A stretch of 64,000 nt of DNA. Origin: Candidatus Nitrososphaera evergladensis SR1. GTDB taxonomy: Archaea > Thermoproteota > Nitrososphaeria > Nitrososphaerales > Nitrososphaeraceae. A program made the position numbers and the translations under genes. Location of the stretch: the NCBI RefSeq assembly GCF_000730285.1, contig NZ_CP007174.1, positions 2,542,001-2,606,000 of the forward strand, given 5' to 3'. Of this stretch, positions 1-64,000 are shown piece after piece; position 1 is the first letter of the stretch; every line of letters starts with the position of its first letter. Below the pieces are notes generated by a model. That model ran no database searches and was not told the DNA's origin. It saw nothing but the letters and a program-made list of their open reading frames with translations.

Positions 1-161
1 ACCCCACCCCCGTACCCGCCCTTATGGAAGCATACTGCGTGAAGTGCAAAGCCAAGCGCGAAATGAAGGACCCAAAAAAGATTACCATGAAGAACGGCAA
101 GCCGGCCACACAGGGCATCTGTCCCAAGTGCGGCACCAAGATGTTCAAGATTGGCGGATAA
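1..161 (+). CDS. DUF5679 zinc-ribbon protein, probably 5'-truncated by window edge
   Basis: The first in-window ATG is at 24 and gives 45 residues ending FKIGG. The protein reads MEAYCVKCKAKREM, then KNGKPATQGICPKCGTKM: two CxxC knuckles (YCVKC and CPKCG) around a basic GKPATQG turn, the pattern of the DUF5679 family common in archaea and bacteria. The frame stays open to base 3 with a Pro/Ala/Val-rich stretch, as in the low-complexity N-terminal arms of some members, so the true start may lie outside the window. Role unknown; probably a zinc-binding nucleic-acid or protein adaptor. Confidence 0.75.
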   Translation, partial: PTPVPALMEAYCVKCKAKREMKDPKKITMKNGKPATQGICPKCGTKMFKIGG

Positions 162-251
162 AAGCCGCACATACATACATCTTTTTTACATTCTTATTTT
201 TCTAAGGTATAATAGCCGATTGCGTGTGACTGTACGCGCGTCTAACACACA

Positions 252-1208
252 ATGATAAAGTTAAAGAGCCTCACCAAGCGCTACGGCAACAACCTCGTGG
301 CCGTGGACAACCTGACGCTTGACATCGAGGAGAACGAGATATTCGGGCTTTTAGGCTCAAACGGCGCGGGCAAGACGACTACAATACACATGCTTGCCAC
401 GCTGCTAAAGCCCACGTCGGGCACTGCCACCGTCAACGGCTACGACATTGTAAGGCAGCCGTCCAAGGTGCGCGAAAGCATCGGCATCGTGTTTCAGGCG
501 CCAAGCAGCGACGACATGCTGACAGGCTATGAAAATTTGTACGTTCACTCGCTTTTGTACAGCGTTCCTCGCGACATCAGGAAAAAGAGGATAGATGAGG
601 TGCTGGAGCTCGTCGGCCTGTCGGAGAGAAAAAACGACAGGGTAAAGACGTACTCGGGAGGCATGAGGCGCAGGCTGGAGATAGCCAGAGGGCTGTTGCA
701 CAAGCCACGCGTGATGTTCCTTGACGAGCCTACGCTTGGGCTTGACCCGGCAAGCAGGGAGACTATGTGGAAGTACGTGCGCCGGCTGGTAGAAGAAGAA
801 AAAGTGACTATCATACTTACCACGCACTATATGGAGGAGGCCGACATGCTCTGCGACAGAATAGGGGTTATTGACAGGGGCAAGATAGTGGCGCTGGACA
901 CGCCTGCAAGATTAAAGGCGGCGCTTGGAGGCGACATCATCAAGATCAAGACAAAGGCTAAAGACGCTGACGTGATTGCAAGCAAGCTTGACTTTGTGCA
1001 AAAAGCCGAGTTTGTCGACGGCCTGCTGGTGCTGTCTGTCAGAGACGCCAAGCGCAGCCTTCCGGTGTTGCTGCAGAAAATCGAGGCAGAGCAGGCCGAG
1101 TTTTCAAGCCCTACCCTGAACGACGTTTTCATACACCTGACTGGCAGAAACATCAAAGAGCAGGCAGAAGGCGGATTCATGGAGAGGTACGCCCAGTATG
1201 ATGATTGA
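252..1208 (+). CDS. ABC-2 type transporter ATP-binding protein (DrrA-like)
   Basis: Cytoplasmic ATPase of an exporter. Walker A GSNGAGKT at residues 35-42, signature YSGGM near 134-138, Walker B RVMFLDEP near 153-160 and switch His in TTHYMEE. The C-terminal extension after about residue 220 (DIIKIKTKAKD..., ending ERYAQYDD) is typical of DrrA/NatA-type subunits that pair with ABC-2 permeases. A TATA-like GTATAATAG at 207-215 predicts a transcript start near 238, a short leader before ATG 252. Its stop overlaps the permease start by 11 bases, so the two are coupled. Substrate cannot be read from sequence; drugs, lipids or polysaccharides are usual for the family. Confidence 0.93.
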   Translation: MIKLKSLTKRYGNNLVAVDNLTLDIEENEIFGLLGSNGAGKTTTIHMLATLLKPTSGTATVNGYDIVRQPSKVRESIGIVFQAPSSDDMLTGYENLYVHSLLYSVPRDIRKKRIDEVLELVGLSERKNDRVKTYSGGMRRRLEIARGLLHKPRVMFLDEPTLGLDPASRETMWKYVRRLVEEEKVTIILTTHYMEEADMLCDRIGVIDRGKIVALDTPARLKAALGGDIIKIKTKAKDADVIASKLDFVQKAEFVDGLLVLSVRDAKRSLPVLLQKIEAEQAEFSSPTLNDVFIHLTGRNIKEQAEGGFMERYAQYDD

Positions 1209-1977
1209 AGAAGTGCAAACCCACGTTGCCAAAGTGTACGCGATATGGCTGCGCGAGTTCAAGGTGTTCTTGCGGGAAAAAAGCAGGCTTGTGGCGTCAA
1301 CGTTCACGCCGATTCTGTGGCTTTTTGTCATCGGCTCCGGGATAGGCTCTGCCACTACGGTCAGCGCCGCGCCAAGCCTTGACTACCAGCAGTTCATTTT
1401 TCCGGGAATAGTCAGCATGTCCATAATATTCACGTCGGTGTTTTACGGCTCGTACATCATCTGGGACCGCAAGTTCGACTTTTTAAAGAGCGTGATGGTG
1501 GCGCCGGTTAGCAGGGGCGCGGTGTTTGTCGGCAAGACGCTTGGCGGCATGACAAACTCGCTTGTGCAAGCGCTCATACTGCTTGCCATCGGAGCTGCAA
1601 TCGGGATACCGCTGACGCCGCTTTCGGTGGTGCAGGCAGTCGCAGTCATCATGCTGATGTCGTTTGGCCTCACCTCTCTTGGGCTTGCTCTTGGAAGCTA
1701 CATGTACAGCCTGGAAGGGTTCCAGATGATAGTCAGTTTCGTGGTGTTTCCGCTGTTCTTTTTGTCCGGCGCATTGTTTCCCCTTGACAACCTGCCGGCG
1801 TGGCTGTCGGTGCTCACAGCCATCGACCCTGCCACGTACGGCGTGAGCGCAATGCGCGGGACGATGCTTGGCGTAGGCTCGGCAAACCCGGCGCTTGACT
1901 TTGCGATACTGACGGCGTACACTGGCGCACTGGGGCTCTTTGGCATCTATTCTTTCAAGCGCATGAAAGCGGTGTAG
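1198..1977 (+). CDS. ABC-2 type transporter permease (DrrB-like)
   Basis: 259-residue polytopic membrane protein, partner of the preceding ATPase, whose 3' end it overlaps. About six hydrophobic segments, including the start of the core (FTPILWLFVIGSGIG) and the conserved region FPLFFLSGALFPLDNLPAWL that marks ABC-2 permeases (Pfam ABC2_membrane). It should form the homodimeric channel of an efflux system. An in-frame second Met directly follows the first, so the start is uncertain by one codon. The gene is followed within 40 bases by a tRNA. Confidence 0.92.
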   Translation: MMIEEVQTHVAKVYAIWLREFKVFLREKSRLVASTFTPILWLFVIGSGIGSATTVSAAPSLDYQQFIFPGIVSMSIIFTSVFYGSYIIWDRKFDFLKSVMVAPVSRGAVFVGKTLGGMTNSLVQALILLAIGAAIGIPLTPLSVVQAVAVIMLMSFGLTSLGLALGSYMYSLEGFQMIVSFVVFPLFFLSGALFPLDNLPAWLSVLTAIDPATYGVSAMRGTMLGVGSANPALDFAILTAYTGALGLFGIYSFKRMKAV

Positions 1978-2014
1978 GTTTAATAGAGGTAGAAAAGCCT
2001 CTGACACGCAAAGA

Positions 2015-2089
2015 GGGGCCATCGTCTAGCTTGGTCAGGATGTCAGCCTGGGGCGCTGGAGGTCGTGGGTTCAAATCCCACTGGCCCCA
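2015..2089 (+). tRNA. tRNA-Pro (anticodon GGG)
   Basis: A full cloverleaf can be folded. Acceptor GGGGCCA (2015-2021) pairs with TGGCCCC (2082-2088), with discriminator A at 2089. D stem GTCT/GGAT. Anticodon stem TCAGC/GCTGG with loop CTGGGGC, giving anticodon GGG. T stem GTGGG/CCCAC with loop TTCAAAT. No intron. CCA is not encoded. It lies directly before an accessory region with an integrase 1.5 kb downstream, so it is a plausible integration target, although no second copy of its 3' end was seen in the window. Confidence 0.96.
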
Positions 2090-2129
2090 CTCTAAATTAA
2101 GAACAAATCCCTTGTTTTTGCCTTCAAAA

Positions 2130-2280
2130 ATAGGTCATGAGATGGACGGTAAAAGCCTAGGTGCGGTGGGCAGAAGCTTTCCACAATGTTTGGGCGAGAG
2201 GCGCCCGCCCAACCCTTGCGAGCGACAGTCCAAAAGCAAGTCACTGGGCCGGTAACCGACTTTTCAGGCGATTACAGGAT
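2130..2280 (+). ncRNA. candidate structured RNA between tRNA-Pro and hydrolase gene
   Basis: No convincing protein frame lies in 2090-2376. The block is GC-richer than its flanks and holds a 7-bp stem, TTGGGCG pairing with CGCCCAA, around a GAGGCGCC-containing loop (about 2190-2213). Further on are short GGTAACC-type and AAGTC/GACTT pairings (about 2238-2264). I could not match it to RNase P RNA, SRP RNA or a C/D box guide. Two TATA-like boxes follow (2281-2290 and 2316-2324); the second fits the downstream hydrolase. The RNA call is inference from structure only. Confidence 0.25.
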
Positions 2281-2376
2281 GTATAAATAATCTAGAAAGC
2301 TGCTTTTTATTTTGCTTTTATATGATCATTGGTATTCATTCTATACGGCAGATGGCGATTAGCAATATCTGACCTC

Positions 2377-3210
2377 ATGAACATCCAGATACAGGGAAGG
2401 CAGCTACACTACATAGAGCAAGGAAAAGGTCAGCCAGTAATCTTCATTCATGGCGGAATCAACGACTATCGGAGTTGGCAGTTTCAGATAGGGCCTTTTT
2501 CAAAAAAATATCGTGTTATCTCGTATAGTAGAAGGTTTGCTTACCCAAACAGGCAGCTAGGCAATGTTGTTAAGGACAACACGATTGGCGACAATGCTGA
2601 TGATCTGGCTGAGCTAATAAGGAAACTAGAGCTAGCACCGGTACATCTGGTCGGTCATTCATACGGAGCATTTACTGCATTGTATTGTGCATATCGCAAT
2701 CCAGAATTAGTAAAGACACTTGTGCTTGGCGAGCCTCCTGTTCTTCCATTCCTTGCAAAGAGTCATCTGGAAGACGACTTGGAATTGCTTTCATGGTTCA
2801 GAGATGATGCCCAAAGACCTGCTATGGAAGCATTTGAAAGAGAAGATGACGAAAAAGCGATCCGGGCGTTTGTAGACGAAGTTATGGGGAAAAAGAACGC
2901 CTTTGATCAGATTCCTGAACGGGCAAGAATGTTGATAATGGATAATGCAAAGACCTTGCAAGGAGAATTAGAATCCGGCATGCCTACTTCATTTACTATT
3001 GAAGATGCCAAGCAGGTATCAATCCCTACACTATTAGTAGTGGGAGAGCTTAGCCCAAGATTCTTCCATAGGATTATAGAAATTCTCTCTGACAACATGC
3101 CAAATACCGAACAGGCTACTATTCCAGGTGTTACTCACGACCTTGGTCGGGCGACAAAGCCAGATATTCTCAATGCAAAAGTAATGGAATTTCTTGGAAA
3201 GCATGCTTAG
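2377..3210 (+). CDS. alpha/beta hydrolase fold protein
   Basis: 277 residues from ATG 2377. An oxyanion-hole motif HGG (about 25-27) follows a hydrophobic strand (VIFIHGG), the nucleophile elbow is GHSYG with Ser95, an acidic candidate lies in VVGELSP, and the catalytic His is in GVTHDLGR near the C terminus. This is the classic Ser-Asp/Glu-His triad layout of esterases, lipases and C-C hydrolases; substrate not predictable. A longer in-frame start at 2329 would sit at or before the transcript start predicted from the TTTTATATG box at 2316-2324, so 2377 is preferred. Codon use is more A/T-rich than the core genes, as expected of the accessory region it opens. Confidence 0.85.
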   Translation: MNIQIQGRQLHYIEQGKGQPVIFIHGGINDYRSWQFQIGPFSKKYRVISYSRRFAYPNRQLGNVVKDNTIGDNADDLAELIRKLELAPVHLVGHSYGAFTALYCAYRNPELVKTLVLGEPPVLPFLAKSHLEDDLELLSWFRDDAQRPAMEAFEREDDEKAIRAFVDEVMGKKNAFDQIPERARMLIMDNAKTLQGELESGMPTSFTIEDAKQVSIPTLLVVGELSPRFFHRIIEILSDNMPNTEQATIPGVTHDLGRATKPDILNAKVMEFLGKHA

Positions 3211-3581
3211 AGTTAGCGAAGCCATGGTGGAAAAGTTTGTAGTGCAAAAGGAGCATGTTGACGGACTGAGTTTTGCAGAGACTATCATGAGATACCATCC
3301 TTTGCATGATAGAAGATCTTCCAAAAGAAAGACAAATGACAAGACATAATCTCCTCTCTATACGGCTCAAAGTCGGCATTTGTTGACAGTTGCCTAGCAC
3401 TCTTTTCCAGTATAAGGTTCCCAAAAGTCGTCAAAGACTTCCGAACTCCATGAGGTTCCGAAGAATAGAGTTGACATAATTTTGATTTTTTTCGGCTGAT
3501 ATTCATATCAGAAGGGAATAAACCACCTTCGTGAACTTTTCTTTTCTCCCCTTTCCTCCATTCTCTTTTTTATTATAGTAT
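3211..3581. other. intergenic region upstream of integrase, weak small ORFs only
   Basis: AT-rich. A 41-codon plus-strand frame at 3224-3349 (MVEKFVVQKEHVDG...) and a minus-strand frame at 3285-3506 (MNISRKKSKLC...) look only marginally protein-like and neither is recognised. A strong TATA-like stretch, TATTATAGTATA, at 3571-3582 directly abuts the integrase start. Confidence 0.4.
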
Positions 3582-4589
3582 ATGTCCGAATTAATATCAG
3601 CCGTTGTCGGTGCAATGCTGCAGAAGACGGATCCCCAAGTTGTAGACTTGGACCGAGACTATATCCAAGAATACCTCATCGACCTGAGACATCGTTCACC
3701 GCAGACCGTAGATCTCTATCGAAGAAGTTTGGCAGCTTGCGGGCTAACGACGATCAGAAGGGACGAAATAGACCAAACTTGGGCCAAGTTGAGGGCACTC
3801 TTAGAGAATAGACGGGTAGGTAAAATATTTGTAAATAAAGCAAAAACTGTAGTCAAAGGCGCCATCAGACGTAAGACTTGGAAATGGGAGCCGACTGAAG
3901 ATTATCAACGAATAATCGAGCTATGCGGCATTGAAGGCGAGGATGTCGAGGAATATAGTCTAGATGACATCCAGACTATTTTCGGCGTTACATTCTATGA
4001 GCCGGACTTGTTCAATGCATGTGTTCTCCAAAGCCTATCGGGTATCCGAGCTGGCGCTCTTAAAGGACTCGGTTGGACTGCATTTCATAAAGTTCCTGAT
4101 GTTGATGGCGTTTTGCTTTACCGTGTGTTTTCTAAAGGGCGCCACTATACTGCGGCCATTTCAGAGCGTGTCTTTAATTTTCTTAAAGATAGGAATCGGC
4201 TCAACAACCCCTACCTAGTGTGGTATGATTCCGGCTACAAGACACCGTTTACGACTCTACTCCGAACCCGGCTGTATTATCAAATCGTGATCAAACACGG
4301 ATTAGGGGAGGTCCTAGAGCTTGACAGAAAATCTCTTCAACATTCTATGCGGCATTTTGTCCTGACCGAGTTTGCCGCATCACTCTCTGAAAATGACGCA
4401 TCAATCTTGAGCGGTCATAAAGTCTCCTCAAGCACGATCAATCTGTACGTCAACAAAAGAATACAACGCAATGGAGGAATGCCGTTGCCAGACTATCATC
4501 GTAAGATTGCAGAGCTGTACAAGAAAACGCCGCTATACAACTTTCCGATAGAAGATGTGGAAAAGTGGGCTCAAAAATGGAGGAGGTGA
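3582..4589 (+). CDS. tyrosine recombinase / archaeal integrase (XerA-like)
   Basis: 335 residues. N-terminal SAM-like core-binding domain (about 22-100) and a C-terminal catalytic domain. The expected active-site set is visible: Arg156 (SGIRAGALKGL), Lys185 (FSKGRH), His254-x-x-Arg257 (HSMRHF), His279 (SGHK) and nucleophile Tyr289 (TINLYVNK). It would catalyse site-specific strand exchange for integration or excision. The gene is intact. The TATA box at about 3568-3576 is so near ATG 3582 that translation may begin at ATG 3615 (MLQKTDPQ). Its 3' end carries the Shine-Dalgarno sequence of the next small gene, so the pair is translationally coupled. Position 1.5 kb from tRNA-Pro suggests the boundary of an integrated island. 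Confidence 0.92.
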   Translation: MSELISAVVGAMLQKTDPQVVDLDRDYIQEYLIDLRHRSPQTVDLYRRSLAACGLTTIRRDEIDQTWAKLRALLENRRVGKIFVNKAKTVVKGAIRRKTWKWEPTEDYQRIIELCGIEGEDVEEYSLDDIQTIFGVTFYEPDLFNACVLQSLSGIRAGALKGLGWTAFHKVPDVDGVLLYRVFSKGRHYTAAISERVFNFLKDRNRLNNPYLVWYDSGYKTPFTTLLRTRLYYQIVIKHGLGEVLELDRKSLQHSMRHFVLTEFAASLSENDASILSGHKVSSSTINLYVNKRIQRNGGMPLPDYHRKIAELYKKTPLYNFPIEDVEKWAQKWRR

Positions 4590-4593
4590 TTGA

Positions 4594-4764
4594 ATGCACA
4601 AAGATAGTGAAATCGAGATAGTGGGAAGCAACTTCAGTGTCGGACAAGTTCTGGCTATCGTCAAGGCTCATAATGGTGGCGTAAGCATGGTCCAAATAAG
4701 GAGGAGATTCAAAGTATCGCCTAAGGCTCTGAGAATAATGCTTACGGAGGCCGGCTCGAAGTGA
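4594..4764 (+). CDS. 56-residue HTH protein coupled to integrase, possible excisionase
   Basis: MHKDSEIEIVGSNF... then a compact helix-turn-helix-like segment (VSMVQIRRRFKVSPKALRIM) and a short tail. A near-perfect Shine-Dalgarno GGAGGTGAT (4582-4590) overlaps the integrase stop codon, 3 bases before ATG 4594, which is strong for an archaeon that mostly uses leaderless starts. Small DNA-binding proteins encoded next to tyrosine recombinases are often recombination directionality factors; that role here is inference. No family recognised. Confidence 0.7.
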   Translation: MHKDSEIEIVGSNFSVGQVLAIVKAHNGGVSMVQIRRRFKVSPKALRIMLTEAGSK

Positions 4765-4886
4765 AAATCGAACTACATTGAACGCTTGACAGCGAGGGCC
4801 AGCCTATTTTCTACGCCTTCCTGCCAAGGCGCCGAAATGATCATCCTCAGCCAACTATCGGCCATCATTGAGATACGTTTCTCCCC

Positions 4887-5186
4887 TTACCGCCCATCTG
4901 GAATAGGGATCTCTATTTGGTCAAAGTAGAAACCAAAAATCACCATAGTTGCGAGGACTTGATCGAAGGTAATGCTGGCAAGTGCCCTGTGATATTGACA
5001 GAGAATTTTTTGGCATTCCTGTGGCGTTAGCACCGCCGCATCTCCATGAAGGTTCCTCATAACAAACTTGTGAAATGACTTGGTAAACGTCACGGTGTTT
5101 TTATCGCTTCTTCTTTCTGCCACATTGGTCCGTATCAGTATGTTGATCAACCCATTCTCAACCCACAACATGAGATTTATGGTCAT
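4887..5186 (-). CDS. hypothetical protein (99 aa)
   Basis: MTINLMLWVENGLINILIRT... with a balanced mix of hydrophobic and charged residues and a helical middle (TPQECQKILCQYHRAL). No family recognised. On the minus strand a TATA-like TTTTTATAGA lies at 5220-5229, about 35 to 40 bases before ATG 5186, which supports expression. It lies in the gene-poor stretch beside the integrase and may belong to the same island. An overlapping plus-strand frame (5080-5472) is judged a shadow. Confidence 0.4.
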   Translation of the reverse strand: MTINLMLWVENGLINILIRTNVAERRSDKNTVTFTKSFHKFVMRNLHGDAAVLTPQECQKILCQYHRALASITFDQVLATMVIFGFYFDQIEIPIPDGR

Positions 5187-5324
5187 ATTGCTAGTTAATA
5201 ACTCTGTTTCATGTCACTTATCTATAAAAAGGATAGAAGTTGATCTAGTAAATGAGTCATCTTTTTGGTTAATTGCGGTTAATTTTCTTAGGTACGGGCC
5301 ATTGCTTTTTTTAATAAATCTAGA

Positions 5325-5530
5325 TCAAAAAAGTTCGTTACATGAATCACACTTCCACCACCATATCCTCTTCTCACCATCAGTGACTTCTGCAAACAAT
5401 TCTGAGCCGCATGAAGGGCACGATACCAGTCTCTTGCCTTCTCTTCCTATCAGGAAGTATGTTGAGAGATAATGTTCTGCAATAGATATCTGTGTGAGTC
5501 ACATCTGGGACAAGAAATGAGGTGGTTGTT
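5325..5530 (-). pseudogene. frameshifted zinc-ribbon protein remnant
   Basis: Read on the minus strand, the 3' part (5498 down to 5325) encodes LTQISIAEHYLSTYF... then VSCPSCGSELFAEVTDG and WWWKCDSCNELF before a stop: a good four-cysteine zinc ribbon (CPSC...CDSC). It has no start codon of its own. Just upstream, in another frame, ISCPRCDSHRYLL (about 5535-5490) gives another CPRC knuckle that runs into a stop. The simplest reading is one zinc-ribbon gene broken by a frameshift near 5490. Transposase-associated and general zinc-ribbon proteins are both possible. Confidence 0.45.
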
Positions 5531-5927
5531 CTACACTGCAGCAGATCCATAAAACTCTGATTTGATGGCGTTCCTGCAGACTTGTTTACGAGAATGATGA
5601 AAAGAACTCATACAGGCAATCAAGTCAACCGTCGGATCGGAAGTCATTTATGCTATTATGACCAAATTAACGAATGAGAGCGACTGAGAAGTTCCATAGA
5701 GGAAGTGTCGCAGCACGCAAAGCAATCGGACACACTCTATCCAATATTGTCCATGCTTGGTTTAGGATGATAAAGTTTGAGCTGCGTACGCTTTTGCGGT
5801 GGTGACACTAATTTTTTGTTCGTTCCGGGGTCTAATATGCTCCCGTCCAACAACTTTCTTTTTTGGTATAGAATATGCAACCCTGGCGATGCAAATATTC
5901 ATTGGTAGCCTCCGTCTGTGATCTACA

Positions 5928-6122
5928 TCAAGAGGCGTTCGATTCAAGATAAGCTGGAGGGTTGTTGCAGATTTTGAATTGTCGGAATATCATTTCCGCA
6001 TTCTCTGGCTGGACCCTAATTGTATCTCTCATAAGAAGCTGAACCTGCCTTAACGAGTAGTAATAGTCTCCTCTTCTGAACCATACTTGGCCCTTGACTG
6101 AAAATAATTCATGAAGCCGCAA
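5928..6122 (-). CDS. hypothetical small protein (64 aa)
   Basis: MRLHELFSVKGQVWFRRGD, then YYYSLRQVQLLMRDTIRVQP and a helical end. The residue mix is protein-like but no family is recognised. The next minus-strand frame (5762-5947) overlaps its end and could be a frameshifted continuation. Low confidence that either is expressed. Confidence 0.28.
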   Translation of the reverse strand: MRLHELFSVKGQVWFRRGDYYYSLRQVQLLMRDTIRVQPENAEMIFRQFKICNNPPAYLESNAS

Positions 6123-6399
6123 ATTCTATCACATCCTCATTACAACGGATTTACAGTCTGTGTGTATACCGGCGGCCTTATCACTTATAGACCCTTTGCC
6201 CGTCTGTCAGTTTTTTGTTTTTTATTATGATAACAGAATGTCACAATTCAAAACAATCCGTGTCCGTGGCGACATCTATTCTGCTGGAAGGCGCTTCCTA
6301 GGGTGGCACAGTCCAAATACTGAGAAAAAGACAGCAGGTGCGGCCTAAAGTCCTCCACCACCACGCCCTGAGGCGTGCTCGTTCCAACTGATACCAGAT

Positions 6400-6411
6400 A
6401 CTTCTAGAAGT
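6400..6411. promoter_or_regulatory. 12-bp perfect palindrome upstream of cyclase-like gene
   Basis: ACTTCTAGAAGT is a perfect palindrome. It lies about 18 bases before the TATA-like GTTTATCTAT (6424-6433) and 46 bases before ATG 6458, a usual place for an activator or repressor dimer. The binding protein is unknown and the role is inferred from position only. Confidence 0.3.
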
Positions 6412-6457
6412 TGTATGTGTCTCGTTTATCTATGAATAACACTGTAGGCTTCTTTGT

Positions 6458-6766
6458 ATGACAACAACTATAGTTCGAATTGAACACGCAGTTGGCAACT
6501 TTGAAGCTTGGAAGAAAATGTTTGACACCGATCCTTTAAAGCGGGAAAAATCCGGCGTGCGACGTTATCGGATATTGCGGCCAAAGGATGATCAAAACTA
6601 TGTAATGATTGATTTGGAGTTTGATAATGCGACACGGGCGCAAGCTATGGCAGAAGCCTTAAGAAAGATGTGGGAGAGTAGTAAAGATGCGCAGACTGTC
6701 ATGCAGAATCCCAAAGTTCGGGTTGTGGAAGTCGCAGAGACCAACGAATATAGAGAGGACGCATAA
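6458..6766 (+). CDS. small cyclase / ABM-like (ferredoxin-fold) protein
   Basis: 102 residues: MTTTIVRIEHAVGNFEAWKK, then FDTDPLKREKSGVRRYRI, VMIDLEFDNATRAQAMAEAL and a C-terminal VRVVEVAE strand. This layout matches small bacterial proteins annotated as cyclases, with one dimeric alpha-beta barrel domain like antibiotic-biosynthesis monooxygenases. Reaction unknown. The TATA box GTTTATCTAT at 6424-6433 is about 28 bases upstream, so the mRNA is probably leaderless. Close resemblance to bacterial homologs and an isolated position suggest acquisition by transfer (inference). Confidence 0.75.
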   Translation: MTTTIVRIEHAVGNFEAWKKMFDTDPLKREKSGVRRYRILRPKDDQNYVMIDLEFDNATRAQAMAEALRKMWESSKDAQTVMQNPKVRVVEVAETNEYREDA

Positions 6767-6922
6767 CCCTTCTGCCTTTCTCACTCGGCGCCTCCTCGAA
6801 GTTGTTGCTCTCCTTGCCGATATGCATAATCGAGTTGACATGTACACAAGAGCAGTCTGCGTTTGCACTGGGTGCAGCGTGCTCGAGCTGATGGTCATGA
6901 ATCGTGTCGCACGGTATCCAAA

Positions 6923-8188
6923 TTAGTACCCAAATCGAATAGCGAAAAGATCATTCAAGGGATTTACATCTTCACGCCAGATTGCAGCTGGAATTGCTTC
7001 AGCTGATGTAAGCTCGTCTGGATTGCGAAAGTTTGTTCCAAACGGGATTAGAGGACTTGTCCAGTTGCTTCCAGTGTTGGTTATTTCATAGACTTTATCA
7101 TTGGCCAATGTAAATACATGAATGACGCCATCTGGTCCCAAGCTTGCTGCAGGAAGCGAGTGTGATAGATTCGAGTCCACCGTCTCGACTCCTTTGAAGA
7201 CGCCCATATTGTTCCATTTGGCAACCATGAGGTCGCCAGAGTTTCCGTCCTTGACATAGAACACATAGATAAAGTGGCGGTTGTCGCTTATAGAAGAGAT
7301 CTGCTTTACTGTTCCAAAGTGCAGCCCAGAGCCAGTCGTCATATTCATTGGACTCCAGTAACCCGCGTGGTAAACAGAATAATACAGTTCATTTGCATCA
7401 AACGGGGCATACACAAAGAGCATTGAACCTAGAGAAAGCCGCGCAAGTGACATCTCGCCTCTTGTTCCAGGTGCTACTGCCCAAGTAGCATTCATTGATG
7501 TTGTCCAGCTGATTCCACCGTCTGTAGATTCAAAAATTGCATATTGGAAGCCAGTGCCATTTGCAGACCACCTAAATGCTGCAAAGATATTCCCGCGTGT
7601 GTCCGTGCTAGCAACCGCAGCAGTGCATGCCCCGCCGCCAATATTGCCCACGCATGAACTTGGGTTTGATACAGTTCCAAGAGTACTGGGTTTATCCTCC
7701 CACTTTATAGACCGGCTAATAGGAGAGAAGACGCCTTCTTTTGCGTGTAGCTCTGTCATTGTGTTGTTTGATACTGCATTTGAATAAAGCAAGACGATGT
7801 GTGTTTCGCCATGTAATGGCGTAGCAGCCACTGTCCATCTTGCAAAGTCAGAACCGGCGATACCTGTATTGGCAGATTGCGGGACGCCCCATGTCTGACC
7901 CTTATTTACCGAAACCTTGTAGAGGATGTTGGAGCCATCATAATAAAACGCCACAAATGTGTGGTTGTCGACAGGAATTAATCTTCTTCCTCCTTCAGAG
8001 TTATCATAAGCAGATGGAGAAATCGTCAGGTTGTCCCTTGCGACTGTATGAACTCTATGAGATGCCTCGCTTGCATAAACCTTTGATTTAATGTCGCTAT
8101 TTACCAAATTTGTAAATCCTGCGATGGCCAGTATTCCAACAACTAAGACGCAAACCAGAGCCGCGGCAATGAGCTTGGTCTTAGACAA
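6923..8188 (-). CDS. secreted or anchored BNR/sialidase-fold repeat protein
   Basis: 421 residues. The N terminus has a hydrophobic helix (about 6-28, LIAAALVCVLVVGILAIAG) acting as signal or anchor. The body contains beta-propeller style repeats with Asp-box-like motifs (STDGGISW; NKGQTWGVP), typical of the sialidase/neuraminidase superfamily. No catalytic Arg triad could be assigned, so enzymatic activity is not claimed; glycan binding is as likely. On the minus strand TTATTAATCAG at 8210-8219 lies about 26 bases before ATG 8188, giving a leaderless mRNA. Extracellular. Confidence 0.75.
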   Translation of the reverse strand: MSKTKLIAAALVCVLVVGILAIAGFTNLVNSDIKSKVYASEASHRVHTVARDNLTISPSAYDNSEGGRRLIPVDNHTFVAFYYDGSNILYKVSVNKGQTWGVPQSANTGIAGSDFARWTVAATPLHGETHIVLLYSNAVSNNTMTELHAKEGVFSPISRSIKWEDKPSTLGTVSNPSSCVGNIGGGACTAAVASTDTRGNIFAAFRWSANGTGFQYAIFESTDGGISWTTSMNATWAVAPGTRGEMSLARLSLGSMLFVYAPFDANELYYSVYHAGYWSPMNMTTGSGLHFGTVKQISSISDNRHFIYVFYVKDGNSGDLMVAKWNNMGVFKGVETVDSNLSHSLPAASLGPDGVIHVFTLANDKVYEITNTGSNWTSPLIPFGTNFRNPDELTSAEAIPAAIWREDVNPLNDLFAIRFGY

Positions 8189-8893
8189 TAGTGAATATAC
8201 GATACGTTACCTGATTAATAACACTGTCTAACTGGAATTCTAGTTCTTCCTTCTCAGCTAAAAGTCCTTTACTCTGAAACTCTTCATGATCAGAATCTGG
8301 TCGCCACCACCAACAAAACAATTCCTACGTAAAGTATTGCGCTCATCCGGATGAGAAAGTTCTGAACTCTCATGTCAGTAGTCCCCCCTTTTCTTCTCAA
8401 ATTCAAGAGTCATCCACTTGCACACTAGTATAGGCGAGCAAGCGCTTAACAGTCTTGTCTTCAAGTATGGCCTCTTTCTGGCAAGTATTGCTTCTTATCT
8501 GCATTGAGATCGTAACGAGGCAGCGTAGACTCTCTCGTACAATCTAGCTGCATGTAAACGCATCGCTAGGGCTCATGTCTAACGAGAATTTCCCTCTAGG
8601 ATCCAGTCATGTCGCCATTCTTCTGCGCCATCGTTCTATAGGGTAATATTTTGCAAAAAACGGCTCCTTGACGAACACGAGTCTTTCGTACTCGTTTGTC
8701 ATTGTTATCCCTGACAAACGGCAATGTCCACGACGGCCATGAAATTCGTCAAACAGAGAACGACGAGCAGAGAGCTTTCGTGCAGGCGCTATGCTTTTCC
8801 ATTCAAGTCTCAGGAAGAAGAATCAAGGAGCAGTCATTTTGATTTACAACGATTCCCAATTAGCATCGCTCCAGAAGGGAGGCAAGAGCAGGA
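8189..8893. other. intergenic region, 700 bases, no gene supported
   Basis: The divergent promoter region between the sialidase-fold gene and the deacetylase-like gene. Apart from the TATA box at 8210-8219 and the inverted repeats at 8677-8720, I see nothing. The plus-strand frame starting at 8791 runs out of phase into the deacetylase gene and is rejected. Confidence 0.5.
8677..8720. repeat. two overlapping, mutually exclusive inverted repeats
   Basis: ACGAGT (8677-8682) can pair with ACTCGT (8690-8695). CGTTTGTC (8693-8700) can pair perfectly with GACAAACG (8713-8720) across a 12-base loop. The arms share bases 8693-8695, so only one stem can form fully at a time. They lie about 175 bases before the deacetylase-like start and could be an operator or a leader switch; role unknown. 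Confidence 0.35.
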
Positions 8894-10234
8894 TTGACAT
8901 CCCACTCGTTTCCCATTGGCGCTCCCTCATCCGCAGAACGAAGAAAGACAGCGAATGTTGTCTTGTCTGTAATACTGGCAAGCATCATTATCATTACAGC
9001 TTCCGTGTTTTTAGTACCGGCGGCCGAAAGTGCACGCGCGGCAAGTACGGAGTGCAATTGTGTCATTTTCCGCCTTGATGACGTTCAGGATTCGTGGATA
9101 CACGACGTGCAGGCAAAAGTGCTTGACGCCTTCATCAGCAGCGACACCAAACTTACCCCCGGCATAATCATGAATTTCTATGGGTCGGATTCTGTTGTCG
9201 TCGACAAGATATCGCAGGGAAAAGATGCAGGCCTCTTTGAACTGGCGCTTCACGGCTGGAACCACGTTGACTATGCACAACTTTCACTTGCTGAACAAGA
9301 ACAGACGCTTGCCGATGCAAACACAAAACTCCAGAAAATTAATGGCCAAAAATCAAACATATTCATAACACCGTACAACTCTGCCGACGCTGACACGCTT
9401 GCGGCCATGAAGGACACTGGCCTGACAATTCTGTCTGCAGACCTGTATGCTGACGGTTCACCGCCATTTCTGGCAGTCACCTATCCTGCGGCGGATCCTA
9501 GCGGCATAGTCAGCATACCTTACACGGTCTACTACGTAGACGAGGACAAGCCATCCGGACAAAATGCCAAGACTGCCGACCAACTGTACGCAGAGATAAA
9601 CGACAGCATTGAAGCTCACGGCTACGCGGTGGTAATGCTGCACCCTCCTGACTTTGCAAAGCACGACGACAATAATGGGCAGGCGCTAAATGCCGTCAAC
9701 CAGAGTCAGATAAACACCTTGCAGACTCTCATTGACAAAATAAAGGCCGACGGCAAGACGATAACCAGTTACAATGAACTGGTTTCCATGACAGACAATT
9801 CCGACCAGTCAGCGGATGCGCCGTCGACGTCAATTAGTAATGTGTCTCTGCACTCTGGCAGCGCTGGCGCGTCTGGCAGCCGGCAGTTGATGAACACCCC
9901 TTCCTCAACTGACCCGATCTCCGGGCCAAATACCATAAAGCCACAGATTAAAATAACCTCGCTAACAGCCATCCCAAGCGTTACCGAAGGCTCGAAGGTA
10001 AAGGTATCAGGAACCGCAAGTGATGACATAGCGATCTCCAAAGTCGAAGTCAGGGCAACTTTGCCTGATGGCTCTGCCGGCACCACATATGTCAGCGCAG
10101 CATTGACCGGCGACGGAGAAGAATGGTCATTCGATCTTCCTCTTGCAGATCCGGCATTTACAAAGGTAGTGGCAAGGGCGACAGATGCATCAGGCAACCA
10201 GCAGTGGGCGGTGGTATCTCTTCCGACGGCATGA
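8894..10234 (+). CDS. membrane-anchored polysaccharide deacetylase-like protein (NodB/DUF2334 fold)
   Basis: 446 residues from a TTG start. A transmembrane or signal helix at about 22-44 (NVVLSVILASIIIITASVFLV) places the rest outside the cell. The NodB-like barrel shows RLDDVQDSW (metal-binding Asp pair), ALHGWNHVDY (His-x-x-x-His metal motif), ITPYNSAD and VVMLHPPDF near its end. After a Ser/Gly linker (about 310-350) an Ig-like beta domain follows (ITSLTAIPSVTEGSKVKVSG... KVVARATDASGN). Likely substrate is an extracellular glycan; no mature substrate is known for this archaeal subgroup. Confidence 0.8.
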   Translation: MTSHSFPIGAPSSAERRKTANVVLSVILASIIIITASVFLVPAAESARAASTECNCVIFRLDDVQDSWIHDVQAKVLDAFISSDTKLTPGIIMNFYGSDSVVVDKISQGKDAGLFELALHGWNHVDYAQLSLAEQEQTLADANTKLQKINGQKSNIFITPYNSADADTLAAMKDTGLTILSADLYADGSPPFLAVTYPAADPSGIVSIPYTVYYVDEDKPSGQNAKTADQLYAEINDSIEAHGYAVVMLHPPDFAKHDDNNGQALNAVNQSQINTLQTLIDKIKADGKTITSYNELVSMTDNSDQSADAPSTSISNVSLHSGSAGASGSRQLMNTPSSTDPISGPNTIKPQIKITSLTAIPSVTEGSKVKVSGTASDDIAISKVEVRATLPDGSAGTTYVSAALTGDGEEWSFDLPLADPAFTKVVARATDASGNQQWAVVSLPTA

Positions 10235-10607
10235 GGCCAATAGCGACACGCAAATGTTGGTCAAGGCTTAGACTTGCATGATATAGCAGTAAATGAAAAT
10301 TCGCCGCACAAGAGCTTCAAAGAGCATATGGGATTTTGCAGTCCCATCTCCATAATCTCCTTCCCTTCTTTACGAATGCAAAAATACAAAATAGCTAGAT
10401 GCTTGGCGTTGAACCCCCTAAACATGGAAAGACTCAACCCTGCTGTCCCCACTTACGTTATGAGTTCAGATAGCAGCGCGGCATGTACAAGCAATACATC
10501 GATGATCATCTGAGAGAAGATCAGAGAATGCAGCATTACGTCCTATTAACGCGGTTGAGTGGCAGGAAAAAATCTTTTCATGCTTTTGAATTTAGCATTT
10601 TTTTCGT
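10235..10607. other. convergent intergenic region, nothing recognised
   Basis: Lies between the deacetylase-like gene and the 3' end of the TerC gene. Short T-rich tracts near 10590-10612 may end transcription. Small frames here have no protein character. Confidence 0.4.
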
Positions 10608-11642
10608 TCATTTTTCAAGATCGTGCGATTTAGCCAGCTGCTGGGAGGACTGCTCCTTCTTTGCCCGAATAACGGACAAAACAAGGGCCCCGCCGAGTAT
10701 CGCCGCAATAACTGCAAGTGAAGCGACAACAGGAATATGAAAGACCTCAGAAAGCACCATCTTGACGCCTATGAACAGAAGTAGGGCAACCAATGCAGGC
10801 TTGAGATATCGGAACTTTTCCATCATCCCGGCAAGCAGGAAGTATAGACTGCGAAGTCCAAGGATTGCAAATATGTTCGAGGTTATGACTAGGAACTGGT
10901 CGGTTGTGATTGCAAGCACGGCGGGAATGGAGTCGATTGCAAATACAAGGTCGGTTACCTCGATGATAACAAGCGCTACAAGTAACGCAGTCGCGTAGAG
11001 GGTGCCATTTATCCTTGCAAGGAACTTGCCGCCGTGCAACTCGGTCGAGACAGGTAAAATCCTTCTCAGCATCCTGACGGCAATATTCTTTTCGACTTCA
11101 ATCTTTTTCTCCTTCTTTTGGAGCATCATCCTCGCCGCTGTGAGGACGAGCATGCCTCCAAAGAGATAGACCATCCAGTGAAACGTCTCAAGCAGAGATG
11201 CCCCTACAACTATCAACGGAATTCTCATCGCGATTGCACTCAATATGCCCGCTGAAAGAACCCGGTGCTGGAAAGCATGGGGAATGCCAAGAGACGAAAA
11301 TATCAGGAGGAAAACGAACATGTTGTCAACACTTAGAGACTTTTCAACGGCATAACCTGTTACAAATTCGAGCATCTTGTCGTAGCCCATCTCTATGAGT
11401 ATAATTACAGCAAAGATAGCAGCAAGCCCTATCCAAACAATAGTCCAGATTAGCCCTTGACGAAACGCGCCTGTCTGATGATGAGATGAAGGAGGAGGAT
11501 GATGATTATCATGTTCAGCAATAGGGGAGGAAGAGGTAGCTGCCGTTTGTCCCCGGCCAAGAACAGTTCTTCTTAGAGCGCCCAGAATTCCAAGGTCGAC
11601 GGCAAGAGCAGCTCCGACAAATACGCCGAATAAAATCCACAT
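10608..11642 (-). CDS. TerC family integral membrane protein
   Basis: Polytopic protein with about nine membrane helices. The TerC/Alx hallmarks are visible: acidic residues inside helices in ALAVDLGILG, EKSLSVDNMFVF and TDLVFAIDSIPAVLAI. A charged loop (KKEKKIEVEKN) and the helix FRYLKPALVALLLFIGVKM also fit. TerC/Alx proteins are linked to manganese or other metal export and to metalation of secreted proteins. The start is taken at ATG 11642 (MWILFGVFVG); an upstream in-frame ATG at 11726 would add 28 mostly polar residues. It lies among membrane and surface genes of the accessory region. Confidence 0.88.
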   Translation of the reverse strand: MWILFGVFVGAALAVDLGILGALRRTVLGRGQTAATSSSPIAEHDNHHPPPSSHHQTGAFRQGLIWTIVWIGLAAIFAVIILIEMGYDKMLEFVTGYAVEKSLSVDNMFVFLLIFSSLGIPHAFQHRVLSAGILSAIAMRIPLIVVGASLLETFHWMVYLFGGMLVLTAARMMLQKKEKKIEVEKNIAVRMLRRILPVSTELHGGKFLARINGTLYATALLVALVIIEVTDLVFAIDSIPAVLAITTDQFLVITSNIFAILGLRSLYFLLAGMMEKFRYLKPALVALLLFIGVKMVLSEVFHIPVVASLAVIAAILGGALVLSVIRAKKEQSSQQLAKSHDLEK

Positions 11643-11782
11643 CACATATCCGTCTTCAAACAACCGCTCTTTCAATACTGGCTTGACAGAGAGGAGTATT
11701 TTGCCTACACGTCCACTCTGCAACACAATGTAAACAAGAATTCTAAATATTCAAAAAGACACAAAAGAATTAGCACAAAACC

Positions 11783-11941
11783 ATGGAAGATATCATAAGC
11801 GGCGGTAACAACAACAGGAGCAATGGTGTATCGTGCCCTTACTGTCAGTCAAAGTTTGCAACAAGCGAAGAGATGTCAAAGCACGTTGACAGGATGCACC
11901 ACGGGTCGGGCCTGCTTGAAGGCGATTCTCGCAGGTGGTAA
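11783..11941 (+). CDS. C2H2 zinc-finger mini-protein (52 aa)
   Basis: MEDIISGGNNNRSNGVSCPY... A single C2H2 finger, CPYCQSKFATSEEMSKHVDRMH: C-x2-C, 12 residues, H-x4-H. Flanked by short disordered ends (GDSRRW). TATA-like CTAAATATTC at 11742-11751 fits a short leader. Such one-finger proteins are numerous in Nitrososphaera-type genomes (two more occur here at 27424 and 50243); they probably bind DNA or proteins, targets unknown. Confidence 0.75.
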   Translation: MEDIISGGNNNRSNGVSCPYCQSKFATSEEMSKHVDRMHHGSGLLEGDSRRW

Positions 11942-12023
11942 ATGAAAAAACAATAACAATCATCGTCACAACCACCGACTTTTCGTTCCTTTTTTTGTTT
12001 CCCAAGGAGAATCTTTTAATCGG

Positions 12024-12611
12024 TTGGAACCCAAACCTCTAGTGCTTCCATACTTGAACAAAAGCACCGCTAATGATCATGATGTAAAGAAAAAGGAGAG
12101 GACAGAAACCATAACATTCAGGCTCCCATCTGCGCTTATAGACGAACTGCGTACTGACGCAGAGTTGGAAGGTGTAAGCCTCAACAACTATGCGGCAAAG
12201 ATATTCTCAAACCACGTGCAATGGGAAAGGTACGAGAGGAAAGTAGGCCTCTTGCCTATGACAGAAGCGTTTCTGAAAGAAACGCTAGGTCAGTTGACAG
12301 ACGAGCAGGTCATAAATCTCGCACAAAAGATAGAGAAGCAAAAGTTCAAGAATATTTTGGCATTTATGAAGGACAGCCATGACGTTGCAGATTTTGTAGA
12401 ACTCATAAGGACATGGCTGAACGTGTCATGGATGCAGCAGAACGTAGAACTCCGCAACGGCACTTATCAATTCAAGATTCAACACAACCTGGGAAGCAAG
12501 TGGTCGCTTTATGTAAAGACACTCATTGCAGAGCTGGCGCAGGATGTTTTGGGCAAAAAGGCAGTCATCAAAACTATGGCCGAGACGATATCTTTTTCAT
12601 TTCCAGAATAG
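12024..12611 (+). CDS. ribbon-helix-helix regulator with C-terminal ligand-like domain (paralog A)
   Basis: 195 residues from a TTG start (no ATG until about residue 80). Residues about 27-70 (ETITFRLPSALIDELRTDAE... SLNNYAAKIFSNHVQWE) fit a ribbon-helix-helix DNA-binding domain with beta strand TITFRL. The C-terminal part ends with a signature shared with the gene at 23801: FKIQHNLGSKWSLYVKTLIAEL here, VIQHNMGENWSHYISRLIE there. Both also share the linker pattern (TDEQVINLAQ versus TKEQIDALAA). The two are clear paralogs 11 kb apart flanking the secreted-protein cluster. Target genes are unknown; autoregulation and control of the cluster are both possible. Confidence 0.72.
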   Translation: MEPKPLVLPYLNKSTANDHDVKKKERTETITFRLPSALIDELRTDAELEGVSLNNYAAKIFSNHVQWERYERKVGLLPMTEAFLKETLGQLTDEQVINLAQKIEKQKFKNILAFMKDSHDVADFVELIRTWLNVSWMQQNVELRNGTYQFKIQHNLGSKWSLYVKTLIAELAQDVLGKKAVIKTMAETISFSFPE

Positions 12612-12701
12612 CCGTCAGAAATACACGCTCACACACATTGCAACACATTGTGGACTTGCTGTTTAAGTAATTTTGCGTGTGTCATTTTTTATGAAAGAGA
12701 A

Positions 12702-13376
12702 ATGTCAGAAGCACACAATAGCATTGGAGCGACGGAGAACAATAACAGTCCAAAACATTTCATGGTACTGGATGCCATTTCAAGAGGCATGGATGATATC
12801 GGCAAAATAGCCAAGGTAACTAAACTTGACAAGGCCGAGGTTGAACTGGCGGTAAACGACCTTGCTGCTCAACGGCTAGTTTTGGCCTCTGCAAAGAAGA
12901 GGAGGCTTTTTGGGAGAAGGGCACTGCAGGTCTCTATAACAGAAACCGGTACAAGACTGCTTGAAGAAAAGAAAAGGCAGCTAGAGAGAAAAGCGATTGA
13001 CCTGCGGAATTCTTATCGCAATGGAGACAGACAGGCCACGCAGTCATTTATGGATGAAAATCGTGCATGGTTGCCAATGATGATATTTTCAGGCCTGATG
13101 AGCGCAGTCATGTTTGCATCCATCATGTCCTTTGCAGGAATGGCGATGAATCCTGCCGAGTCTGCCATGGCAGGCGATGCTGCAGCCACTGCGGCAAGTT
13201 CACAGGAAACTTCTGCGGATTCTGGCGCTGGCGAATCATCAAACGAAAGTGCAGACGGCGGGGGTGGCGCAGACTTTGGTACAATCAGTGATACAAACAG
13301 CAGTGATAGCGGCAGCAGCTCTGATGCAGGATTTGATGCCACAGGAGGAGACCTAGGCGGAGACATGGAATTTTAG
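12702..13376 (+). CDS. winged-helix protein with membrane helix and acidic Gly/Ser tail
   Basis: 224 residues from ATG 12702, placed about 30 bases after the TATA-like GTTTAAGTAA at 12661-12670. Residues 20-85 form a wHTH (HFMVLDAISRGMDDIGKIAK... LVLASAKKRRLFGRRALQVSITETGTRLLE). A basic helix follows (EEKKRQLERKAIDLRNSYR), then a hydrophobic segment (LPMMIFSGLMSAVMFASIMSFAG), then about 75 disordered residues rich in Ser, Gly, Asp and Glu ending DLGGDMEF. A membrane-tethered transcription regulator with an external or flexible acidic tail is the natural reading. Function unknown. Confidence 0.7.
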   Translation: MSEAHNSIGATENNNSPKHFMVLDAISRGMDDIGKIAKVTKLDKAEVELAVNDLAAQRLVLASAKKRRLFGRRALQVSITETGTRLLEEKKRQLERKAIDLRNSYRNGDRQATQSFMDENRAWLPMMIFSGLMSAVMFASIMSFAGMAMNPAESAMAGDAAATAASSQETSADSGAGESSNESADGGGGADFGTISDTNSSDSGSSSDAGFDATGGDLGGDMEF

Positions 13377-13450
13377 TTCATGTCTGCTTTTGCCATTACG
13401 CTGAAGATGGTCGTATAGTCTACTACTCCAAAGAAGAGAGGAAAAATAAA

Positions 13451-13894
13451 ATGGTACTTGAGAACTTGCCCACCGGCTATGAGATCGAGTTCCTGATCAA
13501 TCTTGGAATCTCGCTGGTAGCAGGTTTTGCCATAGGCGCGGAAAGAGAATCGAGGGGCAAGGCGGCTGGAATTAGCACGCATTGTCTTGTAATAGGAGGA
13601 GCGATGATCTTTACGTTTTTGTCCTCTGTAGTAGATCCTAATTCGTCATCCAGAATCGCAGCACAGGTGATATCTGGAATTGGTTTTCTAGGAGCAGGTC
13701 TTATCCTAAAGAGCGAAATAGACGGCAAGATTACCAACCTAACTACTGCAGCTGCTGTATGGTTTGCTGCTTCAATTGGGATGGCCATAGGATATGAATA
13801 CTACTTTCTTGCCGCTGTTGCAACAGCATTTGCCGTCGGAGTGCCGCGCATACCGCATATTTCGAAAATGATGAAGAAAGGCGAAGAGACATAG
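13451..13894 (+). CDS. MgtC/SapB family membrane protein
   Basis: 147 residues, about four to five helices. The family signature is clear: LVAGFAIGAERESRGKAAGISTH, GIGFLGAGLILK, and KITNLTTAAAVWFAASIGMAIG. MgtC-family proteins are linked to magnesium limitation and ATP synthase or polyamine control in bacteria; the cytoplasmic C-terminal ACT-like domain of MgtC itself is absent, as in the short SapB type. The gene stands alone between the wHTH gene and a broken SHOCT gene. Confidence 0.92.
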   Translation: MVLENLPTGYEIEFLINLGISLVAGFAIGAERESRGKAAGISTHCLVIGGAMIFTFLSSVVDPNSSSRIAAQVISGIGFLGAGLILKSEIDGKITNLTTAAAVWFAASIGMAIGYEYYFLAAVATAFAVGVPRIPHISKMMKKGEET

Positions 13895-13912
13895 CAGGTT
13901 TGGGTTTTTTTC

Positions 13913-14244
13913 TTAAATGCTTAAGAGTAATTGAATTTTGAACTTTTGAAATTCTTCTTCTGTCAACAGGCCTTGTTGCTTAAGGCTAGCCAATTTTTGA
14001 AGTTCCTGTAATGGATCCTTTTTGTCCTAGCTGGATGCTTGCGCTGCCTGTGTACCAAGTGCCTGTTAGACCCGGGCAACCTGTGCTTGCTAATCTGTTC
14101 TTGCTGCGCTTGTGCAGCCTGCATCGCTTCAAATTGCCTTCTAGCTGCATATCTCCCTACTACTGCAACGGTGGTCCCCTCACAATCATCGTGCCAAACA
14201 ATCCGATAATGCTAGTAGTAGTAGCCTACAGTTTTGTGTGTACG
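13913..14244 (-). pseudogene. SHOCT-domain membrane protein, decayed
   Basis: Read on the minus strand the 3' end encodes a perfect SHOCT tail: DPLQELQKLASLKQQ, GLLTEEEFQKFKIQLL, then stop at 13913-13915. Going upstream the same protein is broken: an in-frame TAG and TAA replace probable Gln codons (about 14021-14066), one frameshift lies near 14090 (MQAAQAQQEQISK is out of phase with the tail) and another in a GGGG run near 14175 (GLFGTMIVRG then TTVAVVGRYAARRQ). The reconstructed order GTxxRGTTVAVVGRxAARRQ-(Q/A-rich)-SHOCT is typical of small bacterial SHOCT proteins. Same direction as the HdeD gene just upstream of it. Confidence 0.75.
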
Positions 14245-14901
14245 TCATGATGATGACAAAGAGGGCATCCAAGCCTGTCCCCTGCCAGTGATTCCGGTAA
14301 CGACCAGCCTAATGCCATAAACCAAGAGTCCTACCCCAATCACAACCGCTGCTAGTGCTATTCCAAATGCTGGAGACGCAAGTATCATGATAGACAATGC
14401 AACTGCCAGTGCGCCTGCAATGACACTTAATGTTCTAGCACCCTTGCTTGGTCTGGGCATATTGATGTCGCCTGTTAATTCGTTTCTTCCCATGAGGCCT
14501 GCCACTATGCTAGCAAAACCGCTAAACATCAAGGCAACAGCTCCCAGTATTATCGCAAATACAGCGCTGCTAAGGGGGAACGCCATCATGAAGATTGAAA
14601 GTACTATTACCAATATTCCAAGGCCAATGTGAGCGCCGCGAGCTTGCTTGTATAGGAATATTCCTGCAATTACACTTTCAATGCCAATCAAGAGCAAGAC
14701 TATTGCTGCTACCGTAAAGACTGTTACAATCGTGATGACCGGATAAATGATTGCAGCCAACGATAGTACAATTGCGATAGCCCCTATTGCGATTTGCAGG
14801 GCTCTTACCCAAGAAGGCGATTTTACACCTGTGATTTTAGTTGCAGTCACACCTCTCTTTATGAGAGGAATAAAACTTAAAGTTATGCTAAGATTTTTCA
14901 T
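14245..14901 (-). CDS. HdeD family (DUF308) membrane protein
   Basis: 218 residues with six membrane helices arranged as three hairpins, each with the repeated motif of short hydrophobic helix pairs and Pro (IIYPVITIVTVFTVAAIVLL; MMAFPLSSAVFAIILGAVAL; ILASPAFGIALAAVVIGVG). This is the DUF308/HdeD pattern, linked in E. coli to acid resistance. A TATA-like CCTTAAAAATTG at 14910-14919 is only about 14 bases before ATG 14901, so translation may really start at the in-frame GTG 14850. A decayed SHOCT gene follows in the same direction. Confidence 0.88.
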   Translation of the reverse strand: MKNLSITLSFIPLIKRGVTATKITGVKSPSWVRALQIAIGAIAIVLSLAAIIYPVITIVTVFTVAAIVLLLIGIESVIAGIFLYKQARGAHIGLGILVIVLSIFMMAFPLSSAVFAIILGAVALMFSGFASIVAGLMGRNELTGDINMPRPSKGARTLSVIAGALAVALSIMILASPAFGIALAAVVIGVGLLVYGIRLVVTGITGRGQAWMPSLSSS

Positions 14902-15195
14902 CCCAATTTTTAAGGATACCAGTTACAAAATATGCTCATAGCAGAAATTTGTTAAATAATTTCTATTTATAAGAAGAATTATTATGTAATAGAGTATATA
15001 AATCGAACGTGCTTTCCGGATGCTAAATACACGGGTCCGAGTTGAATAAAAATGAGTTCTGGCACGAGGCTTTGAATAACTATTTGCGCGCCATGTCCAG
15101 CTGCCAAGATAAGGATGTCTATGCAAAGGCAGAATGCTAAATGCAGCTGGCTCGCCCCTGCTAAAAAGCGAGAACCTACAATAGACAGTGCCTTG

Positions 15196-15229
15196 CCCTA
15201 CCCGCCCCGGGCGGGGCTGGCCGGTAGGG
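15196..15229. repeat. GC-rich two-layer hairpin
   Basis: Outer arms CCCTACC (15196-15202) and GGTAGGG (15223-15229) pair over 7 bp; inside, CCCGC and GCGGG give a second stem. It stands out from AT-rich surroundings and is followed on the plus strand by AGTTTTATGGG, a weak T tract. Could be a terminator-like element or part of a structured RNA. Confidence 0.4.
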
Positions 15230-15263
15230 TAGTTTTATGGGGGTATTTGCTGTTTACACTTGC

Positions 15264-15291
15264 TCAGGCATGAATGAGTGCATATGCCTGA
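15264..15291. repeat. 8-bp inverted repeat
   Basis: TCAGGCAT (15264-15271) pairs with ATGCCTGA (15284-15291) across 12 bases. Its left arm overlaps the recurring word ACTTGCTCAGGC that also appears twice near 17.3-17.6 kb. Confidence 0.35.
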
Positions 15292-15453
15292 TACTTGATA
15301 TCTCATAGGGCACAATAATGACTTTGTGACCATTATCTGCCTCCTACAAGATATCTTGCCTCATTCCGGATTAACAGTCGGCGAAATTTTGTCAGCGCAG
15401 ATATACCGAAGCAAGAATCTCGCTTTCTGCTCGATAAAGCTGCTGCTAGTCCT

Positions 15454-16644
15454 TTAGTATCCTCCTTCAAAGTCCTCGCTGAACGTCAGGTCTTCGCACT
15501 TGTAGAAGGCGTTCTTGTACTCATAGTATACAGAGCCTTGGTAGTATTCGTCGCACTGGTACTCGTTGCCGTCCTCGTCAAAGTAGAACCGGCCTTCGTC
15601 GTCGTATTCATGATCCTTGAAGGGGTGGTCGAAGAAGATTAGCACATTGCCGTCATGGTGTTCGTAGTCAAAGTGCACGAAAAAGTCTGCACCCACAAAG
15701 TCCTTGAAGTAAAAGTGGTAGATGATTATCTTTACATTTTCATAGTAGGTAAAATCGTGCTTGTACTTGAAGAACTTTTTGTGATGGCTGCTGTAGTGCT
15801 CCCCTACGCGACCATCGTCATCATCGGCTTGGGCTCCTTCGTTGTCATGATGCTTGTACTTGTAATATTTTGGCCCCTGGTAATCCTTGCTGTCATCGTA
15901 CAGCTTTCTCTCGGGCTTGTTATGGTTGCTTCCATCTTGTTTGCTATCGTCGTTGCCGCCATTGTTGCTAGAGTTCTGCGGTTTATTGTCATCATTGCTT
16001 CCGCTGCCCTTGTCGCTGTTGTTCTCCAGCGGCGAGGTCGCGGTGGTGTTGTTATTATTATCTTTATTCTCCGGAGTCGTCGCGGTGGTGCCGTTGTTCT
16101 CCGGCGGGACAGTAGTTATCGTGTTGTTCTCTCCGGAATTCGTCGCGGTGGTGCCGTTTTCTGACGGGTTATTATTCGTCATGCTGTCGTTGGGAGCTGT
16201 CACAGTGTCGTCATTATTCTCTGGAGCAGTGGCGGTGGTGCCGTTATTCCCTTCAGGCGCTGCCGTTGTATCATCACTTTCTGATGGAGCAACCGTTGCA
16301 TTGTCGTTGTCGCCGGTGTCATTGTTTGCAGCACCGGAAAGGTCTGGAGTCGCAGCAGCCGTCTGATTTTCATTGTTTGCAATCGAAGGGTCAGAGGTTG
16401 GAGCTTGGTCGGGGGTAGTTGGACTCGTATCGTTGTTGTTGGCTACAGGAGGATTGTCGTTATCATTGTCGCCACCGCCGTCACCTTGTTCGCCTCCAGC
16501 ATCTACAGGAGGCGAGGTAATTGTCCCGTTCCCGGGATCGGCTGCAAACGTGGAAACTGGCATAAATGCGTATGCCGCAAGTGCAACGCCAACTATCAAT
16601 ATCGAAAGCGCCAGCGTCATGCTGTTCCTTGTTGTACTTGACAT
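15454..16644 (-). CDS. secreted Asn/Thr-rich protein with C-terminal two-Cys domain (cluster protein 1)
   Basis: 396 residues. The leader MSSTTRNSMTLALSILIVGV plus ALAAYAFMPVSTFAADP is a signal or anchor helix. Residues about 37-230 are low complexity with degenerate repeats of NNGTTAT-PEN type and very many N-x-T/S sequons, so heavy N-glycosylation is expected outside the cell. The C-terminal 110 residues are rich in Tyr, Phe, Asp, His and Lys and end in a domain with YFDEDGNEYQCDEYYQGSVYY and FYKCEDLTFSEDFE. That domain recurs in the proteins at 19508 and 20892. The promoter box at 16666-16686 is the shared cluster type. Function unknown; surface matrix or cation binding is inference. Confidence 0.85.
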   Translation of the reverse strand: MSSTTRNSMTLALSILIVGVALAAYAFMPVSTFAADPGNGTITSPPVDAGGEQGDGGGDNDNDNPPVANNNDTSPTTPDQAPTSDPSIANNENQTAAATPDLSGAANNDTGDNDNATVAPSESDDTTAAPEGNNGTTATAPENNDDTVTAPNDSMTNNNPSENGTTATNSGENNTITTVPPENNGTTATTPENKDNNNNTTATSPLENNSDKGSGSNDDNKPQNSSNNGGNDDSKQDGSNHNKPERKLYDDSKDYQGPKYYKYKHHDNEGAQADDDDGRVGEHYSSHHKKFFKYKHDFTYYENVKIIIYHFYFKDFVGADFFVHFDYEHHDGNVLIFFDHPFKDHEYDDEGRFYFDEDGNEYQCDEYYQGSVYYEYKNAFYKCEDLTFSEDFEGGY

Positions 16645-16665
16645 CAGCTCGCAAACAGATTCTTT

Positions 16666-16686
16666 GCTTTAAAGCCTTGAGCAGAA
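16666..16686 (-). promoter_or_regulatory. cluster promoter, copy 1
   Basis: Minus strand reads TTCTGCTCAAGGCTTTAAAGC. TTTAAA (16668-16673) is 26 bases before ATG 16644, the spacing of a leaderless archaeal TATA promoter. The TTCT-CTCAA-GC block directly upstream matches copies before the genes at 18618, 19508 and 20892. Confidence 0.6.
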
Positions 16687-16846
16687 TCCCTACATAAATT
16701 AACTATAAAGTGCAATTCTATTATTAAATCCTGCACAGTTTTACATATTCTATATTTTTGTAGCTGGATTATTGAATTGTAACATTGTCCCGTAATCTGT
16801 GAACATGACCAATCGTTTTCAATGAACCTGCGACATCGTATAAAGA

Positions 16847-17020
16847 GCAGAGGCGTGGACCAGACGGTCAGGTATTATTGGTACGCGTATGCTAGAGGCA
16901 CATCTACTCAAGGCTTACGGTCTTGACTTGCGGCAGAGGGCAGAGCTGTGAGAGCTAACGACAGGCTAGTTTTTAGAGTTCAAAAAGCAAGCACGGATTG
17001 TTTCAAGACGAGCAGAGAAT
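16847..17020 (+). pseudogene. degraded fragment with faint ribosomal protein S4-like pattern
   Basis: One open frame (16847-16951) reads AEAWTRRSGIIGTRMLEAHL then LKAYGLDLRQRAEL before TGA. With a one-base shift at the stop it continues LWRANDRLVFRVQKAS. The order W...R...E..LLK.YGL.....ELWRA......FR.Q resembles the N-terminal part of archaeal uS4. The match is by eye and weak, and a different origin is possible. There is no start, and stops follow. Confidence 0.2.
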
Positions 17021-17615
17021 AAAAGACTCGAAGCAACCCAGGATGGGGAGGAAATGTGCCTTTTGGCAGAGTAGGATGATTTTATACCTATATGCCTCTT
17101 GCAGAGGAGTTACATCTTGATGCATTCCTTTTTTGGGAGATGATGTATTGACTAATATTTGTGAGGATATTTGGTGTAGAGCAAGGTTTAACTAGCATTC
17201 GACTCCTAGGCTAGAATGTCAGGCGGCGACAGTCAGTAGGCATGGACGATTTGATCGCGTCACGCGGGGTATATGTTGTATGTATACGTAGCTTGCTCAG
17301 GCAAGAAGAGCTGTCGTTCACGTCTGACATTTCTACACAATAGATTTTTCTCTTCTCAATATTCATGCGCCGGGAATTGGCCTAGTAACGCATGAAAAAA
17401 CGCCAGATATAGCAGCGATAAGTCGCGGATCATACCAGGAGAAAAAGTTCCTGACAGAGAAGCCACCGATAATTGCAGATCGGGCCTTTGCCAGTTCAAA
17501 AAACAGGTGCGCCGAGCCTCGCAATTTTTAATAATAGCATAGTCTAACAAGTTTCATCAGGCGTATGCAAGCATCCGCGCCTGAGCAAGTTCACGCAGCA
17601 TATACCCAAAAACAT

Positions 17616-17673
17616 GTACGCAACCAAATTGTCCCTGCCCTCAAGCCATGAAAGAGGGCAGGGGCTTGCGTAC
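17616..17673. repeat. 58-base compound hairpin with perfect 8-bp and 10-bp stems
   Basis: GTACGCAA (17616-17623) pairs with TTGCGTAC (17666-17673). Inside it, CCCTGCCCTC (17633-17642) pairs perfectly with GAGGGCAGGG (17654-17663) across an 11-base loop. Such nested perfect stems are far beyond chance for a 58-base segment and suggest a structured RNA, a terminator or a protein-bound cruciform. It lies about 110 bases beyond the 3' end of the minus-strand gene 17782-18270. Confidence 0.55.
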
Positions 17674-17781
17674 TGAATGACCCGATCATTTCAAACTCTG
17701 CTATTCGGTCAAGAAGCAAGGGAAAGGATAAGCTGTAAAGAGAAAGAGAAAAAAAGATGGGACGAGCGTCAGTCCCGCGTC

Positions 17782-18270
17782 TCAGTAAGATGATTTGTCA
17801 TTAGAGTTGGAGTACTCTCCTTCATCATCTTCGCCTTCAGAGTCTTCGCTGTCATTGCTGTCGCCCCCAGTCGTAGTAGTACATTCACAGTCGCCGCTGA
17901 TGCTGCTACCGTTCGCCTCTGCTGCAGCTATTGCTCCTTCTCCGGTATCTCCACTTTCATCCTCAGTTACTTTAGTCGTGAGCGTTGTCTTTGTGCCCAC
18001 GATTTCCTTCTTTGTTATCTGCTTGTGAACATCTGTAGTGGTAGTCTTTGTCTTGACGTGCTCGAACGTTTGGGTATCTACGTTGTCACCGCCACTGTCA
18101 TTGTTGGTACTTTCTGCACCGCCACTACCGCTACTGTTGTTGTCTTCACCTTCACTTTCCCCATAGCCGCCGGCAAATGCCATGGACGGCACGACCGCGA
18201 AAGACGCTATTGCGACACCTACTATCCACAAAGATAGCAATGTCACCTTGTTTTCTCTTATTTTGGACAT
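17782..18270 (-). CDS. secreted Ser/Glu/Thr-rich acidic protein (cluster protein 2)
   Basis: 162 residues from ATG 18270: MSKIRENKVTLLSLWIVG then VAIASFAVVPSMAFAGG, the leader type shared with the other cluster proteins. The mature part alternates acidic Ser/Gly/Asn stretches with a Lys/Thr segment (EHVKTKTTTTDVHKQ... TKTTLTTKVTEDE) and carries a CECTTTTGG pair of cysteines. It ends in acidic EDSEGEDDEGEYSNS. Start choice: TTAAAA on the minus strand at 18295-18300 is 27 bases before 18270, whereas upstream in-frame ATGs at 18279 and 18333 fit the promoter less well. It lacks the two-Cys terminal domain. Minus-strand T-rich DNA at 17740-17758 may end transcription. Confidence 0.75.
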   Translation of the reverse strand: MSKIRENKVTLLSLWIVGVAIASFAVVPSMAFAGGYGESEGEDNNSSGSGGAESTNNDSGGDNVDTQTFEHVKTKTTTTDVHKQITKKEIVGTKTTLTTKVTEDESGDTGEGAIAAAEANGSSISGDCECTTTTGGDSNDSEDSEGEDDEGEYSNSNDKSSY

Positions 18271-18507
18271 CGGGCTCATTCTTAGCAATAATAATTTTAA
18301 TGGGTTTGGAAACAACTTTTGAGAAATTTTCAATAGAGTCCGCCAATAGTGATATTTTGCTTCGACAGCTGTGGAAAAAAGTAAATCATCTAATTATTGA
18401 CAGATTGATCGAACAACTCGCCAAAATTGTCCTACACCAGATTCCTAATGCAGGACAGTATCACAATGAACATCGCATCATCCGGTAAGATGATGTTTTG
18501 CGCCAAG

Positions 18508-18556
18508 TCGGAATAAGAAGAAAAAAGAAAAGGGGAGATAACTTGAAAAAGTTATC
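18508..18556 (-). terminator. hairpin plus T-rich tract, terminator of acidic protein gene
   Basis: GATAACTT (18537-18544) and AAGTTATC (18549-18556) form a perfect 8-bp stem with a GAAA tetraloop on the plus strand. On the minus strand the stem is followed by TCTCCCCTTTTCTTTTTTCT. It lies 60 bases after the stop of the gene at 18618-19019, as expected of an intrinsic-like terminator. Confidence 0.55.
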
Positions 18557-18617
18557 AGCCCCAATCGTTTGTTTTCGATTTTAGGCGATAGTAGTTGTTG
18601 TAGTAGCTATTGTCGCC

Positions 18618-19019
18618 TTAGTCGTACTTCCAGTAGTAGTGGTCGTAAGAGTAGTCGTCATCTTCTTCATCGTCGTCGCAGTCGTCATCGTCATCTTCGT
18701 CTTCATCATCGTCGTCGTAGTACTTGGAGTGAGACCAGTCACTGTCATAGCTTGACCAGTAGTAGTCATCGCCGTTGTCGTCGTCATCCTCATCATCATC
18801 GTCATCGTCGCCGCATTCGTCGTCATCTTCGTCATTGTGGTAGTATTTGTAGTAGTAGTGATGATACGATCCATTGTCGTCGTCATCCTCATCATCGTAG
18901 TACGATGATGCAAATACTGCCGTCGGTGCTGCAAACGTCGATGCTACTGCTGCGAGGCTCAAAGCCAGTAAGGCCAGAACCACGATTCTGTTTCCTGTGA
19001 GTTTGTTTTGACTTGACAT
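18618..19019 (-). CDS. secreted Asp/Tyr-rich protein (cluster protein 3)
   Basis: 133 residues from ATG 19019: MSSQNKLTGNRIVVLALLAL then SLAAVASTFAAPTAVFASSYY, the shared leader type. The rest is almost pure Asp, Glu, Tyr, Ser and His (SYYDDEDDDDNGSYHHYYYK...), with two isolated Cys (DECGDD, DDCDDD). Such acidity suggests binding of calcium or other cations, or a salt-like polyanion coat (inference). An upstream ATG at 19037 lies too near the TATA box (19043-19050); the shared promoter fits 19019 at 27 bases. A hairpin terminator follows at 18508-18556. Confidence 0.75.
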   Translation of the reverse strand: MSSQNKLTGNRIVVLALLALSLAAVASTFAAPTAVFASSYYDDEDDDDNGSYHHYYYKYYHNDEDDDECGDDDDDDEDDDDNGDDYYWSSYDSDWSHSKYYDDDDEDEDDDDDCDDDEEDDDYSYDHYYWKYD

Positions 19020-19042
19020 CGGATACAGGCTTCTCATTAATT

Positions 19043-19062
19043 ATTTTAAGCATTGAGAAAAT
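19043..19062 (-). promoter_or_regulatory. cluster promoter, copy 2
   Basis: Minus strand reads TTTTCTCAATGCTTAAAATA. The CTTAAAAT box is about 27 bases before ATG 19019. The TTCTCAATGCTTAA core is identical to that before the gene at 20892 and differs by one A from that before 19508. Confidence 0.6.
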
Positions 19063-19234
19063 TGCCTCTGTCTAAAATTTATTAACATTTGATCTGCTAT
19101 CAGTTACAACGACAATTGCAAAACTTTTCCTGCGACACTGTGTTCGTCAAGGCTTGTGTTGCAGAATAATACAGCTTACGCAAGCTGCGGACGTTTTTCG
19201 CTTGTTGCTCAGAGCATGTTTTTTCAAGTCATGA

Positions 19235-19455
19235 TCAAGGCGGCGCGCCAATCGGACCCGTCATTCCCATTAAATCATAAAACAATCTCTCTTCTGTAAT
19301 CTTGCCGCCTTTCCAATGGGCAACAGTGCAAAACTCTATGCGAAACTTTTTGTTGGGAGGTTGAATCATCCTTCCGCCAAATCCTTTCATTTCGCCTTTG
19401 AATGTCCCGGCGAAATCCGGTAATTTTTGAGGAGTCGCACATCCTGCAAGTGAAA
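19235..19455 (-). pseudogene. SnoaL-like ester cyclase, C-terminal fragment
   Basis: A minus-strand frame without a start codon encodes AGTFKGEMKGFGGRMIQPPN, then KKFRIEFCTVAHWKGG and KITEERLFYDLMGM before TGA at 19235-19237. The FCTVAHWKGGKITEERLFYD block is characteristic of SnoaL-like polyketide/ester cyclases (NTF2-like fold), where it forms the last two strands. The N-terminal half with the helices is missing, and upstream the frame runs into pyrimidine-rich intergenic DNA. Regarded as a remnant stranded within the surface-protein cluster. Confidence 0.65.
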
Positions 19456-19507
19456 TATAGAAAAAAGAAAAAATGGAGAGAGGAAAGAAAGAGAAAGAGC
19501 CTCTCTC

Positions 19508-20593
19508 TCAGTATCCTCCTTCTTCAAAGTCCTCGCTGAACGTCAGGTCGTCGCACTTGTAGAAGGCACCGTCATAGTCGTAGTAGACGCTTCCCATGTA
19601 AAAGTCGTCACACTGGTACTCGTTGCCGTCCTCGTCGTAGTAGAACTTGCCTTCTTCATCCCATTGGTGATCTTCAAAGTGCTGGTCGTAGAACTTGAAG
19701 ACCTTTGTGCTTTCGTTGCCGTCATAGTCCTCTGTGTCAAAGTGCACAAAGAACGCGCCTGCGTCATAGTCCTTGTAGTAGTGGTTGTGTATGATGATCT
19801 TTATGTTGTTGTAGTAGCTGTCGTCGTGGTGATACCGGAATTTTTTCTTCCAGTGCGCGCTGTAGTGGTATCCGTCATCGTCGTCGTCATTGAACTTCTC
19901 CTTGTACTTGAAGTGCTTTGGACCATAGTATTTGTCATCGTTATCGTCGTAGTTTCTCTTGTACTTTCTGTCATAGTGGTCGTCATCATCCTCTTCGTTG
20001 TCATTGCTGTAGTGCTTCTTCTTGTCTCCATGGTCTTTATCATTGTCATCGTCGTCATAGTTGTTCTTCCACTGCTTTTTGTATCCGTAGTCGCTGTCAT
20101 CGCTGTTCTTCCAGTGCTTCTCGTCTCCTTTGCTGCTGTTGTCGTCATTGTCATCATTGTCGCTGTCATAGTTGTTATTCCACTGCTTCTTGTCACTGTG
20201 GTCAGCGTCGCTGTCGCCGCCGTCGCCGCCATTTCCACCGTTACCGCCATTGCCTCCGTTTCCACCGTTACCGATGAGTAGTCCCCCATCACCGCCGTCT
20301 CCGCCATTACCGCCATTGCCTCCATTACCGCCATCGCCGGAACCGGAACTGTCGCCGCCGTCTCCCCCGTCGCCTCCATCGCCTCCGTTTCCACCGTCGC
20401 CACCATTACCGACAACTTCGTTCAATAATCCGCCATTTCCTCCATTGCCTCCGTCGCCGCCATTTCCACCGTTCCCACCGTCTCCGGCGGCAAACGCGTT
20501 GGCAGGTGCGCCAAAGGCGTATGATGCTATCGCGGCACCAACTATCAACATTGATAGGAATGCCGTTTTGTTTTTGATGATGCTATTCGACAT
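19508..20593 (-). CDS. secreted Gly-rich protein with C-terminal two-Cys domain (cluster protein 4)
   Basis: 361 residues: MSNSIIKNKTAFLSMLIVGA then AIASYAFGAPANAFAAGD (leader). Residues about 37-130 are GGNGGDGG repeats, resembling Gly-rich cell-wall or PE_PGRS-like arrays. Residues about 130-235 are Lys/Asp/Tyr/His rich (KKQWNNNYDSD). The last 110 residues align with cluster protein 1: KIIIHNHYYKDYDAGAFFVHFD, FYYDEDGNEYQCDDFYMGSVYY, FYKCDDLTFSEDFEEGGY. Exported; perhaps a cross-linked or cation-binding surface polymer (inference). A pyrimidine-rich tract on the minus strand follows the stop and may terminate. Confidence 0.85.
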   Translation of the reverse strand: MSNSIIKNKTAFLSMLIVGAAIASYAFGAPANAFAAGDGGNGGNGGDGGNGGNGGLLNEVVGNGGDGGNGGDGGDGGDGGDSSGSGDGGNGGNGGNGGDGGDGGLLIGNGGNGGNGGNGGNGGDGGDSDADHSDKKQWNNNYDSDNDDNDDNSSKGDEKHWKNSDDSDYGYKKQWKNNYDDDDNDKDHGDKKKHYSNDNEEDDDDHYDRKYKRNYDDNDDKYYGPKHFKYKEKFNDDDDDGYHYSAHWKKKFRYHHDDSYYNNIKIIIHNHYYKDYDAGAFFVHFDTEDYDGNESTKVFKFYDQHFEDHQWDEEGKFYYDEDGNEYQCDDFYMGSVYYDYDGAFYKCDDLTFSEDFEEGGY

Positions 20594-20610
20594 CTTGCGT
20601 TAGCATGATG

Positions 20611-20630
20611 TCAATGCTTTAAAGCATTGA
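20611..20630 (-). promoter_or_regulatory. cluster promoter, copy 3: 20-bp perfect palindrome over the TATA box
   Basis: TCAATGCTTTAAAGCATTGA is a perfect palindrome whose centre TTTAAA (20618-20623) is the TATA box, 27 bases before ATG 20593. On the minus strand it extends to CTTCTCAATGCTTTAAAGC, the shared cluster element. A dimeric regulator covering the TATA box here would repress. Confidence 0.65.
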
Positions 20631-20891
20631 GAAGTCAGAACTCATAATGTGATTATAACCCTTAATTCTAGAGAGAAACCTTAGTTCTCTATGCAGAATA
20701 TCCAGCATATACGATAGAATACATTTTGAATAGAGCGCAAGTAATGACATTTGGCATCATTGCTGCGTTACAGCAATCGGCAAAGTTATGACTGGTCAGA
20801 CAAAGCCTTTGATTGCAGCTTTAGGATTGCAAACGGAATGTGCAGATGCTCATAGATGATAATAAAAAATGTCTTGATGCTGTAAAGAGAG

Positions 20892-21350
20892 CTAGTCTCC
20901 GTCCTCGCCGTCCTCTCCATCTTCGCCATCCTCGCCATCTTGGCCTTTCATGGTACTCATCAAGGCTTGCTCGTCGCTAACGATAAAGTGGCCAAAGTCG
21001 TCGCACTTGAACAGGCTTTCATTGATCTGATAATAGATGGTGCCGTTGTACACCTTGTCGCACGGCAGCTCGGTTCCTTCTGAATCAAAGTATGAGAGCG
21101 CAGTTTCGTTCCATTTGTGTTGGGGGTCGTGCTTGTCAAAGAACTTTAGTTCTTCGGAAGCAGCTCCGGGCGCAACGGTAACAGTCTTGTTGCCGCTGGA
21201 ACTGGCACTACTCTTGCTGGCTTGGCCTTCTTCTCCGGATACAGGAGTTAGAGCTGCAAAGGGAGATGATGATAACAATAATGACGACACGCATACAACG
21301 CTGACTATAACAAATGATGACACCATCACCATCATCTTTTTGTGTATCAT
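20892..21350 (-). CDS. secreted protein with two-Cys domain and Gly-Glu-Asp repeat tail (cluster protein 5)
   Basis: 152 residues. Leader MIHKKMMVMVSSFVIVSVVC then VSSLLLSSSPFAALTPVS differs from the MS...NK type. After a Ser/Ala linker (residues 40-65) comes the shared domain in its shortest form: FFDKHDPQHKWNE, YFDSEGTELPCDKVYNGTIYY, LFKCDDFGHF. It ends in a collagen-like (DGE)n tail. Because this protein is mostly the domain alone, it is the best guide to its limits (about residues 68-125). The Cys pair is 26 residues apart, suitable for a disulfide outside the cell. Confidence 0.8.
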   Translation of the reverse strand: MIHKKMMVMVSSFVIVSVVCVSSLLLSSSPFAALTPVSGEEGQASKSSASSSGNKTVTVAPGAASEELKFFDKHDPQHKWNETALSYFDSEGTELPCDKVYNGTIYYQINESLFKCDDFGHFIVSDEQALMSTMKGQDGEDGEDGEDGEDGD

Positions 21351-21378
21351 GGGATCAAAGGCAAATCAGTTCCCTACG

Positions 21379-21398
21379 ACTTAAGCATTGAGAAGAAT
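21379..21398 (-). promoter_or_regulatory. cluster promoter, copy 4
   Basis: Minus strand reads TTCTTCTCAATGCTTAAGTC, with the same TTCTCAATGCTTAA core as copies 2 and 3. CTTAAG lies about 32 bases before ATG 21350, so the leader is a few bases longer here. Confidence 0.55.
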
Positions 21399-21739
21399 GA
21401 CTTGAGAATTCTTCAACAGAATTTTGAATAATTAATTTTCAATAGATCTTGAAATAGTCAAGATTCTGTCTCAGCACTTGTTGAAATAAGAAGAAGAAAG
21501 AATAGCACATGTGTGTATGTGCATTTGCCGAACATGCTATTTGACGTGGTACAAAAGGATGCAAAAACACGCACACCTGTCAAGATAAGAAAGAAAAGGA
21601 ATAGGAGATGGTAATAATTATCTCCTCTGTTCAGAGGAGCAGTTCTGGATTTTGTATGTAGCCTGTTTGCTTTGTCGGTTGCTGTGACACATATTTTCCT
21701 TGTCAGACAGTAATTGTATCGTGTAAGAGCATGAAATCA

Positions 21740-22696
21740 TCATGGCCAGTGGTGATGGCGTTGACGATGTTCTTTTTGTCCGTCATCATCACAGTTGCAA
21801 TCGCAATCATTGTTTCTTCCATTTGATATGTCGTCATGGTCGGCCGGTATTGGAGGCGATATGAAGATCACATCTCCATTGCCTGCATCAACAAACACAA
21901 TGTTGACGGTGTTGAACTGTACGTTGGCTACGACAACGGTAAAGACAAGGAAGTTGTTTACTACGCTTAGGTGACTATCGATCACTTCTCCTTTATCAAA
22001 GTGAGCCTTTGCTGCTTCCTCTGCTCCACTGCGTTTGATCTTCAAATTAGCTTCCGAAAAGTCTGAGGCTTTCTGATTGTTGTTGACTTTGACTGTTCCA
22101 ACGATCTGTTGTGTCACCTGCGCGTTGTTGACGTTAGTATTGTTGTTGATGATGTTATTGGTGTTAGTATTGTTATTTTCTGATGGAGCAGTAAGAGTGT
22201 TGTTGTCATTGCTACCCTCTGGAGGCGCAGTCATTGTGTTGTTCTCCGACGGAGTAGTGAGAGTGTTATTTTCCTCAGGGGCATTCATTGCATTGCCTTC
22301 AGGAGTTGTCGCGGTGTTGTTATTTTCTGACGAACCGTTTAGCCCATTATCTTCTTCTGGAGTAGTAGTGGTATTGTTGCTCTCTTCCGGAGTTGCCATT
22401 GTGTCATTTTCTGATGGAGCAATCATTGCATTGTTGCCAGTATTTTCATTGGTTGTGGTGCTGTTGTCTTCTAGGGGAGCTGTCGAAGTGTTGTCACCAT
22501 TATCATTTTCTGAAGGAGCTGTCATGGTGTTATTCTCCGATGGGGCGGTCGCATCATTGTCGTCATTGTTTTCCTGACCGGTTGTATCCTGTGCCAAAAC
22601 ACGCGGCATGACGATTGTAAAGGATGCAACCGTCAAGATAGCAACCAGAAAGACAGGAATTAGAAACTTGTTCTTGTTTCCCGTTAGGTTTGACAT
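21740..22696 (-). CDS. secreted Asn/Thr-rich repeat protein with PepSY-like domain (cluster protein 6)
   Basis: 318 residues. Leader MSNLTGNKNKFLIPVFLVAI then LTVASFTIVMPRVLAQDT. Residues about 38-185 are some twelve degenerate repeats of the APSENNTMT type, dense in N-x-T sequons. Residues about 205-275 (SEANLKIKRSGAEEAAKAHF... GEVIDSHLSVVNNFLVFTVVV... VFVDAGNGDVIFIS) look like a PepSY-type domain by strand-helix order. The end CDCNCDDDG followed by HRQRHHHW could bind metal. No two-Cys domain. The repeat region resembles that of cluster protein 1, so the two probably share a descent or a function. Confidence 0.8.
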   Translation of the reverse strand: MSNLTGNKNKFLIPVFLVAILTVASFTIVMPRVLAQDTTGQENNDDNDATAPSENNTMTAPSENDNGDNTSTAPLEDNSTTTNENTGNNAMIAPSENDTMATPEESNNTTTTPEEDNGLNGSSENNNTATTPEGNAMNAPEENNTLTTPSENNTMTAPPEGSNDNNTLTAPSENNNTNTNNIINNNTNVNNAQVTQQIVGTVKVNNNQKASDFSEANLKIKRSGAEEAAKAHFDKGEVIDSHLSVVNNFLVFTVVVANVQFNTVNIVFVDAGNGDVIFISPPIPADHDDISNGRNNDCDCNCDDDGQKEHRQRHHHWP

Positions 22697-22712
22697 TACC
22701 TAAAGATCGCAG

Positions 22713-22736
22713 CCATCATTATAATGACTTGAGGAA
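22713..22736 (-). promoter_or_regulatory. promoter of cluster protein 6, divergent form of the element
   Basis: Minus strand reads TTTTTCCTCAAGTCATTATA then ATGA. ATTATAAT (22717-22724) is about 24 bases before ATG 22696. Upstream CCTCAAG resembles the CTCAA part of the shared element, but GCTTTAA is absent. Confidence 0.4.
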
Positions 22737-23137
22737 AAACTATCAATAATGAGCTTAGTTTGAAAATTCAAATATAAAAATGCCGAAAAAATCTATTTCT
22801 AACAAGGCGCCTCTATGAGAATTATCTTTATTAGATTTCCGGTCAGCAGCCATACCAACAAGAATTGCCAAGGTTGGAACTGCAAACTTTCCCTTCCAAT
22901 TCACAGAAGATGCGCTAGATATAACATCGTGCGATATTTTGGACCATTGCTCGCAGAGCCGACAGAGTTAGATGTTTTTACGCGTAGAATATTTTTAACA
23001 GAGTCAACTTGCCATCACAGGTACGACATCTGACCGGCATCATCACAGTCATTCTACGCAGTAGTACGAGCAGCTGCAGGGTCAGGGCCAAAGTCAAATG
23101 CCGCTGCCACCATAAGATGCGACTTGGAAAAAATATG
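22737..23137. other. intergenic, no supported gene
   Basis: A plus frame at 22815-23033 and a minus frame at 22978-23205 lack protein character, and the second overlaps the end of the next gene in another phase. Nothing else seen. Confidence 0.4.
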
Positions 23138-23461
23138 TCATCCACATTTTTCATCATCAGAACCGTCGGGATGTCTTTCCAATAATCTGTCCAAGCGATA
23201 GACAAAATCTCTCAATTCCTCGATAGACAATCCCATCTTTCTAAATTCACCTACATTTATCCCGCGCTTTTGAAGCTCTTCATACAGCTCGTCTTCTTCG
23301 TCGGCATTTTCATGATATTTCATTCCAAGCGCCCAACTCCCTTGCATCAAATTGTCACGGTTGTTGCTGTCGTCGTCATCGTATTTTCTTGCATTCAATA
23401 GTTTTTTGCTGCCGTCTGCATAGACCCAAATGCACATTTGTACAAGCCTGCCCCAACTCAT
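23138..23461 (-). CDS. hypothetical acidic helical protein (107 aa)
   Basis: From ATG 23461 MSWGRLVQMCIWVYADGSKK; alternative start ATG 23437. The middle is acidic and polar (ARKYDDDDSNNRDN), the C-terminal half helical and charged (DELYEELQKRGINVGEFRKM... LSIEELRDFVYRLDRLLERH). The IEELRDFVYRLDRLLE helix could be a coiled coil for oligomers. A GCATATACC box at 23517-23525 would give a leader of some 30 bases. The open frame extends upstream to 23650, but those residues are Cys/Ser-rich and not protein-like. No family recognised. Confidence 0.55.
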   Translation of the reverse strand: MSWGRLVQMCIWVYADGSKKLLNARKYDDDDSNNRDNLMQGSWALGMKYHENADEEDELYEELQKRGINVGEFRKMGLSIEELRDFVYRLDRLLERHPDGSDDEKCG

Positions 23462-23800
23462 CAACAGAAGAGACACGCACACTTCACTGCGAGAAGGGGC
23501 GGTGGCTTTATTCGGGGTATATGCACGTTTTTTGTTACAAATCCTTGCTATAAGTAATGCGAGTACATTGTGTACCATGCACCTGCATTTGACATCAAAA
23601 TCCAAATCTGGGAACAAAATATACATGCACGCCGATAGGCTATGCTGCATAATATTTTCACGCTTTATTCACATAGGGTTCAAATTCAATGCAAACTACA
23701 TATTATTTTTTATTGTGTTACTTCTACGAAAAATAGGATATTAACATTAAACTTCCAAAAATAATAAAAGGCGGAGGGATCTGTTTGAGGTCAACTAGAC

Positions 23801-24331
23801 TTGACCAACCCTACTGAAGCCGCCACATTCAGATTTGATAAAACAATGCTTGACCAGCTTAGGGTGGAGGCTGAACAAAAACAGATCAATCTCAACACAT
23901 TGTTGAACCAGATTGTAAGATCTCACATTGAATGGCACGCAAATGCCGCGCGGGCAGGGTTTATCCCAATACGCAGGGGGGTGATCAAGAGGTTGTTTGA
24001 CTTGTTGACCAAAGAGCAGATAGATGCGCTAGCGGCGGATGTCTCCAGAGGTTTGACGGATGAGACAATGATGATCATGACAAGCGAGCGTACGGAAGAG
24101 ACGATTTACGAGCTCTTGGAGAGATGGATAAGAATTTCTGGCTTCAACTATCGCCACGAAATAAGCGAGGATGCCCGCATTTTTGTGATTCAGCACAACA
24201 TGGGAGAGAATTGGTCTCATTACATAAGTCGGCTTATCGAGTATGCGGCATCAGAATTCACGGACATGAAACCTGAGACTCAGGTTACAGAAAACGCGCT
24301 TTTCATCAGGATTAGAAGGGTTCGGCACTAG
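23801..24331 (+). CDS. ribbon-helix-helix regulator with C-terminal ligand-like domain (paralog B)
   Basis: 176 residues from a TTG start behind AATAATAAAAG (about 23759-23769). ATFRFDKTMLDQLRVEAEQK then INLNTLLNQIVRSHIEWHAN gives the beta-helix-helix DNA-binding domain. The C-terminal signature VIQHNMGENWSHYISRLIEY matches paralog A at 12024 (IQHNLGSKWSLYVKTLIAE). The middle shares TKEQIDALA with TDEQVINLA. Whether the QHNxGxxWSxY region binds a ligand or mediates dimer contacts is not known. The pair brackets the secreted-protein cluster. Confidence 0.72.
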   Translation: MTNPTEAATFRFDKTMLDQLRVEAEQKQINLNTLLNQIVRSHIEWHANAARAGFIPIRRGVIKRLFDLLTKEQIDALAADVSRGLTDETMMIMTSERTEETIYELLERWIRISGFNYRHEISEDARIFVIQHNMGENWSHYISRLIEYAASEFTDMKPETQVTENALFIRIRRVRH

Positions 24332-24451
24332 CATAGTACACAACCAATATTTTCTTTTTTTTCAGTACATATGCACGCCCTAGCCTTTGTACAACCACCA
24401 TCAGGCCAAAACTAGAAGGTGTTTAATATTTTGCCTTGCATAACTTTTTGC

Positions 24452-24751
24452 ATGGCAGCAGACAAAGATGATGATGAAGATAATGATAGCAATAACATAA
24501 TTGACATTTTGGATACGCCCGATGTGGCAGTCTGGGCCAAGGGGATCGGGAAGGGTGCAGGCGCACCCTCAGACAGGGTCAAAGAACCTTCAAAGATCGT
24601 TTCAATGATGCCTCACATCGTCAAAGCAACAACAAAAAAAGAAGGAAAAGGAGGAATGGAATTGATGATCGACCCGGCCAGCAAGAAAGACATGGCAAAA
24701 GTATCAGCAGAACATGCTTCTTTAACCGACGAGTCAGACTATGCCAGATAA
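24452..24751 (+). CDS. hypothetical protein with acidic N terminus (99 aa)
   Basis: MAADKDDDEDNDSNNIIDIL then DTPDVAVWAKGIGKGAGAPS and VSMMPHIVKATTKKEGKGGM. The GTTTAATATT box (24420-24429) lies 25 bases before ATG 24452, which favours this leaderless start over the in-frame ATG at 24419 inside the box. It overlaps the next gene by 11 bases and so forms a coupled pair. No family recognised. Confidence 0.6.
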   Translation: MAADKDDDEDNDSNNIIDILDTPDVAVWAKGIGKGAGAPSDRVKEPSKIVSMMPHIVKATTKKEGKGGMELMIDPASKKDMAKVSAEHASLTDESDYAR

Positions 24752-25034
24752 TAATAACAACAACAAAAAGACGGTAAAATTCCACGGCCAGGAAGTAGAG
24801 GACGTAGTCGTGCTTTATCTGCAGCAAGTGCGCGACAAGCCGGGTACAACTGCCATTGAGGAATTTGACGCAGAAAGGGACCCGCAGGTTTGCGAGACCA
24901 TCAACGTTCAGGTTGTGTCAGAGTTTGTAACAATTACATTCTACAAAGATGAAAAAGCCAATTCCATCGTACGGCGAGAGCTTATCCCCACGTACAGGGT
25001 GGAACACATCTGGGTCAGGGATTTGCAGATCTAA
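24741..25034 (+). CDS. hypothetical protein (97 aa), coupled to preceding gene
   Basis: MPDNNNNNKKTVKFHGQEVE then DVVVLYLQQVRDKPGTTAIE and a beta-rich C-terminal half (TINVQVVSEFVTITFYKDE... RVEHIWVRDLQI). The Asn run at the start is soluble, disordered. The beta pattern suggests a small RNA- or protein-binding fold, but I recognise no family. It shares an 11-base overlap with the gene upstream and probably a function. Confidence 0.6.
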   Translation: MPDNNNNNKKTVKFHGQEVEDVVVLYLQQVRDKPGTTAIEEFDAERDPQVCETINVQVVSEFVTITFYKDEKANSIVRRELIPTYRVEHIWVRDLQI

Positions 25035-25098
25035 CGAGCAAAAAGACACCTGGCAAAATTTTTCAGGGCAAAAGGGTTTTTACGTATCTTGCGTATTA

Positions 25099-25212
25099 TC
25101 ACATTTCCCCTTCTTCTTCCTCTTCTTCGTCAAGGTCAAATTGCTCGGCATCCTGCAGCTCGTCGTTTTCCTCTTTCATTTCCTCCCTTTCAGCTTCTTT
25201 GTTGCTGCTCAT
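25099..25212 (-). CDS. acidic mini-protein (37 aa), uncertain
   Basis: MSSNKEAEREEMKEENDELQ, then DAEQFDLDEEEEEEGEM: a charged helix with an acidic tail. The TATA-like CTATATATG right at this start would favour the internal ATG 25176 or a longer form from 25281. No family. Real existence is uncertain. Confidence 0.35.
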   Translation of the reverse strand: MSSNKEAEREEMKEENDELQDAEQFDLDEEEEEEGEM

Positions 25213-25333
25213 ATATAGCGTAGAGACGCAGAGCAAGTAATTACGCAATTCGGAAGATGATGCTGCAAATTTGCAGTACAAGTTTTTTCAAGACTTTTTT
25301 TGTTGTTGTTGTTGCCTTTCATTACCCTCTCCT

Positions 25334-25942
25334 CTATGCTGCCGCAAGCTTGTTTTGCATTTGCCTGAGTCTGGCGGTCCAGCTGACAAGAGCCGACATG
25401 AGCTCCCTTATCCTTTCCCGCGTCTCGTCGTCGACCAGATTTCCCTGCGCGTCAAATTTGCGTGCAGCGTTTGCGATCATTACCTCCGGCCTGTTAAGGG
25501 CGTACATGTTGAGAAAGACAAACATCTGCCTCAAGTGGTATTGCGCGCGAGCCGTGCCGAGCATTCCCACGGAAGCGCCCATTATGGCTGCCGGCTTGCC
25601 CTCCCACGCACTGTCGCCGTGCGGCCTTGACCCCCAGTCAATAGCGTTCTTCAAGACACCAGAGACAGAATAGTTGTACTCGGGCGTGACAAAAAGGACG
25701 GCGTCAGCCGACCGCACCTTGCTTTTCAGCTCCGACACTGCTTGCGGCGGCTGCATTTCGATGTCTTGGTTAAAGGGCGGTATGCCATCAAGCTCGAAAA
25801 TCTCTAGACGCGCATTGCCAGGAAGGAGCTTTTGCGCGGCCCTGAGCGCGGCGCGGTTGTACGAGCCTCTTCGGAGGCTGCCTGCTATCCCTAGTATTTT
25901 CACGCTGTTATTATTATAATTGTCATTATTCATATGAGACAT
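25334..25942 (-). CDS. NADPH-dependent FMN reductase family protein
   Basis: 202 residues, flavodoxin-like fold. Phosphate loop GIAGSLRRGSYNRAAL near residues 18-33, FMN-ring motif TPEYNYSVSGVLKNAIDW, and GASVGMLGTARAQYHLR, all diagnostic of the ChrR/ArsH/WrbA-like NADPH:FMN or quinone reductases. It reduces FMN, quinones or metals such as chromate in homologs. The N terminus (MSHMNNDNYNNN) is disordered; the TATA-like TTAATAATTTG near 25960 favours the second ATG (25933). Stands alone, convergent to nothing. Confidence 0.92.
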   Translation of the reverse strand: MSHMNNDNYNNNSVKILGIAGSLRRGSYNRAALRAAQKLLPGNARLEIFELDGIPPFNQDIEMQPPQAVSELKSKVRSADAVLFVTPEYNYSVSGVLKNAIDWGSRPHGDSAWEGKPAAIMGASVGMLGTARAQYHLRQMFVFLNMYALNRPEVMIANAARKFDAQGNLVDDETRERIRELMSALVSWTARLRQMQNKLAAA

Positions 25943-25965
25943 TCTCTATGTACGCCGTCAAATTA

Positions 25966-27354
25966 TTAATGAGTTAGACTGGGCTTGCCCATCTGGCCAA
26001 GTATGTCTGCGATTGCAATGCGTATTGCAGAGATGCCGGTGCGGAAAGGATGAGCGCCCGAGCCCGTATTTGTGACGGGATTTACCCACTCGTAAAATGC
26101 CCGTTTGTTTGACTGGCAGTCGTTTGAGGCAAGCATGGAAAGAAGCTCATGGCACTCGTGCACTCTTGAAAACCTGCTTCTTGCAAGCATCTCTATGCCA
26201 GTCGTCCACGGCCAGAAGGTATGGTTGTGGTACTGGTTTGGATTTAGGATCCAAGGGCCAGTCCTTTCCAGCGCCGACTCTGTCACGAGCGGCCACTTGT
26301 CCTTCCAGATCCGGGCCCGAAGGGTGTCAAGGGCACGCCCTGCCCGGCTGCCAAATTCCGGCCTAGCCTTTTCGTCCTGCGCAGGCTCTTCCCTTATCTG
26401 TCCGCTGCCAAGTATGTCCTGCGTGGTGTTTTCTGTGACTGCCACCAGGTATAGGGCGATGTCCTGCGTCAGCGTCCCGTGCTGTCCGTCGCCGTCGCCA
26501 CCGCTGTCCTGCAAATAGTCAATATACACGCCGTCCTTTTCTGACCACAGCCTGCTTTCTACGGCCTTTATCGTCCTGTAGGCCATCGACATTGCCCTCT
26601 TTGCCTCGTCTTTTCTGTCAAGCTCCAAAAGAAGCGAGGAGAGGTTGCTCAGCGCAAGTATCCAGCAGGCCTGGCTATACACGATTTTTCCCGAGCGCAG
26701 GACGGTGTCCATCCAGTCTTCGTTGTGACCCTGCTCGAGCAGGCCGTCGCCGTCAATGTCTCTGGACGCAAGATAGTCCATTGCCATGAGCATCCTTGGC
26801 ACGACGTATTCCATCACAATGGAAGGCGAAGAGACAAGCGAAGACATTTTCAATTCAATGTTTCCATGCGACGGCGAGGAAGGAGCAGGAATGACCATGC
26901 CAGATTTCAAATAGACGTTAAAGATCCACGCAGTAGTGGATATCATGAGCGCCGTCGAGTCAATGTCAGGATTTCTCCCATAGATCTCTGAAAAGCCGCG
27001 GAATATCGTAGAAGGCAGGGCGCCTTCAAACTTTTTGTGGGTTTCCGGATCTGCCACCTGCGAGATGTACCGCATTTCTGGCGATCCCCGGCCATAGATC
27101 ACCTTTTCGCCGCCAGCCGTCACCTGGTGCGACCAGATGAACAGCAGTTCATGCATAACGTCTTCAAAACGGCCCGACAGGAACCAGTCCTTCAATATGT
27201 AAGAGGCATCACGGCACCATACTGCCTTGTAATAGCCACCGGGGTTCACCCCTTCCTGCACAAACTGTTCCGTAGATTCTACAAACGCGCCAGCGTTGGC
27301 AGAAAACGAATGCCACAGGCCATCAACAGGGGGAGGAACCGTTACATCGCCCAT
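25966..27354 (-). CDS. six-hairpin glycosidase (glycogen-debranching/glucoamylase-like)
   Basis: 462 residues, no signal peptide, so cytoplasmic. Helical (alpha/alpha)6-barrel motifs: PGGYYKAVWCRDASYILKDW, DIDGDGLLEQGHNEDWMDT (acid residues near the barrel mouth), GVYIDYL, and HNHTFWPWTTGIEMLARSR near the C terminus with YEWVNP. Order and length fit amylo-alpha-1,6-glucosidase or GH63/GH100-like enzymes acting on alpha-glucans. Exact substrate unknown. It lies near two glycosyltransferase genes, so storage or surface glycan metabolism is possible. Confidence 0.75.
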   Translation of the reverse strand: MGDVTVPPPVDGLWHSFSANAGAFVESTEQFVQEGVNPGGYYKAVWCRDASYILKDWFLSGRFEDVMHELLFIWSHQVTAGGEKVIYGRGSPEMRYISQVADPETHKKFEGALPSTIFRGFSEIYGRNPDIDSTALMISTTAWIFNVYLKSGMVIPAPSSPSHGNIELKMSSLVSSPSIVMEYVVPRMLMAMDYLASRDIDGDGLLEQGHNEDWMDTVLRSGKIVYSQACWILALSNLSSLLLELDRKDEAKRAMSMAYRTIKAVESRLWSEKDGVYIDYLQDSGGDGDGQHGTLTQDIALYLVAVTENTTQDILGSGQIREEPAQDEKARPEFGSRAGRALDTLRARIWKDKWPLVTESALERTGPWILNPNQYHNHTFWPWTTGIEMLARSRFSRVHECHELLSMLASNDCQSNKRAFYEWVNPVTNTGSGAHPFRTGISAIRIAIADILGQMGKPSLTH

Positions 27355-27423
27355 ATAGAAGGTATTTCTCCCTTACCGGGTTGTAAACCCTTTTGTGTGC
27401 GAGACACCAATAAATTATTAGTA

Positions 27424-27588
27424 TTGCCAGGAAAAGATAGTGAATATAGATGCTTTGCCTGCAAGCGGAGGTTCGAATCGCTTGGAGATATGCAGAAGCA
27501 TATCGTAATAGATCACCTACAAAAGGGCGATTTCATAAAGAAAATCAGCAGAAGCAGCAGCAAAAAAGGAGAAGTCCAAGCAGCCTAG
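27424..27588 (+). CDS. C2H2 zinc-finger mini-protein (54 aa)
   Basis: From TTG 27424: MPGKDSEYRCFACKRRFESL, then GDMQKHIVIDHLQKGDFIKK and a basic Ser/Lys tail (SRSSSKKGEVQAA). The finger is C-x2-C-x12-H-x4-H. An alternative in-frame GTG at 27397 exists. The much longer open frame back to 27037 is antisense to the glycosidase and rejected. One of three such fingers in the window. Confidence 0.65.
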   Translation: MPGKDSEYRCFACKRRFESLGDMQKHIVIDHLQKGDFIKKISRSSSKKGEVQAA

Positions 27589-27727
27589 GCTGTTGCGGCA
27601 GGCCTCTACTATTTTTTTAGTTGAAATCTTGCTTTGAGTATATGGGGATAAGAATATCATATGCGCGCGTGTGTGCATGTACATATGCTGTTAACTCTAA
27701 TTATTTGCAGTACGTACATACGTGTTG

Positions 27728-27943
27728 TCAAGAACCCGGGCCGTCTTCAACCTCGAACGCTACCTTCATGCTGACCCTGTATTCCACTATCTTTTCGTTT
27801 TGAATTTCTGCCTTCCAACCAAGCACGTCGATGCCTTTTACGTTGCGGATCGTCTTGGTGGCTCGCTCCAGCCCATTGTTGACCGCATCCTCCCAGCTGG
27901 TCGGCGAGGTTGCGAGTATTTCTGTCACCCGGATGACCGACAT
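27728..27943 (-). CDS. dodecin family flavin-binding protein
   Basis: 71 residues from ATG 27943: MSVIRVTEILATSPTSWEDA then VNNGLERATKTIRNVKGIDV, LGWKAEIQNEKIVEYRVSMK, VAFEVED. This is the beta-alpha-beta-beta dodecin fold; the family builds hollow dodecamers that store FMN, riboflavin or lumichrome. The conserved Trp of the flavin site is in the strand LGWKAEI (family knowledge). Confidence 0.93.
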   Translation of the reverse strand: MSVIRVTEILATSPTSWEDAVNNGLERATKTIRNVKGIDVLGWKAEIQNEKIVEYRVSMKVAFEVEDGPGS

Positions 27944-28017
27944 GCACCGTAAATACACCCGAAAATATTAAAGACTTACAACAACAAAAATGTACAGTGC
28001 AGCAGAAAAAAGAAAAA

Positions 28018-29301
28018 CTAGGCCAGGCTGGACCTTCTGCCGGCGGCTGGCGCCATGCGCCGCTCACAGGGCGCGGTGGCAGTCGCAAGCTGCCTCTCGG
28101 TTATGAATTCCGAAAACCGGCTTGTGTACGCCTGCATAGAAAATCTTTTGACCGAGTCGCTTATTGCCAGCCGCTCTTTGTCTGAAGCCTGCAATGCTGC
28201 CTGGATCATGTCGGCCGCCTCTTCAAGTGAGTGAAACTGGTATTTCTGTGGCACAAACTCTACGAGTCCACCCGTGGCCGGCACGATAGGCACGAGGCCG
28301 GCGGCCATCGCTTCTACCACCGAGATCCCAAAGGGCTCTTCCGGCATTGGGTGGAAATAGGCCTTGGATTTTTGCATCAGAGACCAGAGCTCGCCAAGCT
28401 CCACGTTGGGCCTGATGGCGACATAGTCTGACAGCCCATAGTGTTCGGCCATGCCCGCAAGTTGCTCATGGTATCTGCGGCTACAACTGTCATCGGATAC
28501 CAGATTGCCGGCTATGATCATCTTGTTCCCTATCCCGCGCTGCTTCAGGATGCGGGCAAGCTCTATTGCATTTTCCAGCTTTTTCGAAGGATGTATCCGG
28601 GACACAACCAGCACAAGGTCCGCCCTTGACGGCGAGAGGAGCGCGGCCTGGCGCAGCTCGTCCACGCACACAGGAGGTGCAATGATGGTCGGCTCGCTTG
28701 CCATCCTGTGCACGCCAGTTGTCATTGCGTTGATTATTGCCTGGCTGCTGAATTTTGAATTGGTGACCACAATCGAGTTTCTCAGCATGAGGAAATAGTA
28801 TTCCAAAAAGCTACGCCAGAACAAGGCGCTGTCTGCCATTCTCATGACGTCTTTATCCAGCAGGCACAGGTCGACTAGGCTTTGCAGGTAGTCGAGATTA
28901 CGGCACGCCGCATAGCTTGCCACGACTGGAAAATGGCAGTAGGTTATGCAGGTTTTGCTTGAAAAAGACGGAAGAAAATACGGCAGTATGTCGCCGTGCG
29001 TGTTCACTATCATATCGTATTCCAGGATGGCGCTGTCGGCACTTGGGCGGCAGGTTAGCGTGCCTGTCTGCCAGTCAAGCTCTATTGGAAGCCTGCCAAG
29101 CGGCTTTACGTTGACATGGTCGAATATCCGACGAGCCTTGCCGCCAAATGCCTTTTCGATCCTTTTGAGGTCTGGAGCCTTTGCTACTGTCAGTTCCACC
29201 TGCATTTCCATCTCAAGGAGCGACTGCAAAGTGGCAATAGCCAGCTGCTCGGCGCCGCCGCAGGGGTTCAGGTCTGCATGTATCACGTTTGCCTTCTTCA
29301 T
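28018..29301 (-). CDS. GT4 family glycosyltransferase
   Basis: 427 residues. N-terminal Rossmann domain begins MKKANVIHADLNPCGGAEQL, the usual acceptor-side GGAE loop. The donor domain has VLVVSRIHPSKKLENAIELA and the EX7E motif in EEPFGISVVEAMAAGLVPIV followed by PATGG. The architecture and a long middle insert (CRNLDYLQSLVDLCLLDKD) are similar to ALG11-like mannosyltransferases. It transfers a nucleotide sugar, probably to a lipid-linked or surface glycan. Relevant because cluster proteins of 15-22 kb carry dense N-glycosylation sequons. Confidence 0.88.
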   Translation of the reverse strand: MKKANVIHADLNPCGGAEQLAIATLQSLLEMEMQVELTVAKAPDLKRIEKAFGGKARRIFDHVNVKPLGRLPIELDWQTGTLTCRPSADSAILEYDMIVNTHGDILPYFLPSFSSKTCITYCHFPVVASYAACRNLDYLQSLVDLCLLDKDVMRMADSALFWRSFLEYYFLMLRNSIVVTNSKFSSQAIINAMTTGVHRMASEPTIIAPPVCVDELRQAALLSPSRADLVLVVSRIHPSKKLENAIELARILKQRGIGNKMIIAGNLVSDDSCSRRYHEQLAGMAEHYGLSDYVAIRPNVELGELWSLMQKSKAYFHPMPEEPFGISVVEAMAAGLVPIVPATGGLVEFVPQKYQFHSLEEAADMIQAALQASDKERLAISDSVKRFSMQAYTSRFSEFITERQLATATAPCERRMAPAAGRRSSLA

Positions 29302-29637
29302 TTTTTTCCATCACCATCGTCAAGAAGCTCCCTGCTTGCATTATCAGGATGATGGCACCATTGCGGCGCTTTTTTTAGGCGCCACGGCGCCTTCCATTCT
29401 TGCTACACTGCCACGATGCTTGCGAGCAGCAGGAGCTGCTGCAAGTGGCAAAACAACAATGGAAGACGTCGCAACATTATCTCCGATAAAATATTCTATC
29501 ATAGGGTTTATGACGTTGAAATAATATTAACGAGTCTCGCCTCATGAAAGGGACGGCGCGTCTCTTAAAACGTTGCGGAAATATACAAGATTATCCAGTA
29601 ACAACTTTCCCTAACCCGGAAGATGCCTCAGCTTTTT
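29302..29637. other. intergenic region, no gene supported
   Basis: Promoter region of the GT4 gene and 3' side of the PstS-like gene. A small inverted GGCGCC-type repeat lies near 29370-29393. A 21-codon plus frame at about 29460-29523 is too short to call. Confidence 0.4.
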
Positions 29638-30978
29638 TCAGGAAGGAGCTTCTTGCTTGACAGAAGCAGGCGGCCCTTCGGTTTTTACGCCAAGCACCCT
29701 GTCTGCAAAGGCCTTCAGGTCATTGTTTTGCTCATAAATGGAAGGATATTGCATGTCCTGGAGTATCTGCTGGCCCTCGCTTCCGACAATCCACTGCATA
29801 AAGTCGATGATTGCCGCGTCCCTGCCGGCTAGCGCGGTTTCATTGGCGGTGGCGCCAGGGGCAGCTGCATTGGGGTCTGAAAATACGCCATAGTAGAACC
29901 CTACCACAGGGTACGAGCCGTTTCCAAGCTGCCCGATGGAAACAGTAGGAGGAGGAGGGACAAGCGCTGGCGACGGGTTTTCAGAGCCCGTGCCGTTGAC
30001 CATTGCAGGGTTGACCGCTACTATCGTGCCGTTGCGTACGGCCGCGCCTATCGAGTCGGCCGACGGCATGAGGTACTGCCCGTCAGAATTCTGGAGAGAC
30101 GCGTACGTCATTCTGGTCTGGACGGCAAAGGCAAAGTCGACGTACCCTATCGAATAGGGCGTCTGCCGCACCATCGCAGCAAGGCTGTTTGCAGAATCCG
30201 CCACCAGGCTTGACTCGGGCCAAGCGATAGCGCTGCTGTTGTTTGAGGCAGAAGAGGAGGCAAGGTACCGGGCAAGCATGTCAGAAGCGCTTGCCGCAGG
30301 ACCCTCGTGCACGACGACTATTTGCTCGTGCGGCAGGCTTGTGCCCGGGTTGAGCGACTTGATGCGAGGGTCGTCCCAGTACGTGGCATTTCCGCTCACC
30401 ACCGCATAGAGCGTGGACGGGTCAAACCTCAATCCCGACGGCACGTCCGGAAGCGCAGGTATGTTGTAGACCACCGCCACTGCCTGCGCGCTGACCGGCA
30501 GGAACACCGAGCCGGCGTACGTAAAGTTATCTTTCGCTGCAGCCGGCCGGCTTGCGATGGCAAGGTCTGCCGAGTAGTCTGCAAGGAAAGAAGAGACGTT
30601 TGAATAAAGCAGCGGAATGCGGGCGTCGTCTACGCGGTCAGAATATGTTACTTTAACGTTGCCCAGATTTTTCTCGCTGTTGTACTGGGCGACCCACTTG
30701 TCCACAAACGGTAGCGCAGAGGGCGACGACAGAGCGCTGATGGGGGTTTTTTCAACCGGGCCTTGGGCAGGTCCCCCTCCTCCGGCTGTCTCATTGATTC
30801 CCACGCCCGGCGGGGTGGACACGGTCTGGTTGCGGTCCGGGCCTCCTCGCGTACCATCATTATTATTGTTTGGAGAAAAGAATGTCATGGCAAGAATTAT
30901 TGATGCCGCTGCGGCGACTGCCGCAACAATAATAATAATGACAACGACCAGTGCGGCGCGCTTTTTTCTTCTGCTCAT
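29638..30978 (-). CDS. pstS: PstS-like phosphate ABC transporter substrate-binding protein
   Basis: 446 residues. N-terminal basic stop (SRRKKRAALVV) and a long hydrophobic helix (IIIIVAAVAAAASIILAMTFF) anchor it; a Gly/Asn/Pro linker follows to about residue 75. The binding domain shows LPFVDKWVAQYNSEKNLGNV, FLADYSADLAIASRPAAAKD, VFLPVSAQAVAVVYNIPAL and C-terminal DFMQWIVGSEGQQIL, all typical of PstS. The phosphate-binding Ser/Thr loops cannot be fully checked by eye. No permease genes lie next to it. TATA-like GTTAATAATTTTG at 31000-31012 fits a leaderless start. Confidence 0.85.
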   Translation of the reverse strand: MSRRKKRAALVVVIIIIVAAVAAAASIILAMTFFSPNNNNDGTRGGPDRNQTVSTPPGVGINETAGGGGPAQGPVEKTPISALSSPSALPFVDKWVAQYNSEKNLGNVKVTYSDRVDDARIPLLYSNVSSFLADYSADLAIASRPAAAKDNFTYAGSVFLPVSAQAVAVVYNIPALPDVPSGLRFDPSTLYAVVSGNATYWDDPRIKSLNPGTSLPHEQIVVVHEGPAASASDMLARYLASSSASNNSSAIAWPESSLVADSANSLAAMVRQTPYSIGYVDFAFAVQTRMTYASLQNSDGQYLMPSADSIGAAVRNGTIVAVNPAMVNGTGSENPSPALVPPPPTVSIGQLGNGSYPVVGFYYGVFSDPNAAAPGATANETALAGRDAAIIDFMQWIVGSEGQQILQDMQYPSIYEQNNDLKAFADRVLGVKTEGPPASVKQEAPS

Positions 30979-31046
30979 CGTCCGGCGGTATAAAACACAT
31001 GCAAAATTATTAACGGGTTTGGTTTTTGATGGTAGAGGATGCCTCT

Positions 31047-31574
31047 CTATTTATCATTCACAGATTCTTTCATTTTGCGCATGCTGCGGATGGTCAAATA
31101 GTACAGGAACGACGCGGAAAAAAGCGCGACAGGATACCACCACACTATGCCGTAAAATGAAAGGTGAAGCGGAGTCATCACGTCCTTGGGCCATTCCCCA
31201 AAAAGCACCCAGTAGAACAGGTCCTCAAGCCAGATAAAGTTCAGGATGTTGCCCGTGCCCCACAATAGCGCCTGTTTTTTCACAGTCCGCGTGGACGCAA
31301 AAAACAGTATGTCAAAGAACGGGTTGAAAGATATGAGGACTGCGAGTATGAACATCAGCACGTGGTAAAAGAAGATCTGGCCAACTATGTGCACGCTCAG
31401 CGGATGCACCAGGATGCTTATCCCAAGCGAGCTTGTGAGCAGCGTGTGCTCTATCACGCCATAAACCATGGCAAAGATAAAAGTCGAAGCTGCCGAGGTC
31501 ACGTGTATCGTCCTCATGGCAAACTGCCTTCCAAATACGTCCATGTTGAACATGTCTTGCGGCTTGTCCTTCAT
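31047..31574 (-). CDS. hypothetical polytopic membrane protein (175 aa)
   Basis: Four to five helices: STFIFAMVYGVIEHTLL, VGQIFFYHVLMFILAVLISF, FFASTRTVKKQALLWGTGN, and WWYPVALFSASFLYYLTIRS. Conserved-looking polar residues within helices (His in HTLL and in FYHVL; ILNFIWLEDLFYWVLFGEWP) resemble quinone- or metal-linked membrane proteins, but no family is assigned. It diverges from the GT2 gene by 150 bases. Confidence 0.7.
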   Translation of the reverse strand: MKDKPQDMFNMDVFGRQFAMRTIHVTSAASTFIFAMVYGVIEHTLLTSSLGISILVHPLSVHIVGQIFFYHVLMFILAVLISFNPFFDILFFASTRTVKKQALLWGTGNILNFIWLEDLFYWVLFGEWPKDVMTPLHLSFYGIVWWYPVALFSASFLYYLTIRSMRKMKESVNDK

Positions 31575-31723
31575 ACGATACCATCCCTTTTATCTCTGCT
31601 AGCTTTAGGGTCATTTTCTTACGTAAAATTTTCTCAAGTGTTTTACCTGTATTAATAGTCCAGAGAACCTTTCTAGAGATTAGCCCGCATGACTGTTTTA
31701 AATGATGAGATCTTAGACTAGGC

Positions 31724-33112
31724 GTGTTTGATAATCCTTTCATCATCGTCGCCATGTTTTTCTGGTTTTCGTACGTCCCCATCGCGGCGATGTCACTGTA
31801 CAGAGTAGTCCGGAACCGAAACCTGTTTGTTGAAAAGCTGGCGTTTGCAGAAAAAAACGTAAAGCGCGTGCGCAGCGACGCCGCTATAATATTTCAGATA
31901 ACGACCCGCTCGGCCACAAAGACGCACGTGGTGAGGCGCGGCATACAGTCGATAATCGACTCTGCAAAAAAGACAGAGTATCGCAATTTCCACATCTCGA
32001 TAGTGACTGACGACCCTGACGACATCAGGACGCTAGAAGGAGTCAACTGCGAAGTGGTCGTGGTGAACAAGAACTTCAAGACAAACGCGATACGAAAGGG
32101 CAGGGCGCTCCAGTACGCCGTGGAGCACCGCAGGCGCATCGGCATGAACACGTCCAAGCACTGGATATTCCACATGGACGACGAAAGCTATGTCACCACC
32201 CAGACAATAGTCGCGCTTTTAAAGTCCATAGAAAGCGGAAAGGAGGTTGCCTCAGAGGGCCCGATATTTTACCCGCTAAAGTTTGAGGCTGCAAACAGGC
32301 TTACCGCCATTGCAGAGTCCATCCGGCCCTTTGCGTGCTACGACTGCGTTTCGCAGATGACAAACCCACCCCCGCTCCACATGCACGGAAGCAACCTGCT
32401 CATAAGGTCGGACATCGAAGACACGATAGAGTGGAAATTCGGGCCGACGCTTGCCGAGGACCAGATGTTTGGCTACAAGGTTTACGAAAAGTACGGGCCC
32501 GGCTCAATGGGCTGGCACGGAGGCATGCTTCTTGAGCAGCCCCCGCTCAACATCAAGGACCACTTTTTCCAGAGGCGCAGATGGGTGCTCGGCACGCTCC
32601 AGAACCTCCAGAACTTTCCCCGGTGGCACAGGTACAAGCTGATGTACAAGTCGGTAACGTACTTTCTTGGCTTTGCATCCGCGGTGGCTTCGACTGCCAT
32701 AATGCTGTACAGCTCCATCCCCACACTGATCCCCACGCTGTTGAACTATAACACCATAGGCTACTACGACTTCATGTCGCTTCCAGACAAGCTGCCAAGC
32801 ATCTTTTTCAACTCGATCTTTGACGCAGTGACAAAGGGCAGCATGCTGGAGCTTAGCGCAAGCACCATCCTGCTCTTTACGTCCATCGTGTGGCTAGGCT
32901 CGTACCAGCTGGGGCTCTTTTTGAACCTGAAATATTCAAAGATAGAATGGAGAAAGAGGGTGATGTTCCACCTGCAGACGCTGCTTGTGTGTCCAATCAT
33001 AGGCCTGGTCGAGACCTTCCCGGCATTCTGGGCCATGATTGAGTACAACCTCAAGAAAAAAGACCCGGCTCAAAAGACCAAGGTTTACGACTTTTACGTC
33101 GTAAACAAGTGA
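31724..33112 (+). CDS. GT2 family glycosyltransferase, egghead/BRE-3-like
   Basis: 462 residues from GTG 31724, 25 bases after GTTTTAAATG (31695-31704). An N-terminal helix and three or four C-terminal helices place it in the membrane. GT-A motifs: IFQITTRSATKTHV, ISIVTDDPDDI, IFHMDDESYVT (DxD-like), TLAEDQMFGYKVY (catalytic ED) and FFQRRRWVLGTLQN (QxxRW). This is the processive-type motif set; order and spacing match the Drosophila egghead/BRE-3 mannosyltransferase group rather than cellulose synthases. It would extend a lipid- or protein-linked surface glycan. Confidence 0.85.
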   Translation: MFDNPFIIVAMFFWFSYVPIAAMSLYRVVRNRNLFVEKLAFAEKNVKRVRSDAAIIFQITTRSATKTHVVRRGIQSIIDSAKKTEYRNFHISIVTDDPDDIRTLEGVNCEVVVVNKNFKTNAIRKGRALQYAVEHRRRIGMNTSKHWIFHMDDESYVTTQTIVALLKSIESGKEVASEGPIFYPLKFEAANRLTAIAESIRPFACYDCVSQMTNPPPLHMHGSNLLIRSDIEDTIEWKFGPTLAEDQMFGYKVYEKYGPGSMGWHGGMLLEQPPLNIKDHFFQRRRWVLGTLQNLQNFPRWHRYKLMYKSVTYFLGFASAVASTAIMLYSSIPTLIPTLLNYNTIGYYDFMSLPDKLPSIFFNSIFDAVTKGSMLELSASTILLFTSIVWLGSYQLGLFLNLKYSKIEWRKRVMFHLQTLLVCPIIGLVETFPAFWAMIEYNLKKKDPAQKTKVYDFYVVNK

Positions 33113-33157
33113 GAGAAGGAGACACGATAAATATAGTGCAAGGCAGAAACCTAGTGC

Positions 33158-33385
33158 GTGAGCGGCAAGGAAGAAGAAAGGCAGGATGAGCTTCGCAACC
33201 TCTTGCAGGTCGTGTCTGACAAGGGGCTCAGGGTCCTTTCAATTGCAGAGCTTGACAGGCTACGCATACTCTTGGCGGCAAAGGACTACAGCAAAAACAA
33301 AAAAGCCGACAGGTCGCGCAAAAAACTCTTGAAAAAGATAAACGCCGAGATGTTTGACAGGCACTCGCCGCGCCGGTTCTTTTGA
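33158..33385 (+). CDS. hypothetical charged protein (75 aa)
   Basis: From GTG 33158: MSGKEEERQDELRNLLQVVS then DKGLRVLSIAELDRLRILLA and a Lys/Arg-rich end (KNKKADRSRKKLLKKINAEM, HSPRRFF). Mostly helical; the basic tail could bind nucleic acid. It follows the GT2 gene by 46 bases in the same direction but no functional link is visible. Confidence 0.6.
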   Translation: MSGKEEERQDELRNLLQVVSDKGLRVLSIAELDRLRILLAAKDYSKNKKADRSRKKLLKKINAEMFDRHSPRRFF

Positions 33386-33396
33386 GGATTTTGTTA

Positions 33397-34101
33397 TCAA
33401 ACAGTGCCTTGCATGTAGGCGCGCCTTTTTTCCTCTGAAAAGCGCTCTATCGCATAGCGCAGCGCAGTACGGGGCATCTTTTTGTAGTGTTTTTGCAGGA
33501 ATTCTTCTTCTGCGGCAAGATCGCGCTTGCCCACCTCCCGGAGCATCCATCCAACTGCCTTGTGCATCAGGTCGTGCGAATCTCCAAGGAGCATTTCCGA
33601 TATTTTCAGCGTGTCGGCAAAGTCATTTTTCCGGATAAACACGTGCGTCGAAATGATAGAGACGCGCCTTTCCCACAGCACCTTTGATCTTGCAAGCTTG
33701 TACAAGAGCGAGCGCTCTTTGTCAATCAAGAACGTGCCAAGGATCGCCGGCGCAGTCAGGTCAACAAGGTCCCAGTTGTTCACCCATGCAAGGTTTTCAA
33801 GATAAAACTTGGCAATCCCTTCGGGGTCGCCCCGGTAATTTTGCACCAGTATCAAGAGCGCCACAAGGCGCTCTTCGTGGATTCGTGAATGCAAGAGCGT
33901 TCTTACGTCTGCAAGCGAAATTCCTGCGGCGGCATATTTTCTGGCGACCTGCCTTGACGCAGGAACCATGATTCCCATAAAGACGTCGCCCTGCCCGTAC
34001 TGGCCGGGGCCGGTCTTGAAGAACTTTTGCAAAACTCTGGCCTTGACAGGGTTGGCAAGCGCCTGCATCTCGAGCCTTAGCATGTCAACAAGCGTCGTCA
34101 T
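33397..34101 (-). CDS. AlkD-type DNA alkylation repair enzyme (HEAT-like)
   Basis: 234 residues, all helical. Family motifs: VFMGIMVPASRQVARKYAAA, the LLHSRIHEERLVALLILVQNY repeat, WVNNWDLVDLTAPAILGTFL (Trp and Asp of the DNA-binding pocket), VLWERRVSIISTHVFIRKND and HKAVGWMLREVGKRD. AlkD homologs excise bulky or cationic N3/N7-alkylpurines without base flipping. It is convergent with the 33158 gene and lies next to a DUF167 gene in the same direction. Confidence 0.92.
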   Translation of the reverse strand: MTTLVDMLRLEMQALANPVKARVLQKFFKTGPGQYGQGDVFMGIMVPASRQVARKYAAAGISLADVRTLLHSRIHEERLVALLILVQNYRGDPEGIAKFYLENLAWVNNWDLVDLTAPAILGTFLIDKERSLLYKLARSKVLWERRVSIISTHVFIRKNDFADTLKISEMLLGDSHDLMHKAVGWMLREVGKRDLAAEEEFLQKHYKKMPRTALRYAIERFSEEKRRAYMQGTV

Positions 34102-34106
34102 TTGAA

Positions 34107-34325
34107 TTATGCAGCAACCTCCACTATCTTTTTCCTCGATGCAAGGCCGGAGAGTATTCGCACGTCCTGCTCTGAAACGCCAAAATGCTCTGCAAGCCTC
34201 CTGACAAGCTCGCGGTTTGCCCTGCCGCGTTCTGGCTGCGACTTTATCGACACGGTTATTTCATCGCCTGCCACTTCCAGCCTGCCATCCGCTGAAAAGC
34301 GCACGGTGACACGGTATTTTTTCAA
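34107..34325 (-). CDS. DUF167 (YggU) family protein
   Basis: 72 residues: MKKYRVTVRFSADGRLEVAG then ITVSIKSQPERGRANRELVR, RLAEHFGVSEQDVRILSGLA, SRKKIVEV. The QPERGRANREL and SGLASRKK motifs identify the YggU/DUF167 fold, found in all domains with unknown function. It is upstream of the AlkD gene (5 bases), probably cotranscribed. Confidence 0.92.
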   Translation of the reverse strand: MKKYRVTVRFSADGRLEVAGDEITVSIKSQPERGRANRELVRRLAEHFGVSEQDVRILSGLASRKKIVEVAA

Positions 34326-34447
34326 GCGCCAATTCCTGTTGTTCTGGCTCGCTAATATGCTTGTAGAAGGATGTTACATAAAGCATTATACGGCAAAACT
34401 GTGACTTTTGCAGCGATAGCGATACGACAGACTCGTGGATAGAATGC

Positions 34448-35584
34448 GTGTGCGGCGCCCGGTACGGCGCGAACCTTCCAGCATGTCCAAACTGCGGCGC
34501 GCCAAACGCCTTCTATGGCGAGAAAAAGAGAGGCGGCGGCAATAAAGCAGGCATCATTGCCGCGATCGTCATTGCAGCCATTGCGGTAATATTCATCGCT
34601 CCCCAATTCATCGAGGATCTTGCTGGCGGCGGCAATAACAACAATAGCGCAGGCAGCGACGACGACAACCCAGTCAGCAGAGCCATAAAGATACTGCAGC
34701 CGCAGGCTACCAAGCCGGAAAAGGTGCCGCAGGAAGAGCTTGTCGCGCACGTCCTTGCCGCGATAAACAGCGACCGCAAGAAATTCGGCCTGGAGCCGGT
34801 CAAGCTGGACAACAGCAACCAGGCCGCGCAGTTGCACGCAGAAGACGTTTTCAGGACAAAGCAGATCTCGCACTGGACGTCGTCAGGGGAAAAGCCCTAC
34901 ATGACCTATACGCGGCTTGGAGGAGAAGGAAGCGTGCACCAGAACGTCGCCATCGCCGGCTTTGGGCCTGACGAATACGACAGGTGCGTCTCCACCATCA
35001 TCCTCTGCGAGCGCATAGACCCCATATCCACCATCGACGAGCTGGAGAAGGAGATGATGTACAACGACAAAGAGTGCTGCGACAACGGTCACAGGGACAA
35101 CATACTTGACAGGGACCACACACACGTGAGCATCGGAATAGTGTACGACGAATACTACCTTGCGCTGGTGCAGAACTTTGAGGCAGATTACGGGCTGTTT
35201 ACAAGTGTCGAGGGAACCAAAGTCAGCATCGCCGGCCCCATGCCCGCAGGGGCCAAGTTCGACAACGTGGTGGTGTACTATGACAAGCTGCCAAGCAAGG
35301 AGGCGTACGACGCAAACAAGGAAAAGCTGTCGTACGACGCAGGCACGCTTGCCGCAACCGTGTTTGAACCGCTTCCAAGAGGCCTAAAGTACCAGCAGCC
35401 AGGCGACTACGTGGTGATAGAGGCAGGCAGGTGGCGTAACGGCAATGGCAACCTTGATGTCAGTTTTGACCTTGCGCCTGCAATGAAAGAGGACGGCGTC
35501 TATACAGTGTATGCCATGCTTGAGGACGCAGACGGAGAGCAGTTCTCCGCAACCTCGCACTCGATATTTGTAAAGGCGCAATAG
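34448..35584 (+). CDS. membrane-anchored CAP/SCP domain protein with N-terminal zinc ribbon
   Basis: At least 378 residues. Zinc-ribbon region CGARYGANLPACPNCGAPNA, a membrane helix (AGIIAAIVIAAIAVIFIAPQ), a disordered Gly/Asn linker, then a CAP domain: LVAHVLAAINSDRKKFGLEP, ISHWTSSGEKPYM, GFGPDEYDRCV and NGHRDNILDRDHTHVSIGIV, the usual CAP signature. The C-terminal 120 residues form a separate beta domain (SFDLAPAMKEDGVYTVYAML). Odd: the in-frame sequence upstream of GTG 34448 continues as CDFCSDSDTTDSWIECV, which completes the zinc ribbon, but no standard start codon lies between it and a stop at about 34389. The true start is unresolved. Confidence 0.8.
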   Translation: MCGARYGANLPACPNCGAPNAFYGEKKRGGGNKAGIIAAIVIAAIAVIFIAPQFIEDLAGGGNNNNSAGSDDDNPVSRAIKILQPQATKPEKVPQEELVAHVLAAINSDRKKFGLEPVKLDNSNQAAQLHAEDVFRTKQISHWTSSGEKPYMTYTRLGGEGSVHQNVAIAGFGPDEYDRCVSTIILCERIDPISTIDELEKEMMYNDKECCDNGHRDNILDRDHTHVSIGIVYDEYYLALVQNFEADYGLFTSVEGTKVSIAGPMPAGAKFDNVVVYYDKLPSKEAYDANKEKLSYDAGTLAATVFEPLPRGLKYQQPGDYVVIEAGRWRNGNGNLDVSFDLAPAMKEDGVYTVYAMLEDADGEQFSATSHSIFVKAQ

Positions 35585-35834
35585 AGAAACAACAACAGCA
35601 GGTGAAGGAAAGGCATTATCATGCAACGCCGCCTCGGGCCAAAGGCGCCCGGCGCGCGCATATTGCTCGCCTTCCGTTCGTCCGTGCTGAAACTCGCTGT
35701 TTTGTGTTACGAGTGACTGCATATGCACATTTCAGTTATTTAAGCCAGCTGTCCATATTCTCTATATTTCAGGTTAATTCCTGTAGACATGCCAGGGATA
35801 CGTATTTGAGCGGGCGCAATTATATCGAATTCTC

Positions 35835-37646
35835 ATGAATTTTGCCACTCTTAAAATAGGCTCCTGGGACCTTTCGGGGCTTGTAAAAGACCCTGCCGGC
35901 GCCGAGTTTGCGCAGTTTCTTGATTCCATTGAAGACAAGGTAAAGGCGTTTGAGGGCAAGCGCCAGTCTCTCCGGCCCGACATCCCTGCTCCAGAATTTG
36001 AGGGCATGGTTCACGACCTTGAGGACATTTATGAAAAGCTCAGCATCGCAGGAGGCTACGCGCACCTACGCTACTATAGCAACACCGCCTCTAACGAGGC
36101 GTCGGCGCTTGTGACTAGGATGGACAAGATGTCAGCCGAGGCAGGAAACCGCCTGCTGTTCTTTGACCTCTGGTTCAAAAAAGAGCTTGACGAGGGCAAC
36201 GCAAAGCGCCTGATAGAGTCGATGCCCGCAGTCTATAGCAATTACCTGCGCCACAAGCGCCTGCTTGCAAAACACTCTCTGTCAGAGCCGGAGGAAAGGA
36301 TAATCAACACGCTTGAAGTCACCGGCACTGGCGCGCTGGTAAAGATCTATGACAAGATGACGTCCGCCTTTGAGTTTGAGATGTCGCTAAAGCGCGGCAG
36401 AAAGAAAAAAACAATCACCAAGAAATTTGACAACAAGGAAAAGCTGGTGTCGCTTGTGCGCAGCGCAAACCCGGCAGAGAGGGAGGCCGCGTACAGGGCG
36501 TTGTTTGCGACGTACAGGAAAAATTCAGGCGTTCTTGGCGAGATCTACCAGAACATCGTAGTCGAGTGGCGAAACGAGGGGATATCCATGCGCGGCTACA
36601 GGACGCCGATCTCTGTCAGAAACATTGCAAACAACCTAGACGACGAAACCGTGGGCGCACTGCTGCAAGCGTGCAGGAAAAACAACAAGGTGTTCCAGGA
36701 ATATTTCAGGGAAAAGGCGCGCCTTTTGGGCGTCAGAAAACTGCGCAGGTACGATCTGTATGCGCCACTTTCCACAAAGAGGTCCGGCAAAAAGTTTGCG
36801 TACGGCAAGGCAGTCGCAAGCGTGCTTGATACGTTTGGCGACTTTCACCCGCAGGTCAGAGCCCTCGCAGAGCGCGTATTTTCCGAGCACCACGTTGACT
36901 CGGAGATACGCAGGGCAAAGCGCGGAGGCGCATTCTGCCACACCGTTTCGCCCTCGACAACCCCGTACGTTCTCCTGAACTTTGACGGCAGGACCCGCGA
37001 CGTGTCAACGCTTGCGCACGAGTTTGGGCACGCCATCCACAGCATGCTTGCAGAGAAACTGCCGATAACAGTGTCTCACGCGCCGCTCCCGCTTGCCGAG
37101 ACCGCGTCGGTGTTTGCAGAGATGCTTCTAAACGAGCGCCTGATGGAGAAGATGTCAAGGCAGGAGCGGCAACTGCTGCTGGCAGAGCAGATAGACGACA
37201 TGTATGCCACGATAATGCGCCAGGCGTATTTCACGCTGTTTGAGGTAGACGCGCACAGGGCAATAGGCGAAAAGAACGCCACCATCGACCAAGTCACTCA
37301 GATCTATACGGAAAACCTGAAAGAGCAGTTTGGCGACTCTGTTGTTGTTTCTCCAGAGTTTGGGTGGGAGTGGATATATATCCCGCACTTTTACCACACT
37401 CCGTTCTACTGCTACGCCTACTCGTTTGGGAACCTGTTGGTTCTGTCGCTGTACCAGCAGTACAAGGTCGAGGGTAAACCTTTTGTGCCAAAGTACCTGG
37501 GCATCCTTGCCGCAGGAGGTTCCAGAAAGCCGGAGGAGCTCCTAAAAGAGTCTGGCCTTGACATTACAAGGGAAGAGTTTTGGCAGCAGGGCTTTGACCT
37601 CGTTGGCGAAAAGATACAGCAGCTGAAAGGGCTTGCGTCCAAGTAA
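35835..37646 (+). CDS. pepF: M3 family oligoendopeptidase (PepF/thimet-like)
   Basis: 603 residues, the normal length. The zinc site HEFGH is at about residues 395-399 within STLAHEFGHAIHSML, with a downstream Glu in SVFAEMLLNERLMEK. Other M3/PepF motifs: SVRNIANNLDDETVGALLQA and C-terminal HTPFYCYAYSFGNLLVLSLY. Degrades peptides of about 6-20 residues in the cytoplasm. The stop overlaps the TTG start of the BASS transporter by 14 bases; probably one operon. Confidence 0.95.
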   Translation: MNFATLKIGSWDLSGLVKDPAGAEFAQFLDSIEDKVKAFEGKRQSLRPDIPAPEFEGMVHDLEDIYEKLSIAGGYAHLRYYSNTASNEASALVTRMDKMSAEAGNRLLFFDLWFKKELDEGNAKRLIESMPAVYSNYLRHKRLLAKHSLSEPEERIINTLEVTGTGALVKIYDKMTSAFEFEMSLKRGRKKKTITKKFDNKEKLVSLVRSANPAEREAAYRALFATYRKNSGVLGEIYQNIVVEWRNEGISMRGYRTPISVRNIANNLDDETVGALLQACRKNNKVFQEYFREKARLLGVRKLRRYDLYAPLSTKRSGKKFAYGKAVASVLDTFGDFHPQVRALAERVFSEHHVDSEIRRAKRGGAFCHTVSPSTTPYVLLNFDGRTRDVSTLAHEFGHAIHSMLAEKLPITVSHAPLPLAETASVFAEMLLNERLMEKMSRQERQLLLAEQIDDMYATIMRQAYFTLFEVDAHRAIGEKNATIDQVTQIYTENLKEQFGDSVVVSPEFGWEWIYIPHFYHTPFYCYAYSFGNLLVLSLYQQYKVEGKPFVPKYLGILAAGGSRKPEELLKESGLDITREEFWQQGFDLVGEKIQQLKGLASK

Positions 37647-38520
37647 CGACGCGATACTGGCCTGCGCCATCGCCGGCTCGATGGCGGCCGGCGTGCTCGT
37701 GCCGCAGGTCGGTTTAATGGTAGAGCCGTACCTTCTGGTGTGGCTTGGCATCCTCCTGTTTCTCAACCTGATAAAGCTTGAAGCTTCTGACGTCGTAGCG
37801 ACATTTGCAAGGCCAAGGGGCCTTGCCGTCCTTGCCCTTGTAAAACTAGTGGCGCTGCCGGTCGGCATGTACGCCCTGACGTACGCGCTGTACAGGCCGC
37901 TTGCGCTTCCCGTGCTCCTTGTTTCGGGCATGTCCACCGGCCTTGGAGCGCCCTTTGTGACCAATATCGTGGGCGGGCGCCTGCCGCTTGTGGTCGGCAT
38001 GATAATCGCGACGTCGCTTTCTGTGCCGTTTGTGCTCCCGTCGCTGACGTACGCGCTCGTAGGGTCAGAGTTTGACCTGCCCATTGCAAACATGATCCTG
38101 CTCCTTGTGCTTGCGCTTTTCATCCCGCTTTTTGGAGGGTGGGCGGTAAAAAAGAAGGCTCCAAAGGCGTCCGAGTTTGCGCACAGAAACTCGTTTTACC
38201 TTTCGATAATCTTTGCAATCCTCATCAACGTCAGCATGTTTTCCAAGCTGTCAGGGTTCTTTTTTTCAGACCAGGTCTTTCTTTTGCAGAATATCGCGGC
38301 GACGTTTCTGTGCTACGCGGCGTTTGCGCTCGTCGGGTTTGCAGTTTCCCCCAAGACCGAAAAGCCGGCTGGCATGATAGCGACTTCGTACGTCAACAAC
38401 ACGCTTGTGATGGTATTTGCGGCGCAGTTCTTTGGCCCGCAGGTCGCAGCTCTTGCAGGGCTCTACAACATACCCTACTATGCGTGCATCCTCGTACTGA
38501 AAAAGATTGTACGACACTAG
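37633..38520 (+). CDS. BASS family (bile acid:Na+ symporter-like) transporter
   Basis: 295 residues from TTG 37633, inside the end of pepF. Nine to ten helices: LMVEPYLLVWLGILLFLNL, VSGMSTGLGAPFVTNIVGGR, MIIATSLSVPFVLPSLTYAL, IFAILINVSMFSKL and SYVNNTLVMVFAAQFFGPQV. The layout of two inverted repeats with GAP and NNT motifs matches the SBF-like/BASS superfamily (bile acids, pyruvate, pantothenate and arsenite in homologs). Substrate unknown. Its stop codon overlaps the stop of the CitE-like gene by 4 bases (convergent). Confidence 0.85.
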   Translation: MRPSNDAILACAIAGSMAAGVLVPQVGLMVEPYLLVWLGILLFLNLIKLEASDVVATFARPRGLAVLALVKLVALPVGMYALTYALYRPLALPVLLVSGMSTGLGAPFVTNIVGGRLPLVVGMIIATSLSVPFVLPSLTYALVGSEFDLPIANMILLLVLALFIPLFGGWAVKKKAPKASEFAHRNSFYLSIIFAILINVSMFSKLSGFFFSDQVFLLQNIAATFLCYAAFALVGFAVSPKTEKPAGMIATSYVNNTLVMVFAAQFFGPQVAALAGLYNIPYYACILVLKKIVRH

Positions 38521-39380
38521 GCCTGGCCGGCTGCTTCAAGTATTGATTTGGCCTGCTTGTAGTGCACGGCGTCTATCATCCTGCCTTCAAGCCGGACTGC
38601 AAGCCTGCCCGTGCCTTTTTCCATCGCCTCTCCAAGCGCCGCGACGACTTTTTTGGCCCATTCGACCTCGCTCTTGGACGGCAGGAAAACCTTGTGCACA
38701 GGCTCTATCTGGCCGGGGTGGATTATGCTCTTGCCAGAGTAGCCGAGGCGCTTTGCGACAGCCGCGTCCTGGGTAAGCCCCTCGACGTCGTCCACCTTTT
38801 GCCATATCGCGTCAATGGCGGCAACGCCGGCGGCCCTTGCGTCCACAGGTATTTTCGCTCGCGCATACGCATAGCCGCTGCCGTCGCGCTCGTCATAGTC
38901 CATGCGCATGTCGTGCAAAAAGTCAAAGACGCCAAACACCACGGCGCTCACGCGGTCGTCCGCGCTGGATATGGCGTACGTGTTCACCACGCCTCTTGCA
39001 GTTTCAATGGAGGGAATTAGCGCCACCCTGCCCGTCCCGCGCTCTTTTTCAAGTGCCGATACAGCCCTGACGATTTCTGCGACTTCATTTGCGTCGTTTA
39101 CCTTTGGGATGACCAGACCGTCGATGCCTTTTTGCAGCACGGCCTTGATGTCAGCGTCTATCAATCCGGATTCGGGCGAGTTGGTACGCACGTACACGGG
39201 TTTCTGGTATTCCTGCCTCTTTGCCAGCGCGCCGGCGATAACTTTTCTTGCTGCCTCTTTTTCGTTTGCCGGCACGGAATCTTCAAGGTCAAAGCAGACA
39301 ATGTCGGCTGCAAGCGTCTTGGCCTTTTCCACAAAGCGCGCGTTTGCGCCGGGCACAAAGATGAGCGTCCTGAACATCAT
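38517..39380 (-). CDS. CitE-like CoA lyase (HpcH/HpaI aldolase family)
   Basis: 287 residues. MFRTLIFVPGANARFVEKAK, then VCFDLEDSVPANEKEAAR (Glu/Asp for Mg), VYVRTNSPESGLIDADI, GLVIPKVNDANEV and ALIPSIETARGVVNTYAI; SGKSIIHPGQIEPVHKVF closes the barrel. This is the citrate lyase beta / malyl-CoA lyase superfamily, TIM barrel. Substrate is a hydroxyacyl-CoA such as malyl-, citramalyl- or mesaconyl-related CoA esters; precise reaction not shown. Begins with two Met, start uncertain by one codon. Confidence 0.88.
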   Translation of the reverse strand: MMFRTLIFVPGANARFVEKAKTLAADIVCFDLEDSVPANEKEAARKVIAGALAKRQEYQKPVYVRTNSPESGLIDADIKAVLQKGIDGLVIPKVNDANEVAEIVRAVSALEKERGTGRVALIPSIETARGVVNTYAISSADDRVSAVVFGVFDFLHDMRMDYDERDGSGYAYARAKIPVDARAAGVAAIDAIWQKVDDVEGLTQDAAVAKRLGYSGKSIIHPGQIEPVHKVFLPSKSEVEWAKKVVAALGEAMEKGTGRLAVRLEGRMIDAVHYKQAKSILEAAGQA

Positions 39381-39428
39381 GTCAAAAGTGAAGGGAAAAA
39401 GAGTGGAAAAAGGTTTCTTTTCCTTTTT

Positions 39429-40487
39429 TTAGAGCTTTTGCGGCGTCGTCAGGATCTTGCCGAACTGCTGTGCCTCTGCCATCATGACGTGGCCCTTGAC
39501 CATGTCGGAGAACGGAAGCACGGTGTCAATCACTGGCTTGATCTTGCCCTTTGAGACCCAGTACACCACGTCTTCAAGCTCCGCCTTGGTGCCCTGCGTC
39601 GAGCCGAGGAGGTTTGTGCCCCTGAAGAACAGGTAGCGCAGGTCGATTGTCGAGTCGTAGCCGGTCGTTGCGCCTGTCGCAACCAGCGTTCCGCCCATCT
39701 TTAGCAGGCCCACTTCCTGCGGGAAAACAGACTTGCCGATGTGCTCAAACACCACGTCGACGCCGGGCTGGTTCAGCTCCTTGTTGATTGCGCGCACCTT
39801 CTTGTACCAGTCGGCTTCCCTGTGGTTCACCACATAGTCGGCGCCAAGCTCAAGGCACTTGTCCATCTTGTCTTTTTTGCCTGCGGTGGCTATGACTGTG
39901 CAGTTGTACAGTTTTGCGATCTGTATGCCTACCATGCCGACGCCAGAACCGCCGCCCATTATGAGCACCACCTGTCCTGGCTTTATCTTGGCCCTGCCGA
40001 CTAGCATGTGCCACGAGGTCATGCCGACCATCGAGACAGCAGCTGCGTTCTCAAACGAGACGTTGTCCGCGATTTTTACCACGTTTACCTCTGGAAGGCG
40101 CGTGTACTGCGCAAAGCCGCCCCAGAGCGGGCCGGTCTGAAATCCCCAGATTTGCCGGTCGTTGCAATCGTATTCCCTGCCTGACGTGCACGCATCGCAC
40201 ACCCTGCACGACATGTTCGAGTGCGACACAACCCTGTCGCCCACCTTGAGCTTTAGGACGTCAGAGCCCACCTCTACAATAGTGCCGGCGACGTCGCTTC
40301 CGGAGATGTGTGGAAGCGGTGTCTTGACGGGTTCGCCCCATATGGCCCACAAGTCGTTATAGTTGTACGACGCTGATTCTACCTTTATCAGAACCTCGTT
40401 TGGTTTTAGCTTGGGAACGTCGATATCCTCAATCTTGACAACCTTTGTCGGGTCTTTGTTGTATTCTCGAAATACTGCTGCCTTCAT
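39429..40487 (-). CDS. zinc-type alcohol dehydrogenase / enoyl-CoA reductase-like MDR protein
   Basis: 352 residues from ATG 40487. N-terminal GroES-like domain: MKAAVFREYNKDPTKVVKIE, GSDVAGTIVEVGSDVLKL, and the structural zinc loop CRVCDACTSGREYDC. NAD(P) domain: VVLIMGGGSGVGMVGIQIAK. No catalytic Cys where dehydrogenases have one (NYNDLWAIWGE instead), and such sequences group with crotonyl-/acryloyl-CoA reductase-like MDR proteins. In ammonia-oxidizing archaea an acryloyl-CoA reductase is needed in the 3-hydroxypropionate/4-hydroxybutyrate cycle; that assignment is inference. An upstream start at 40514 is in frame but less likely. Confidence 0.82.
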   Translation of the reverse strand: MKAAVFREYNKDPTKVVKIEDIDVPKLKPNEVLIKVESASYNYNDLWAIWGEPVKTPLPHISGSDVAGTIVEVGSDVLKLKVGDRVVSHSNMSCRVCDACTSGREYDCNDRQIWGFQTGPLWGGFAQYTRLPEVNVVKIADNVSFENAAAVSMVGMTSWHMLVGRAKIKPGQVVLIMGGGSGVGMVGIQIAKLYNCTVIATAGKKDKMDKCLELGADYVVNHREADWYKKVRAINKELNQPGVDVVFEHIGKSVFPQEVGLLKMGGTLVATGATTGYDSTIDLRYLFFRGTNLLGSTQGTKAELEDVVYWVSKGKIKPVIDTVLPFSDMVKGHVMMAEAQQFGKILTTPQKL

Positions 40488-40560
40488 ATATAGAGGGCAA
40501 AGCCTGCTTTTCACCTTAAATAGTTAACTCTACACCGGCCGGCAGAAAAAAGCTGGATGC

Positions 40561-40851
40561 TTAGCGCCGGTCGAACTTGAACTCCTTCTTTGGCTGCTGC
40601 AGGCTCGCCAGAATCTGCTTCAGCTCGTCGTCTGAAAGGGCGCGGTTGAGCCTGCCTGTCGACGCAGCGTTTATCAAATAGTTTTCAACGGCGGTTGCAA
40701 GGTCTGGTTTTACCAGCCGTATGTTGGTAAGGCGCTGCCGCGCTTGCGGGTCTAAAACAACGGACAAGACGCGCTGGCGCATCGCGGCGGCCTCTGCCTC
40801 CCGCCTCCTTATCTCCTCGTCGTTTGGTTGTTGTGGTGGAGGAGCAGACAT
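40561..40851 (-). CDS. PDCD5-related DNA-binding protein
   Basis: 96 residues with Pro/Gln N terminus, a helix of EEIRRREAEAAAMRQRVLSV and the domain LDPQARQRLTNIRLVKPDLA then VENYLINAASTGRLNRALSD, ELKQILASL. This is the conserved PDCD5/TFAR19 core shared by archaea and eukaryotes. It follows rps19e by 7 bases on the same strand, the usual archaeal pairing. Confidence 0.95.
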   Translation of the reverse strand: MSAPPPQQPNDEEIRRREAEAAAMRQRVLSVVLDPQARQRLTNIRLVKPDLATAVENYLINAASTGRLNRALSDDELKQILASLQQPKKEFKFDRR

Positions 40852-40858
40852 TTTTCAC

Positions 40859-41314
40859 TTATGCATAGCGCTGGAGCGCCGGAGCAGCCTTGACCAGCTC
40901 TTTGTGGATCTCTGTCGCCAGCCTGTCAAGCTTTTTGGTGCCCTCGCTTGTCACAACCCTGCCCTTTGCCGGCAGCTTGGTGACGTACCCGGCGGCTTCA
41001 AGCTGCTGGATGGCGTGCCTGATAATGGCTCCGCCTGCGTCCTTGTGGTGCGAGAGGTTGTAGCCTATCTGCTTGCGACCGCCGTATGCCACCTTGAGAT
41101 CTGAAACGCCTATTGGACCGTGAAGGTAAATCTTTCTCAAAAGAGAAGCGCATCTGGTGTACCACCAGTCCCTGTTTTGCGGGATCTTTTCGGCGTGAGA
41201 GCCTGTCTTGACAAATGCCGACCACGCTGGAGGCTCGATCTTTTTGTCCTTCTTCAGCTGTTCGGCCAGCTTGGCGATTAGCTCGTCAGCCGGAACATCG
41301 TAAACCTTGGCCAT
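40859..41314 (-). CDS. rps19e: 30S ribosomal protein S19e
   Basis: 151 residues: MAKVYDVPADELIAKLAEQL, PPAWSAFVKTGSHAEKIPQN, DWWYTRCASLLRKIYLHGPI, GVSDLKVAYGGRKQ and HKDAGGAIIRHAIQQLEAAG. These are the standard S19e blocks. The TATA ATTTATAAGG at 41341-41350 is about 30 bases from ATG 41314, giving a near leaderless mRNA, cotranscribed with the PDCD5 gene. Confidence 0.97.
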   Translation of the reverse strand: MAKVYDVPADELIAKLAEQLKKDKKIEPPAWSAFVKTGSHAEKIPQNRDWWYTRCASLLRKIYLHGPIGVSDLKVAYGGRKQIGYNLSHHKDAGGAIIRHAIQQLEAAGYVTKLPAKGRVVTSEGTKKLDRLATEIHKELVKAAPALQRYA

Positions 41315-41342
41315 ATGTGTAACGAAAAAGTCGCAACAGCCC

Positions 41343-41642
41343 TTATAAATCCTTATAGTGGCTGCTTTTTGATATGACCTTGCGGTACGTGTGCCCGCAC
41401 AGCGCGCACGTTACGCGCACGGCTTTTGTTCCTGATCGGCCTACCCTTACTCTGGCTGTCCTGCCCGGCACTATGAAGGCTTTGCATTTCTTGCAGTACA
41501 GCTGCCTTATCTCATAGGGCATTCGCACCCGGTGGCGCATGGCTATTTTTTTTGCAAGATGTGCCCGGCGGCTGGCAAGCGCGGCGTCTTGCTCCTTCAG
41601 GGCGCCGGCTACCAAGATCTCGATGCGCTCTCTTGCCATTTC
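41343..41642 (-). CDS. rnp4: RNase P protein component 4 (Rpp21 homolog)
   Basis: 99 residues from ATG 41642: MARERIEILVAGALKEQDAA, AHLAKKIAMRHRVRMPYEIR, QLYCKKCKAFIVPGRTARVR, VTCALCGHTYRKV. The two CxxC knuckles form the zinc site of Rpp21. It assists tRNA 5' processing with RNase P RNA. The open frame runs on upstream to 41849 over the divergent Nep1 gene. A TATA-like TTTTTATC at about 41696-41703 makes starts above about 41677 unlikely. No ATG, GTG or TTG lies between there and 41642. Confidence 0.92.
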   Translation of the reverse strand, partial: EMARERIEILVAGALKEQDAALASRRAHLAKKIAMRHRVRMPYEIRQLYCKKCKAFIVPGRTARVRVGRSGTKAVRVTCALCGHTYRKVISKSSHYKDL

Positions 41643-41754
41643 TCTAGCCTGCTGCTTTTTCTTGTTGTCCGTGCAGGCTCTAGCGCCTGTGCCAGATAAA
41701 AAGCAGCTGTCATTATAAGGCCCACGCGGCAAACCGTCAGGCACGGACAAGACA

Positions 41755-42438
41755 ATTCTGGTAATAGCAGAGGCGGCTCTTGAACGCGTGCCAGAGGAAA
41801 TAGCCAGCCACCCGGCGGTGTCAAGCAGGGCAAGAAAGCTTGGCTGCAAAGCGCAGGAAACACTGCTTGACAGAAGCTACCATCATGCCGCCATGAAGCG
41901 CCTGCCGGATAGCGGCAAGCGCGGCAGGCCGGACATCGTGCATTTTGCCCTCATGGAGGCGCTTTCGACCCCACTCTTCATCCAAGGACATCTGGACGTG
42001 TACGTGCACACGCATGGCAACATGATAATTTCAATGGCAGGCGGCCTGCGCATCCCAAAATCGTATTTCCGCTTTGAGGGCCTCATGCAGGGCCTGTTCC
42101 GGGACGGCGTGGTAAAAAGCGACGAAGGTGCCGTGCTCATGGAGATGGTAAAGGGTACGCTTGCAGAGCTGATAGGAGAGGCCAAGCCGGGCAGGGTGGT
42201 CGGGCTGTCGTCGGCAGGGGTGCAGTCAAGCGCCGAGCAGGTAGTGGCGAAAAACGACGTGGACAACTGCATGTTCGTGATAGGCGGCTTTCCAAAGGGC
42301 CACTTTGACGACGATACAAAAGCATTGTTCAACTGCACTTATTCTATCGAGGGCATGGGACTTGAGGCCCACGTCGTCATCGCCAGGATATTGTACGAAT
42401 GCGAAAAGAAAAAGAGAAAGTCTAGCCAGGCGGCTTGA
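41755..42438 (+). CDS. nep1: rRNA small subunit pseudouridine methyltransferase Nep1
   Basis: SPOUT-class methyltransferase for the hypermodified pseudouridine of helix 35 in 16S rRNA. Core: VPEEIASHPAVSSRARKLG, LDRSYHHAAMKRLPDSGKRG, RPDIVHFALMEALSTPLF, then knot residues MFVIGGFPKGHFDDDTK and FNCTYSIEGMGLEAHVV. The first conventional start, GTG 41788, would cut off the first strand; the in-frame upstream residues ILVIAEAALER match the conserved Nep1 N terminus (usually LVLAESALE). I place the start near ATT 41755, a rare codon, about 35 bases after the TATA-like CATTATAAGG at 41711-41720. The 3' end overlaps ctaB by 17 bases. Confidence 0.9.
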   Translation: MLVIAEAALERVPEEIASHPAVSSRARKLGCKAQETLLDRSYHHAAMKRLPDSGKRGRPDIVHFALMEALSTPLFIQGHLDVYVHTHGNMIISMAGGLRIPKSYFRFEGLMQGLFRDGVVKSDEGAVLMEMVKGTLAELIGEAKPGRVVGLSSAGVQSSAEQVVAKNDVDNCMFVIGGFPKGHFDDDTKALFNCTYSIEGMGLEAHVVIARILYECEKKKRKSSQAA

Positions 42439-43318
42439 AGTAGTAGGCGTCTACCATGAACGCTATGAAAAGCGCCGTCAGGTATGGGCTTGAGAACTTG
42501 AACACCGTCCACGAGGCTTTTTCAGTGGGCTTGACAAGGAGCCACATGGAAAGCGCAAGCATCACCGCGCCAAACACTCCGGCAGTCGTTAAATAGATGA
42601 GGCCAAATTCGCCAAAGAAGAACGGCACCAGGCTGAACACCACCATCATCACGGTCGTCCCGGCAATGACCCTGACAGAGCTCTTTTCGCTTGACACCAC
42701 CGGAAGCATCGGAACGCTCGCCTTAGTGTAGTCTTTTTTGATGTGCAGCGCAAGGCTCCAGATGTGGGTAGGTATCCAGAGGAACACGAGGCCGGCCATG
42801 ACAAGCCCGATCTCAAGGTTCTGCGTCGTTACCGCCACGTAGCCTATCAGCGCCGGCGCGCCTCCAGAAAATCCGCCCAGTATGATGTTTGACTGGCTGC
42901 GCCTCTTGAGCCACTTGCTGTAGACTATGACGTTGTCAAAGAGGCCAAAGGCCATCAGCGAAAACGCCCAGATGTTGACAAACCACGACATGACAAGGGA
43001 TATTGCAGTCAGGATGAGGCCAAATGCAAGGGCGTTTTTCGGCGATATCCTGCCCGATGGGATCGGCCTGTCCTTTGTCCTGTCCATCATGGCGTCAATG
43101 TCGCGGTCGATGTACCCCGTCAGCGTTTCTGCGGCCGCCGAGCCGGCAGTCACGCCCCCGATAAGCAAAACCCAGGTCATCGGCTCTATCGGGATGTCAA
43201 AGTAAAACGATGCCGTGAGGGCTGCGCCAAAGGTCGTGAAGACTAGGAGGTACCATATCTTGGGCTTGGTCACTTCATAGTAATCCTTGATCTTGCTTCC
43301 TACGGAAACCTGCCTCAC
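42422..43318 (-). CDS. ctaB: protoheme IX farnesyltransferase (heme O synthase)
   Basis: 298 residues from GTG 43318; about eight helices. UbiA-family motif NxxxDxxxD as YIDRDIDAMMDRTKDRPI, plus KDYYEVTKPKIWYLLVFT at the N terminus and a second Asp motif region YTKASVPMLPVV. It makes heme O for the terminal heme-copper oxidase. The TATA CTATAAATAA (minus strand, 43361-43370) puts the transcript start near 43341, below the in-frame ATG at 43354, so GTG 43318 is preferred. Confidence 0.94.
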   Translation of the reverse strand: MRQVSVGSKIKDYYEVTKPKIWYLLVFTTFGAALTASFYFDIPIEPMTWVLLIGGVTAGSAAAETLTGYIDRDIDAMMDRTKDRPIPSGRISPKNALAFGLILTAISLVMSWFVNIWAFSLMAFGLFDNVIVYSKWLKRRSQSNIILGGFSGGAPALIGYVAVTTQNLEIGLVMAGLVFLWIPTHIWSLALHIKKDYTKASVPMLPVVSSEKSSVRVIAGTTVMMVVFSLVPFFFGEFGLIYLTTAGVFGAVMLALSMWLLVKPTEKASWTVFKFSSPYLTALFIAFMVDAYYFKPPG

Positions 43319-43391
43319 AGTGTCCAAGCGATCGAGATCCGACCTACAGGGCACATCCTAGTTATTTATAGCTTAAAAAACCAGTGTGCTA

Positions 43392-43856
43392 CTACTTTTC
43401 TATCGAGGACGGGTACGCAAGCTCCCTGACCGTCTTGCGCATCTCGATGAACGTCTCGGTCTTTTGCACACCCTCTACCCTGCCTATCTTTTCAGAGATG
43501 AGCTGGTGCATCTCGTCAAGCGAGTGGGCGTTCATGGTGACAAGGATGTCAAACCTGCCCGTCACTTCCGAGACTTCGCGCACCTCCGGGATCTTGAAGA
43601 GCTCGTTCAGGACGTTGTCGCGCAGTTTTGAGTCCATGTTGATGCCCGTCAACGCCTTTACGTTAAAGCCGAGCGCCTCGTCGTTTATCACTATGGTGAA
43701 TTTCTTGATAAGTCCCTTCTTTACAAGGCGTTTTATCCTGCTGTACACGACGGACGAGTTGATGTTGATTTTTTTGGATAGCTTGGGCACAGAAATACTG
43801 GCATCTTTGGCAAGTTCACTTAAAATTTTGACATCGAGATCGTCTATTTTCCCCAT
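43392..43856 (-). CDS. Lrp/AsnC family transcription regulator
   Basis: 154 residues: N-terminal wHTH (DDLDVKILSELAKDASISVP... NINSSVVYSRIKRLVKKGLI) and C-terminal RAM domain (GINMDSKLRDNVLNELFKIP; EVTGRFDILVTMNAHSLDEM). The RAM domain senses amino acids or small metabolites in the family. A minus-strand CTTAAGATATGC near 43875-43886 fits a leaderless ATG 43856. Isolated between ctaB and asd. Gap 43857-44040 holds only its promoter and the asd 3' side. Confidence 0.95.
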   Translation of the reverse strand: MGKIDDLDVKILSELAKDASISVPKLSKKININSSVVYSRIKRLVKKGLIKKFTIVINDEALGFNVKALTGINMDSKLRDNVLNELFKIPEVREVSEVTGRFDILVTMNAHSLDEMHQLISEKIGRVEGVQKTETFIEMRKTVRELAYPSSIEK

Positions 43857-44040
43857 GTAAAGCCGAGCATATCTTAAGATGCTGGGTGTTAATAAACGTA
43901 TAATATGGTTCCAAACAGTGCTTTAATTCAATATTTTACAAGCTTTCAAGCAACGAAGAGGCACTGGTAAATTATTCGCCAAGCGCGCCGTCAAAGTCAG
44001 CAACTGGCGCACGTGCTATTAAGCATTAATAATAAAAAGC

Positions 44041-45117
44041 CTAGAGGATCTGCTTGTCCTTCAGCAACTCTGCAAGAAGGACTGCGCCCTTGGCAGATCC
44101 CATCTTTTCGTTGTGGGACAGGAGCACATACTTGATGCCGTTGTCAAAGGCGGTGTCCTTGCGGAGCCTGCCTACGGCCGTCGTCATGCCGTCGTTGAGC
44201 TCGCGGTCAATCCTTGGCTGTGGCCTGGTTGGGTCGTCGTGAACCACGATGTACTCCTTTGGCGCGGACGGGAGCTTGCCTATTGACACGCCCTTTGAGA
44301 ATTTCAGCATCTCTTTTTTCACATCTTCCGGCTCTGCCGCCTCGGCCGTCTCGACAAAGACAGTCTCCGTGTGGCCGTCAAGGACCGGGACGCGGGTGCA
44401 GGTGCAGCTGACGCGGAAATCTGCCGGCGTGATTGCGTTTTTGGCGAACTTGCCGAGGATCTTTTTCGCCTCGACCTGCACCTTTTCCTCTTCCTTTGGT
44501 ATGTAGGGGATGACGTTGTCGGTGATGTCAAGCGCGATTACGCCCGGCGACCTGCCTGCGCCGGAGAGAGCCTGCATCGAAGTCATTATCACCTTGTTTA
44601 TGCCAAACTTGTCAAGCACCGGCTTTAGCGTGATGGCAAGGCCGGTGGTGGTGCAGTTTGGCAAGGGAGCAACGAACCCTTTCCAGCCCCTGTTCTTGCC
44701 CTGGGCCTTCAAGAGGTCGGCCTGGTCGTCGTTTACGCCCGGGATGAGTATCGGGACATCTGATTCATAGCGAAATGCAGCAGCGGTGCTTATGACCGGC
44801 GTGGTTTTTGCAAACTTGGGCTCGATTATCTTGGCATCGTCAGACTCTAGCGCGGTGAATATGAGGTCAAAGTTCTCCGGCTTGATGTCGTCAACCTTGC
44901 TGACTGTCATGTTCTTGACGTACTCGGGCACTTCTTCGCGGTTGTGCCATTTCAGTATCCCCGAATTGGGGTCGCGAAGGGCATCGACGTATTTCTTGCC
45001 TGCCGACCTTTCAGAAGCTGCCACCTGCGTAAGCTGGAACCACTTGTGCTTGTTGAGAGCCACGACGAATTCCTGACCCACAGCGCCGGTGGCGCCTATC
45101 ACTGCTACCTTGAGCAT
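44041..45117 (-). CDS. asd: aspartate-semialdehyde dehydrogenase
   Basis: 358 residues from ATG 45117: MLKVAVIGATGAVGQEFVVA (NADP loop), DLIFTALESDDAKIIEPKF, the nucleophile Cys in VAPLPNCTTTGLAITLK, ALSGAGRSPGVIALD and the C-terminal RPQPRIDRELNDGMTTAVGR. Reduces aspartyl phosphate in the Lys/Thr/Met pathway. The archaeal family also gave rise to malonyl-/succinyl-CoA reductases, so that alternative should be kept in mind. TATA-like CGATTATTAGC near 45150. Confidence 0.9.
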   Translation of the reverse strand: MLKVAVIGATGAVGQEFVVALNKHKWFQLTQVAASERSAGKKYVDALRDPNSGILKWHNREEVPEYVKNMTVSKVDDIKPENFDLIFTALESDDAKIIEPKFAKTTPVISTAAAFRYESDVPILIPGVNDDQADLLKAQGKNRGWKGFVAPLPNCTTTGLAITLKPVLDKFGINKVIMTSMQALSGAGRSPGVIALDITDNVIPYIPKEEEKVQVEAKKILGKFAKNAITPADFRVSCTCTRVPVLDGHTETVFVETAEAAEPEDVKKEMLKFSKGVSIGKLPSAPKEYIVVHDDPTRPQPRIDRELNDGMTTAVGRLRKDTAFDNGIKYVLLSHNEKMGSAKGAVLLAELLKDKQIL

Positions 45118-45210
45118 ATACGGGCGATTGAGAGGTATCGCAGCTAATAATCGTTTTTCCAAACGGGGGGGGCGCACATTCTAAATACAGATAATAACAC
45201 AAGGAGTTTG

Positions 45211-46284
45211 ATGACGATAGCGGGCGCCTGCTCCCACGGAGGCGTCTACTCCATAGCGGACCACAAAAAGGTCAGGCTTGACTTTAGCTCAAGCGTCAAC
45301 CCCCTTGGCGCGCCGGCAAGGGCGGTAAGGGCCATTGAGAGGCAGGCAGGCCGCCTTGCGCCCGTCTACCCTGACCCAGAGTGCCGCGACCTCAAAAAGA
45401 GCCTGTCGCGGTATCTCGATGTCGACGCAGCGCAGATAGCGGTGGGCAACGGCGCGGCAGAGATAATCTACTGGTTTGCGCAGGCGTTTGCAAAAAAGCG
45501 CGTGGTCATCCCGGCGCCCACGTTCTGCGAGTACGAGCTTGCTTCGGAAAAGGCAGGCGCGGAGGTGACGTTTGTCCCGCTGTCTTCAGACTTCGCGCTT
45601 GACGCCGAGGCAGTCATAAAAAGCGCCAAGGGCGCAGATGCCGTCTTTATGTGCAACCCAAACAACCCGACCGGCCTGCTGGCAACCGACGCTGTGAGAA
45701 AGGTGATTGAAGGCGTCGACCCTTCTACCAAGATTTTGCTGGACGAATGTTTTATCGAGCTCGTCGACAAACCCAAGGCAAACACGCTTGTAAACATGGT
45801 GCGCGACTGCGAAAACCTGGTGGTGCTGAGATCGCTGACCAAGTCGTTTGGGATGGCCGGCCTGCGGCTGGGCTACAGCGTATCCAGCCTCGCGCTTGTG
45901 CAAGCGATGCAGGCAAGGAAGACGCCGTGGAACGTCAACGGGCTTGCCCAGGCTGCGGGGATAGCGGCGCTTGCAGACGGGAGCCATGTCGCAAGGGCAA
46001 GGGCGCTCGTGGCAAGGGAGCGCAGGTTCCTGCATGACAGGATCAAAAGCAAGACAGAATTTGTGCCGCTGAAATCTGACGCAAATTATTTCTTGATACA
46101 GCTGCCAGAGGGCAGCAACTCGACAGAATTTCGCGACCGCCTCTTGAAAAAGACAGGGGTGCTTGTGCGCGACTGCAGCACCTTTACCGGCATGGATGGC
46201 AGGCACATCCGCGTCGCCGTCAAGACGCACAGGGAAAACGTCGCGCTTGTACAAGCGCTGGAGGCAATGAAACTGGATGGCTAG
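45211..46284 (+). CDS. cobD: threonine-phosphate decarboxylase-like aminotransferase (cobalamin)
   Basis: 357 residues from ATG 45211, with AAGGAG at 45201-45206 as ribosome site. Class I/II PLP enzyme: CSHGGVYSIADHKKVRLDFS (start typical of CobD), SSVNPLGAP, GNGAAEIIYWFAQAF, MCNPNNPTGLL, LLDECFIELVD, and PLP Lys (about 211) in SLTKSFGMAGLRLGYS. It makes aminopropanol phosphate, the nucleotide-loop linker. The near relative HisC is the alternative, but the CSHGG start and the following four cobalamin genes decide. It overlaps the next gene by 8 bases. In some species the symbol is cobC. Confidence 0.88.
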   Translation: MTIAGACSHGGVYSIADHKKVRLDFSSSVNPLGAPARAVRAIERQAGRLAPVYPDPECRDLKKSLSRYLDVDAAQIAVGNGAAEIIYWFAQAFAKKRVVIPAPTFCEYELASEKAGAEVTFVPLSSDFALDAEAVIKSAKGADAVFMCNPNNPTGLLATDAVRKVIEGVDPSTKILLDECFIELVDKPKANTLVNMVRDCENLVVLRSLTKSFGMAGLRLGYSVSSLALVQAMQARKTPWNVNGLAQAAGIAALADGSHVARARALVARERRFLHDRIKSKTEFVPLKSDANYFLIQLPEGSNSTEFRDRLLKKTGVLVRDCSTFTGMDGRHIRVAVKTHRENVALVQALEAMKLDG

Positions 46285-47128
46285 ACGCGCAAAATTGTTG
46301 ATGGTGCAGGGAACGTCGTCAGGAGCGGGCAAGAGCACGCTCGTGGCAGGGCTGTGCAGGATGTACGCAGACAGGAATTACAGGGTGGTCCCGTTCAAGT
46401 CGCAGAACATGTCGTCCAAGCTTTACCTTACAAAGGAAGGTGCAAAAATGGCGCAGGCGCAAGCGGTGCAGGCAGTCGCCTCAAAAAAGCAGCCTGACCC
46501 CCGCATGAACCCGATCCTGCTAAAGCCCCTTGGCGAGTATCGAAGCGAGGTCATAATCAACGGCAGGTTCTACTCCGAGATGCACGCACGCGACTATTAC
46601 GAAAAATTTGCGCTAAAGCAGGGCCTGCCGCTTGCGCTAAAGGCGCTTGACGGGCTGCGGCGCGAAAACGACCTTGTAATTATCGAAGGGGCCGGCTCGC
46701 CGGCGGAGATAAACATCGCCAAGTATGACATTGCAAACATGCTCCTTGCAGAAGAGGTCGGGGCGCCCGTTGTTATCGTGGCAGACATTGAGCGCGGCGG
46801 GTGCTTTGCCAGCATGGTCGGGACGCTCCAGTTATTGAAAACAAGGCACAGGGCGCTTGTCAAGGGATTCTTGATAAACAAGTTCAGAGGCGACCGGTCG
46901 CTTTTAGAGCCGGCGATAACAGAGACGCAAAAGCTGACCAAAAAGCGCATCCTTGGCGTCATACCAAAGATCGACTTTGACCTGCCGGAGGAAGACTCGC
47001 TTGTTGGCAGTGCTACTGTAAGGACGGACCTGCCGCAGGACGCATGGGACTGGCAGATAGGCATGCTTGCAAAGGCAATAAAAGACAGCATAGACGTAAA
47101 GAGGCTGGACGGGATAGTGGGCATCTGA
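46277..47128 (+). CDS. cobQ: cobyric acid synthase-like, synthetase domain only
   Basis: 283 residues, versus about 480-500 for full CobQ. The ATP-dependent synthetase (dethiobiotin synthase-like) domain is complete: Walker A QGTSSGAGKST (11-21), FKSQNMSSKLYLT, MAQAQAVQAV, NPILLKPLGEYRSEVIING, VIIEGAGSPAEIN and GVIPKIDFDLPEEDSL. The C-terminal class I glutaminase (GATase_3) is absent, with a clean end and an ATG of cbiB overlapping the stop, so it is not a local frameshift. It amidates adenosylcobyrinate side chains; the ammonia donor would need another subunit or free ammonia (inference). Confidence 0.85.
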   Translation: MARRAKLLMVQGTSSGAGKSTLVAGLCRMYADRNYRVVPFKSQNMSSKLYLTKEGAKMAQAQAVQAVASKKQPDPRMNPILLKPLGEYRSEVIINGRFYSEMHARDYYEKFALKQGLPLALKALDGLRRENDLVIIEGAGSPAEINIAKYDIANMLLAEEVGAPVVIVADIERGGCFASMVGTLQLLKTRHRALVKGFLINKFRGDRSLLEPAITETQKLTKKRILGVIPKIDFDLPEEDSLVGSATVRTDLPQDAWDWQIGMLAKAIKDSIDVKRLDGIVGI

Positions 47129-48099
47129 TGCTGCTTGCTCTCATTGCCAGCCTTGCCGGAGGCATTGGCCTTGACGTTGTCGCAGGCGACCCGCCAAACC
47201 GCTACCATCCTGTGGCATGGCTTGGCCGGCTCATTGGCTATTTCGTCCCGCGGCTCAAGGCAGGGTCAAGGGCAAAGGAGCGGGCCAAGGGCGCAGCTTT
47301 TGCAATACTTTTTGTTGCACTTGTCGGCGCCGGCGTGCACCTTGCCGCCATGGTAAGCCTGTACCTAGCCGGCGCCGTTGCGCTGGCGATATTTTCCGCG
47401 ATAATCCTAAAGGTCACGGTTGCCGTGCGCGGAATGGACAGACACGCTCGGGCAATAATGGCCTGCCTTGAAAATGGGGACCTGCCCGGCGCAAGGCAGA
47501 ACCTGTCGAGGATAGTGCGCCGGCCCACAGAGAACCTTGACGAGCAGCACGTGCTTTCTGCCACGATAGAATGTGTCAGCGAAAGCACGGTTGACGGCAT
47601 CACAGGGCCGGTCTTTTATTATTCACTGCTTGGGCCTGCAGGCGCTTTTGCGTACAGGACAATAAACACGCTTGACTCGATGGTCGCCTACAGAGACGAC
47701 TATTACAGAGACATTGGCTGGATGTCCGCCCGGCTTGACACCCTTGCCAACTATGTGCCTGCGCGAATCACCGCTTTTCTTATGGTCATATCTGCAAGGA
47801 TGCTGGGTGCCGACTGGAAGAACTCGCTTGGGATCTTGCAGCGTGACCACAACAAGACGTTCTCGCCAAATGCCGGCTACCCGATGGCCACCATGGCTGG
47901 CGCGCTCAGGATACGCTTGGAGAAAATAGGCCACTACGCACTTGGCGACAGCCAAGAGCAGGCATCTCTTGAAAAGTGCAGGACGGCAATTGCGATGATG
48001 AAACTTACAACACTTTTGTTTTCCCTTGCGTTTTCCGTGCCGGCAATGTCAGTTTTATATCTGGCCGGCTGGTGGAGGCTCTTGCTTGGCCTCCCTTAA
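47128..48099 (+). CDS. cbiB: adenosylcobinamide-phosphate synthase
   Basis: 323 residues, ATG 47128 overlapping the preceding stop (TGATG). Integral membrane protein: LASLAGGIGLDVVAGDPPNR, YHPVAWLGRLIGYF, VRRPTENLDEQHVLSATIEC, VSESTVDGITGPVFYYSLLG and AYRTINTLDSMVAYRD are the CbiB/CobD signature blocks. Joins aminopropanol phosphate to adenosylcobyric acid. Last 14 bases overlap cobS. Confidence 0.96.
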   Translation: MLLALIASLAGGIGLDVVAGDPPNRYHPVAWLGRLIGYFVPRLKAGSRAKERAKGAAFAILFVALVGAGVHLAAMVSLYLAGAVALAIFSAIILKVTVAVRGMDRHARAIMACLENGDLPGARQNLSRIVRRPTENLDEQHVLSATIECVSESTVDGITGPVFYYSLLGPAGAFAYRTINTLDSMVAYRDDYYRDIGWMSARLDTLANYVPARITAFLMVISARMLGADWKNSLGILQRDHNKTFSPNAGYPMATMAGALRIRLEKIGHYALGDSQEQASLEKCRTAIAMMKLTTLLFSLAFSVPAMSVLYLAGWWRLLLGLP

Positions 48100-48856
48100 G
48101 CCGGTCCAGTCGGTGCTGGCATTTCTCACTATAATCCCTGTCGGCAAGAAGGACGGCGATCACGATATCCACTACATTGCCAAGAATATGTACCTCTTTC
48201 CGGTGGCCGGCGCCATTGTGGGCATCATGGCAGGCGGCATGGCCTTTGGCATATCGCCATTTCTGCCTCCGCTCCTTGTCGGCCTGCTGGTCGCAGGGGC
48301 GCTCGTGATACTGACTGGCGTGCACCACACCGACGCGCTTGCCGACTTTGCAGACGGCATGATGGCCAAGGGCGACAAGGAGAAGAAACGAAAGGCGATG
48401 ATGGATCCGGCTGTCGGCTCTGCCGGCGTTGCAGCTCTTGTCATGTACTTTGCAGGCATGATAATCGTGTTCAACACCGGCTTTTCTGGTGGCATAAAGA
48501 TCCTGACAAGCATAATCGCCGCCGAGGTGATTGCAAAATACATCATGGTTCTTCTTACGTACAGGGGCACGTCGGCGTGGGAGGGTTTCAGCTCGCCCTT
48601 TACCGCGGCCATGAAGGATGGAAAGAAGATGCTTGCCGCGACTGCCATCATGCTCCCAATCGTGTGGTTTTCCACCGGCTATGCAGGCATGGCCGCGCTT
48701 GGAGTCTCTGTTGCGCTCGGCGCACTTGTGAGACACGCTGCAAAGAGGAGCTTTGGAGGCATCTCCGGCGACGTGCTTGGCGCGTCCAACGAAGTTGCCC
48801 GGCTTGCATCGCTCATCGTCCTTTCTTCGTTGCCGCCGGTAGTGATGACGCTTTGA
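48086..48856 (+). CDS. cobS: adenosylcobinamide-GDP ribazoletransferase (cobalamin synthase)
   Basis: 256 residues from TTG 48086 (LASLKPVQSVLAFLTIIPVG). About six helices and the motif ALVILTGVHHTDALADFADG with metal-binding Asp residues, then GDKEKKRKAMMDPAVGSAGV, characteristic of CobS. Joins the lower ligand to complete adenosylcobalamin at the membrane. The frame is open further upstream, inside cbiB, but that part is not CobS-like. TTG start of cobY overlaps its TGA. Confidence 0.95.
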   Translation: MASLKPVQSVLAFLTIIPVGKKDGDHDIHYIAKNMYLFPVAGAIVGIMAGGMAFGISPFLPPLLVGLLVAGALVILTGVHHTDALADFADGMMAKGDKEKKRKAMMDPAVGSAGVAALVMYFAGMIIVFNTGFSGGIKILTSIIAAEVIAKYIMVLLTYRGTSAWEGFSSPFTAAMKDGKKMLAATAIMLPIVWFSTGYAGMAALGVSVALGALVRHAAKRSFGGISGDVLGASNEVARLASLIVLSSLPPVVMTL

Positions 48857-49497
48857 CAATAGTTGCTGCAGTCATGTGTGGGGGAAGAGGCACCCGCATG
48901 CAGCAGCAACCAGAAACTGAAAAGCCGATGACAGAGCTTGCAGGCAGGCGCTTTGTCGAGCGCGTGGCGCTTGCGCTAAAAGAATCAGGCCGGTTTGAAA
49001 GAATAGTTGCGGCAGTTTCGCCAAGCACGCCGGCGACAAAGGAGTTCCTGCTGTCAACAGCAGAAGATATCGCCGAAACAATAGATACTCCGGGCGCCGG
49101 CTACCCGCAGGACCTTGCGATTTTGCTTGAAAAGCTTGCGCCGGCAAAGGTGCTCGTGGTGCCTGCAGATGTGCCTCTCCTGACCGCGGCAATAGTAAGC
49201 GAAATCGTTGACAAGCTTGCAGCGGTTGGTGCACCCGCAGCGTCCATTGCAATCGAGAAAAGCTTTGCAGAGAGCATCGGAGTTGCGCCAAGCGTCGCTT
49301 TTGGAGACCTCTGCCATTCGGGCATCACCTTGTTTGACTCTACGCGTGCAAAAGGCACGGCGATGATGGTAGAAGAGCGTTACGTCATCATGAACAGGGT
49401 AGAAGTCGCGCTGAACGTGAATACAAAAAGGGAAAAAGAGGTTGCAGAGTCACTGGTCAAGCGTGCCAATGACCTTGCCGGAAATAACCGCCTTTGA
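48853..49497 (+). CDS. cobY: GTP:adenosylcobinamide-phosphate guanylyltransferase, archaeal type
   Basis: 214 residues from TTG 48853: MTIVAAVMCGGRGTRMQQ, the nucleotidyltransferase signature, then EKPMTELAGRRFVERVA, ERIVAAVSPSTPATKEF, VVPADVPLLTAAIVSEIV and RAKGTAMMVEERYVIMNRVE. This is the archaeal CobY, which replaces bacterial CobU. Converts adenosylcobinamide phosphate to the GDP form, the substrate of CobS. Last gene of the five-gene operon, each overlapping its neighbour. Its 3' end overlaps rps27e by 48 bases tail to tail. Confidence 0.92.
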   Translation: MTIVAAVMCGGRGTRMQQQPETEKPMTELAGRRFVERVALALKESGRFERIVAAVSPSTPATKEFLLSTAEDIAETIDTPGAGYPQDLAILLEKLAPAKVLVVPADVPLLTAAIVSEIVDKLAAVGAPAASIAIEKSFAESIGVAPSVAFGDLCHSGITLFDSTRAKGTAMMVEERYVIMNRVEVALNVNTKREKEVAESLVKRANDLAGNNRL

Positions 49498-49650
49498 GCC
49501 AGAGCTCGTGGCAAGTATCTCGCCGCATCCGGAGCACTTGATTTCAGACGTGGTGTGCGAGAATATGACGGTCCTTGCGCCACACTTTTCGCACTGGACG
49601 GAAATAAAGTTGCTCCGCGGTTTTGGAACCAGTATGTTCTCTCTCTTCAT
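49450..49650 (-). CDS. rps27e: 30S ribosomal protein S27e
   Basis: 66 residues: MKRENILVPKPRSNFISVQC, EKCGARTVIFSHTTSEIKC, GCGEILATSSGSKAVISGKV. Zinc knuckles CEKC and CSGC. Normal length. Follows rpl44e by 7 bases. The last 48 bases lie antisense to the end of cobY, a notable overlap of a ribosomal gene. Confidence 0.97.
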   Translation of the reverse strand: MKRENILVPKPRSNFISVQCEKCGARTVIFSHTTSEIKCSGCGEILATSSGSKAVISGKVIGTLDQ

Positions 49651-49657
49651 ATGATCA

Positions 49658-49930
49658 TCAAATCTCCAGCTTGCGTATCCTGCGCCCTTCCTTCATGGTC
49701 TTTCTCTGGCAGGTCTTGCATGTATAGCGCAAAGTTATCTTTTTCGTGGTCTTGGCAGTCCTTTTAAGCTCGGGGAATTTCTGGCCGCCGTATCCCTTTT
49801 TGTCCTCGGCGTGCCTGCGAGCGCCCTCTGCCACTGTCCTGTCCTTGCCCTTTTTGTATATTGCAACAGACTGCATGGTATGCGTCTTGCACCGGGGGCA
49901 GAACTTGCGCATCTCCTTCTCCATCTTCAT
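49658..49930 (-). CDS. rpl44e: 50S ribosomal protein L44e
   Basis: 90 residues from ATG 49930: MKMEKEMRKFCPRCKTHTMQ, RRHAEDKKGYGGQKFPELKR and KKITLRYTCKTCQRKTMKEG. Two CxxC knuckles and the GYGGQ turn that contacts tRNA 3' end region in the E site. ATG 49939 is in frame 3 codons earlier. Forms an operon with rps27e. Confidence 0.97.
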   Translation of the reverse strand: MKMEKEMRKFCPRCKTHTMQSVAIYKKGKDRTVAEGARRHAEDKKGYGGQKFPELKRTAKTTKKITLRYTCKTCQRKTMKEGRRIRKLEI

Positions 49931-50034
49931 AGCTAGCACATGAATTCACTCTAGGGTAATTTAAGGTATGTCCGGGTGCCTTGAGGAGGGCCGGCTTAGA
50001 AAATCTAATATACTTGTATTATTATCCTTCTGGC

Positions 50035-50160
50035 ATGTTTGAAGCTCTGTTCAGACAAGTGATCGACCCAGCTGCATTTCCAGTATGGATTCCGTTGGCT
50101 TTTGGCCTGATAGTTGGTCTGGCCTATGCTATTGCCTCTGGCATGAGGCGCAGCAAGTAA
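50035..50160 (+). CDS. single-helix membrane mini-protein (41 aa)
   Basis: MFEALFRQVIDPAAFPVWIP then LAFGLIVGLAYAIASGMRRS K. One amphipathic start, one membrane helix and a basic end, so the C terminus should be inside. TATA-like AATCTAATATAC at 50001-50012 is about 28 bases upstream. A T-rich tract at about 50180-50205 follows. Size and shape recall small subunits of membrane complexes; no family recognised. Shorter than most gene-finder limits. Confidence 0.65.
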   Translation: MFEALFRQVIDPAAFPVWIPLAFGLIVGLAYAIASGMRRSK

Positions 50161-50242
50161 GAAAGAGGCACAGGGTGTCGCTTCTCTTTTCTTTCTTTTT
50201 CGATTACCTTATAGCGTAGGCTATTATACCATAGCCCGATAT

Positions 50243-50458
50243 ATGGGCCTTTTACACCGTGAAAAGAACGAGTGCGAAGACTGCCACACGCGCTTTTCCA
50301 GTTACGAAGAGCTCGTGCACCACGCGCATGACGCCCACAAGCACCACATCATAAAATGCTCCGACTGCGGCAAGCTTTTCCTCCACGAGAAAGACAGGCT
50401 GCACCACGTCAAGGAAGAGAGGGAGAGGAAGACGGACATTCGCCGGCACAAGTTTTAA
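50243..50458 (+). CDS. C2H2-type zinc-finger protein, two fingers (71 aa)
   Basis: MGLLHREKNECEDCHTRFSS, YEELVHHAHDAHKHHIIKCS, DCGKLFLHEKDRLHHVKEER. Finger 1 CEDC...H/H and finger 2 CSDC...H plus a charged tail without a clear fourth ligand; RRHKF at the end may supply it. Likely DNA- or RNA-binding. It is 31 bases before the thioesterase gene in the same direction. Confidence 0.8.
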   Translation: MGLLHREKNECEDCHTRFSSYEELVHHAHDAHKHHIIKCSDCGKLFLHEKDRLHHVKEERERKTDIRRHKF

Positions 50459-50489
50459 GCGGGCTTTTTTGAGGAAAACAGGACACACT

Positions 50490-50912
50490 ATGAGCATCGA
50501 TTTTGGATCCAGGGTCAGAGTGGGCGCGGTAAAAGAGCGTACCATCACGGTCGATTCCAACATGACTACAAGCTTTCTCTGGGAGGGCGAAAACGTGCTT
50601 TCCACTCCAGCCATGATAATGGAGATGGAAGAAACCTGCCGGCTCTTGCTCAAGGAACAGGCCATCCCCGAAGCAGAGTGGGACTCGGTTGGCACCATAG
50701 TCGACATCAGGCACTTGGCGGCAACGCCCGTGGGCGCTCAGGTGTTTCTGAAGGCAAAAGTGACTTCTGTGAACGGCAGGCAGGTCATGTTCGAGGTAGA
50801 AGCCAGCGACAGGCTTGAGAAGATAGGGGAAGGCAGGCACGAGCGCTTTATCATCAACGTGCCAAGGTTCCGGGCCAAGTTTGGCGAGAAGCAGAAACAG
50901 CTTGGGATGTGA
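50490..50912 (+). CDS. hotdog-fold acyl-CoA thioesterase (FlK-like)
   Basis: 140 residues from ATG 50490: MSIDFGSRVRVGAVKERTIT then NVLSTPAMIMEMEETCRLLL (Ser/Thr-Glu pair of the active site), VDIRHLAATPVGAQVFLKAK and VEVE-like strand VMFEVEASDRLEKIGEGRHE RFI. These fit the fluoroacetyl-CoA-specific thioesterase-like subfamily of hotdog enzymes; natural substrate in archaea is unknown. An upstream ATG at 50469 is in frame but the extension is not conserved-looking. Confidence 0.85.
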   Translation: MSIDFGSRVRVGAVKERTITVDSNMTTSFLWEGENVLSTPAMIMEMEETCRLLLKEQAIPEAEWDSVGTIVDIRHLAATPVGAQVFLKAKVTSVNGRQVMFEVEASDRLEKIGEGRHERFIINVPRFRAKFGEKQKQLGM

Positions 50913-50913
50913 A

Positions 50914-50958
50914 AAATATATAAGAGATGCATGAAAAGCGTAATTATTCTTAGGTGAT
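50914..50958 (+). promoter_or_regulatory. thermosome promoter and ribosome-binding site
   Basis: AAATATATAAG at 50914-50924 is a strong TATA box; the transcript should start near 50948. AGGTGAT at 50952-50958 is a good Shine-Dalgarno 6 bases before ATG 50965. Few genes in the window have both, in line with high expression. Confidence 0.65.
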
Positions 50959-50964
50959 ACTGTA

Positions 50965-52635
50965 ATGGCATCAATTCAAACAACGCCTGGCGGTATGCCA
51001 GTCTTAATCCTGAAGGAAGGGACTAAGGAAAGCAAGGGACGCGAAGCGCAAAAGAACAACTTGACAGCGGCAAAACTGATCGCAGAGATAGTGAAGACGA
51101 GCCTTGGCCCACGCGGAATGGACAAGATGCTGGTGGATAACCTTGGCGACGTCACGATAACAAACGACGGCGCCACCATCTTGAAAGAGATTGACGTGCA
51201 GCATCCGGCGGCCAAGATGATGGTCGAGGTTTCAAAGTCGGTGGACAACGAGGTCGGCGACGGCACCACGTCTTCGGTGGTGTTTGCTGGCGCCCTGCTT
51301 GAAAAAGCGGAGGATCTCTTGAACAAGGATGTCCACCCGTCTGTCATCGTCGACGGCTACAATGCGGCAGCAGATCAGGCGCTAAAGCTTTTGGAAAAGA
51401 TGGCGGTGCAGGTCGACGTATCAGACAAGGACATGCTCCTAAAGATTGCAAGGACCAGCATGGATTCCAAGCTTGTGTCTGATGACAGCCCGCTCCTTGG
51501 CGCAATGGTGGCCGACGCGGCAAAGCAGGTCGCAGAAAAGACAGAGAATGGCGCCCTGAAGGTCGACCTTGACAACATCAAGGTGGAAAAGAAGGCGGGA
51601 GGCTCGATGCGCGACACGAAGCTCATCAAGGGCATCGTCCTTGACAAGGAAGTCGTGCACGCAGGAATGCCAAAGCGCATAGAGGGAGCCAAGATTGCGC
51701 TTGTCAACTCGGCACTTGAAATTGAAAAGACAGAGATGAGCGCAGAGATACGCATCTCTGATCCGCACCAGATGCAGATGTTCCTCGAAGAAGAAAACAG
51801 GATGCTCAAGGCGATGGTGGACAAGGTCAAGAGCTCTGGCGCAAACGTAGTCCTGTGCCAGAAGGGAATAGACGACATTGCCCAGCACTACTTGGCAAAG
51901 GCAGGTGTCCTTGCGGTGCGCAGGGTAAAGGAAAGCGACATGACGAAAATGTCCCGCGCAACGGGAGCAAGGATTGTCAACAACCTTGACGACCTGACTG
52001 CAAAAGACCTGGGCTCTGCCGAACTGGTAGAAGAGCGCAAGGTAGAGACAGACAAGTGGGTGTTCATTGAAGGGTGCAAGAATCCCAAAGCAGTCACCAT
52101 CCTCATCCGCGGAGGCTCCCAGAGGGTCGTAGACGAGGCAGACAGATCATTGCACGATGCACTCATGGTCATGAAGGACGTGCTTGAAAAGCCGGCCATA
52201 GTGGCAGGCGGAGGCGCGCCAGAGGCCTACATCGCAAACGAGCTGCGCCAATGGTCCTCAAGCCAGGAAGGCCGCGCCCAGCTTGCGGTGCAGAAATTTG
52301 CAGACGCCCTCGACACGATCCCACTCAACCTTGCAGAGAACGCAGGCATGGACCCGATTGACACCATGACGGAACTTCGCGCCAAGCAGAGCAAGGGAAG
52401 CAAGTGGACAGGGGTCGACGCAAGGAACACGGTGGTTGCCGACATGTACAAGCAGAACGTGCTTGAGCCATTGGTAGTAAAGCAGCAGATAATCAAGTCT
52501 GCTACAGAGGTTGCGTCGATGATCCTCAGAATAGACGACGTGATTGCCGCAAGCAAGTCCAAGATGCCAGCCATGCCGCCGGGCGGTGGAGGTATGGGTG
52601 GCATGGGCGGAATGGGCGGCATGGGAATGGAATAA
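50965..52635 (+). CDS. ths: thermosome subunit (group II chaperonin)
   Basis: 556 residues. ATPase motifs TSLGPRGMDKMLV, VTITNDGATIL, NEVGDGTTSSVV (98-102 GDGTT), and AGGGAPEAYIANELR near residue 412; the apical region has helical-protrusion sequence. C-terminal repeat of GGMGG ends inside the ring as in other archaeal thermosomes. Folds cytoplasmic proteins as hetero- or homo-octameric double rings. Strong promoter and Shine-Dalgarno upstream, pyrimidine-rich terminator downstream. Confidence 0.98.
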   Translation: MASIQTTPGGMPVLILKEGTKESKGREAQKNNLTAAKLIAEIVKTSLGPRGMDKMLVDNLGDVTITNDGATILKEIDVQHPAAKMMVEVSKSVDNEVGDGTTSSVVFAGALLEKAEDLLNKDVHPSVIVDGYNAAADQALKLLEKMAVQVDVSDKDMLLKIARTSMDSKLVSDDSPLLGAMVADAAKQVAEKTENGALKVDLDNIKVEKKAGGSMRDTKLIKGIVLDKEVVHAGMPKRIEGAKIALVNSALEIEKTEMSAEIRISDPHQMQMFLEEENRMLKAMVDKVKSSGANVVLCQKGIDDIAQHYLAKAGVLAVRRVKESDMTKMSRATGARIVNNLDDLTAKDLGSAELVEERKVETDKWVFIEGCKNPKAVTILIRGGSQRVVDEADRSLHDALMVMKDVLEKPAIVAGGGAPEAYIANELRQWSSSQEGRAQLAVQKFADALDTIPLNLAENAGMDPIDTMTELRAKQSKGSKWTGVDARNTVVADMYKQNVLEPLVVKQQIIKSATEVASMILRIDDVIAASKSKMPAMPPGGGGMGGMGGMGGMGME

Positions 52636-52640
52636 GAAGA

Positions 52641-52692
52641 AAAAAGTCCTCTTTCTCCTCCTTCCCTTTTTTCCTCTTTCTTCTTTTTCAAC
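52641..52692 (+). terminator. pyrimidine-rich T-tract terminator after thermosome gene
   Basis: From 52648 runs of C and T (CTCTTTCTCCTCCTTCCCTT, then TTTTCCTCTTTCTTCTTTTT) follow 10 bases after the stop, without a stable stem. Archaeal transcription ends on such T tracts. Confidence 0.6.
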
Positions 52693-52736
52693 AAACAACA
52701 AATATCGCAAAGTGCTAACGCTCGCAAGAAGAAAAA

Positions 52737-53771
52737 GTGATAATCGACAAGCTGAAGCAGCTGCACATCCTTGGCTCGATAGTGGTGATGCCGGACTTTT
52801 TCGTTGACAGGATAATCAGGCTTGACGCAAGGGAAAAGCTGGCCAGCGCGCTTGAGGAAAAGGCAAAAAATGGCGGCGGGAGCGTCCGGGGCGTCCCCAC
52901 GACAGACATCAGGGGCGGAAACGCAGTCAACGTCGCGTACGCGCTTGCCAAGATGGGCGCCAAGGTGACGCTGTTTACGGTCGCAGACGAGATGGGTGCG
53001 GCCATGATAAGGCAGTCGTTTTCGCAGTTTGGCGACAGGGTGACGCTCAAAATCGCGCAGGGCAGGCACGGCTGCACCACCGCGTTTGAGTTTCCGCACG
53101 ACGACAGCAGGGTTAACGTGATGGTAAGCGACATCGGGGACAATGCAAGCTTTGGACCCGACAAGGTCAGCTCAAAGGAAGATCAAGCGGCGCTAAAGAA
53201 TGCCGACGCGGTGATGGTGGTCAACTGGGCAAGCAACCAGAAAGGCACCGAGCTTGCAGAGCACGTCTTTAAAGGCTCGCCCAGTGCTCTGCACTTTATC
53301 GACCCTGCAGACATTGCCACGAGAAAGCAAGAGTTCCGCGACGCGCTGTTCAAGCTTGGCTCCGTCACCGATTACCTAAGCATAAACGAAAACGAGTGCG
53401 ACCACTTGGCGTCCGCGCTTGGGCTTGACGCGCCCCTTGGCGCAAGCTACAGGCCGGACGACGTGAAAAAGGCGGCGGCCAAGATCGCAGAAAGCATCGG
53501 CATCACCACCGACCTGCACACCCGCATCGGCTCGGCGTGGTCAAACGGCAAGGAAGTCGAGTTTGTACACGCAATAAAGGTCGAGCCAAAGATACTGACC
53601 GGTGCCGGCGACGTATGGGATGCGGCCGACATACTTGGCTACATCGCAGGGCTTGACTCGCGCGAGCGCCTGCTGTTTGCAAACGCCGCCTCGTCGCTGT
53701 ACGTGAGGCAGCCGTCTGGCGAGCCCCCTGCCATGAGCAGCGTGTTTGAGCTTATCGAGCGCGTCCAGTAG
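52737..53771 (+). CDS. PfkB family carbohydrate/nucleoside kinase
   Basis: 344 residues from GTG 52737: LGSIVVMPDFFVDRIIRLD, then TDIRGGNAVNVAYALAKMGA (substrate-binding GGN), TVADEMGAAMIRQ, and near the end the anion-hole motif TGAGDVWDAADILGYIAGLD with catalytic Asp. The family phosphorylates ribose, fructose-6-P, adenosine or similar; substrate not resolvable. It shares no operon signal with the next gene beyond a 42-base gap. Confidence 0.9.
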   Translation: MIIDKLKQLHILGSIVVMPDFFVDRIIRLDAREKLASALEEKAKNGGGSVRGVPTTDIRGGNAVNVAYALAKMGAKVTLFTVADEMGAAMIRQSFSQFGDRVTLKIAQGRHGCTTAFEFPHDDSRVNVMVSDIGDNASFGPDKVSSKEDQAALKNADAVMVVNWASNQKGTELAEHVFKGSPSALHFIDPADIATRKQEFRDALFKLGSVTDYLSINENECDHLASALGLDAPLGASYRPDDVKKAAAKIAESIGITTDLHTRIGSAWSNGKEVEFVHAIKVEPKILTGAGDVWDAADILGYIAGLDSRERLLFANAASSLYVRQPSGEPPAMSSVFELIERVQ

Positions 53772-53813
53772 CTAGCTCTAAATCACCTGTCCTGCAAGAA
53801 AAAACGATATAAT

Positions 53814-54074
53814 GTGATAGAATCAGGCGACGCGGCAAGGGTCGTGGACACGCTCGCAAAGAACCTTGCAGGCGTGGCGATGAACAAGTCAAACTTTGCA
53901 AGGCTCCCAGACACGTTCTGGGGATATTACGCCAAAGGCCACGACGGCAAGAACGGCAGGTTTGCAGTCATTGTCACTTATTCAGAGAAGGGCGACGATG
54001 TTGACGACCTGGTGAAAATGTACGAGCAATGGATTGCCAGGAACAAAAATACCACTACTACGACTACTAGGTGA
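53814..54074 (+). CDS. hypothetical protein (86 aa)
   Basis: From GTG 53814: MIESGDAARVVDTLAKNLAG, FARLPDTFWGYYAKGHDGKN, FAVIVTYSEKGDDVDDLVKM and YEQWIARNK, ending in a Thr run. Alternating helix and strand suggests a small compact domain; no family recognised. Its end overlaps the 3' end of the convergent 54067 gene by 8 bases. Confidence 0.65.
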   Translation: MIESGDAARVVDTLAKNLAGVAMNKSNFARLPDTFWGYYAKGHDGKNGRFAVIVTYSEKGDDVDDLVKMYEQWIARNKNTTTTTTR

Positions 54075-54378
54075 TTTGCTCCAAAATCCACTCGCGGAAT
54101 TTTGCGATTGCAAATTCTTCTGACTGCTTTACAAACGCGGGATCCTTTACCCGCCACTGGTCCTGCGGTATGCCGTCAAAAAACTCTTGCATGCATAGTA
54201 TGAACCGAAAGCGCAGGTTGCGCGGGTTTTCTGCCATCCCGTAGCGGTACAGTATTTCCGCAATAGCAGAAAACGCCGTGTCATAGTCGCGCTTGAACGG
54301 CTCTATCGCAAACGTCTGCCGCAGAACGTCTGAAACGGCGTCAAGGTCCTGCCTTAGCGTTATCATCATTATCGTCAT
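54067..54378 (-). CDS. hypothetical helical protein (103 aa)
   Basis: MTIMMITLRQDLDAVSDVLR, AIEPFKRDYDTAFSAIAEIL, FRFILCMQEFFDGIPQDQWR, QSEEFAIAKFREWILEQIT: all-helical. Its ATG overlaps the stop of the MazG-like gene (54375-54378), so the two are coupled and probably act together. No family recognised. Confidence 0.65.
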   Translation of the reverse strand: MTIMMITLRQDLDAVSDVLRQTFAIEPFKRDYDTAFSAIAEILYRYGMAENPRNLRFRFILCMQEFFDGIPQDQWRVKDPAFVKQSEEFAIAKFREWILEQIT

Positions 54379-54632
54379 TTGGCCCTGAGGCCCTCAAGCT
54401 TTTTGGAATATAGGGCCTGCATGTTTGCCGGGACGTCGAGATTGTATTTTGAGGCAAGATAGTGGAGAAGTGCTATCGACTCGGTTATCTCTAGCTTGGC
54501 GTGCTCGGCGTTTTGCTTTTCCATCGCAAAGGCGATCTCGCCTATTTCGCGTACCAGGTGTACGAACGCTGCCTGGGCGTTGTCGCCAAACTTTATGTTG
54601 TAATATTCGACTGCGGCCGTTGTTGCGCTCAT
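54375..54632 (-). CDS. MazG-like all-alpha NTP pyrophosphohydrolase family protein
   Basis: 85 residues from ATG 54632: MSATTAAVEYYNIKFGDNAQ, AAFVHLVREIGEIAFAMEKQ, HAKLEITESIALLHYLASKY, NLDVPANMQALYSKKLE. The REIGE and ELEI(T)E acidic motifs in successive helices match the EXXE...EXXD metal sites of MazG-like enzymes, though the second motif has Glu-Ser instead of Asp. The K-LE end is also usual. In-frame ATG 54644 is 4 codons earlier. Confidence 0.6.
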   Translation of the reverse strand: MSATTAAVEYYNIKFGDNAQAAFVHLVREIGEIAFAMEKQNAEHAKLEITESIALLHYLASKYNLDVPANMQALYSKKLEGLRAK

Positions 54633-54734
54633 GCAAGGCTGCATATCTCGTGGACGGTATTAAAACCCATTTTCGGGCCTTGTACCGCATGGCATATAAT
54701 GAATTACCACATCAATAATTATTGCAACAGCAGC

Positions 54735-55550
54735 ATGAAAAAAGAGCTATTGATAATGGCCGGCGTCGTGGCAGTTTTTGTCGCCGGCGGCGTTGCGCTC
54801 ATGTCGTCCGGCCTTTTGCCGGAGGAAAACGCCAGAAATTTCAACGCGCTTTCCAACATAACGCTCAAGACGGAAAACATTGTCATCAAAGAGCCCACCA
54901 AAGACGACAACACGTACATCTATGCCATAAACGACGTGGCCAAGCAGGCATGGGAGATAGCCGAGCAGGACTCTGGAGTTCAAGACATACTTGCGCAGGC
55001 AAAGGGGAGCGCTATTACAATAGCTGCGGTGCAGCCTACAGCGTTTGTCGACCCAAGCGGCAAGGTGACGAGCAGCGGCGCAGGGCAGGTGATAATCACC
55101 GCAAACAGGCAGCTTGTCGGCGGCAACCCCTATTCAGACGCGCAAAGCTTTTCAGCGATTGCGGGCAAGCAGGGCGAGTCGCACCAGCAGATATGGAACG
55201 TGTTTGTCGACATGGACAAGAACAAGGTAATGAACATTGCAAACGAAAACGAGCGGGTGATGTCAAATACCCTGCGCAAGGACATCGTGTACGGCGGCAT
55301 GAACATGTATATGCCCGACGCGGCAGTGACGCAGGCCGGCTCGACGGTAAAGTGGATAAACGAGTCGAACATTCCTCACAACGTAGTAGGCACGTACAGG
55401 ACCGAGTCAGGCAAGGCCACCAGCATAGACAGCGGGTTTTTCAACAACAACGAATCGTTCCAGTACAAGTTTGCTGAAAAGGGCACGTTTGAGTACCACT
55501 GCACCATCCATTCCGAAGAGGGGATGAAGGGCACAATAGTGGTGTCTTAG
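54735..55550 (+). CDS. membrane-anchored cupredoxin (plastocyanin-like)
   Basis: 271 residues from ATG 54735, 35 bases after GCATATAATG (54690-54699). N-terminal anchor helix (LLIMAGVVAVFVAGGVALMS). The C-terminal 90 residues are a type 1 copper domain: His215 (NIPHNVVG), Cys256 (EYHCTIH), His259 and Met264 (SEEGMKGT). Residues 40-175 form another domain without clear copper ligands. Such cupredoxins are proposed electron carriers in ammonia-oxidizing archaea, which lack cytochrome c. Confidence 0.9.
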   Translation: MKKELLIMAGVVAVFVAGGVALMSSGLLPEENARNFNALSNITLKTENIVIKEPTKDDNTYIYAINDVAKQAWEIAEQDSGVQDILAQAKGSAITIAAVQPTAFVDPSGKVTSSGAGQVIITANRQLVGGNPYSDAQSFSAIAGKQGESHQQIWNVFVDMDKNKVMNIANENERVMSNTLRKDIVYGGMNMYMPDAAVTQAGSTVKWINESNIPHNVVGTYRTESGKATSIDSGFFNNNESFQYKFAEKGTFEYHCTIHSEEGMKGTIVVS

Positions 55551-55552
55551 GC

Positions 55553-56386
55553 TTATGAGGTCTCTCCCTTTAGGTGCTTGTCAAAGAACGCAAGCGTCTT
55601 TTGCCAGGCGTCCTTTGTTTCCGTTGGCGCATAGTTGGGCCCCGACGGGTTTGCAAACGCGTGCCCCACGCCGTTGTACACATGGATCTCGTTTTGTATG
55701 CCGTCCTTGTCAAGTGCCTGCTTGAATGCGTTTACCTGCTCTACGGGTATCGACTGGTCCGCGCTTCCAAAGATGCCAAGGACCGGCCACTTTATCACAG
55801 ACAGCGCTTTTGGATCGGTAACGGGCCTGCCGTAATAGAGCCCAGTTGCGTTCATTTTTTCGTTCAGCGCAAGCTGGAGCGACCAGTCGCCTCCAAAGCA
55901 CCAGCCAAGCGAGCCTATCTTGCTTGCGTCGACAGAACTGTCGTTGCGCAGGTAGCTGACTGCGGCTTGCAGGTTCTTTACCGCCTCGCCGGGGTGGTTC
56001 CTGACGCCCGTGGCAAGCTGCTGCGCTTGCGAGCTAGCAGTCGTCACCTGCCCTTTGTACAGGTCTGCCGCAAGCACGACGTACCCTTCTGACGCCATGT
56101 GCCGGGCCATATCCTTGATGTTGTCGTTTAGCCCCCACCACTCGTGGATCATGACGATGCCAGGGTACTTGCCGCCAGTGCCCGCAGGCTTGGCAAGAAA
56201 GCCTGACGCATTGTCATAGTATTGAACCATAGAAGTCTCGACTTTTGAAACGTCTTTACCATCTCCAAGCATAGTGACGTTGCTTTCCACGCTGTCGCCC
56301 TTTTGCGTGCCAATCCATACCGCGATGGCAATCGCGGCCGCTATGGCCGCTGCACCGCCTATTTTGGCAACGGACTTGGAATTCAT
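55553..56386 (-). CDS. membrane-anchored dienelactone hydrolase family protein
   Basis: 277 residues. Signal-anchor GGAAAIAAAIAIAVWIGTQK, then alpha/beta hydrolase: PGIVMIHEWWGLNDNIKDMA (family-specific EWWG), nucleophile Cys in IGSLGWCFGGDWSLQ, acid in GIFGSADQSIPVE and His in YNGVGHAFANPSG. The GWCFGG elbow with Cys replaces Ser as in dienelactone hydrolases. External location is unusual for the degradative enzyme, so a cell-surface esterase is likely. Tail to tail with the cupredoxin gene, 2 bases apart. Confidence 0.9.
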   Translation of the reverse strand: MNSKSVAKIGGAAAIAAAIAIAVWIGTQKGDSVESNVTMLGDGKDVSKVETSMVQYYDNASGFLAKPAGTGGKYPGIVMIHEWWGLNDNIKDMARHMASEGYVVLAADLYKGQVTTASSQAQQLATGVRNHPGEAVKNLQAAVSYLRNDSSVDASKIGSLGWCFGGDWSLQLALNEKMNATGLYYGRPVTDPKALSVIKWPVLGIFGSADQSIPVEQVNAFKQALDKDGIQNEIHVYNGVGHAFANPSGPNYAPTETKDAWQKTLAFFDKHLKGETS

Positions 56387-56433
56387 GGGAGAGACATACG
56401 TGGCAGGAATAATAAAGAGAATCGCGGCAATTA

Positions 56434-57270
56434 CTATTGGCTGTGCTGGTCAAGCCCCCACCTTGCCCGGACCTTCTCCTCCAGCTTTACAAACACCAGC
56501 CGGTCAAAGAGCAGGCCTATGGCAAAGACGGCTATCATGACTGCGATTATCTGCCCCATGTCCTGAAACTCCCTGCCTATCTGGAGTATGTGCCCAAGCC
56601 CGTACAGGGTCGTTATCAGTATCTCGGCGCCTATCAGGGCGTGCCATGCAAACGACCACGCCTGGCGGAGCCCGATTATCAATGAAGGCGTGGCGGCAGG
56701 GATCATTACGTACCTGAAAAGCGAAAAGCCGCTTGCGCCCATGTTTTTTGCAGCCCTGATGTAGATGGGAGGTATGTTGCGTATAGAGCTGTAGGTGGAT
56801 ATCATCACCGAAAACACAGACGCCATGACCAGCACAAACAGTATGCCAAAGTCGTTAAAGCTGATGAGCAGTATTGAAAACGGCACCCATGCAATGCTTG
56901 GAAAAGTGAGCAGTCCTACTGCAAACGAGCTGAGGGTCTTGCCAAAGCTTGGGAACTTGACCATCGCCAAGCCCACTGCGCCGCCGATGCCTACAGAAAT
57001 GACAAACCCGGCAAACAGCCTCCACATCGTGACTCCGATGCCAATTGTCAGGGAGGAGTCGGCAACCAGGCCGACTATTGTCTGCGCCACCATTGCCGGC
57101 GAGGGCATCAGAACCTTGGGCCAAATCCCAAGCGAAAAGGCAAGCTGCCAGACGCCAATGAACGCGGCTATGAACAAAAAAGCGTTTGCCGCATCCGTCG
57201 CATCGAATCGGCTATTTTTCTTGGCGCTGTTGCTGCTAACCTTCTTGTGGATTGTGGTTTCTTTTTGCAA
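56434..57270 (-). CDS. ABC transporter permease, nitrate/sulfonate/taurine type
   Basis: 278 residues, six helices. The EAA loop is present: IYIRAAKNMGASGFSLFRYV then MIPAATPSLIIGLRQAWSF. N-terminal 25 residues are charged and cytoplasmic. Matches SsuC/TauC/NrtB. It overlaps the ATPase gene by 35 bases and is the last gene of the importer pair. Confidence 0.93.
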   Translation of the reverse strand: MQKETTIHKKVSSNSAKKNSRFDATDAANAFLFIAAFIGVWQLAFSLGIWPKVLMPSPAMVAQTIVGLVADSSLTIGIGVTMWRLFAGFVISVGIGGAVGLAMVKFPSFGKTLSSFAVGLLTFPSIAWVPFSILLISFNDFGILFVLVMASVFSVMISTYSSIRNIPPIYIRAAKNMGASGFSLFRYVMIPAATPSLIIGLRQAWSFAWHALIGAEILITTLYGLGHILQIGREFQDMGQIIAVMIAVFAIGLLFDRLVFVKLEEKVRARWGLDQHSQ

Positions 57271-58084
57271 TTTGAAAGTCCTCCTCTAGTTCTCGCAAAA
57301 GCTCCCTGCGGATCGCGCTTATCTCGTGGCTCTCGATGTCCCTGGGCCTTGGGTGGTTGACTGCGATCTCTTTTTTGACGTTTCCCGTCCTTGGCGAGAG
57401 CACGATTATCCTGTCGCCCAGAAGCACCGCTTCGTTGATGTCGTGTGTCACAAACAGTATGGTCTTGCCGGTCGACTGGTGAATCTGCACCAGCTGCTCG
57501 TGCAGTATGTCTCTGGTCTGCACGTCAAGTGCGGCAAAAGGCTCGTCCATGAGCAGAATCCGCGGGTCAAGGGCAAGTGCACGCGCTATTGCAACCCTCT
57601 GCTTCATCCCGCCTGAAAGCTGGTAGATGTACGAGTCTGCGAATTTGGCTAGCTGCGCCATCTCGATGAAACGGCTTGCGGTTGCCCTTCTTGACTCCTT
57701 TGTGACGCCGGCCACCTTTAGCCCAAACTCGACGTTGTCAGAGACTGTCAGCCACGGGAACAATGCGCCTTCTTGAAATATCACTACTCGCTGCGCTTTT
57801 CTTATTCCATCGCTTCCGTCTCTGACTGAGACCAGGCCCGAGTCTGGAGCGTCGAGGCCGGCCACGATGTTCAAAAGCGTGCTCTTGCCGCAGCCAGACG
57901 GCCCCACTATGGTGACAAACTCGCCTTCACGCACGTCAAGGTTAATCCCGTCAAGCACCCTGTGACGATCCGCGGTCTTGTTTTCATGCAAAAAAGCCTT
58001 GGAGACGCCTCTTAGCTCCAAGACAATGTTATTTCCGCTACGGGGATATTCTTCTTTTTGCGGCTGTTGTTCAATCAGAGACAT
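57236..58084 (-). CDS. ABC transporter ATPase, nitrate/sulfonate/taurine type
   Basis: 282 residues from ATG 58084 (MSLIEQQPQK). Walker A GPSGCGKST, Q-loop VIFQEGALFPWLTV, signature LSGGMKQRVAIARALALDPR, Walker B ILLMDEPFAALD and switch TILFVTHDINEAVLLGDRI. Close to SsuB/TauB/NrtD. An in-frame ATG at 58126 would add 14 residues. Same direction as, and 174 bases after, the binding-protein gene. Confidence 0.95.
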   Translation of the reverse strand: MSLIEQQPQKEEYPRSGNNIVLELRGVSKAFLHENKTADRHRVLDGINLDVREGEFVTIVGPSGCGKSTLLNIVAGLDAPDSGLVSVRDGSDGIRKAQRVVIFQEGALFPWLTVSDNVEFGLKVAGVTKESRRATASRFIEMAQLAKFADSYIYQLSGGMKQRVAIARALALDPRILLMDEPFAALDVQTRDILHEQLVQIHQSTGKTILFVTHDINEAVLLGDRIIVLSPRTGNVKKEIAVNHPRPRDIESHEISAIRRELLRELEEDFQIAKRNHNPQEG

Positions 58085-58258
58085 GTACGAACAGAGCAGG
58101 AGTGCATCAGATATAATCTGCATCAAAGGTGCAACGGGGGCATCATGGACGCAGTTTTGGCATGATCATTGCATGTATTTCAAGGGCACTCGGCAAAATT
58201 TCTTTGCGGCCAGAACAAAAAAGAGAGAAAGGAAAAAAGGAGAGAGAGAAAAACTCCT

Positions 58259-59356
58259 TTAGCTTATCTGCGGCAGGCCCTTCTCCTTCAACACCTCGTT
58301 CAGCAGAGTCAGGTCGTATATGCCGGAAAGGTCCGGCTTTTGCTTCAAAAAGCCAATGTCGTGCGCGTCGCTTGCCGACTTGAAGAGCGAGTCCTCCACG
58401 GGGTCGTACGTGAGCGTCAGCCGGGAGGTGCCGGCCTTGTACTCGTCTTCGGGTATTGTCTTGCCGGTCAGCTTTTTCAGCTCCTCGTTGTACACCTTGA
58501 GCGCCTCGTCAGGGTGATCGTTAATCCACTTTGTCTCGTCCACGTTGGCCGCGATGACCTTCTTGACCACGTCCGGGTTGTTCTTCAAATAGTCTGTGCT
58601 GACGATGATGTGCGCCGTGACGAACTGGCCGCCGGGCCACCGGTCCTGCTCGTCAAGGAATATGCGCCCGCCGGCCTCCTTGACAAGCTTGGCGCCCCAG
58701 GGCTCTGGCACCCACGCGCCGTCAATCTCTTTTTTCAAAAAGAGCGCAAGGATGTCCGCGTTTGCAGCAGGAATGACCTCGACGTTTCCGCCGTTTTCCT
58801 TTGTCCTGTAGCCGTTCTCAAGCAGGTACTTGCGCAATGCCACGTCCTGCGTGTTGCCAAGCTGCGGCGACGCAAACTTTTTGCCCGCAAAATCCGCCGG
58901 CGTCTGTATGCCAGAGTCGTTTCGCACTACAAACACCGCGCCTCCGCTTGCGGCCCCGGACACGATCCGCAGCCCCTGCCCGTCAGACTTGACATAGCCG
59001 TTTATCGCCGGGTTTGGCCCGATGTAGGTGATGTCGACCTGCTTTGCAAAGAGGGCCTCGATGGCAGACGGCCCGGCGTTGAACACCTGCGTCTTGACCT
59101 CGACGTTGCTCCCAAGCGCCTTTTGAAAGTCGCCCCGGCCAAGCCCTATCACGGCCTGCGCGTGGTTGATGTTTGGAAAGTACCCAATCCTGACTACCTT
59201 TGATTCCTGCTGTTGTTGCTGGGGAGCTGCAGCCTGGCTTGAAGAAGCCGCGTCAGAGTTGGCCGCCTGCGATCCCGCAAAAAGCGGGACGGAAGTGGCA
59301 ATGACTGCGACTATTATGGCCGCAGCTATCCCAAACTTGATCTTGTTGTTATTCAT
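58259..59356 (-). CDS. ABC transporter substrate-binding protein, nitrate/sulfonate/taurine type
   Basis: 365 residues from ATG 59356. Signal-anchor (FGIAAAIIVAVIATSVPLFA), a Gln/Ala-rich linker, then a type 2 periplasmic fold: VVRIGYFPNINHAQAVIGLG, FNAGPSAIEALFAKQVDITY, IGPNPAINGYV, SPQLGNTQDVALRKYL and GAWVPEPWGAKLVKEAGGRI. This is the SsuA/TauA/NrtA group. The pocket Pro-Asn-x-Asn-His suits anions such as sulfonates; nitrate is the alternative. A T-rich tract on the minus strand after 58258 may attenuate expression of the downstream genes. Confidence 0.92.
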   Translation of the reverse strand: MNNNKIKFGIAAAIIVAVIATSVPLFAGSQAANSDAASSSQAAAPQQQQQESKVVRIGYFPNINHAQAVIGLGRGDFQKALGSNVEVKTQVFNAGPSAIEALFAKQVDITYIGPNPAINGYVKSDGQGLRIVSGAASGGAVFVVRNDSGIQTPADFAGKKFASPQLGNTQDVALRKYLLENGYRTKENGGNVEVIPAANADILALFLKKEIDGAWVPEPWGAKLVKEAGGRIFLDEQDRWPGGQFVTAHIIVSTDYLKNNPDVVKKVIAANVDETKWINDHPDEALKVYNEELKKLTGKTIPEDEYKAGTSRLTLTYDPVEDSLFKSASDAHDIGFLKQKPDLSGIYDLTLLNEVLKEKGLPQIS

Positions 59357-59512
59357 GCCCTTTTCCTGTCCCGGAGGGGTTAATACTGCTGGCAACGGTG
59401 CAAAAAATGCAAGAAAGGCGCAGGTTCACGGTATGAATTTTGGAAAAAGTGCAGGATCCGCACAGTTCACAAGTTCAAAATAGGCGCACATCTTGCATAT
59501 ACATTATCAGAT

Positions 59513-60499
59513 TTGCTAGAGAGCTACGTGAAGAACAGGGTCGACGTTAAAAAGCCGCGCAAGGAAGGCAGGACATATGTTATAGACAAGCTGCAGGGGC
59601 TTGACAAGGAGAACTTTGAGGCGCTTGCGCCGTTTATCGACGCAGTCAAGATCTATGGCGTCCTGCCGCTATTGCTTTCCGAGTCTGTGCTGCAAAAAAA
59701 GATCAAGTTCTACCAGGACCTTGGCGTCAAGGTGTCCACTGGGAGCACCATTTCCGAGTACATGGTGTCTGAAAACGCGTTTGACAAGTTTGTAGGCGAC
59801 GCGGCAAGGGTCGGCTTTAACATCATCGAGATAGGCGAAAACGGCATAGACCTGACATTTGAGCAAAAGAAAAAGCTGACCGATACAATCCTGGCAAGGA
59901 ACCTTGACTTTCAGTGGAAGGTGGGCAAAAAAGACCCCCGCCACCAGATCTCTATCGACGCGACGATAGCCAAGGTGGAAGAGGCAGTCAAGCTGGGCTC
60001 TGACAAGGTGGTGCTTGAGGCAAACGAGGGCTTCAGCGTCGGAATATACGACGAAAAGGGCGCAGTGAGGTGGAACGCTGTCGGGGCGCTGACTGCAAAG
60101 TACCCGCCGACTACGTTCATCTTCGAGGCGCCGCTTGAGCACCAGCAGTCGGCGCTCATTGCAGAGTTTGGCCAGCGCGTCAACCTTGCCGAGATCCATA
60201 TCGACGCGGTTTCGTCGATAGAGTCGCAGAGGAGGGGCTTTCCGTCCAAGGCGTCGTTTGGCGTCTCGTACCTGCGCAAGGACCCGGAGGGCGGGCCGGC
60301 TGCCAAGTTTGTATATTTCATAATAAAGTCAAAGCACCCAATAGATCAGGTGGAGCTGATGGAGATGAGCCGTCTGCCCAGAAGGACGGTCCAGAGCGCT
60401 GTGGAGGACCTAAAGAGCCAGGGCCTAATAATAGAGCGCAGCAGCCTTGACGATGCAAGGAAAAAGATGTACGCGCCAGTGCAGTCGGTGTGGCTATAA
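59513..60499 (+). CDS. comA: phosphosulfolactate synthase-like protein fused to C-terminal wHTH
   Basis: 328 residues from TTG 59513 (GTG 59528 also possible). Residues 15-245 form a ComA-type TIM barrel: YVIDKLQGLDKENFEALAPF, AVKIYGVLPLLLSESVLQKK, KVSTGSTISEYMVSENAFDK, FNIIEIGENGIDLTFEQKKK and VVLEANEGFSVGIYDEKGAV. ComA adds sulfite to phosphoenolpyruvate. After the barrel, residues 255-328 form a winged helix (HPIDQVELMEMSRLPRRTVQ, SAVEDLKSQGLIIERSSLDD ARKKMY) of the MarR/phage type. It diverges from the sulfonate-type importer by 156 bases. An enzyme-regulator sensing a sulfonate-related ligand is an attractive inference. Confidence 0.85.
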   Translation: MLESYVKNRVDVKKPRKEGRTYVIDKLQGLDKENFEALAPFIDAVKIYGVLPLLLSESVLQKKIKFYQDLGVKVSTGSTISEYMVSENAFDKFVGDAARVGFNIIEIGENGIDLTFEQKKKLTDTILARNLDFQWKVGKKDPRHQISIDATIAKVEEAVKLGSDKVVLEANEGFSVGIYDEKGAVRWNAVGALTAKYPPTTFIFEAPLEHQQSALIAEFGQRVNLAEIHIDAVSSIESQRRGFPSKASFGVSYLRKDPEGGPAAKFVYFIIKSKHPIDQVELMEMSRLPRRTVQSAVEDLKSQGLIIERSSLDDARKKMYAPVQSVWL

Positions 60500-60588
60500 G
60501 CCACATCATATTGCGCCAGAATTGCGCATTTTATGCTTGGCCGGCGCAATCAGGGGTGAATAAATCCCTTGAAGGCAAAAAATATGCC

Positions 60589-60855
60589 ATGCTCGATCAT
60601 CTATTGGCAAAACCGGAAAGGATTGCAGCAAGGCAGGCGCAGTTTCTGATATGCAACGAATGCTTTTGGTGCGCGTCCTGCCTTGACCCCGAGTTTGCGA
60701 CAGGCAACTGCCCGTCGTGCAATGCTGCAGCGGTGGAAGACATGCCAATATCGGCCAACGAAAGATACACGTTCGATTACAGTGTCGACAGGGGAGTGAT
60801 ACTGGAATTTACCCCCAAGGTCAGGACGGCAAGTCGCGCCGGCCAGACAGTATGA
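60589..60855 (+). CDS. zinc-ribbon protein (88 aa)
   Basis: MLDHLLAKPERIAARQAQFL, ICNECFWCASCLDPEFATGN, CPSCNAAAVEDMPISANERY then a beta-rich tail (FDYSVDRGVILEFTPKVR). Three Cys pairs (CNEC, CASC, CPSC). An ATG at 60490 is in frame but the extra region is not protein-like. Its TGA overlaps the ATG of the next zinc-ribbon gene; the two are coupled and probably share one partner. No family assigned. Confidence 0.7.
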   Translation: MLDHLLAKPERIAARQAQFLICNECFWCASCLDPEFATGNCPSCNAAAVEDMPISANERYTFDYSVDRGVILEFTPKVRTASRAGQTV

Positions 60856-61076
60856 CGATGATGACGACAAGCTACAACAAGATTAGCTGCAGGGTGTGCG
60901 GCCACGCTTTTTCAGTGGCCCAGACCTGCGGGTTTTGCCAAGAGCCTTTCAAATGGCACTGCAGAAATTGCGGCAACGTTGACGACTCGACCCACAGCCA
61001 CCATCTTGCCGACGGCGACAGTAGCGGCAATAATGTTGTTTTGCAAACCCTGCTGGTTTTGGACAACGCGGCATGA
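60852..61076 (+). CDS. zinc-ribbon protein with three CxxC knuckles (74 aa)
   Basis: MTMMTTSYNKISCRVCGHAF, SVAQTCGFCQEPFKWHCRNC, GNVDDSTHSHHLADGDSSGN, ending in a hydrophobic VVLQTLLVLDNAA. CRVC, CGFC and CRNC plus a His cluster could bind one or two zinc ions. Overlaps the previous gene by 4 bases (ATGA). Function unknown. Confidence 0.7.
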   Translation: MTMMTTSYNKISCRVCGHAFSVAQTCGFCQEPFKWHCRNCGNVDDSTHSHHLADGDSSGNNVVLQTLLVLDNAA

Positions 61077-61327
61077 TCCATAATTTCTGCGCAGATAATT
61101 CACAGTTGTTGAAAGGGATGCGTCTTTGAATTGCGTTATATTGCTTTCAGGTGCAAATGCAGGTGCATATACCAGAAATCGCCGCCCGCCAAGCGCCATG
61201 CCAGCCCTGCAAGCTTGGCGAGGCTTTTTTTTCTTCTTTGAAGTTATGATATAGTATCATCCCATCCTAGTTAACGGAGAAGTATTCCCTTTCCTTGCAG
61301 AGTGGAGGCAGGGCCGTACCGGATGAT

Positions 61328-62824
61328 TTAGGCCAAAGTTTTCCGCGCCAGCCGATGGAACATGATCATCGACCCTAGCGCGCCGGCCACCACCGCGATT
61401 GCCCCGGCAGGAAACTCTGGAATCACCACCGTCCCCCTTGCTATGCCGTTTCTGGTAAGGTCAAGCGACTGCTGCCCTGCGGCTGTGACTCCCTTTACAT
61501 CGACTTCAATGCGGTAGGCCGCGTCTTCAGGAAACATCATGGTTTGCGAGTCTGAGCCGTCCTTTGCGACTTGGCCTGCCAGAGAATGCACTTGGCTTCC
61601 ATCGGGGCCAAACGTGCGCAGGTCGTACGTCACATCGTCCGTTACCTTGTTGCCAGAAAACGCGTCGTAGAACTCTAGGTCAAGAGTCGCATTCCTGTTT
61701 GCCGCAAGCTGGCCCGGTGTCCAGTTCAGCAGGACCAACATGCCTCCAGTGTCGGTAGCTATTTCGCCCGAAGTTTGCTGCTTGCTGCCATTGGAAGCTG
61801 GCGAAAACGCAAACTCCATCTCCCTCGCTGTTGCAGGGACTTGCTGCTCAAGCCGGAGGATTTCGTTTTTGTTTACCAGAAAGTGCAGGATTAGATTATT
61901 TTCATCAGTGAATGGATCTAGCGAGAGCATCCCTCCTGTTATGGGCCTGCCATTGACCGACGCGTCAAAGGTCATGGCGTCCCCCACGCCCTCAAAGGAC
62001 TTGGGGATCCGGACTTCCTCGTGCACGAACATGCTTGTCGCAGACTTGATTCTTTTGATGTCCCAGTTAAAGGGCATCGACCAGGAATAGGTCTTGGTAT
62101 TTGCGTCGAACTTGAAATCTTTTACCTTGTCATAGTAGGATATGATTGTAGCAGGGTAGGTTTTGCCCTGGTACTGGACATCCTGTGTAATGACGTCACC
62201 AACAGAAAGGTAAGTATCAAATGTCCTGACTTGATCCGGCGGCAAGAGTTCTTTGGCGCTGTCAACGCCAATCACGTCAATCCTAAAGTGGTACAGTCCG
62301 CCGTCAAGCAGCACAGGCCCCTTGATGTTTATGGTTCCACCGAGGTCTGCCTTCCATGCGTCTAGGATAGCTTCCCTTGTCGCCAGTACCTGCACCGGCC
62401 CTTCCTGCGGCTGTATCTTGAGCGTGAGGAGGCCGCTTTCAGTGTGGAAAGCGTCAGGAGCCATGAGCACGTCTTCCCCGGAACCTGTAACCTTGGAGAT
62501 CTCCATCACAAAAGTCGTGTATCTGATAGTCTGGTTGTTGCCCTCAAAAAGCCGGAGCTGCACGAATGCGTCTTGCTGCGTCTGTGTAGTGAGTACGGGA
62601 GGATTTATCCTGACGAACAGCTCCACGTTTCTGCCTGCGATGCTTCCCTGAATGTTTTCTTGGAAAAGCCCGTCGGCAAAAGCGCGCTGGCTTGCAAGCG
62701 CCGGCAGGAACACGAGCCCTGCAAGGCCAAGAGCTAGAACTCTTTTCTCTATTATCGTAGCAGTTTTTTGGTACAAATCATATTTAAATTTGCTCAGGAT
62801 CATGGATTCATTCTCGACTTTCAA
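61328..62824 (-). CDS. secreted surface protein with C-terminal PEF-type sorting tail
   Basis: 498 residues. N-terminal signal helix (VLALGLAGLVFLPALASQRA, mature from about FADGLFQENI). The body is beta-rich with several Ig-like strands (VELFVRINPPVLTTQTQ; GLYHFRIDVIGVDSAK; YRIEVDVKGVTAAGQ). The C terminus is VVIPEFPAGAIAVVAGALGS then MIMFHRLARKTLA: PEF motif, one helix and a basic end, the form of archaeal PEF-CTERM sorting signals read by archaeosortases. Surface attachment is thus expected. No sortase gene is in the window. Confidence 0.8.
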   Translation of the reverse strand: MKVENESMILSKFKYDLYQKTATIIEKRVLALGLAGLVFLPALASQRAFADGLFQENIQGSIAGRNVELFVRINPPVLTTQTQQDAFVQLRLFEGNNQTIRYTTFVMEISKVTGSGEDVLMAPDAFHTESGLLTLKIQPQEGPVQVLATREAILDAWKADLGGTINIKGPVLLDGGLYHFRIDVIGVDSAKELLPPDQVRTFDTYLSVGDVITQDVQYQGKTYPATIISYYDKVKDFKFDANTKTYSWSMPFNWDIKRIKSATSMFVHEEVRIPKSFEGVGDAMTFDASVNGRPITGGMLSLDPFTDENNLILHFLVNKNEILRLEQQVPATAREMEFAFSPASNGSKQQTSGEIATDTGGMLVLLNWTPGQLAANRNATLDLEFYDAFSGNKVTDDVTYDLRTFGPDGSQVHSLAGQVAKDGSDSQTMMFPEDAAYRIEVDVKGVTAAGQQSLDLTRNGIARGTVVIPEFPAGAIAVVAGALGSMIMFHRLARKTLA

Positions 62825-63033
62825 TTTTTGAGAAAACTTGTGCGCATGTTTGTCGTGCGGCTGTGCATGAAGTGGTAATAGTTGTTATCGATAGTACATA
62901 TCTCGGCTTCATCGCCGCTGCTGTGTTCGCTGCTTGAAACACAAGCGCGCTAAAGCTAGAATTTCCTATAGATAGGAAGTTACTGGCTAGCTTAGATACC
63001 CGAAAAAGCTAATGCAAAGGGAACAATAGGCAA

Positions 63034-63891
63034 ATGCGATGGAGAAGGGGCAGGAGGAGCACGAACATCGAAGACAGGAGAGGAGCCGGACTGCCCATGA
63101 AGGCCATTGGAGGAGGAATAGGCGGCCTCATCGTACTCGTAATTGCGCTGCTGCTCGGCGCTGACCCTGGCGCGATTTTGAACAACAGCAACGTTTCTAC
63201 CACTACCACAGGCGGCGTCAATCCCGCTTCTCTTTCCAATGAAGACAGGGAACTTGCCGATTTCGTGTCTGTCGTGCTTGCCGATACAGAGGATACATGG
63301 AACGAACTGTTTGCAGCCAACAACCGCCAGTACAGGGAGCCCACGCTTGTTTTGTTCACTGGAGCAGTCGATTCTGCGTGCGGGTTCGCTCAGTCAGCAA
63401 TGGGGCCTTTTTACTGCCCGCCCGATGAAAAGGTGTACATAGACCTGAGCTTCTACAGGGACCTCAAAGAGAGTTTCAACGCCCCGGGCGACTTTGCCGA
63501 GGCATATGTCATCGCGCATGAAGTAGGGCACCACGTGCAGAACCAGCTTGGCATCATGGATCAGGTTCAGGGCGCGCAATAGAGGGAAAGCAAAGTTGAC
63601 GCAAACAGGCTCTCTGTCATGCTGGAGCTGCAGGCAGACTGTCTTGCAGGCGTCTGGGCGCACAACGCCGACAAGGCAAGGGGCGTTCTGGAGCAGGGCG
63701 ACATAGAGGAAGGCCTGAACGCCGCAAGCAGCATAGGAGACGACCGGCTTCAGATGCAGTCGCAGGGCAGGGCGACGCCCGACTCGTTTACGCACGGAAG
63801 CTCGGCGCAGAGGGTAAGCTGGTTCAAGACAGGATTTGAATCGGGCAGCGTCGGTTCCTGTAACACCTTCAGCAGCGTTGCAAACCAGTAA
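63034..63891 (+). pseudogene. neutral zinc metallopeptidase (YpfJ-like) interrupted by an amber codon
   Basis: MRWRRGRRSTNIEDRRGAGL then a membrane helix (GIGGLIVLVIALLLGADPG), ELADFVSVVLADTEDTWNEL, YCPPDEKVYIDLSFYRDLKE and the zinc site VIAHEVGHHVQNQLG (His162). At codon 183 (63580-63582) an in-frame TAG follows GAQ; the frame then continues without other stops as [20 protein letters not shown] and [20 protein letters not shown] to a stop at 63891. In relatives this place reads AQQ before a Ser/Arg-rich link, so CAG to TAG is the likely change. Only one lesion, so recent loss, read-through or a sequence error are all possible. Confidence 0.85.
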
Positions 63892-63904
63892 AAATTCCAA
63901 GGCG

Positions 63905-64000
63905 TCACTTTCTTGGCAACAGCATCAGTACCTTGTCATAGGCCTTTAGCGTCTTTTCAAAAATTCAATTTTTTTGCGCGGGCAACAAAATCCGCTTTGA
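63905..64000 (-). pseudogene. partial gene at window edge, apparent frameshift near its 3' end
   Basis: On the minus strand one frame enters from the right as KADFVARAKKLNF and stops at 63957-63959. Joined with a one-base shift at the TTTTT run (63952-63960 region) it continues FEKTLKAYDKVLMLLPRK to a stop at 63905-63907, a natural C terminus. Either frame could be the true end. Function unknown; most of the gene lies outside. Confidence 0.35.

Follow-up and report, generated by a model that had tools for sequence, protein, structure and literature searches.

A gene of Candidatus Nitrososphaera evergladensis SR1 that encodes a phosphosulfolactate synthase (ComA)-like barrel fused to a winged helix is likely to encode a ComA-derived one-component transcriptional regulator of sulfur acquisition which, in Nitrososphaeraceae, would control an adjacent importer via candidate sites upstream of both genes. 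The fusion gene (59513-60499, plus strand) is located in the analyzed window, a stretch of 64,000 nucleotides, and diverges from genes of an SsuA-family importer (56434-59395, minus strand). An earlier note on this DNA, the coordinates of which are correct, proposed that the fusion controls organosulfur uptake. The conserved wing, the gene linkage and the promoter elements described below support a regulator, but organosulfur uptake is too narrow a role because the fusions of Thermoplasmata adjoin genes for PAPS reductase, ATP sulfurylase or APS kinase.

The combination of a ComA-type barrel with a C-terminal winged helix is borne out by Pfam, by the AlphaFold2 fold and by matches to MarR-family structures. 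The protein (328 amino acids, TTG start) matches Pfam ComA (PF02679) over residues 13-243, with an E-value of 2.1e-64 and 217.7 bits against a cut-off of 25.2. The MarR-like winged helix occupies residues 255-328 (60275-60496, plus strand). When the whole protein is searched, MarR_2 matches residues 268-316 with an E-value of 8e-5 and 23.2 bits, under the 27-bit Pfam cut-off, so the wing is assigned on the basis of fold and family profile; searched alone, the domain yields a MarR_2 match with an E-value of 5e-6 and 27 bits, and this model is matched in 39 of 42 family wings. In the AlphaFold2 model, obtained with 60 family members as input (mean pLDDT 88.6), the barrel is followed by helices at residues 262-273, 279-286 and 290-302 and strands at 306-310 and 318-322. 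The modeled barrel superposes on Methanocaldococcus jannaschii ComA (1qwg) with a Z score of 32.7 and an rmsd of 1.6 over 240 residues (31% identity), and on Bacillus subtilis 1u83 with a Z score of 26.5, compared with about 14 for unrelated barrels. The best Foldseek matches of the isolated tail, predicted separately with a pLDDT of 91.3, are MarR-family structures (for 3bpv, TMq 0.82 and rmsd 1.1). Nine wing columns are invariant in the 42-sequence family alignment, and the residues of the recognition helix and the wing are among the most conserved of the fusion protein.

The strands and the profile matches also confirm that the fusion is transcribed away from the importer. The SsuA-family substrate-binding protein (58259-59395, minus strand; the likely true start is the ATG at 59356) scores 211.5 bits against TIGR01728, for which the cut-off is 163.5, whereas the best NCBIfam models for the SsuB/TauB-type ATPase (57236-58126, minus strand) and the SsuC-type permease (56434-57270, minus strand) remain under their own cut-offs. 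Directly downstream of the importer lies a gene (55553-56386, minus strand) for a member of the dienelactone hydrolase family whose N-terminal part includes a hydrophobic stretch. The genome contains two ComA genes and two genes with an SsuA_fam match, which are paired and divergent both times, the second back-to-back pair being located at G000:C1:877168-877866 and 878128-879015. By a rough estimate, the chance of finding one of two SsuA-family genes no more than 5.5 kb from any particular gene in 2.95 Mb is about 0.7%, and because each of the two fusions faces one of the two SsuA-family genes and the linkage recurs in relatives, the pairing is more than chance. SsuA-family genes are present in fusion-less relatives too (for example, G044 and G058), so the importer does not require the fusion. 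The second importer cluster of this genome (L070:8970-10992) contains SsuA and SsuC matches with no SsuB match nearby, and its counterparts in L055, L058, L062 and L066 likewise have no nearby SsuB match.

The ComA loci were collected from the relatives of this organism (34 of 61 genomes with ComA), from the class (ComA in 73 of 400 genomes, with neighborhoods taken from part of these 73) and from named genome contigs (105 relatives of the query, of which the best 80 were kept). Merging of near-identical loci (99% identity) left 116 distinct fusions, which were divided, according to their locus and how closely they match the window protein in sequence identity, into 61 Nitrososphaeraceae-like fusions (at least 50% identity), 13 from other Nitrososphaeria and 42 of a Thermoplasmata group, the last with 39 titles naming Thermoplasmata, Thermoplasmatota, Thermoplasmatales or Euryarchaeota, two 'bacterium' and one 'Halobacteriales'. 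The fusion is thus not a peculiarity of ammonia-oxidizing archaea (AOA), given that 42 of the 55 distinct fusions beyond the Nitrososphaeraceae-like set belong to the Thermoplasmata group. Absence of the winged helix in homologs, which the earlier note had named as speaking against its idea, is not observed, the wing being present in every full-length fusion that was read: a strict recognition-helix motif is found in 132 of the 142 ComA ORFs of at least 240 residues retrieved with fusion queries, and of the other 10, seven carry a variant of the motif recognizable by eye and three are interrupted by contig ends or breaks. On a quick tree, the distinction between fusion and non-fusion proteins needs one change, so one fusion event suffices; long branches meet in this tree, and it is used for the single-origin statement only. 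Eleven wing-less ComA proteins also occur in Nitrososphaeria as a separate set, and in most of them many shared residues differ. The ten wing-less ComA-like proteins found in L032, L035, L074-L079, L082 and L084 of Nitrososphaeria, which are without many of the residues common to characterized ComA proteins (K137 is mostly gone and E79 is changed to R), are, judging by their sequences, a separate family.

The neighbors of the fusion genes were identified by Pfam matches of example genes and by blastp against these examples. The linkage to Ssu recurs in relatives, with Ssu genes within 5.5 kb of 38 of the 61 Nitrososphaeraceae-like fusions (31 of the 42 for which each flank extends to 2 kb), so importer and fusion are not unlinked everywhere outside this genome. 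Among the 61, the arrangement is divergent in 15, codirectional with Ssu upstream in 13, codirectional with Ssu downstream in seven and convergent in three; the other 23 have no Ssu genes within this distance (11 of the 42 with good flanks), several of them being second copies in Nitrosocosmicus. Linkage is also seen for 9 of the 13 fusions of other Nitrososphaeria, eight to Ssu genes and one to ATP sulfurylase and APS kinase genes. None of the 42 fusions of the Thermoplasmata group is found beside Ssu genes, and 16 (11 of the 30 with good flanks) lie beside genes for PAPS reductase, ATP sulfurylase or APS kinase, with PAPS reductase as the divergent neighbor in 13 of these 16; at 26 of the 42 loci, none of the sulfate genes looked for was found. 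At one Thermoplasmata locus (L110:3507-9046), a phosphodiesterase-superfamily gene, an APS kinase gene, an ATP sulfurylase gene and the fusion gene run in one direction, and next to them comes a match to the short-chain dehydrogenase that stands downstream at many such loci. Separately, a rhodanese gene is found near the fusions in a cluster of 10 loci, on the same strand and upstream in L039 (7029-7946, minus strand) and L103.

Candidate regulatory elements precede both the fusion gene and ssuA. The imperfect dyad ATAGGCgcAcatcttGCATAT (59480-59500), 33 bases before the start codon of the fusion gene, matches 11 of the 12 positions of ATATGC-N9-GCATAT and is a candidate operator of this gene. 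In the genus Nitrososphaera, such an imperfect 21-base dyad is found about 28-36 bases before the fusion start of both paralogs; it is weak outside this genus and fades in Nitrosocosmicus and other genera. The candidate dyad overlaps the likely TATA region of the fusion gene, a placement that resembles that of a repressor site. Oriented TGC(A/G) repeats (59399-59424, minus strand) are located directly upstream of the putative TATA-like element of ssuA, AGTATTAACC (59378-59387, minus strand), as might be expected of an activator site. A dyad with 11 or 12 of the 12 positions is present in 13 of 59 fusion promoters (12 of 12 in seven of them), compared with a mean of 0.13 and a maximum of 2 after shuffling. 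Of 36 regions upstream of ssuA, 14 contain at least two oriented YTGCRY elements, for which shuffling gave a mean of 0.92 and a maximum of 4, and the hexamers TATGCA and ATATGC are each present in 11 of 13 divergent gaps, with means of 3.8 and 3.5 after shuffling. These shuffles overstate the significance because the promoters are related and had already served as the source of the patterns that were then counted in them. The YTGCRY elements are concentrated around -70 and -50, and the reverse orientation is not enriched in the 36 upstream regions. We treat the dyad, the repeats and the gap hexamers as leads. A wider regulon was considered and rejected: the genome contains 13 dyad-like sites against 6 for a backwards control, mostly in or between genes that have no obvious sulfur role as read from the surrounding ORFs. 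The PAPS reductase-ATP sulfurylase operon of this genome (G000:C1:2198968-2200720), which is unlinked to the fusion, lacks the dyad (best match 8 of 12), and no common dyad was found in the comA-cysH gaps of Thermoplasmata.

To assess the description of the barrel as enzyme-like, we tabulated the residues that are identical in the ComA proteins of M. jannaschii and B. subtilis (M. jannaschii numbering), which appear to lie at or after the barrel strand ends, the usual ligand face. Most Thermoplasmata copies fit this description, with W46 and K137 retained in all 42, E133 and N227 in 41 and R170 in 38, but the Nitrososphaeraceae-like copies have lost several of the residues. In the latter, D20, E79, E103, E168, E205 and Q212 are kept in all 61, K43 in 60 and K137 in 57, whereas W46, E133, R170 and N227 are found in none, with replacement of E133 by K in 60, of R170 by N in 61 and of N227 by E in 59. 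Other Nitrososphaeria are mixed (E133 in 7 of 13, R170 in 10 of 13). Because the pocket appears to be conserved, though not as that of the enzyme, a changed binding site seems to be the simplest reading; given the loss of conserved residues on the likely active face, the barrel probably no longer makes phosphosulfolactate, and catalysis was probably lost in the Nitrososphaeraceae lineage. ComB was found in none of the 34 ComA-bearing relatives, and the sole relative with ComB among the 61 (G050) lacks ComA. Coenzyme M biosynthesis in this lineage, as far as the ComB route is concerned, was rejected on the strength of the absence of ComB and the residue loss. Among the 27 genomes reached via the loci, mostly metagenome assemblies that may be incomplete, 11 encode ComB, namely eight of the nine in which the fusion adjoins PAPS reductase (the exception is L121) and three of the other 18; the kept residues and this co-occurrence suggest that the Thermoplasmata copies may still be enzymes.

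A still-working phosphosulfolactate synthase in which the wing is minor or autoregulatory and the product feeds a sulfonate pathway is a reading to which we give very little weight. The close superposition on 1qwg and the retention of K137 and several other shared residues are compatible with such an enzyme, and the absence of ComB alone does not exclude it because bacterial coenzyme M gene clusters with a ComA-type enzyme and without ComB are described in the accessible part of a published study (PMC11507031). What argues against it is the disappearance of W46, E133, R170 and N227 from every Nitrososphaeraceae-like copy, together with the absence of ComB and a score of 162.7 bits against the NCBIfam equivalog arch_ComA, for which the cut-off is 280, although none of eight further fusions scanned reaches 280 bits either. 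It is similarly improbable that the linkage is an inherited gene order devoid of regulatory meaning and that the wing serves another purpose, such as an oligomer contact. Many loci are unlinked and DNA binding by the wing is a prediction, but three observations count against this reading: adjacency persists while the arrangement varies among the 61 loci, the fusion has other sulfur genes as neighbors in another phylum, and the recognition helix and the wing are strongly conserved.

More weight, though well short of making it likely, can be given to a regulator whose importer carries another small anion or a nitrogen compound instead of a sulfonate, so that the signal would not be sulfur. NMT1-type binding proteins have many substrates, and the ATPase and the permease are below all equivalog cut-offs shown. 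The genome contains four weak matches to the alkanesulfonate monooxygenase SsuD (TIGR03565), none of them over the cut-off. N. viennensis, as far as the accessible text of PMC4129164 goes, gained no growth from taurine, and the accessible portion of a published survey of 70 nitrifier genomes states that tauACB and taurine-degradation genes were not found. Against this, the binding protein passes the SsuA_fam subfamily model, the homologous fusion in Thermoplasmata adjoins sulfate-assimilation genes, the chemistry of ComA itself uses a sulfur anion, and a rhodanese gene is located near some family members.

Under the preferred reading, that of a ComA-derived regulator of sulfur acquisition, a single event in an ancestral archaeon would have added a MarR-like winged helix to the C-terminus of a ComA barrel. 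The barrels of Thermoplasmata keep the conserved residues of the enzyme, with the gene often beside sulfate activation and reduction genes that yield sulfite, whereas in Nitrososphaeraceae the synthesis of phosphosulfolactate is probably gone and a small ligand of sulfur or PEP metabolism would still be bound. The fusion protein would occupy two kinds of site: the dyad that covers the TATA region of its own gene, where binding would limit its expression, and the TGC repeats that precede the TATA box of ssuA, the place of an archaeal activator. The level of the ligand would thereby set importer expression. The pathways encoded beside the family have sulfite in common, as product or as starting point: PAPS reductase produces sulfite, sulfonate breakdown releases it, and sulfite is the sulfur donor and co-substrate of ComA. 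In the accessible part of the literature, ComA is described as sulfonating PEP. The ancestral fusion might have sensed sulfite supply via its own active site, and the Nitrososphaeraceae lineage might have retained the place of sensing while dropping the chemistry; for the present ligand, sulfite together with a partner, a phosphorylated acid and an imported sulfonate are all conceivable. A bolder and tentative extension, which we regard as possible and somewhat on the doubtful side, is that sulfite sensing in archaea is the function of the ComA-wHTH family as a whole. In Thermoplasmata, the protein would be a trigger enzyme that uses up sulfite (with PEP) and also controls the sulfite-producing PAPS reductase-ATP sulfurylase operon, whereas in AOA it would have lost catalysis, changed its ligand and taken over sulfonate import.

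To our knowledge, the sensing and regulation of sulfur supply in archaea are poorly known. The LysR-type regulators CysB and Cbl of bacterial cys and ssu genes do the job that is proposed here for the fusion, control of sulfate and sulfonate acquisition, with unrelated sensor and DNA-binding domains. The fusion of the window resembles the MarR family in the wing fold and in a weak sequence match; full-length MarR architecture includes its own dimerization helices, whereas here only a 74-residue wing follows the barrel, in which the ligand site is expected. The likeness to ComA ((2R)-phospho-3-sulfolactate synthase) consists of the barrel fold, K137 and a shell of acidic and polar residues, the differences being the winged helix, the adjacent importer, the lack of ComB and, in Nitrososphaeraceae-like copies, the four lost residues. 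Regulators that combine an enzyme domain with an HTH already exist, so the fusion is not a regulator of a wholly new kind, but no ComA-HTH protein described as a regulator was found in the open-licence literature searched, and no open-licence paper was found in which 'phosphosulfolactate synthase' and 'Nitrososphaera' occur together. In particular, RbkR, an archaeal riboflavin kinase with an HTH, is presented in the accessible part of its description as both a gene regulator and an enzyme (PMC8305020). Both are archaeal metabolic enzyme domains fused to an HTH, and ComA-wHTH is likewise linked, except for an unlinked minority, to genes of a related pathway, but the enzyme family and the pathway are different, the HTH of RbkR is N-terminal, and catalysis has probably been lost in the fusion of the window.

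Should the regulator reading hold, soil ammonia oxidizers would gain a named sulfur regulator with testable sites, and the annotation 'phosphosulfolactate synthase', a label that wrongly hints at coenzyme M, would be corrected. Sulfonates are a major soil sulfur pool. The family would also form a graded series from enzyme to transcription factor, namely an enzyme-like fusion with the companion phosphatase, the same without it, and a residue-stripped sensor; if the sulfite-sensor reading is true as well, this path would be observable and the family would be an archaeal counterpart of CysB and Cbl. Two loci with unusual structures were encountered among the family members. In L104, the fusion and Ssu genes are broken and duplicated, and in L088 (6055-6360, minus strand) a 102-residue ORF that consists of the wing only (MarR, E-value 7.6e-6) adjoins and diverges from a full fusion and is possibly a barrel-free derivative.
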